This document shows, one piece after another, positions 1 through 29,088 of a stretch of DNA of 29,088 bases. Every line of letters begins with the position of its first letter. Positions within the stretch are counted from its first letter, which is position 1. Position numbers and translations under genes: made by a program. The notes beneath the pieces were generated by a model. The model was not told where the DNA came from. It did not search any database and worked only from the letters and a program-made list of their open reading frames with translations. This DNA comes from Saccoglossus kowalevskii (Eukaryota; Hemichordata; Enteropneusta; Harrimaniidae), in contig NW_003157229.1 in the NCBI RefSeq assembly GCF_000003605.2, positions 156,136-185,223 on the forward strand, given 5' to 3'.

Positions 1-125
1 GCTGTGAACGCACGGCTAGATAATACTTACAATTCACCAAGCAGACAACCCCTATGAAATAGTAATCCCAAACCACGCGCCCGTCACTCAAGTGGCGCCG
101 ACAAGTCTAGATTGGGCAAAGACCA
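1..125 (-). other. GC-richer block at the window edge, unidentified
   Basis: The first ~115 bases are clearly richer in G+C than the following AT-rich flank. On the minus strand a frame is open from about position 112 to the window edge and reads LSDGRVVWDYYFIGVVCLVN (reading right to left in window terms). GTAAGT follows at about 28-33 and could be a splice donor. It may be an exon or repeat edge of a neighbouring element; a TGGCGCC word at about 91-97 also resembles a retrotransposon primer-binding site. Neither idea can be settled because the window cuts it off. Confidence 0.2.
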
Positions 126-656
126 AAGTGTTTTGCAAAGTTGCAAGTCATTTTGCTAACTGACTGTCCGAATAATTCTCAGAACGGCTGAAAGGTAAAT
201 AAATTTGATATATAAAAAATAAAAATTATTTGGCTGGAAAGGAATAATGTTTGCATAGGAATATCATTGATATGAGGTGATTTTTTGTTTGTTTCATGAA
301 CTAAAACCAAGTGTAAAGCTTTAATGAACACATTACGATTCTATTTTTCAACCGAGAATTATGTGAAAAATGAGTGTTTAATAAGAAATGAGTGTTTCTT
401 GAAGTTTCAACATGTAGGTCCTTTAAAAAAACAAAGTCTGCACCTTACATACACGAATTAGTATCTTGTAAATTCACTTGTACTAACGGTAGCTACTTTT
501 CACAATTCACTCATACTTTTCACTCATTCTTGTCTGTAGATGACACCCTTTACAATATCTGCTTTTAAGCACAAATTTACACTGGTAAAAATACACAAGA
601 ATCATATTTCAGTGGTATATATTCTATATATTCATATGAAAAAAACAAAAAACAAA
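126..656. other. POLR1B 3' flank / 3' UTR, no gene
   Basis: AT-rich sequence downstream of the POLR1B stop. It should contain the 3' UTR and polyadenylation site of the minus-strand transcript. Two ATTAAA hexamers (minus strand, 377-382 and 320-325) are the only candidate signals seen. No other ORF, RNA gene or repeat was recognised. Confidence 0.5.
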
Positions 657-875
657 TCATTTGACTTGCAAAGTTGTTTTAATACTCATAGCTGCTAATT
701 CAGCGAGTAGATATCTAAAAACATAAGGCACTGCTAACAGCTGTATGTGTTCTGCTGACTTGCACATCTGGCAATACCAGTGTCCTGATGAATTGACAGA
801 ACTCCCTTCCAAGAGTGCAGACTTCTTCTGTTGAATAATTCCTTGAAAACTACCACATTTGGTGCATAGCTGGGT
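657..875 (-). CDS. POLR1B: POLR1B exon 27: C-terminal zinc ribbon and stop
   Basis: Residues 1060-1131 plus the TGA stop at 657-659. Two CxxC pairs, Cys1063/Cys1066 (CTKC) and Cys1094/Cys1097 (CQMC), form the zinc ribbon typical of this subunit's clamp-proximal C-terminus. The tail [18 protein letters not shown] matches the invariant C-terminal helix of the family. The acceptor is a pyrimidine-rich TTTAATTCAG just above 875. Possible weak polyadenylation hexamers (ATTAAA on the minus strand) lie at 377-382 and 320-325; no AATAAA was found close by. Confidence 0.95.
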   Translation of the reverse strand, partial: TQLCTKCGSFQGIIQQKKSALLEGSSVNSSGHWYCQMCKSAEHIQLLAVPYVFRYLLAELAAMSIKTTLQVK

Positions 876-3800
876 CTGAATTAAAGAGAAAGGCAAAGTG
901 ATAGAAATTGATAATTAATTATGTATTAATAATTTTGGTTAATTTATTAATTAATTAATTAAATACATTAATTTAAGTTATTTAAGTAATCAACCCCACA
1001 AATAGCAATGTTTGTTTCAATGTAGTCTCAAATTATTTCTAGTTCTTGCATCCTGTTTCTGTCTACAGTTTCTGGAATATATCAAATTTCCTGCAGCTCG
1101 GTGACAAAATATTTTCCTCAGATTAACACTAGAGGGCGTTTGTGGCAAGTAAGTATGTTTGTTGAAGTCAATGAAGTCACTTGGAATTGCATTATGTGAT
1201 TATTCATTCTTGATGTTCAAATAAAACAAATAAATAAATATTAGAGACAGACGTATTTATACAGCGTAACTGCAGTTGAAATTTCTTTTTTTAAAGGTAA
1301 TAGACTAAATAGTGATTCGCAACAAAACATTTAGCAAAGTAATGCAGTTGGAATTGAATTATCTGTAAATATTGTTAATTTTTAAATTTTTTTCAGACGC
1401 TGTACCACAAGTTTTATTTTAAAAATCTTGCAATCATGACAAATGCTATTGAAATAGGTGATTTTTGTTCAACTGTAAGATCTTGTATATTGTGTGAAGT
1501 CATTCACAAAACATCCGCCGCAAAAATTGAATGATTTGATTTTGAACTTGAATTTCAATTTTATATCTCAATGTTGATATGCAAATCTACCAGAAGGGAA
1601 TATGGCATTGAGTTATCCTAACTGTATCAAAATAAACAACATCAAATGTGTACAGAACATTATTAAATGTGGAAATACCCCAAAACACTTTTGCATTTGT
1701 TGAATCTTACACAATGTTTTGATGACACTATAACCTTTGTTCTGGTTTTGCGTATGATTTCATGTATAACACAGGATCTCACAGTTAAGGAAAAATGATC
1801 TATTGCATTTAAAATTCCTTGAAAACAAAAACTGTGTTTTGAAGCCGTGTTCACAAGCATTTCTATTAGAGTGTATTTCTAATTCAACTAATATGGTATC
1901 TCAGTGTATTTACTGTCATCGCCATATTGTTCCGAACACCAAGACAAAAACATTGCCAGCTTTTTTGCCGACTGGTTTGCTATGAATGTCAGGAAATTGT
2001 TACGCAATTGTAATAAGTTGAGTTAAACTAAAGTTATGGTAATAGGAGACGTCAAACTTATAAATAATGAGAGACATGTTGAATATACACAGGAAATGCA
2101 ATCGCCTTTCAATTTATTTCATCCAATCATATAAATTGCAATGAATCACAAAGTTTACCGTTGAGCTGTCAGAACAGTGGAATAGTCTATCCTGCAGTAG
2201 AAATGATGTACCATGTGAAAGCAATGCATCTCTTTCCATCTCACCAAACCTAATACCGCCAGCTCGCTTCCTGCCCTTCACAGGTTGGTGCGTTAGAATA
2301 TCAATGGGGCCTGTTGTACGAACCTATTAACAAAAGATTATATGAAATAAAATCATGAACCTAATCTGCCCACACACGGCTAAGATCCACTTCTGGAATG
2401 GTGGAAATGAGTGATTTTGAAGCATTTTTGGATTTAAAATGGCTTCCATTGAAGATACAGACAGACAAACGAAGGTCAATATATGAGTCCTAGGTGACTA
2501 AAACAGGAAGTGTGACGGAATCAGGTAAGCATCTCAGATTAAATGAAAATGATGAAGAAAGGATGAAGTCTGTATATATGCATGAACCAGCAAACAATGC
2601 AAATTACTACATTACGGGAAAAATAAACCCCCTAACTCACTTGAAATTTGTCCTCCACCATGTGTCTGAGCCTTTGGTAGTAAACAATGCCTACAAATAT
2701 ATCAGCTTCCAATTCTCTGCCATCAACACCACTGTACATGCGTTCATTGCCATAATAATTGTATCCAGCTGCAGTAATTGACCATGCAAATTGATAAAAA
2801 CATATTAAAGTTGAATTGTAAGGTACACTTACTCACTCACTCTTGGTGGTAGTAGTAAATATTCAAGTTCCTTGAAGTATAACACTATAACGAGCCATTC
2901 ATGAATTAAATAAATGAATGGTTTTCGGGTCTGATACTATGCAACCTCTACTCATGTTCACACACACTCAAAATTCACACACACCTACTTGGTGCATACA
3001 ATCATCAAAATGTAATTAGACTAAAACTGAATGACTTTTTCATGGCATTTAGCAAAGAGTATGTCAGATAATGCAGTTTGTACCATGGTAGTCCTGAATT
3101 AACCACATATATGTGTTAGTTCAAAAGCTGATTTGAAGTAAAATGGAACAAAGTAGCTAATACACCTACCATCCTAGATCATATTCAGCAGACACATGAA
3201 AATAGTGGATAGTGGCTGAAAACTCACCTTCTCGGAGCATTCTTCCAAAATAATCAATAGCAGGTCTGTCTTCAGAGAAAGTAAATGGCGTTGCATCATG
3301 ACTGAGGCCGTGTAAAGATCCTGATTTACCAGCCATGCTCTCTATCATCATACCTAAATAGTAATTAGTCATATAAAATTGTTAAAATTATAATGCATTT
3401 CAATTTGTTTGAATTTTTTACTTCTTACAGTACTGTATATTATTCCCTTAACATGGTTTTTACTATCCAGCACCCATTGTGATTATGGTTGTGTCAAGGA
3501 ACTTGGCCTTGTCGGCGTTGAATGTACCAAAGTCAAAACATACACAATATTCCAAGGAATGTTGCAATGTTCCAAGGAATGTTGAAATGTTCCAAGAAAT
3601 GTTGCAATGTTCCAAGGAATGTTGAAATGTTCCAAGAAATGTTGCAATGTTCCAAGGAATGTTGAAATGTTCCAAGAAATGTTGCAATGTTTCAATAATG
3701 TTGCAATGTTCCAAGGAATGTTGCAATGTTCTAAGAAATGTTGCAATGTTCCAAGAAATGTTGCAATGTTCCAAGAAATGTTGCAATGTTCCAAGAAATG

Positions 3801-6800
3801 TTGCAATGTTCCAAGGAAAATTCATAGTGATGATTTCAAGATGATTTTTCCACCCACTGTTACATAGGATCACCACTGAAAATCTGTCTGATAATTTAAA
3901 TGTAATGTGAGCCAGTGAATAATTTCAATATGTAAATTGAAAAGCTCAGGATAAACATTCCTTTATACGAAAAGTTCTGTTACTGACCTATTGTCATTCG
4001 TGATGGAAATCCATGAGGGTTGAATATAATATCAGGCGTCATTCCACTCTCAGAAAACGGCATATTTTCTACTGGCCACAGTTGACTACAAACACCTTTT
4101 TGGCCATGACGACTTGAAAATTTATCACCAATGGTAGGATTTCTCTGTAAAAAACAACAGTGGTGTGATATGTTTAATGAAATTGGAAATTAATCTAATT
4201 TAACATAAACGCAACATATCATTTATACATTGTGTAAGCCTATGATCACTGGCAGACAAATTGAAACAGTGTATTCTCAGTCTGAGTAATCAACCTGAAA
4301 TGTGTCAGTTTCAAAATAGAGGGACATTTTGTGAGACACAATTTTTTGTGAATTTTGTTAGTCTGTGAAAATTGCTAACATTTTATGGTAATGAAAATTT
4401 CTCTAATGACTTGACAACAAAAAGTGTTATTGAATTGTCAAAATTCCATCTTTGTGAATGCCATCAAAAACATTTCTAGCAGTGAAAATTAAACATTTGA
4501 CAGTATTTCCCACAAAGTATTCTGCATTATACCTTAAAATTAAAGTTGAGTAATACTTAAATTGGAGTAGTTCAGTGAAAAACGTAAAACAAATTCCATT
4601 ATAACCGAGACATGTTTTATGGTGACCAGCAACAGCTACACATAGTGCTAAAATGCTTCTTTACAAGCTGGTTTGACCCTTGACCTTATACTAACCTGAA
4701 TTCTGAGGGAGATATACACTTTTTGACATTCAGCAGTGCCTAAGTCATTACCACATAACTTGACATTGTCCACCACAGCTCTCTCATGGTGTTTAAATGA
4801 TAAAGTATTCGCCACGTTGGTTTCAACATTGATATATCTAGTGAAAACAGAAATCATAAGTTTGTTAAAGCACACTATTACAATATTACTATAACAATAT
4901 TTGTGAGACAAAGAAATTTCCTTTGCTGAATAATTCTTTATAATGATTTGACTTAGGAACCAGAATTTATATCATATTTCCGAATCTAAAATGGCCACCA
5001 TTTTGTCGTTTATTTGATTGGACATTTCACCCAGCAAAATAAGCTAACAAAGTTGACACAGCGAAGCTGTCCATATAACTGATTATCTGTCGTTGCCATC
5101 CGTCGTCAACTTTTTCTTCGAAAACGCAAGTCAGAATGTTTTCAAATTTGATATGCAAGTACCTTGGATGGTTCTTTCTCTATTTTTGGTGAATAAGTCA
5201 GATTGCTTTGATAATACATATATTGGTACTACATGTGATCTATCAGATTTGTTTATTTCGTGATGATATTTTTGTCATTTTTGGTAAAAAGTGATATTTT
5301 CGACTTCTTGTAAAAAACGTCAAGTCCGATTGCTTTGATATTGCATATATAGGGCACTATATGTGAACCTCTCTCAGATTTGTTCATTTTGTGATATCTT
5401 TAATTCTCTAATTTGTCAATGTTTTACTTTTTTGACTTCTTCTTGAAAACTATAAGCCTGAATGCTTTGATACTTGGTGTATATGTACCTTGGGTAGATC
5501 TCTCTCAGATTTGTTCATTTTGTAATGATATCTTCAATTCTCTAATTTTGATGAATACTTTTGTCATTTTTAGTAAAAAGCGATATTTTCGACTTCTTGT
5601 TAAAAACCACAAGTCTAATTGCTTTGATACTATACATATTGTTCATTTTCTAATATATCTTCTGTTCTTTATTGAAATGTGCATTGCTAACAGCGGAGCT
5701 ATCTCAGCCAACAGGCTGCTTGTTTTTAATTTTTTTTCTTCATATTTTATATTGTCAATACTTTACTCACACATAAACATGTGTGAATCTGTCTTCCAAA
5801 GCTAACGGTAATATCTGGTTTTTGGAAGGCAGGGCAGACTGTACTCTGATTTAAACTGCTGAGTAAACTTTTGGCTCCAAGAATCAAATCCATAACATCT
5901 ATGAACTGAGACGAACATCACTGTCTTATCGTTTGTTCAGTTAGTTTATCCTAAAAAGATGCCTGATGACTCATAATGTTCATACTCTATACTCCCTCAT
6001 CCTATTGGACAGCAGCAAGGTAGGACAAACCATTTAAGTGTGGGTGTGGTAGCATGAGATTAGGGAGCACTGACGACAAACATCTATGACCCACCCAGTA
6101 CAATCAATATCATTTCAATACGAACCCACACAACGGATCTCCTGGTTCAATAATAGCACCTATTGGTGGAAGACCATCCAAATCTAGATGCCCCTCTGTT
6201 CTTCTGTCATCAGGTAAACACCCTACAAACAAACAACCTTAAGTTTAGATCGCTTACAAGGAATTTAATGAGTAAATATTTTCAACAACTGTTTGTAGAA
6301 AGAAAATCATTTCTCCACAAATTCTAGCACTATTAAACACCTGTATTGGACTTTTAACATCAATTTTAAATTCGAACTGACCTAAAGTAATCTATGCATG
6401 GTCACATCAGGGATAAGTTCACTATTGAGTACACTGTAAACTATAGCACTTTATTTACTTTGCACTAGCATGTTACGTATGAATGGTAGAATAAAAAACA
6501 ATTAGATCTCACTCATTTTGTTATATTGCAACAAATAAAAAACATTTCAGTACTAAGTAGAAGTTAAGAAAATTATTAAAACCAAAAACACTATTATAAA
6601 TATAGTCAAGTTTATGATAAATATGAAATTGAAATATGTCTCACCAAACATTAACGATATTGACTTTCCCTTTTCACCACTTATTTTTTTCAAATCAATC
6701 ACTTCAGTTTTATAAATAGTACCATGGGCAAACCCTCTTTCATATGATGACTTGTTTAGAATCATGGCGTCTTCCATATCATAACCCTATAATACAAATA

Positions 6801-9800
6801 ACATTCATTTGAATACACCACTTAAGTTTATTATTACATCTGCTCATAGTTCTATTGAACATTTTTTCATAGAAGCGCAAAATCTTTTGTAAAGTACATG
6901 AAACCTGTGACTGCAATTCAATCAATAAATGCATAACATTGTAAATATTGTTTCCTGTCTGGTTGTCATGACAATCTGATGTATCGCAATGTGAAGAAAA
7001 AACACACACCAATCCTAACATTGCCACCCCCAGCATACACAATGGTTGAGTCCAAACAAGAAATATTACATACCGTATAAGAAATAACCGCCACGACAGC
7101 ATTGGTACCAAGTGGATAGTTATCAATATTATATGTATCGTATGAACATGGTCTAACTATTGGACTTTGCGGTGTCTGTAAACGATACAGTTTATTATCT
7201 GTTCTGTGTAGATATGTATGTACTGGTGTACCCATAGTCTGCTTACCCATCTGTATAAGAAAATGGAAAAAAAAAGAATATTAGCCATAATCCACCTTCA
7301 AACTGGTAATACATAAATATGCAAGGCCAACAAACATGATCTATGATTCTCTGCAATGCATCATGGGTAATGTATGTAGATGTACTTGTATACACGTTTG
7401 TAATTTAATTTAAATGATATAATTATTTGTTAATTTATCAATTGGCTACATGTCAAATAAAATAATAATTACACTTAGTTTATTTTTTTCAAATGGCAAT
7501 AACAATTCAAAAGGCAGGCAGGAAGCATATTGCCTTGGGTTCTGTATAGACAGACATTTGCTTTTTGAACTAACCTGACATTGGTACATGTTACGTGGGC
7601 TCTGGTTGAAATCAGAAAAGGGCGTTAAACTTGCCACTGCACTCAGCAAACCGCTTTCACTTAATTCAAGGTGGGTAGTCAACTGTAATAAAAAGTAATG
7701 CCACATCACTACAGTGAAATGAACATGCATGGTAAATCAAAAGCGTTTACCGTTTATTTATAAAAAAAAACATTTATAAACTCAAAATTTCCATTCACTA
7801 GAATGCTGTATATATATGTACCACTTGAGAGGAAAAATATTTGAATGTATTCCTAAAATCTGGTTAACATGCTCAGGATGTTGTGGTTTTGATTCCTTGA
7901 GTTGATTGTTCATTATATGATTAGGTTTTTATAACTGGTTCCCACAATGCACTTGCAATTAGCACCATAAACTAAAAATGTTAGGAATGATAGCAGGGAC
8001 ACAAAAAATAGTAAATAAAAAGACAAACTTCCACAATTTAATGAATGCAGCCCAATAGATAATTACAGCTTCTTGTTTTAATTTGCATCCACATTTTAAT
8101 AGGAAGTTACTGTAAAAGACTTCCATTAAATGAAAACAAAAGAATTACTTTTAAAATGGAACCATGGTAACACTCACCCCTTCATGCGCTTCAGATGCAG
8201 TAACAGCAATATTCATATAAACCTGTAGACAAGATGAATAACAATTAGTCATGTGACCAATAATCAATAACAATAACCAATCTTCTGTTAATGCCATAAG
8301 TCAATCAATCACCTTCAAACAAGACTACAATTTCAATAAATTAACTTTTCAAAATATTTCTGGGAACAGTAGTCTGAACGATGCACTAGTATTTTCATGT
8401 TTTTTGCGTTATTAAAAACAGCAACCAGAAAAGAGGAAATTACAAAGTCCTTGTATCTATGGCAACAAGTTTGGGTACAACCTTCTTTTAATTTATTTTT
8501 TATTTATTTGCTGGAACCTTTCATTAGACAAAATATCAAGAATTCTAAATTGTCTTCATCACTACAAGTTTGTCACGCCAATCCTAAAACAGCATGCATA
8601 TCATTTTATGTGGAATCCTGCATTCACAGTCGATAGACTCAACAGACACAGAAATACAAATATGCAAAATTCACCTTTAAGTAGATTTCATACCTGTTCA
8701 AACGTTCCAATCATCTCTGTTGTATTTGTGGCAAGATTGAGAACAGGTCGCATTAGCCTCGCAACTGATGAAAACAGATATAAACCGGGATACTGACTGC
8801 ATTTACCAGTCATAGGAACAAGTACAACCTCTAACATTTCAGGTACCTGTAATGAAATGGTCAGACACCAAGTTTTTTATTTTTTATTTTGAGGCCACTG
8901 CTTTTTCTTCACTGATATTGTGAAGCGTTAAAATATTGTGCAAGTAATTCAAGACTGTTCTGACATATATTCAATAGAGATATACTGGATCTAATCATTA
9001 TAAAGTGTGTAGTTTAATGGGTGTCATTAAGGGCCTGTTAAATACTGTATTCCATTAATATCAGGAGGTTATTATAAGACATATTTTACGACAATAACTG
9101 TAAAATAATTATACATACTCTATGTTCTTTTCTGACTTTCAGTATTCGTAACTTGTTACCCAGCTCACCAGCCATTTCCTTGTCAACTTTCCCAAGCACT
9201 CTGCCATCCAACAGGACATCATAGCATTCAGAAGGTTCACCCGGTGATGGGCCATCTGTTGGCGTCATGCCAAGATTACACAGTAGCCGAGACAAGTGAG
9301 ATACCTGAGGCTGATCATTTACAACCTAACCATGATGCAGAGACAAAACACTTCAGTTTCATTTTTAGAAGCTTTTAATTGTAAATTAACAATTTAGGAT
9401 AAATTTTAATCACTTTTACTCCATCCCAAATTATACATATGGTAATTTGAAATTATAAATCTAATATGGGAGGATATTTGTAAATGTATATCTGAAGATC
9501 TGATTTGAAATCACATAAATTATGAGATGATACCAACTCTCAAGACATATATGCATACATTTCTGTATTACTATTGCAAATGAGCAAGTTTGTCAAAGTG
9601 CTAGAAACTCATCTCAGGGTTTTGGTTTATATGTTCTAGTAATGATGGATGACCGATGATACTTGCACTGAATAAAATCCTCAACTCATATCACCATATA
9701 TGGATATCAAATTTACATAACCATTTTCTTATAGAGTTCAGCTAATGTTTGAGTTAGGACTTCGAGTTATAGGCCACACCCACTATTGAGTTATACTTTT

Positions 9801-12800
9801 TGACCTGAGCACATCTACTTTCGACCCAACCAAACCCACCTTTGACCTAACCACACCCACTTTTATCCTGTTTTTACCACAAACATTTTAATAACTCCAA
9901 GTTACAAAGTGAAGTTAACAAACTTTGAGTTACAAACTCAAAGATGCAAAAAGAGTGTTCATGAATGTCAGGTTACAATTTTGGTGCCCCCAAAACTGGA
10001 GTAAAGTGGGCATGGTCAGGTCAAGGGTTGGCCAAAACAGTACAACTTAAGAAGGGTAATGGCCTGTAACTTGAACTCCTAACTTTTAGTATAGCACAGC
10101 CTTTTTCCTTTGAATCTTTGATGACCTCAATGCAGATGATAGTGTATTGAGAAATACAACATTTAGAGTGATGCAGACTAGAATACATGTATAAGAGTAT
10201 GACACTAACCTGGCACAAAGCTGCCATATGATTGAGAAGACCACATGGTGCGCCATCAGGGGTATGCACAGGACACAAAAACCCTACATAACAAATGAGA
10301 ATACACAATATTTTCTAAACCAAATTACCGTCATACTGAATAAACCTAAGCATGCTATTTTAGACTACATATGTAATACAATAAACAAATTTGATGAAGA
10401 GGGAGGAGGCAAAAAGATTACCATGTGAATGAGGCAAGATAACTCTATGCTGTACAAACTTTATTATTAAATCAAGCAGGATTGAAGATTATATTTCATG
10501 TTCATCATTCTTTCTTTATTTTGGAATACCCAGAACAAAAACAAAATGGGATCACAGAATGATGTCAGAGCCAGAAGAGTCTGAAATTACATGAAAAATG
10601 ATCAAAATTTTTTTTTACACTTGTTTTTATGGTGAAATTATTTCTTCACATCTCAGAATTCTGCTTGATGACATGGGATAAAAAGTTGTACATTACGGTA
10701 CTATTGATAAAATCATATAAATTGACATATACTAGTAACTGGAAAACAAAACGTCCTACCAAAACATCACACCCAAAATGGCTATTAATTTGTTATCACA
10801 GATTCTATACTTCTGGACTGCTGTATGCAAGAAATGTGCCTTACCCCAAGCTTCAGGAAGAAGTCTGCGTACTGACGTGGTTCGCATTTCGGAGAAAAAT
10901 GCTCCTCTATGAATACAACGAAAATGAGACAAATATCTGACATAGTTCAGTTTGTCAGCTACCACAGTTAGACCAGTCGCCTGTGAATATAAGGTATTAC
11001 AATTCAATATAGAATAAATTACATGTATACATGATGTCAATAATTTGTACAGTTAAATTAAATCCAGTCAAGTGATAACATGTGAATCTTCAACTCTATC
11101 TCAATGGTATATTTGGTGCAGCAACTGTATTGAAACAATTATCACAATTTTTTGTATTACATAACAACAGATTTTGACATAATTATTAGGTCAGCGACTT
11201 TTTGTTTAATCCAGTACTTATAAATAACCATAATTTCCTTGAAAAAAAAATGTCTGAAAAAAAACAAACACAAACTGAAGTACATTCCCTAAGGCACTGT
11301 ACATGTCCAATAATAAATACAGGACTTAATCTGTAGGATAGAAATGATAAAGACAGAAACAAAGCCACAAACCTGCATGAGTCCAAGTCCAGTCTTCGAG
11401 TTCAGATTGCCTGTTTTGAGTAAATATTCCACAGCGTGGGATAAGTTTGTACGACCTACTGCAGAATTCAGAGTTGCTAGAAAAATATAAATCAGATAAG
11501 ATATATGCAGAGATTTTACAGATATTTACTGGTATAGAATTGTACTGCAACTTATATCACAATTTAAAATCATTGGATTCCACGAAGTATACAAACCACA
11601 ACTTACTTGAATTCAAGACAAAGCTTTGTCCTTTGACCTTGGCTTGTTTTTCAATTGAATATCTCACAGATACTAACCAATCCACCATTTTCTCCTGAAA
11701 AGGATCAAAAGATATATTTTTATATATTTGTTATATTCACAGTCAGTTACAAAAAAAATTTTAATAAAATGTTGTCTTAGTTATTTGTATGTTTATATTT
11801 GGGCTCCAAATCAATATTCAAACATGCTTAAAATGGATGTGTTTAAATTGAGAACAAAGTCAAACCATCTTGTTCATATTGAATGTCAACAATAAGAAAT
11901 ACTACCGGTAGATGTGTCACTGACAATGACCTATTTCAAAGTTTTGAATAATTAAGGTAGAAAGTTTACACGTCATTTTTGAGAAAATTTATCATAAATC
12001 ACATGACAGTGTTTAAGTGTTGATTTGGTGAAATCAAGAAGCTATTGTCCCATGGCATTCTTTTGTGTGTTACAGTGATGTTTTTTTGGGGAAACTTGTT
12101 CTAGTATTTTTTGAAAATTGCTATTTTCAGAACAATTCCATGAAACATAATGTTAAAGAAAAATGAAGTTTTTTGACCTTTTTCTAAAACCCACTGCAGA
12201 TTTTTGAAATGATTTTAGAACAACAATAAGTACCCCATCATTAACAATATCTAATTTTTGCTGCAAGGCTACAGGCTATATGGCATATCTCAGTCATAGG
12301 AACCTATGGTAAAATCATTTCGATACTGTCAAAATTGCAACTACATGTATCCACTAAATTATAGCCATCATTTTCTCCAAAATTAAGCTGGTGACCCCCA
12401 ACTATTTTTTAGTCAATATCCTTACATTGCCTTACAATTTATTGTAAAATATATAAATTTTGTGTATTTTCAATTATGAGTAGGCTTCTACCTTTATTAC
12501 ATATTTTCTACTTACCTTAAGATACATAAGATATAGGTGACCTCCCATTAACACTTCCTGGTTCATCGTACTATCTGCATTCTCGGCAGCACATTCACCA
12601 TTAGCAAACGCAAACAACTTACGCACCATGTATCTAGAAATCACAAAAAAAACCTTGAACTCAATAATAAAATATTTGAAAAAAAAGGTTTTTTTTTAAA
12701 GATTTCATAACTCGCGTTGAATTTATATCTGGTTTGGTTTGAAACTTGAAGTAAAAAGAAAACATTTATAAAAAAAATGAAAATGAATGCTTATTTAGAT

Positions 12801-15800
12801 ATGCCACTTACACTAGTGTGTTAAATTTATCCATGTTGTTTGTCAGATGAACACATATACACTGTTTTATCAAAAATTCACCATTCTGTCTGTCTGTGTA
12901 CCAGTCAGCGAGTCCTAACTTCACTCGGAACATCTCACCTAAATACTCAAGAATTTTTCGCTGTGATGTCAATCCTTGTGTCTGTATCTGGCGTAACATG
13001 TACGTGACGCACCTAATGAGATGATAATATATCAATAGAAGTTACTGACGTGAAATGTACATAAAAATGAAATAGACGGTACAGACTTAAATACATATTT
13101 AACACTTACCCTTTGTAGTAGGTATTTTTGTCTTTCCCTCTCATCAATTCATCATAAATAAACTGATCTGTGGTGTCCACCAATGCCTAAAATGTAGCGG
13201 AAAAAAATTAACATCACATTGTGTAACCATATTAAATAAGTGTCAATAATTTATGAAGTAAAATTTGTGTTTCACTCGATGTACATGTTACAAAGTACAT
13301 CAATCAACAGAATTCCTCACCACAGCTCCTCAAAAATACGTTTTAATGTCTCCATACTCTTGCAAAATCAGGGAAACTGGCAATGCTGTTCAGATAGTGC
13401 TGGTGGTTTAATGTCAAGTCATATTTGGCAACTTTCATAGTCATGCATATATCCTTCAACATCCACAGAAATTAAATTCATAGCGACCTCTTATGTACCG
13501 ATACCGTACAACCGACAACTCTGTTCCAGTGAGTTGTATAACTAATGTGTGAAAGATTTTTAATCATTGTTAAAAATGTGGCTCACTTCCCCAAAATTAT
13601 TACAGCGAAAAAAAACTGAAAATGTTTGTGTCATTTTTATCAGAGAAAATTGTTTTGTTTTCAATTAGATTCAAGTCCAACTGATCAACCAAAGAGGCAA
13701 TTTGCCACTGCCAGTACCAGTAAATCGGATTATGTTATTACCGAAAAAACTTCATGAGATGAGTGAACACTCTGTGGTTGATCTACCTGAGTGCAGTACA
13801 CTCATCTCATTTGTGCTACTACCACTAACCAGATATTATTAAATAGAACATGAAAGGTAACTGTTGACATTGTTATTTATACCAGTATACTATACAGACT
13901 TACTTTCAATATCAGCACCACTGGAACAAAGAATTGTTCTTTTGAGTAGGAGAAACACAGCATAGCAGTCCCATTGGTGAGATAATGTAGGATTATATTC
14001 TGAGAATGAAAAAAAACACAATTGTCACTCATGACAACAAATATTTTTGTGTACATGTAGTTGTGGATAAAGAAGAGGAATATGTCAACTCCATCAGTTG
14101 AGTTATCAGTTTATTTATATGCTGTTCACTCTGAATCATAAATTACCATTTTTATTGTTTGCATATTAAGCAATACCTGACTTTTTCTATCATGCAAATT
14201 TATGGAGATATACGGCCAATTAACTCAAAAGTGGTAGTGTAGTTGAAAAGTGAACTATTTTTGTTTTTGAATTGGGTGAACACCTATTTCGGACTCAATA
14301 GGAAAACCTGCTTTCCTTATCCAAGGTTAATCACCCTATACACTCATTTGAATCCATGAAAAATAGGCTTACCACGGCAGTCTGGTCTGGTTTAACGCAT
14401 CTCATTGACACACCATACTCGGTATACAGCTTGCCTCGGTTCTTCCAACTGCCTCTGTTAAGAGCCATGGGCTAGTTAAATAGAGTTAAAGGGTGAAACC
14501 GAATAAGTGTGTGGTTGTCATGGAAATTTTAAAGCACAAAGATGAAAAATATTTTTTGACAATTGGACACTCAAAATATGACAGCATGCTTCGTAATCAC
14601 ATACAGTATGATTTATTGCAGTTTACGAAAAATTTCTTTAATTATTTGCATCATCAAATTTTGTTCATAGTGTCATGGTAACGTATTTCTCAAAGTAAAC
14701 CCCAATATTATAAGAATATTATCTCAATATTGTATCTATATTGTCATTTTCTGTGTTATAAAATATTTGTCTGAGTATATCATCAAATCCACCATTTTGT
14801 TTACACCAGAAAAGAGAAACTCATGTAATAATCATTTCCTCAGAATGTTAGATTTGTAGCTTGCATAGTGCATAGGTGGGGATTATTCTTGGACTATTGT
14901 AGTGAATGTCGTGACCCAACTTTGAATGAATTTTAGAGTTGTTATGATATTCAAGAAGAGCACCGCATGCACTAGAAACCCGCTAATAGTTTACTTCACA
15001 CCATAAAGATGTAAATTAGAGAAAATAAACTCACAAAGTTTCGTCTTGGAAGTACAATCATTCGAATGACTTTTTCAATTCCATTGATAATAAAATATCC
15101 ACCCATCTCTTCCACTTCTTCATTTTTCTTAATCAGTTCCGATGGCGATAATTTATTCAAATTACAACTGTTTGACTGAAAGAGATTCAAAAGATAACAA
15201 AATGATAAAGCATCATTGAACTTAACGAGTTATCTCAGATACTTTTACTGTACCCTTTAATGTATTTCACTGTAAAACTGATGATGATTCTGAGCAATGA
15301 AGTGTGTATTTGTTTTTAGATGTGTCAATGAGCTATGTTATTCTATATACATGTACCACATAATTTGATATATACTTACCTTGACAAGTATTGGAACTTC
15401 CCCAAGTAGAATTTCCTTTATGGCTTTCACTTCATTATTCAATTTCCAGCAAAGATGGGCTCTGATTTTTGCTTTGTATGTTGTTCCACCCTGCCGACAC
15501 TGTGAAGAAAACACATATTTATGAGAACAACGTTAACATAGATGATAGCCACATGTATTATTACTTTCAAATGAGGTCAGGTGAAAATTTGCAAGAAGTA
15601 AATCCCAAACCATTCTATAATATGCAACTTCAGAATTTCAAAATAATTTTTTAACCATTGAATTATTTCATCGAGTTTGTTAAAATATTATTGCATACAA
15701 CTATAGTGGGCAGCAGTAAACACTGAAACTTTTTATTTTGTGATTGTGATGTTTTAAATTCTTGGGGCACCTAAACTAGTTTTTAAATTATGGATCATAG

Positions 15801-18403
15801 TTGTACGCAGTTTTCCCATTTTCAAATCCAAAATGGCCCCCAAAGTAGGAATTAACACGATAGAAAAAAAAACACAAAGTTAATGGAAACAATTCTTACT
15901 GCGAAGTCGATGTTGTAGTCATTTATTTGATAGAATCTTTCATTCAGCAAAATATCAGATTTGCAGAGCATTTTTAAAAGTTATAATAGCTGCAATTTAT
16001 TTTTAAAATTTGCAATGGGCATTATTTTATTATAACTCTTGCAATGCGAGTTACAGGGGAACTGCTCAATCCCATGGATTGCACCAAGTGCTCATGGGTA
16101 ATTAACTCCGCCTCTGACCACTAAGTAAATGAATGATTATTATGCTCGCTTACTCAAACTGTGATTGACAGGCATTTTGCATACATTAGCCGCCATTTTA
16201 AACTCATGATTTTTACTTGTCGCGGCATGTTTCGACCGAAAACATCGACATTTATACATCAAAAGCCCAACCAGATGAGTGTAATGACTAATCACTAGCG
16301 TACGTATTCATGCCCGGTAAAAATGTATCTGGAATCACAGCTTGATCTCTAAACATCGTAAATGGCACATTTCACGGAGCTCCTGCCACGTGAGCGACTG
16401 GGTTCAGATTAGCATACTAATTGCGGTGGCCATCTTGCCCCTATTTAAAGTATTGGTTCCCCTTTAACTATTCAGAGCAGTACACATGTAGCAGTCACTT
16501 ACCTCAGTGGGGTAGACTTTTAATGATAATGCATGTATGTTTCCTTGTGCTACGGTGGGAACTCCAATTGATGCGTCCTGAGATGAATAAAAGATGCAGA
16601 TTAAAATGCCAGCATGAAAATTTAATGACCCAATGACAGTTGAAAACAAAATAATGTACTTACTGTAAATGAAAGTGACACTTTTTCTCCACTTGGCAGT
16701 GCAAATTCTACCGGCTGCATATCTTGGATGGCTAAATTCAAACCTTCAGACAGCATGAAATTGAACGACTCAATATGAGGCTTCACAAGTTCTTGTAAAA
16801 CCTGAAACAGACATACATTGTTACCTTGTAATGAATCATTTACAGTTAACACCTTGTCAGGAATTACTATGGCTACCGGTACTCTCGATATTGTGTTGAA
16901 CCTTTGAAGCGCTCAGGATATTGTTACCAATTTTAAATAAATGTTTGTTATAAAGGTTAATAGACAGGTATCAAACAATAGACAGGTGAAAAATATGTTG
17001 ACGAGGATTTGATTAGTCTAAGTTCTTATAATAAATGATTTATAAATGCCTTTTAGTCACACACTTTAATTAATATTTAAATTACCATTTTATCACTACA
17101 TTAGACTACACCCCAATTTTCTTGGGCAATAGACCCCCCCCCCCTCTCAAAAAAAAACATGAATATGAATATTGAATAATAAAGAATCATAAAAAATCAT
17201 TTATAAAACATTAAGAAAAACGAAAAGTATAATAAAAAAGTAGACAAATAAATGCCAAAATTAAAATAAGCATGCTCTTACAGAACATTAGAAACAATCA
17301 AACACAATTTCGTCAACATGTCATATGATAAAAAATTCAGAATTCTAATGAGCACCAACTGCTATTCCAGTTGCCAAATTTATACAGAACAGCTTCAGTG
17401 TCAGACAACAATCCCTATCAATCCACAAGTGATTATTTTCCATAATTTAGTATTATCTGGTACTTGGTTACATTTTATCATCTTTTTATTTCCTTCTAGT
17501 TTGCAGTTTATGTAACTTAAATTTTTTTCTTTATCACGTTTTTGACACCTTACTGCTGTACTTTCTCAAGTCGGTGTGTTAATGAGTAAATAAATATTAT
17601 TATTATACATCTGTGACCGTGACATCATAAGTTACAGCAAGGCGCAATTTTGCGGTATTTTACGGGGTATTTTCATCCTACCATATTTGGAAATGCGAAT
17701 TCCAAATATGAAATTATTACATGCGTAAGGGACCTCTAATAATAAAAACAAACATGGCTGCCACCGGGGTTTGACAGGACTCCACACAATAAAGTTTGCT
17801 GATTCTGTTCTAAACTTTTTGGATTTCGGCATTCCCATGATGTATCATTAGGAAGAAAAGATGGATAATAATAATGTTATTACGAGGATACCACAAAGTA
17901 TGCACTCGGACAGTACGCCGCTGCGCAACGGTTGATTCTCCCGCATACTTTTAGGTATCCTCATAACATCCTCATATTATTATTACTATAACATCATGAT
18001 CCTATGTATTATTATTACAGTACGTATACCTCTAGAATATGTTTATTGTAATTTTAATGAATTTTAAAAATGTATACCTGCTCCTATCAATTTGTGCAAT
18101 TTTAAAATTTTGTCGATAAACCCCCAGTATCTGTGGTACCAGTATGTGCATTGTAAATACTGTTAAACACATGGCCCATGTTTCAGTAAACACGTGTACT
18201 GAGATCAGCTGCATGCTGTACACATACGTCTTTTGCCATGACACAACCATATCAGTTCATCTGATTTTCATCTTAAGTTGGGTCACGAAATAATGTCTTT
18301 AAATCGATAGCCATCTTTAATGAGCGCAACTCACCTTTGATTGAGATTTTGGAGGTTTTCCGTAGTTAGGTTCGGTCAGATGTCGAAATCCGGGAGCAGC
18401 CAT
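657..18403 (-). CDS. POLR1B: RNA polymerase I second-largest subunit (RPA2/RPA135), complete, 27 exons
   Basis: Catalytic-core subunit of nucleolar RNA polymerase I, which transcribes the 45S-type rRNA precursor. It pairs with POLR1A to form the active-site cleft. Exons from start to stop: 18403-18335, 16801-16664, 16577-16503, 15499-15380, 15175-15035, 14471-14373, 13999-13904, 13186-13110, 13012-12812, 12633-12516, 11694-11607, 11476-11373, 10980-10845, 10283-10210, 9325-9119, 8846-8694, 8222-8178, 7682-7575, 7250-7074, 6786-6645, 6222-6132, 4837-4696, 4144-3988, 3353-3228, 2768-2641, 2323-2159, 875-657. They sum to 3396 nt, or 1131 aa plus TGA, against about 1135 aa in vertebrates. Every intron is GT-AG and every junction keeps phase. 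Paralogues RPB2 and RPC2 were considered, but wording such as [15 protein letters not shown], the end [18 protein letters not shown] and the length fit the Pol I subunit. Exon edges are hand-called; the weakest is the donor after 6132. Confidence 0.97.
876..2158 (-). other. POLR1B last intron (1283 bp), no gene seen
   Basis: This intron separates exons 26 and 27. It is AT-rich and contains an ATTAATTAATTAA-like simple stretch at about 935-965 and an ACACTAGAGGGCG word near 1126. Short ORFs inside it have no coding character. Nothing else was recognised. Confidence 0.6.
2159..6222 (-). CDS. POLR1B: POLR1B exons 21-26: hybrid-binding domain and wall
   Basis: Residues 790-1059. Exon 21 includes [16 protein letters not shown] and is joined to exon 22 ([10 protein letters not shown]) through a weak donor, GTGTGG, after 6132. 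That choice restores phase 2 and rebuilds DPLYINV. Exon 23 (residues 868-920) carries [18 protein letters not shown], the invariant GDKF.SRHGQKG motif whose basic residues contact nucleic acid at the active site, then [19 protein letters not shown]. Exon 24 gives [16 protein letters not shown]. Exon 25 gives [14 protein letters not shown] and [17 protein letters not shown]. Exon 26 gives [17 protein letters not shown] and [10 protein letters not shown]. The intron upstream of exon 22 holds a transposable-element copy, and that upstream of exon 24 a minisatellite. Confidence 0.94.
3549..3819. repeat. 20-bp minisatellite in a POLR1B intron, with 40-bp higher-order period
   Basis: About 13.5 tandem copies of a 20-bp unit, GTTGCAATGTTCCAAGAAAT, lie in the intron between exons 23 and 24. 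In the left half (3561-3680) units alternate strictly between a GTTGCA...AAGGAAT form and a GTTGAA...AAGAAAT form, giving three perfect 40-bp higher-order periods. The right half (3700-3819) is nearly homogeneous. One 19-bp unit at 3681-3699 marks the switch. Open frames on both strands through this block are a by-product of the stop-free unit. Confidence 0.95.
5041..5735 (+). mobile_element. Short non-autonomous element, copy 1 (POLR1B intron)
   Basis: A ~690-bp element sharing long, nearly identical stretches with 27834-28516 in the same orientation. It is made of about four degenerate ~155-bp monomers. Recurring words are GACTTCTTGTTAAAAACC, ATTGCTTTGATA and CTCTCTCAGATTTGTTCATT. Its right end is ACAGCGGAGCT (5690-5700) followed by the small hairpin CAGCC-AACA-GGCTG (5705-5718). 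The left end (AGCTAAC..., near 5041) is more diverged than in copy 2. It sits in the intron between POLR1B exons 21 and 22. There is no transposase. The internal-tandem-repeat architecture recalls the pearl/HINE-type elements of bivalves, but that is an analogy. Confidence 0.75.
5768..5832. repeat. Hairpins just right of element copy 1
   Basis: CACACAT (5768-5774) pairs with ATGTGTG (5779-5785) across a 4-nt loop. CTGTCTTCCAAA (5789-5800) pairs, with one mismatch, with TTTGGAAGGCAG (5821-5832). They may be a remnant of another small element or chance pairing in AT-rich intron DNA. Confidence 0.4.
6645..9325 (-). CDS. POLR1B: POLR1B exons 15-20: external domains and start of the hybrid-binding domain
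   Basis: Residues 513-790. Exon 15 (residues 513-581) contains [13 protein letters not shown] and [18 protein letters not shown], the Pol I-type external domain. Exon 16 gives [19 protein letters not shown] and [10 protein letters not shown]. Exon 17 is a 15-codon micro-exon (8222-8178). Exons 18-19 join to make [17 protein letters not shown] followed by [14 protein letters not shown] and [16 protein letters not shown]. Exon 20 begins [19 protein letters not shown] (residues 743-761). Its Glu-Asp pair (about residues 747-748) corresponds to the conserved ED near metal B in the second-largest subunits. All splice sites are GT-AG and the reading frame is unbroken. Confidence 0.95.
9753..10083. 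mobile_element. 331-bp foldback (MITE-like) element in a POLR1B intron
   Basis: The outer 23 bp at 9753-9775 and 10061-10083 are inverted repeats with 20 of 23 matches (GTTAGGACTTCGAGTTATAG against the complement of the right end). Imperfect complementarity then continues inward almost throughout. The CACACCCACTTTTATCC arm near 9852 mirrors GGAGTAAAGTGGGCATGG near 9998. A perfect central hairpin, CTTTGAGT-TACAA-ACTCAAAG, lies at 9923-9943. The left arm also carries two or three ~22-bp tandem units with the core GACC(T/C)AACCA.ACCCAC. No ORF is present. The element lies between exons 14 and 15. Target-site duplication was not resolved. Confidence 0.7.
10210..12633 (-). CDS. POLR1B: POLR1B exons 10-14: fork region and conserved proline-rich motif
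   Basis: Residues 339-512. Exon 10 contains [17 protein letters not shown]. Exon 12 contains [15 protein letters not shown], the fork-loop approach, in which family members have the same TGNL..KTGLG wording. Exon 13 (residues 443-488) carries [18 protein letters not shown] and [14 protein letters not shown]. Exon 14 continues [19 protein letters not shown], the near-invariant (R)[19 protein letters not shown] block that lines the active centre in multisubunit RNA polymerases. The Trp-Gly codon pair is split by intron 13: exon 13 ends TGG G and exon 14 resumes GG TTT. Donor GTTTGT after exon 12 and donor GTTAGT after exon 14 are less common but acceptable. Confidence 0.95.
11950..12498. repeat. 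Possible element bounded by 13-bp inverted repeats
   Basis: AATTAAGGTAGAA at 11950-11962 is matched in inverse by TTCTACCTTTATT at 12486-12498 (12 of 13). The 549 bp between them fill most of the intron between exons 10 and 11 and contain no gene. The inner sequence shows no clear further complementarity, so this may be chance. The right terminus lies only 17 bp from the exon 10 donor. Confidence 0.25.
12812..18403 (-). CDS. POLR1B: POLR1B exons 1-9: N-terminal protrusion and lobe
   Basis: Residues 1-339 of POLR1B. The start ATG at 18403-18401 opens [18 protein letters not shown], and exon 1 is only 23 codons. Exons 2-3 carry the family stretch [18 protein letters not shown] (about residues 28-45). 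Exon 4 (residues 95-134) ends in EVPILVK. Exon 5 holds [18 protein letters not shown] and PRRNF (about residues 157-181), the protrusion motif shared by all eukaryotic second-largest subunits. Exon 6 gives YGVSMRCV. Exons 8-9 form the lobe, with [16 protein letters not shown] and [14 protein letters not shown]. Exons 1-7 are whole-codon exons; exon 8 ends in phase 2, and exon 9 joins it to rebuild the Gly-Cys-Val of KGCVTYML. Intron 1 (16802-18334) is the largest of the gene. Confidence 0.95.
13754..13810. repeat. 12-bp perfect hairpin in a POLR1B intron
   Basis: ATGAGATGAGTG (13754-13765) is perfectly complementary to CACTCATCTCAT (13799-13810). The 33-nt loop adds a further inner CACTC/GAGTG pairing. 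It could be a degenerate foldback element. It lies in the 717-bp intron between exons 7 and 8, with no gene around it. Confidence 0.5.
16020..16460. repeat. Compositionally distinct block in a POLR1B intron, probable repeat
   Basis: Within the 1003-bp intron between exons 3 and 4, about 430 bp are visibly richer in G+C and CpG (for example TCGCGGCATGTTTCGACCG near 16220 and CCACGTGAGCGACTGGG near 16388) than the flanking intron. No ORF, tRNA-like promoter boxes or terminal repeats could be defined. An inserted dispersed repeat is the likeliest reading, by composition only. Confidence 0.25.
17615..17965. repeat. Two large hairpins in POLR1B intron 1
   Basis: CATATTTGGAA (17682-17692) pairs perfectly with TTCCAAATATG (17700-17710) across 7 nt. 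GAGGATACCACAAAGTATGC (17884-17903) pairs with GCATACTTTTAGGTATCCTC (17943-17962), 18 of 20, and after a 3-nt offset the pairing continues into an outer ATGTTAT/ATAACAT and AATAATAAT/ATTATTATT. The 39-nt loop is CpG-rich. This stretch has a different base composition from the rest of intron 1 and may be one decayed foldback element. Confidence 0.5.
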
Positions 18404-18501
18404 TTTGGAAAGTCCGATTTAAATTATGTACTCGAGTGATATTATTTACGATATGTGTACAGCAAAACTTAAATAGAATTGTTTATCTTAGTTGTCGGCA
18501 A
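18404..18501. promoter_or_regulatory. Short head-to-head interval between POLR1B and the divergent small ORF
   Basis: Only 98 bp separate the POLR1B start codon (18403-18401, minus) from the ATG of the plus-strand ORF (18502). If both are expressed, they share a bidirectional promoter or have overlapping 5' UTRs. No canonical TATA box was identified. An A/T-rich word, ATTTAAATTATG, lies at about 18418-18429. The transcription start sites cannot be read from sequence. Confidence 0.4.
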
Positions 18502-18780
18502 ATGTTCACTCGATCCACAATCCATAACATATCTAGCACTAAAAATATACAGTCCACCACTAGAAACTGTGCTTCGGGAGGACATCACAGGCCATTTTAT
18601 ACAGAAACGAAAGCCTTGTGCAAGTTAGTTTATGAGGGCGCACGTACCTCGAATGAGCTCCATTTCTTTGAAACAGCAATTCAAGAATTTCAAAATAACT
18701 ACTACAATTTTCCTGAAAGATGCAGATGTGACCAAATTTTATTGCTAAAATACAAACTACCATTAACCAAATTATATTAA
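18502..18780 (+). CDS. Hypothetical 92-aa protein with mitochondrial-presequence-like N-terminus, divergent from POLR1B
   Basis: Not recognised. The intronless frame opens at ATG 18502 and ends at TAA 18778-18780. The first ~34 residues (from MFTRSTIHNISSTKN) contain Arg, Lys, Ser and Thr but no Asp or Glu, as in mitochondrial targeting sequences. The rest (YTETKALCKLVYEGARTSNE, then a likely amphipathic FFETAIQEFQNNYYNF and the end KYKLPLTKLY) looks like a small folded helical domain with three Cys. Base composition is less AT-biased than its flanks and the frame is open further upstream without an ATG, both favouring coding. A 13-A run overlaps the stop codon; an AATAAA lies at 19056-19061. 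It may be a real small mitochondrial protein or a chance ORF; a larger spliced gene is also possible. Confidence 0.5.
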   Translation: MFTRSTIHNISSTKNIQSTTRNCASGGHHRPFYTETKALCKLVYEGARTSNELHFFETAIQEFQNNYYNFPERCRCDQILLLKYKLPLTKLY

Positions 18781-18838
18781 AAAAAAAAAAATTTCACTGT
18801 TGAGTTCATAACTTCATCAGTAACTATTTATGGTAGTG

Positions 18839-18989
18839 TAGTGTAATTATAGTAATTTAGCACATATGCATGTACATTTGATAAATACCTGGACTGCTCA
18901 GTCACAAGTCCAAGGTTTGCACAAATATTACAATAACACCATCTTGCATCCACATTCATATATAAATTCAGTTTTTGTCAGACTCCAAT
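18839..18989. repeat. Duplicated segment, copy A (unexpanded)
   Basis: 151 bp from TAGTGTAATTATAGTAATTT to GTCAGACTCCAAT that recur at 21667-21820 in the same orientation. I count about five substitutions and one 3-nt indel, roughly 96% identity. Weaker similarity continues to about 19015. Immediately left of this copy is GGTAGTGTAGTG, two units of the pentanucleotide that is massively expanded next to copy B. It lies 3' of the small plus-strand ORF. Confidence 0.9.
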
Positions 18990-19704
18990 ATAGACAGAAA
19001 GGTCATTTTACTACCTCAACTTTTGAGGCTTTAACACAATAAGACAATATATGTAAATAAAACATTCACATCCTTCATTGTAGTAATAAATGCCAAAAAA
19101 TATGATAATAATTTGTTGACAAATTACACACGTTGTAATTTCTCTTTTATAAATAGACAATGGAATAACATTGGAACATATTATTCAAATGACATTGAGC
19201 ACTTTGCTCAGTGATTGGCTGGATGGATTCAACTGTGATTGATGTATGCAGTGTATTTATAAAAATCAATGGAATGGGTTTGTGGTCATGATAACACATG
19301 GAATACATGGACAGAATTCCAAATATTATGACATACATATTTTATTGATACTTTGTGAATAAGGTAATAGGTAGTAAAGATGGCATCCATAGTACATACT
19401 TTGCTGTAATACAAACAAACCACTCAGGAAGTGGTTAAAACTTAAACTTAAAAGTTATAGTGGTCTGATGAAAAGTTGTTGGACCAACTTTAATAGCCAG
19501 TGCTGTTCAAATCAATATAAGCAATTTACAGTATATGTACTTAAATGCAAAACTGTAAATAATGCTGTGTTTCCTTCACACTGACGCACAGTAATACTGA
19601 TACTTTAGTGCTGATTCTTTCACAGTGATAGTTTCAGTTGTATTAAGGATATAGTAGAGGTTTTCAGGAGGTAAAATTCGCATTAATTATTTTCAAAATT
19701 TGCA
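18990..19704. other. Intergenic, no gene seen
   Basis: AT-rich DNA between duplicate copy A and the pseudogene-like frame. The only item noted is an AATAAA on the plus strand at 19056-19061, which could serve the small ORF ending at 18780. Short ORFs here have no coding character. Confidence 0.5.
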
Positions 19705-20169
19705 CTATTCAAAAATCGGAACAACCTTCATGTGGTCATGTGACTGCTCCGTTAATAAATTTTTTGTTGAAGATTCAAATGAGAACTGTGAAGAATCATT
19801 CAGCATTTCATTCTTACATTTGGAATAAGTATCAAATGTTTTAGTATTGAGCTGCTGACTGATTTTTTTGGGAGGGGTTTCACTTCATTTTTATGTTTCT
19901 GGAAATTTAGAGCTATTTGGTGACCTCACTTTTATCATGCTTTTTGAGCCTTCTTCTTCTGAGATGGTACTGCCAGTAATAAAATTGTCTTGCACATATT
20001 TCTAGTATTTATTCTTGCACTCTCAATTGACATTGAGGGCATCATAACTTGCAATAAATAGCCTCATATTGCTGATCGATTTTAAATCAATAAAAAGTTC
20101 ATCAGCTAGCTTATTTTTGTCATAATCATTGATGGCTGACAATATTTGAATCAAATCTGGTGCCCTCAT
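19705..20169 (-). pseudogene. Protein-like reading frame with four internal stops
   Basis: One minus-strand frame of 155 codons runs from ATG at 20169 to TAG at 19705. It starts MRAPDLIQILSAINDYDKNK and later reads FITGSTISEEEGSK and EMLNDSSQFSFESSTKN, hydrophilic and protein-like throughout. It is broken by four stops (TGA and TAG near codons 48-55, TAA and TGA near the middle). No family is recognised. It may be a decayed gene or transposon remnant, or a gene with a small intron: a GTGAGG donor-like word follows ...SKSMIK and a CAG precedes QQLNTK, and that interval would remove the second pair of stops. Chance is not excluded in AT-rich DNA. Confidence 0.25.
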
Positions 20170-21160
20170 TTTGTATTAAAAGTGCTGGAATAATCATCAA
20201 TCTTACTTATACTGATATATGGTTATATTCCAAAAATAAAAATGATGCATTATTTAAGGTGCCAGCAAATGGTATGTAACAAAGAACTTAAAACCACAGT
20301 AAACCATACTGTGTATGTATTCGAGTCACTGCACATACGGTAATTATTTTTTTAGTTATCAGAATCACATAATTAAGTTGCAGGAGGACATTGGATAACA
20401 CGCCCACTCGTACTGCCAATGAGAACCACTGTTAATACAACTTCAAACACACATGATGTTTTATATTATACTATTACCACATAAGTGTTGACAGACACTG
20501 TTTCCCATCTAAAACGAAACAGCAAGCGACAAATATTTGTTTATGAAGAAAAAAATACTAAGTGAAACATATTTAACATCAACCTGCACGTCGGTTGATA
20601 CTCTGCTTTGTGCAAATTTTGCAGCATCCTCACAATAACCTCATATTATTTTACTGATGCTCGTCATATAACCTCATGCTCCAAAAAGTAGGTAGACAAC
20701 TAGGCGACGACATTACATAACTTTGTGTCACGGCAGAAAACTTGATGGACTTGGGCGACTGGTAATTTCATATACTGTTTTAATATCATGACAGATAAGG
20801 TAAAGATTTAATTAGCTGCCCATTGAAATACAACATTTCTTTCTTAATTGGCTATTTTACATAAATTACACTTCTACAAATATATTTCTTTTGTTCTGTT
20901 TAATATATTAAAAACATAGATTTTGAATAATGAATAGAATACCAAGCAAGAACAATCAGAACATTTTCAAAACTATTGGAAATGTTAAATATATTACAAA
21001 GTGACTGAGAATACCACCACAAAATACTATTTAAAATTTGTAAACATAATTCTAATAATGTATATGAAATATTCAAGCCATCAAAATCAGATAGCACTGT
21101 GAGAATAAATGATATTTTTCATAAGCGAAAAAATAATGTCTGTTTTACAAACTCAAACAT
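20170..21160. other. 3' flank of the LYR gene, no gene seen
   Basis: AT-rich interval with no convincing ORF. A minus-strand ATTAAA at 20899-20904, about 260 bp past the LYR-gene stop, is a possible polyadenylation signal. I specifically looked for a MIEF1/MID51-like body downstream of the LYR gene on the minus strand and found none here. Confidence 0.5.
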
Positions 21161-22027
21161 TTATAGAAGTCCACCAAATTTTGATTCCATGAAATGAATT
21201 CCTTTCTGGAATGAAAGAAGAAACATTTGTTAGTTCATAAATTACAATTTCGAAATTGATGACAGTAGTGTAGTGTAGTGTAGTGTAGTGTAGTGTAGCG
21301 TAGCGTAGCGTAGCGTAGTGTAGCGTAGCGTAGCGTAGTGTAGGGTAGCATAGTGTAGTGTAGTGTAACGTAGCATAGTGTAGTGTAGTGTAGTGTAGCA
21401 TAGTGTAGTGTAGTGTAGTGTAGTGTAGTGTAGTGTAGTGTAGTGTAACGTAGCATAGTGTAGTGTAGCGTAGCATAGTGTAGTGTAGTGTAACGTAACA
21501 TAGTGTAGTGTAGCGCAGCGTAGCGTAGCGTAGCGTAGCGTAGCGTAGCGTAGCGTAGTGTAGCGCAGCGTAGAGCAGCGCAGAGCAGTGTAGCATAGTA
21601 GTGTAGAGTAGTGTAGTGTAGCGAAGCAAAGTGCAGCATAGCGTAGAGCAGCGCAGTGCAGTATTTTAGTGTAATTATAGTAATTTAGCACATATGCATG
21701 TACATTTTATAAATAATACCTGGACTGCTCGGTCACAAGTCCAAGGTTTGCACAGATATTACAATAACACCATCTCGCATCCACATTCATATATAAATTC
21801 AGTTTTTGTCAGACTCCAATCATCATTGAAAGAAATGTCATAGTACTAACCTCAAACTGCTTCTGTTTTTCAGTTTCTTTTGCTAGATTCATATTTTTCT
21901 TAAATTCTTTCCGGATATAATTTTTATAATAGTCTTTGTCAGTGTACTTCAGTTGATCTCCCCCTCGTAGAAGTCTCCTGTACAAAGTAAGCACTGCCAA
22001 CCGGGACCACTGCATATTTGCTGGCAT
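21161..22027 (-). CDS. MIEF1-MP: LYR-motif microprotein, homologue of the MIEF1 upstream-ORF product (altMIEF1/L0R8F8), two exons
   Basis: In mammals this ~70-aa mitochondrial-matrix LYR protein is made from the upstream ORF of MIEF1 mRNA. It binds mitochondrial acyl-carrier protein and, with MALSU1, sits on assembling large mitoribosomal subunits. Exon 1 is 22027-21851 and exon 2 is 21205-21161 (TAA at 21163-21161). The sequence begins MQWSRLAVLTLYRRLLRGG, then QLKYTDKDYYKNYIRKEFKKN; the LYR is at residues 11-13 counted from the ATG at 22015, followed by the downstream Phe38 expected of the family. Exon 2 completes it with KGIHFMESKFGGLL, parallel to the vertebrate ending. The donor is GTTAGT and the acceptor TTCCAG. 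Two in-frame ATGs are possible: 22027 (73 aa) or 22015 (69 aa, best fit to the vertebrate length). An in-frame TAG lies just upstream. No MIEF1 ORF follows within the window. Confidence 0.88.
21265..21664. repeat. ~80-copy pentanucleotide array in the LYR-gene intron
   Basis: About 400 bp of GTAGT-type pentamers (plus strand) with variants GTAGC, GTAAC and GTAGA, filling most of the 645-bp intron. Pure GTAGT blocks dominate the left and centre; GTAGC and GCAGC forms dominate the right (21510-21660). All reading frames are open on the minus strand because the unit lacks a stop codon, which produces spurious Tyr/Thr/Leu-rich ORFs. The array ends precisely where duplicate copy B begins. Confidence 0.97.
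21667..21820. repeat. Duplicated segment, copy B (LYR-gene intron)
   Basis: 154-bp partner of 18839-18989 in direct orientation. It lies between the pentanucleotide array and the exon 1 donor of the LYR gene. Weaker similarity to the other copy continues through the donor (to about 21855), so the copied unit is intron sequence that reaches but does not include the exon body. Confidence 0.9.
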
Positions 22028-22185
22028 TGTAGTAAAGACCAACTAAAGGCCCATGGGTCTTGATTGAAACCACTATATTCTCCTGACTGCAGTAACTGAG
22101 AAAAAAAAATAGATACAAAGTACTAATAATTAAGCACAGTTCATAAGTAAAAGCTTTGAAGTCAGGAAGCAGGGTCTTACTTGAC
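22028..22185 (-). other. Probable 5' UTR of the LYR gene with a splice acceptor and possible upstream exon
   Basis: A strong pyrimidine tract ending CTCAG places a likely 3' splice site with the exon starting at 22095. A donor-like CAA|GTAAGA lies about 80 bp further upstream (22177-22182). This suggests an untranslated first exon, separated by a very short intron or lying farther away. A 3-codon ATG-GGC-CTT-TAG micro-ORF precedes the main start codons. Confidence 0.4.
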
Positions 22186-22207
22186 ATTTTAATTAATGCC
22201 TGCTGTC

Positions 22208-22374
22208 ATTTTAGTAATCTCATATTATTTAGTATTTTAGTGATTTTGTATTATTCAATAATTTAGTGATTGTATTTTGTTATTCAGTATATTGTATTTA
22301 TATTATTTTTCTTCTACTTTGTGACCATTTTCTTTCCCTCTGGGGATTATGTAAGAGTCAATAAGTAAATAAAA
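22208..22374. repeat. AATAAT-tail repeat family, copy 1
   Basis: It carries repeated TTTTAGTGATT-type words, then CCCTCTGGGGATTATGTAAG and AGTCAATAAGTAAATAAA. Read in reverse complement it aligns with 23971-24138. The order ...GAGTCAATAA.. plus an A/T-rich tail is reminiscent of the 3' end of non-LTR retrotransposons or their SINEs. No coding part is present. Confidence 0.5.
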
Positions 22375-22385
22375 CAATATTTTTT

Positions 22386-23627
22386 ATCTTCATTGGGATT
22401 TTGATTACATTACAATAAAAAAAAGTTACGAAAAAAATAACAAAAACAATATAGACAATTTTTAATAAGAATTAGTTGAGTTTTGTTTGAAGGCACATAG
22501 CCTTTTATGTTGTTTGAGGTAAAAATTATTGAATTTACTGATTCCCTTGACTTATTACTTCTGTTTGTATTATAATCAGTTCATCATGGTATTGGCTGTT
22601 CAGCTGTGACATTCAATTAATCATGTCTTAAATATTTAAATATTGTGTTAACAGTTAGCTTCCATCACTATATGTGTAATCTACTATAACATTACTATAC
22701 ATCATTTTTAAATAAATAGAAGATATGATATTAATGTTATTATGAATATCATATCAGTGTTATGACTTCTAAGTATATCAATCAAAAATGATTTCTTCTA
22801 ATCTTTATCACTAAAATGGCCGCCATTCAGTCATATTGGGCTCCACTTTGCTAAATATATATGTAATTTTAGTAAACATAATACCCAGGTACAGTGATTT
22901 CTTATTTACAGAGATGATGTACACAGACTATTTCAATGCCTATGACAATTTATTACTCAACTGCGGCCATTTATAAGTCTTTTTACCTCAGCTTAATGAA
23001 GTGAATTTTACAAATCTATGTTAAAGTATACACACCTGTCTAGATCACGTCAAGGTCTATCCAATGAACTTGCGTAGAGATAACCATATACATACACACA
23101 CGTGCGGGGAATCAACACAGGGGGTCAACAAGTGATCAGTCAAAGGTCAATATAATCTCGCGATATCTCGAAACCATCTTTAACGATTTAATAACATATT
23201 TTGCAAACTTGATTTGAAATGTGAACTTCGCGGTAATATTGCAGCCCCAAAGCAGTTGTTCAGCTAATCATACTGTCCACACAATCAAGTATTTTAAGAA
23301 AAATCGACGACTATTTTTACGATCATACAACTCTCGCAGTCTGCGAGATTTGTGCGAAAACGAGGCAAAGACAACATTTTTTGAACGGTAATACAAGTCA
23401 GAACAGCTGGAATCTGATGCTATTTCGTTTCCATGACTCCCGTTGTAATCAATTCAACTGACGAGATCCGTTCATGTTGAATGCCAGCACACAGTGGACG
23501 AGAGGTTGTTTCTTCTCTTACAACAGACGATTTACTGGGAAGAAAAGGCTGAATGTTTTAGTATCTCTTAAAGTCGCACTTGAGAAAGTTGAGTGACCCA
23601 GCTTGACCCCGGCGGACAAGCTCACCT
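22386..23627. other. Intergenic region between the LYR gene and the CCDC177-like gene
   Basis: The two genes point away from each other, so this interval holds both promoters. It is AT-rich on the left. From about 23100 it becomes richer in CpG (TCTCGCGATATCTCG at 23156-23170), as expected near a promoter. A perfect hairpin sits at 22722-22755. An AAAATGGCCGCCATT palindromic word lies at 22813-22827. No gene or RNA was recognised. Confidence 0.5.
22722..22755. repeat. 11-bp perfect hairpin
   Basis: GATATGATATT (22722-22732) and AATATCATATC (22745-22755) are exact reverse complements around a 12-nt loop. It stands in non-coding DNA upstream of the LYR gene and its role is unknown. Confidence 0.6.
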
Positions 23628-23757
23628 ATATAATATTAGATGTTCGTTGTACATCGTACAAGTCTTAACTTGTTTTCATTTTATGAGCTGTTGGACAGTT
23701 ACTGTTAAATCACCGCATATTTGGGCTTTGAGGGAAACACCAGCACTTGAATAAGAC
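23628..23757 (+). promoter_or_regulatory. Candidate core promoter, 5' leader and uORF of the CCDC177-like gene
   Basis: A TATA-like TATATAATA lies at 23628-23636, 122 bp before the start codon, suggesting transcription from about 23660. The leader then contains ATG at 23683, opening a 23-codon upstream ORF (MSCWTVTVKSPHIWALRETP...). It ends at TAA 23752-23754, in frame with and three bases short of the main ATG. That TAA also proves the main frame cannot start farther upstream. Confidence 0.4.
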
Positions 23758-27632
<3,875 letters not shown>

Positions 27633-27833
27633 GTTAGCAGTGTTTTATACAATTGTTCTGTTTATCTGTGGTACCTGTGTAGTTACATATACTTGCATGC
27701 ATGCAAACAATGTTATATAATCGTGATTGTCACGATAGCGAGTTCTAAGAATAAAATGATGTAATCATAGAATGCATGTTAAGGTAAGACAGCATGTGCA
27801 ACATTTTAGTCCAAACATTATTTTGTAATGATT

Positions 27834-28516
27834 AGCTCCGCTGTCGACTTTGTCGAGCGGAGCTTGTCATATGAGTGATTGTCCGTCGTCGTCTGTGTCA
27901 ATGTTTTACTTTTTTGACTTCTTCTTGAAAATTACAAGCCTGAATGCTTTGATACTTGGTGTATATGTACCTTGGGTAGACCTCTCTCAGATTTGTTCAT
28001 TTTGTAATGATATCTTCAATTCTCTAATTTTGATGAATACTTTTGTCATTTTTAGTAAAAAGTGATATTTTCGACTTCTTGTTAAAAACCGCAAGTCCAA
28101 TTGCTTTGATATTACATATATAGGTACTACATGTGGCCCTCTCTCAGATTTGTTCATTTTGTAATGATATCTTCAATTCTCTAATTTTGGTGAATATTTT
28201 TGTCATTTTTGGTAAAAAGTGATATTTTTGACTTCTTGTTAAAAAACCGCAAGTCTGATTGCTTTTATATTACATATATAGGTACTACATGTGGACCTCT
28301 TTCAGATTTGTTAATTTCGTGGTGATATCTTCAATTATCTAATTTTGATGATTATTTTTGGTGAAAAGTGATATTTTTGAATTCTTGTTGAAAACAGCAA
28401 GTCCTGTTGCTTTGATACTATACATATTGTTCTAATATTTTCTAATATCTTCTGTTCTTTAATTGCAATGTGCATTGCTAACAGCGGAGCTATCTCAGCC
28501 GACAGGCTGCTTGTTT
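27834..28516 (+). mobile_element. Short non-autonomous element, copy 2 (CCDC177 intron 5)
   Basis: Same family and orientation as 5041-5735, better preserved. Terminal inverted repeats AGCTCCGCTGT (27834-27844) and ACAGCGGAGCT (28481-28491). The left end folds by itself: GCTCCGCT, then CGAC-TTT-GTCG, then AGCGGAGC (27835-27863). Beyond the right repeat lies CAGCC-GACA-GGCTG (28496-28509); its stem is conserved in copy 1 while the loop differs. The inside is about four ~155-bp tandem monomers beginning near 27910, 28072, 28227 and 28376. No transposase. The shared 130-aa-class ORFs in both copies only reflect stop-poor repeat sequence. Confidence 0.8.
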
Positions 28517-28835
28517 TTTTTGATGATTTGTTGTGAATCTCAGACAAGTTAATTCAACCCCACAATAGTTATAAATATATCCTTTGCTATTTTAGTTTTT
28601 ACACATTTGTTTGTCCAAATCAAATCTTAAATAATTAATCACATAAGGCAATGGTGATACTGTGTTGCAGGCCCAAACATTGTATACAGTATTACTTTTT
28701 TGGCAAACTACTCTGTATGTATGGGTAGAATTTGTACTTACTACATGTATTTGCACATAAAAATAGTCAACAGTGTCATTTGATATTTTTGAAAATAATG
28801 AATTTATTTGTTTGAGGGTAGAGTATATATTAATT
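28517..28835. other. CCDC177 intron 5, part without recognisable element
   Basis: AT-rich intronic DNA between the element copy and the CpG-richer tail of the window. Nothing recognised. Confidence 0.5.
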
Positions 28836-29088
28836 AGTCCCCGTTCGGACGCAGTTTTGACCTCCGTGCATCTGTGCGTGCGTCCGGACCTGTATCTTAG
28901 AAATGCCTGGACCAATCACAATCAAACTTCACACATACATCACACATGATATTATACATATGCACGTCAATTTGTTTCACGATCTGATTTAAGATGGCTG
29001 ATGGCGGCCATTTTTGTGCTAAAAATCATCAAATCAAGCATTTCCCAGCTGTTTACAGATGGATTTTGTTCAAACCTTGTATATACGT
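28836..29088. repeat. Probable dispersed-repeat fragment at the right edge
   Basis: A CpG-rich block (CGTTCGGACGCAG, GTGCGTGCGTCCGGACC near 28876-28892) followed by GATGGCGGCCATTTTTG. The pattern of a CGTCCG motif followed by conserved A/T-rich text is unlike the surrounding intron and suggests the start of a dispersed repeat. It is cut by the window end, and no second copy is present to prove it. Confidence 0.3.

Follow-up and report, generated by a model that had tools for sequence, protein, structure and literature searches.

A free-standing gene for a likely orthologue of the MIEF1 microprotein in the hemichordate Saccoglossus kowalevskii

MIEF1-MP (also L0R8F8, altMIEF1 or MIURF) is well known as a functional microprotein whose ORF lies concealed in a 5′ leader. 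The human ORF is described as lying in exon 2 of MIEF1, within the 5′ leader (PMC5703645, PMC6283296). In human mitochondria the microprotein is reported to sit, together with MALSU1 and mtACP, on a late precursor of the large ribosomal subunit; MALSU1 belongs to the anti-association RsfS family (PMC8316566, PMC8208988). A matching mt-Rsfs–L0R8F8 block is described in kinetoplastids, where L0R8F8 belongs to an ACP block that sits on the large subunit during maturation and is stated to keep the subunits from associating (PMC8998825). Another LYR protein, LYRM4/ISD11, acts in Fe-S cluster assembly according to PMC11293456.

Published datings of the microprotein differ. MIEF1-MP is listed in PMC11293456 as one of 12 LYRM subfamilies, all 12 of which are traced there by inference to the last eukaryotic common ancestor; elsewhere it is stated to have ‘evolved during vertebrate evolution’ (PMC10032668) and to be conserved in vertebrates (PMC5703645). 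MIEF1 itself is reported as vertebrate-specific, invertebrates being said to lack it or to have yielded none so far (PMC3578726, PMC7300174), and the MiDs as restricted to chordates (PMC5765209). Given a MIEF1-MP of such antiquity and a MIEF1 confined to vertebrates or chordates, a late pairing of the two is already implied in print by what these sources state. MIURF–MIEF1 was also among the bicistronic transcripts retrieved in PMC13303939, by a pipeline that ended with 14 human transcripts; under the model proposed there (‘bipartite origin, bicistronic transcription’) both proteins predate their joining in most cases. Among the papers listed in literature searches (two of which showed 10 of 807 and 10 of 39 hits) we noticed no description of a stand-alone animal gene for MIEF1-MP; such data may be contained in the figures or datasets of PMC13303939 or in supplementary tables to PMC11293456.

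We analysed a stretch of 29 088 nt from S. kowalevskii (hereafter the window), in which a preliminary description had noted a free-standing two-exon gene for this microprotein at 21161–22027. The parts of the gene are as follows.

22028..22095, minus strand: 5′ leader of the coding exon, with a strong 3′ splice site just upstream of 22095
21851..22027, minus strand: coding exon 1, 59 codons, LYR motif within; the product is a MIEF1-MP/L0R8F8-like LYR protein
21206..21850, minus strand: intron, 645 bp, GT..AG, phase 0
21161..21205, minus strand: coding exon 2, 14 codons, then TAA as the last codon

In the window sequence exon 1 is opened by the ATG at 22027 (minus strand), which has an A at −3 and is preceded by an in-frame TAG ending 15 nt before it. 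The joined exons encode a LYR protein of 73 aa; use of an inner ATG at 22015 (residue 5) would give 69 aa instead. Thus, the coordinates noted earlier were exact, the gene does have a stop and an intron of its own, and the proposed product length of 69–73 aa is borne out by the two ATGs.

The acceptor side of the 645-bp intron carries a branch-point-like CTAAC and a pyrimidine tract before the AG. When all 2927 AG sites of both strands were ranked in phase 0 against the C terminus of the mouse protein, exon 2 came first, with a score of 45 vs 15 for the runner-up. In searches against PDB sequences exon 2 added 20 bits to the match with the mouse protein (72.3 for the joined protein, 52.0 for exon 1 alone), 14 bits to that with the human protein (67.8 and 53.6) and 8–12 bits to those with three L0R8F8-type proteins. 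This gain of the joined protein over exon 1 supports the splice independently.

A strong 3′ splice site with no partner, consisting of a T-rich tract and CTCAG, is situated 68 nt upstream of the ATG, near 22095 on the minus strand. The pattern describing it occurs at four sites on the minus strand of the window and at none on the plus strand, the pattern having been composed after the site at 22095 was seen. A non-coding 5′ first exon upstream of 22095, or a trans-splice acceptor at this place, is possible. Hence the designation ‘two-exon gene’ holds for the coding part but perhaps not for the transcript, which may have an additional non-coding 5′ exon.

By its sequence, the protein is a member of the LYR-motif (Complex1_LYR) superfamily: the joined protein scored above the cut-off of Complex1_LYR (PF05347; 43.2 bits vs 24.8, E-value 3.8e-11), and it carries both the LYR motif and the downstream phenylalanine that is a hallmark of the superfamily. 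Among other Pfam models, PF13233 also scored above its cut-off (31.4 bits vs 22.3), while a LYRM2-like model remained under its own; a search of NCBIfam returned no family. The best PDB sequence match was the mouse MIEF1 upstream-ORF protein (E-value 1.6e-19, 72.3 bits), followed by its human counterpart (4.1e-18, 67.8 bits); the chain that we take to be the mouse protein is titled ‘Predicted gene, 55359’. Next came three chains named L0R8F8 or Complex1-LYR-like (E-values from 4.8e-7 to 1.6e-6) and then, weakly, LYRM4 (E-value 0.055, 17 bits, query residues 8–57 only).

It could be argued that the protein belongs to some other LYRM family and resembles MIEF1-MP through the shared LYR fold alone. 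LYRM queries often cross-recognise several subfamilies, as noted in PMC11293456, and a three-row profile built from the window, mouse and human proteins did match LYRM4 at ~1e-5. With this profile the order MIEF1-MP, L0R8F8-type, LYRM4 was kept, although, as the profile contains the mouse and human sequences, only the order of the remaining families is informative. We attach hardly any probability to this alternative: the protein is identical to mouse MIEF1-MP at 37 of 68 positions with no gap, in an alignment that includes the last 14 residues, mouse MIEF1-MP gathers 72 bits vs 17 for LYRM4, and the LYRM2-like model stays under its cut-off. Within the LYRMs that have a PDB chain and the Pfam LYR models, to which the ranking applies, no other family scored higher than MIEF1-MP. 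Assignment to the MIEF1-MP subfamily is thus supported by the best full-length match in this set.

The claim that the product aligns over almost its whole length with the vertebrate microprotein was warranted; identity with the human protein is 34/67, also gap-free. Among the 67 columns holding letters of all three proteins (window, mouse and human) 33 are invariant, and L15, Y16, R17 and F42 are shared by the three. The likeness to human and mouse MIEF1-MP extends to length, gap-free alignment, the LYR motif and a C-terminal KG..F...K.G. A structure predicted for exon 1 alone from the single sequence was one long helix (residues 9–56; mean pLDDT 73.9, pTM 0.37) and was uninformative.

Similarity to more distant relatives is narrower. 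The PDB entries 6yxy and 7am2 (L0R8F8) and 7aoi (Complex1-LYR-like chain) are, as we assume, kinetoplastid. The kinetoplastid proteins are homologous to the window protein over the LYR core and the C terminus; the match, which is much weaker, begins only at residue 31–66 of the chain, indicating a longer N-terminal part. With LYRM4/ISD11 the core of the LYR superfamily is what the window protein has in common.

The arrangement of the gene differs from that in vertebrates. In Saccoglossus the microprotein has a gene of its own, in which codons 59 and 60 are separated by a phase-0 intron; since human altMIEF1 is described as lying within exon 2 of MIEF1, the intron does set the two arrangements apart. 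Vertebrates may have lost an ancestral intron, e.g. when a spliced copy was captured, or the intron may have been gained in this lineage. The intron contains two repeats.

21265..21621, strand not assigned: GTAGT pentanucleotide array inside the intron
21661..21855, strand not assigned: intronic stretch shared with 18833–19019 at 90% across 195 columns and reaching up to the splice donor of exon 1

The core of the latter repeat is 95–97% identical between its two copies, the only ones in the window, which are 2.8 kb apart. The likeness reaches the splice donor with a score of 30, which none of 1000 single-base shuffles attained, the region having been picked after it was seen. Possibly an interspersed repeat has invaded the intron, or the intron was born from one, as an introner. 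We also considered that 18833–19019 could be a second, duplicated copy of the gene and rejected this: likeness to exon 1 upstream of it was at chance level (137 of 1000 shuffles were as good), and that on the acceptor side was close to it (88 of 1000).

Downstream of the gene, on the same strand, we observed exons coding for the second-largest subunit of an RNA polymerase.

660..16912, minus strand: RPA2/POLR1B gene, many short exon pieces

Rpb2 domains were matched by five of the seven pieces scanned (four above cut-off), and three pieces, compared with PDB, had RNA polymerase I RPA2 (POLR1B) as the best match. The first recognised RPA2 exon lies within 16912–16628 (minus strand), ~4.2 kb from the stop at 21161. 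Between the stop of the LYR gene and the RPA2 exons we found no MIEF1-like sequence. From the stop down to 17635, nine ORFs of the minus strand were scanned (seven of at least 50 aa between 18469 and 21118, two of at least 60 aa further down), and none had a Pfam match at an E-value of 1 or better. It had been proposed that no MIEF1 body follows on the minus strand for 2.4 kb before the next gene. The first half of this statement stands, as none was seen all the way to RPA2. The second half does not: the ‘next gene’ was apparently a plus-strand ORF at 18502–18777 with no Pfam match, and the next minus-strand gene supported by homology is POLR1B/RPA2. This plus-strand ORF has 92 aa, an A-run right after its stop, and no Pfam match at an E-value of 1 or better. 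In the other direction, a gene lies on the plus strand from 23760 on; we assume it to be CCDC177-like, and no Pfam model exceeded its cut-off with any of three ORFs scanned there. The sequence flanking the window is N throughout.

As the LYR gene and POLR1B follow one another on the minus strand, one could speculate that the ORF is a 5′ cistron after all, in a bicistronic or operon-like mRNA shared with POLR1B/RPA2 rather than with MIEF1; the unpaired 3′ splice site in the leader is of the kind that trans-splicing could give. We regard this as improbable. The first recognised RPA2 exon (16912) lies about 4.2 kb beyond the stop at 21161, and four kinds of polyadenylation-like hexamer occur 22 times in all from 21165, where the stop codon is overlapped, to 17044, although words of this length arise easily by chance. 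The evidence supports the reading that the gene has, as it appears from its surroundings in the window, no link to MIEF1.

We searched the whole 572-Mb assembly (4830 contigs) as well. The 73-aa protein had a single match, its own locus. The Pfam model MID51-like_C, which we took from its name as a mark of MIEF1/MIEF2, had no match in the genome; since none of the 14 control genomes was matched either, the absence of MIEF1 is not proven by this search. The Mab-21 domain was found at 11 places, none on the 626-kb contig that carries the window, so the genome search was able to detect this superfamily. Nine of these places were scanned with Pfam (two with inner stops were excluded): all nine were Mab-21 and none matched MID51-like_C at an E-value of 0.1. 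Chains of MID51 are present in the PDB; for two of the 11 places compared with it, the best matches were MB21D2 and cGAS-like receptor 1, with no MID51 chain among the matches listed. Several Mab-21 copies are found on contigs C4195, C1214 and C4173 (L005, L010, L012 and L014, of which L010 and L014 are the two with inner stops); judged by eye, L010/L012 and L005/L014 appear to be near-duplicates.

These observations bear on the history of the pairing. The preliminary description offered two readings: that the microprotein was an ordinary gene first and its coupling to MIEF1 is secondary, or that the pairing was lost in this lineage. The former fits the evidence; the latter is disfavoured, as MIEF1 was not detected and is reported for vertebrates or chordates only. 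For a pair ancestral to animals and broken up in this lineage, both MIEF1 and the pairing would have to be older than the lineage. The examination of a single genome leaves some room for that, but MIEF1 is reported as vertebrate-specific (PMC3578726, PMC7300174) or chordate-only (PMC5765209), MID51-like_C is without a match in the genome (with the above reservation on controls), and neither the nine scanned Mab-21 places nor the two compared with PDB pointed to a MID51-type protein. We consider an ancestral pair very improbable. The coupling to MIEF1 in vertebrates is probably secondary, as the published work already implied, and we infer that the free-standing state is ancestral. A more specific scenario, in which the intron-bearing free gene is the ancestral animal state, the vertebrate leader ORF, situated in a single MIEF1 exon, is a retroposed spliced copy captured beside a newly arisen MIEF1, and vertebrates subsequently lost the original locus, is conceivable but on balance doubtful.

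What the protein would do can be proposed by analogy. Since the LYR motif is kept along with the remaining conserved core and the human and kinetoplastid relatives are known, we infer the same role for the Saccoglossus protein. The orthologue would use its LYR motif to bind acylated mitochondrial ACP; together with MALSU1 (RsfS-type) it would dock onto the large subunit of the mitoribosome while this is immature, and the docked module would block early joining with the small subunit. The gene is probably transcribed from a promoter of its own, perhaps with a non-coding first exon; expression, mitochondrial localisation and partners are predictions. It counts against this proposal that a search for RsfS (the MALSU1 family) in the genome gave no match at an E-value of 0.001, although 10 of the 14 control genomes were matched; as the search was made exon by exon and the ten named controls are bacteria, a split and diverged gene could escape it.

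Taking the evidence together, we characterize the locus, with high confidence, as a stand-alone MIEF1-MP orthologue, the sole one detected in the genome, with a predicted mitochondrial role in mitoribosome assembly and untied to MIEF1. An orthologue existing as an ordinary gene outside the MIEF1 context argues against an origin of the microprotein from the MIEF1 leader. It also hints that there may be no functional need for the two to be paired. The kinetoplastid L0R8F8 proteins, given the reported range of MIEF1, are presumably not encoded in a MIEF1 leader either. Like them, the locus weighs against the vertebrate dating given in PMC10032668, and this is the main use of so ordinary an orthologue. 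It also adds one well-resolved case to the pattern proposed for bicistronic vertebrate genes in PMC13303939.

Elsewhere in the window we saw tandem arrays at 3545–3815 and 27911–28427, with units of 20 bp and 157 bp, respectively. An ORF at the latter array resembles, by eye, an ORF at 5404–5802.
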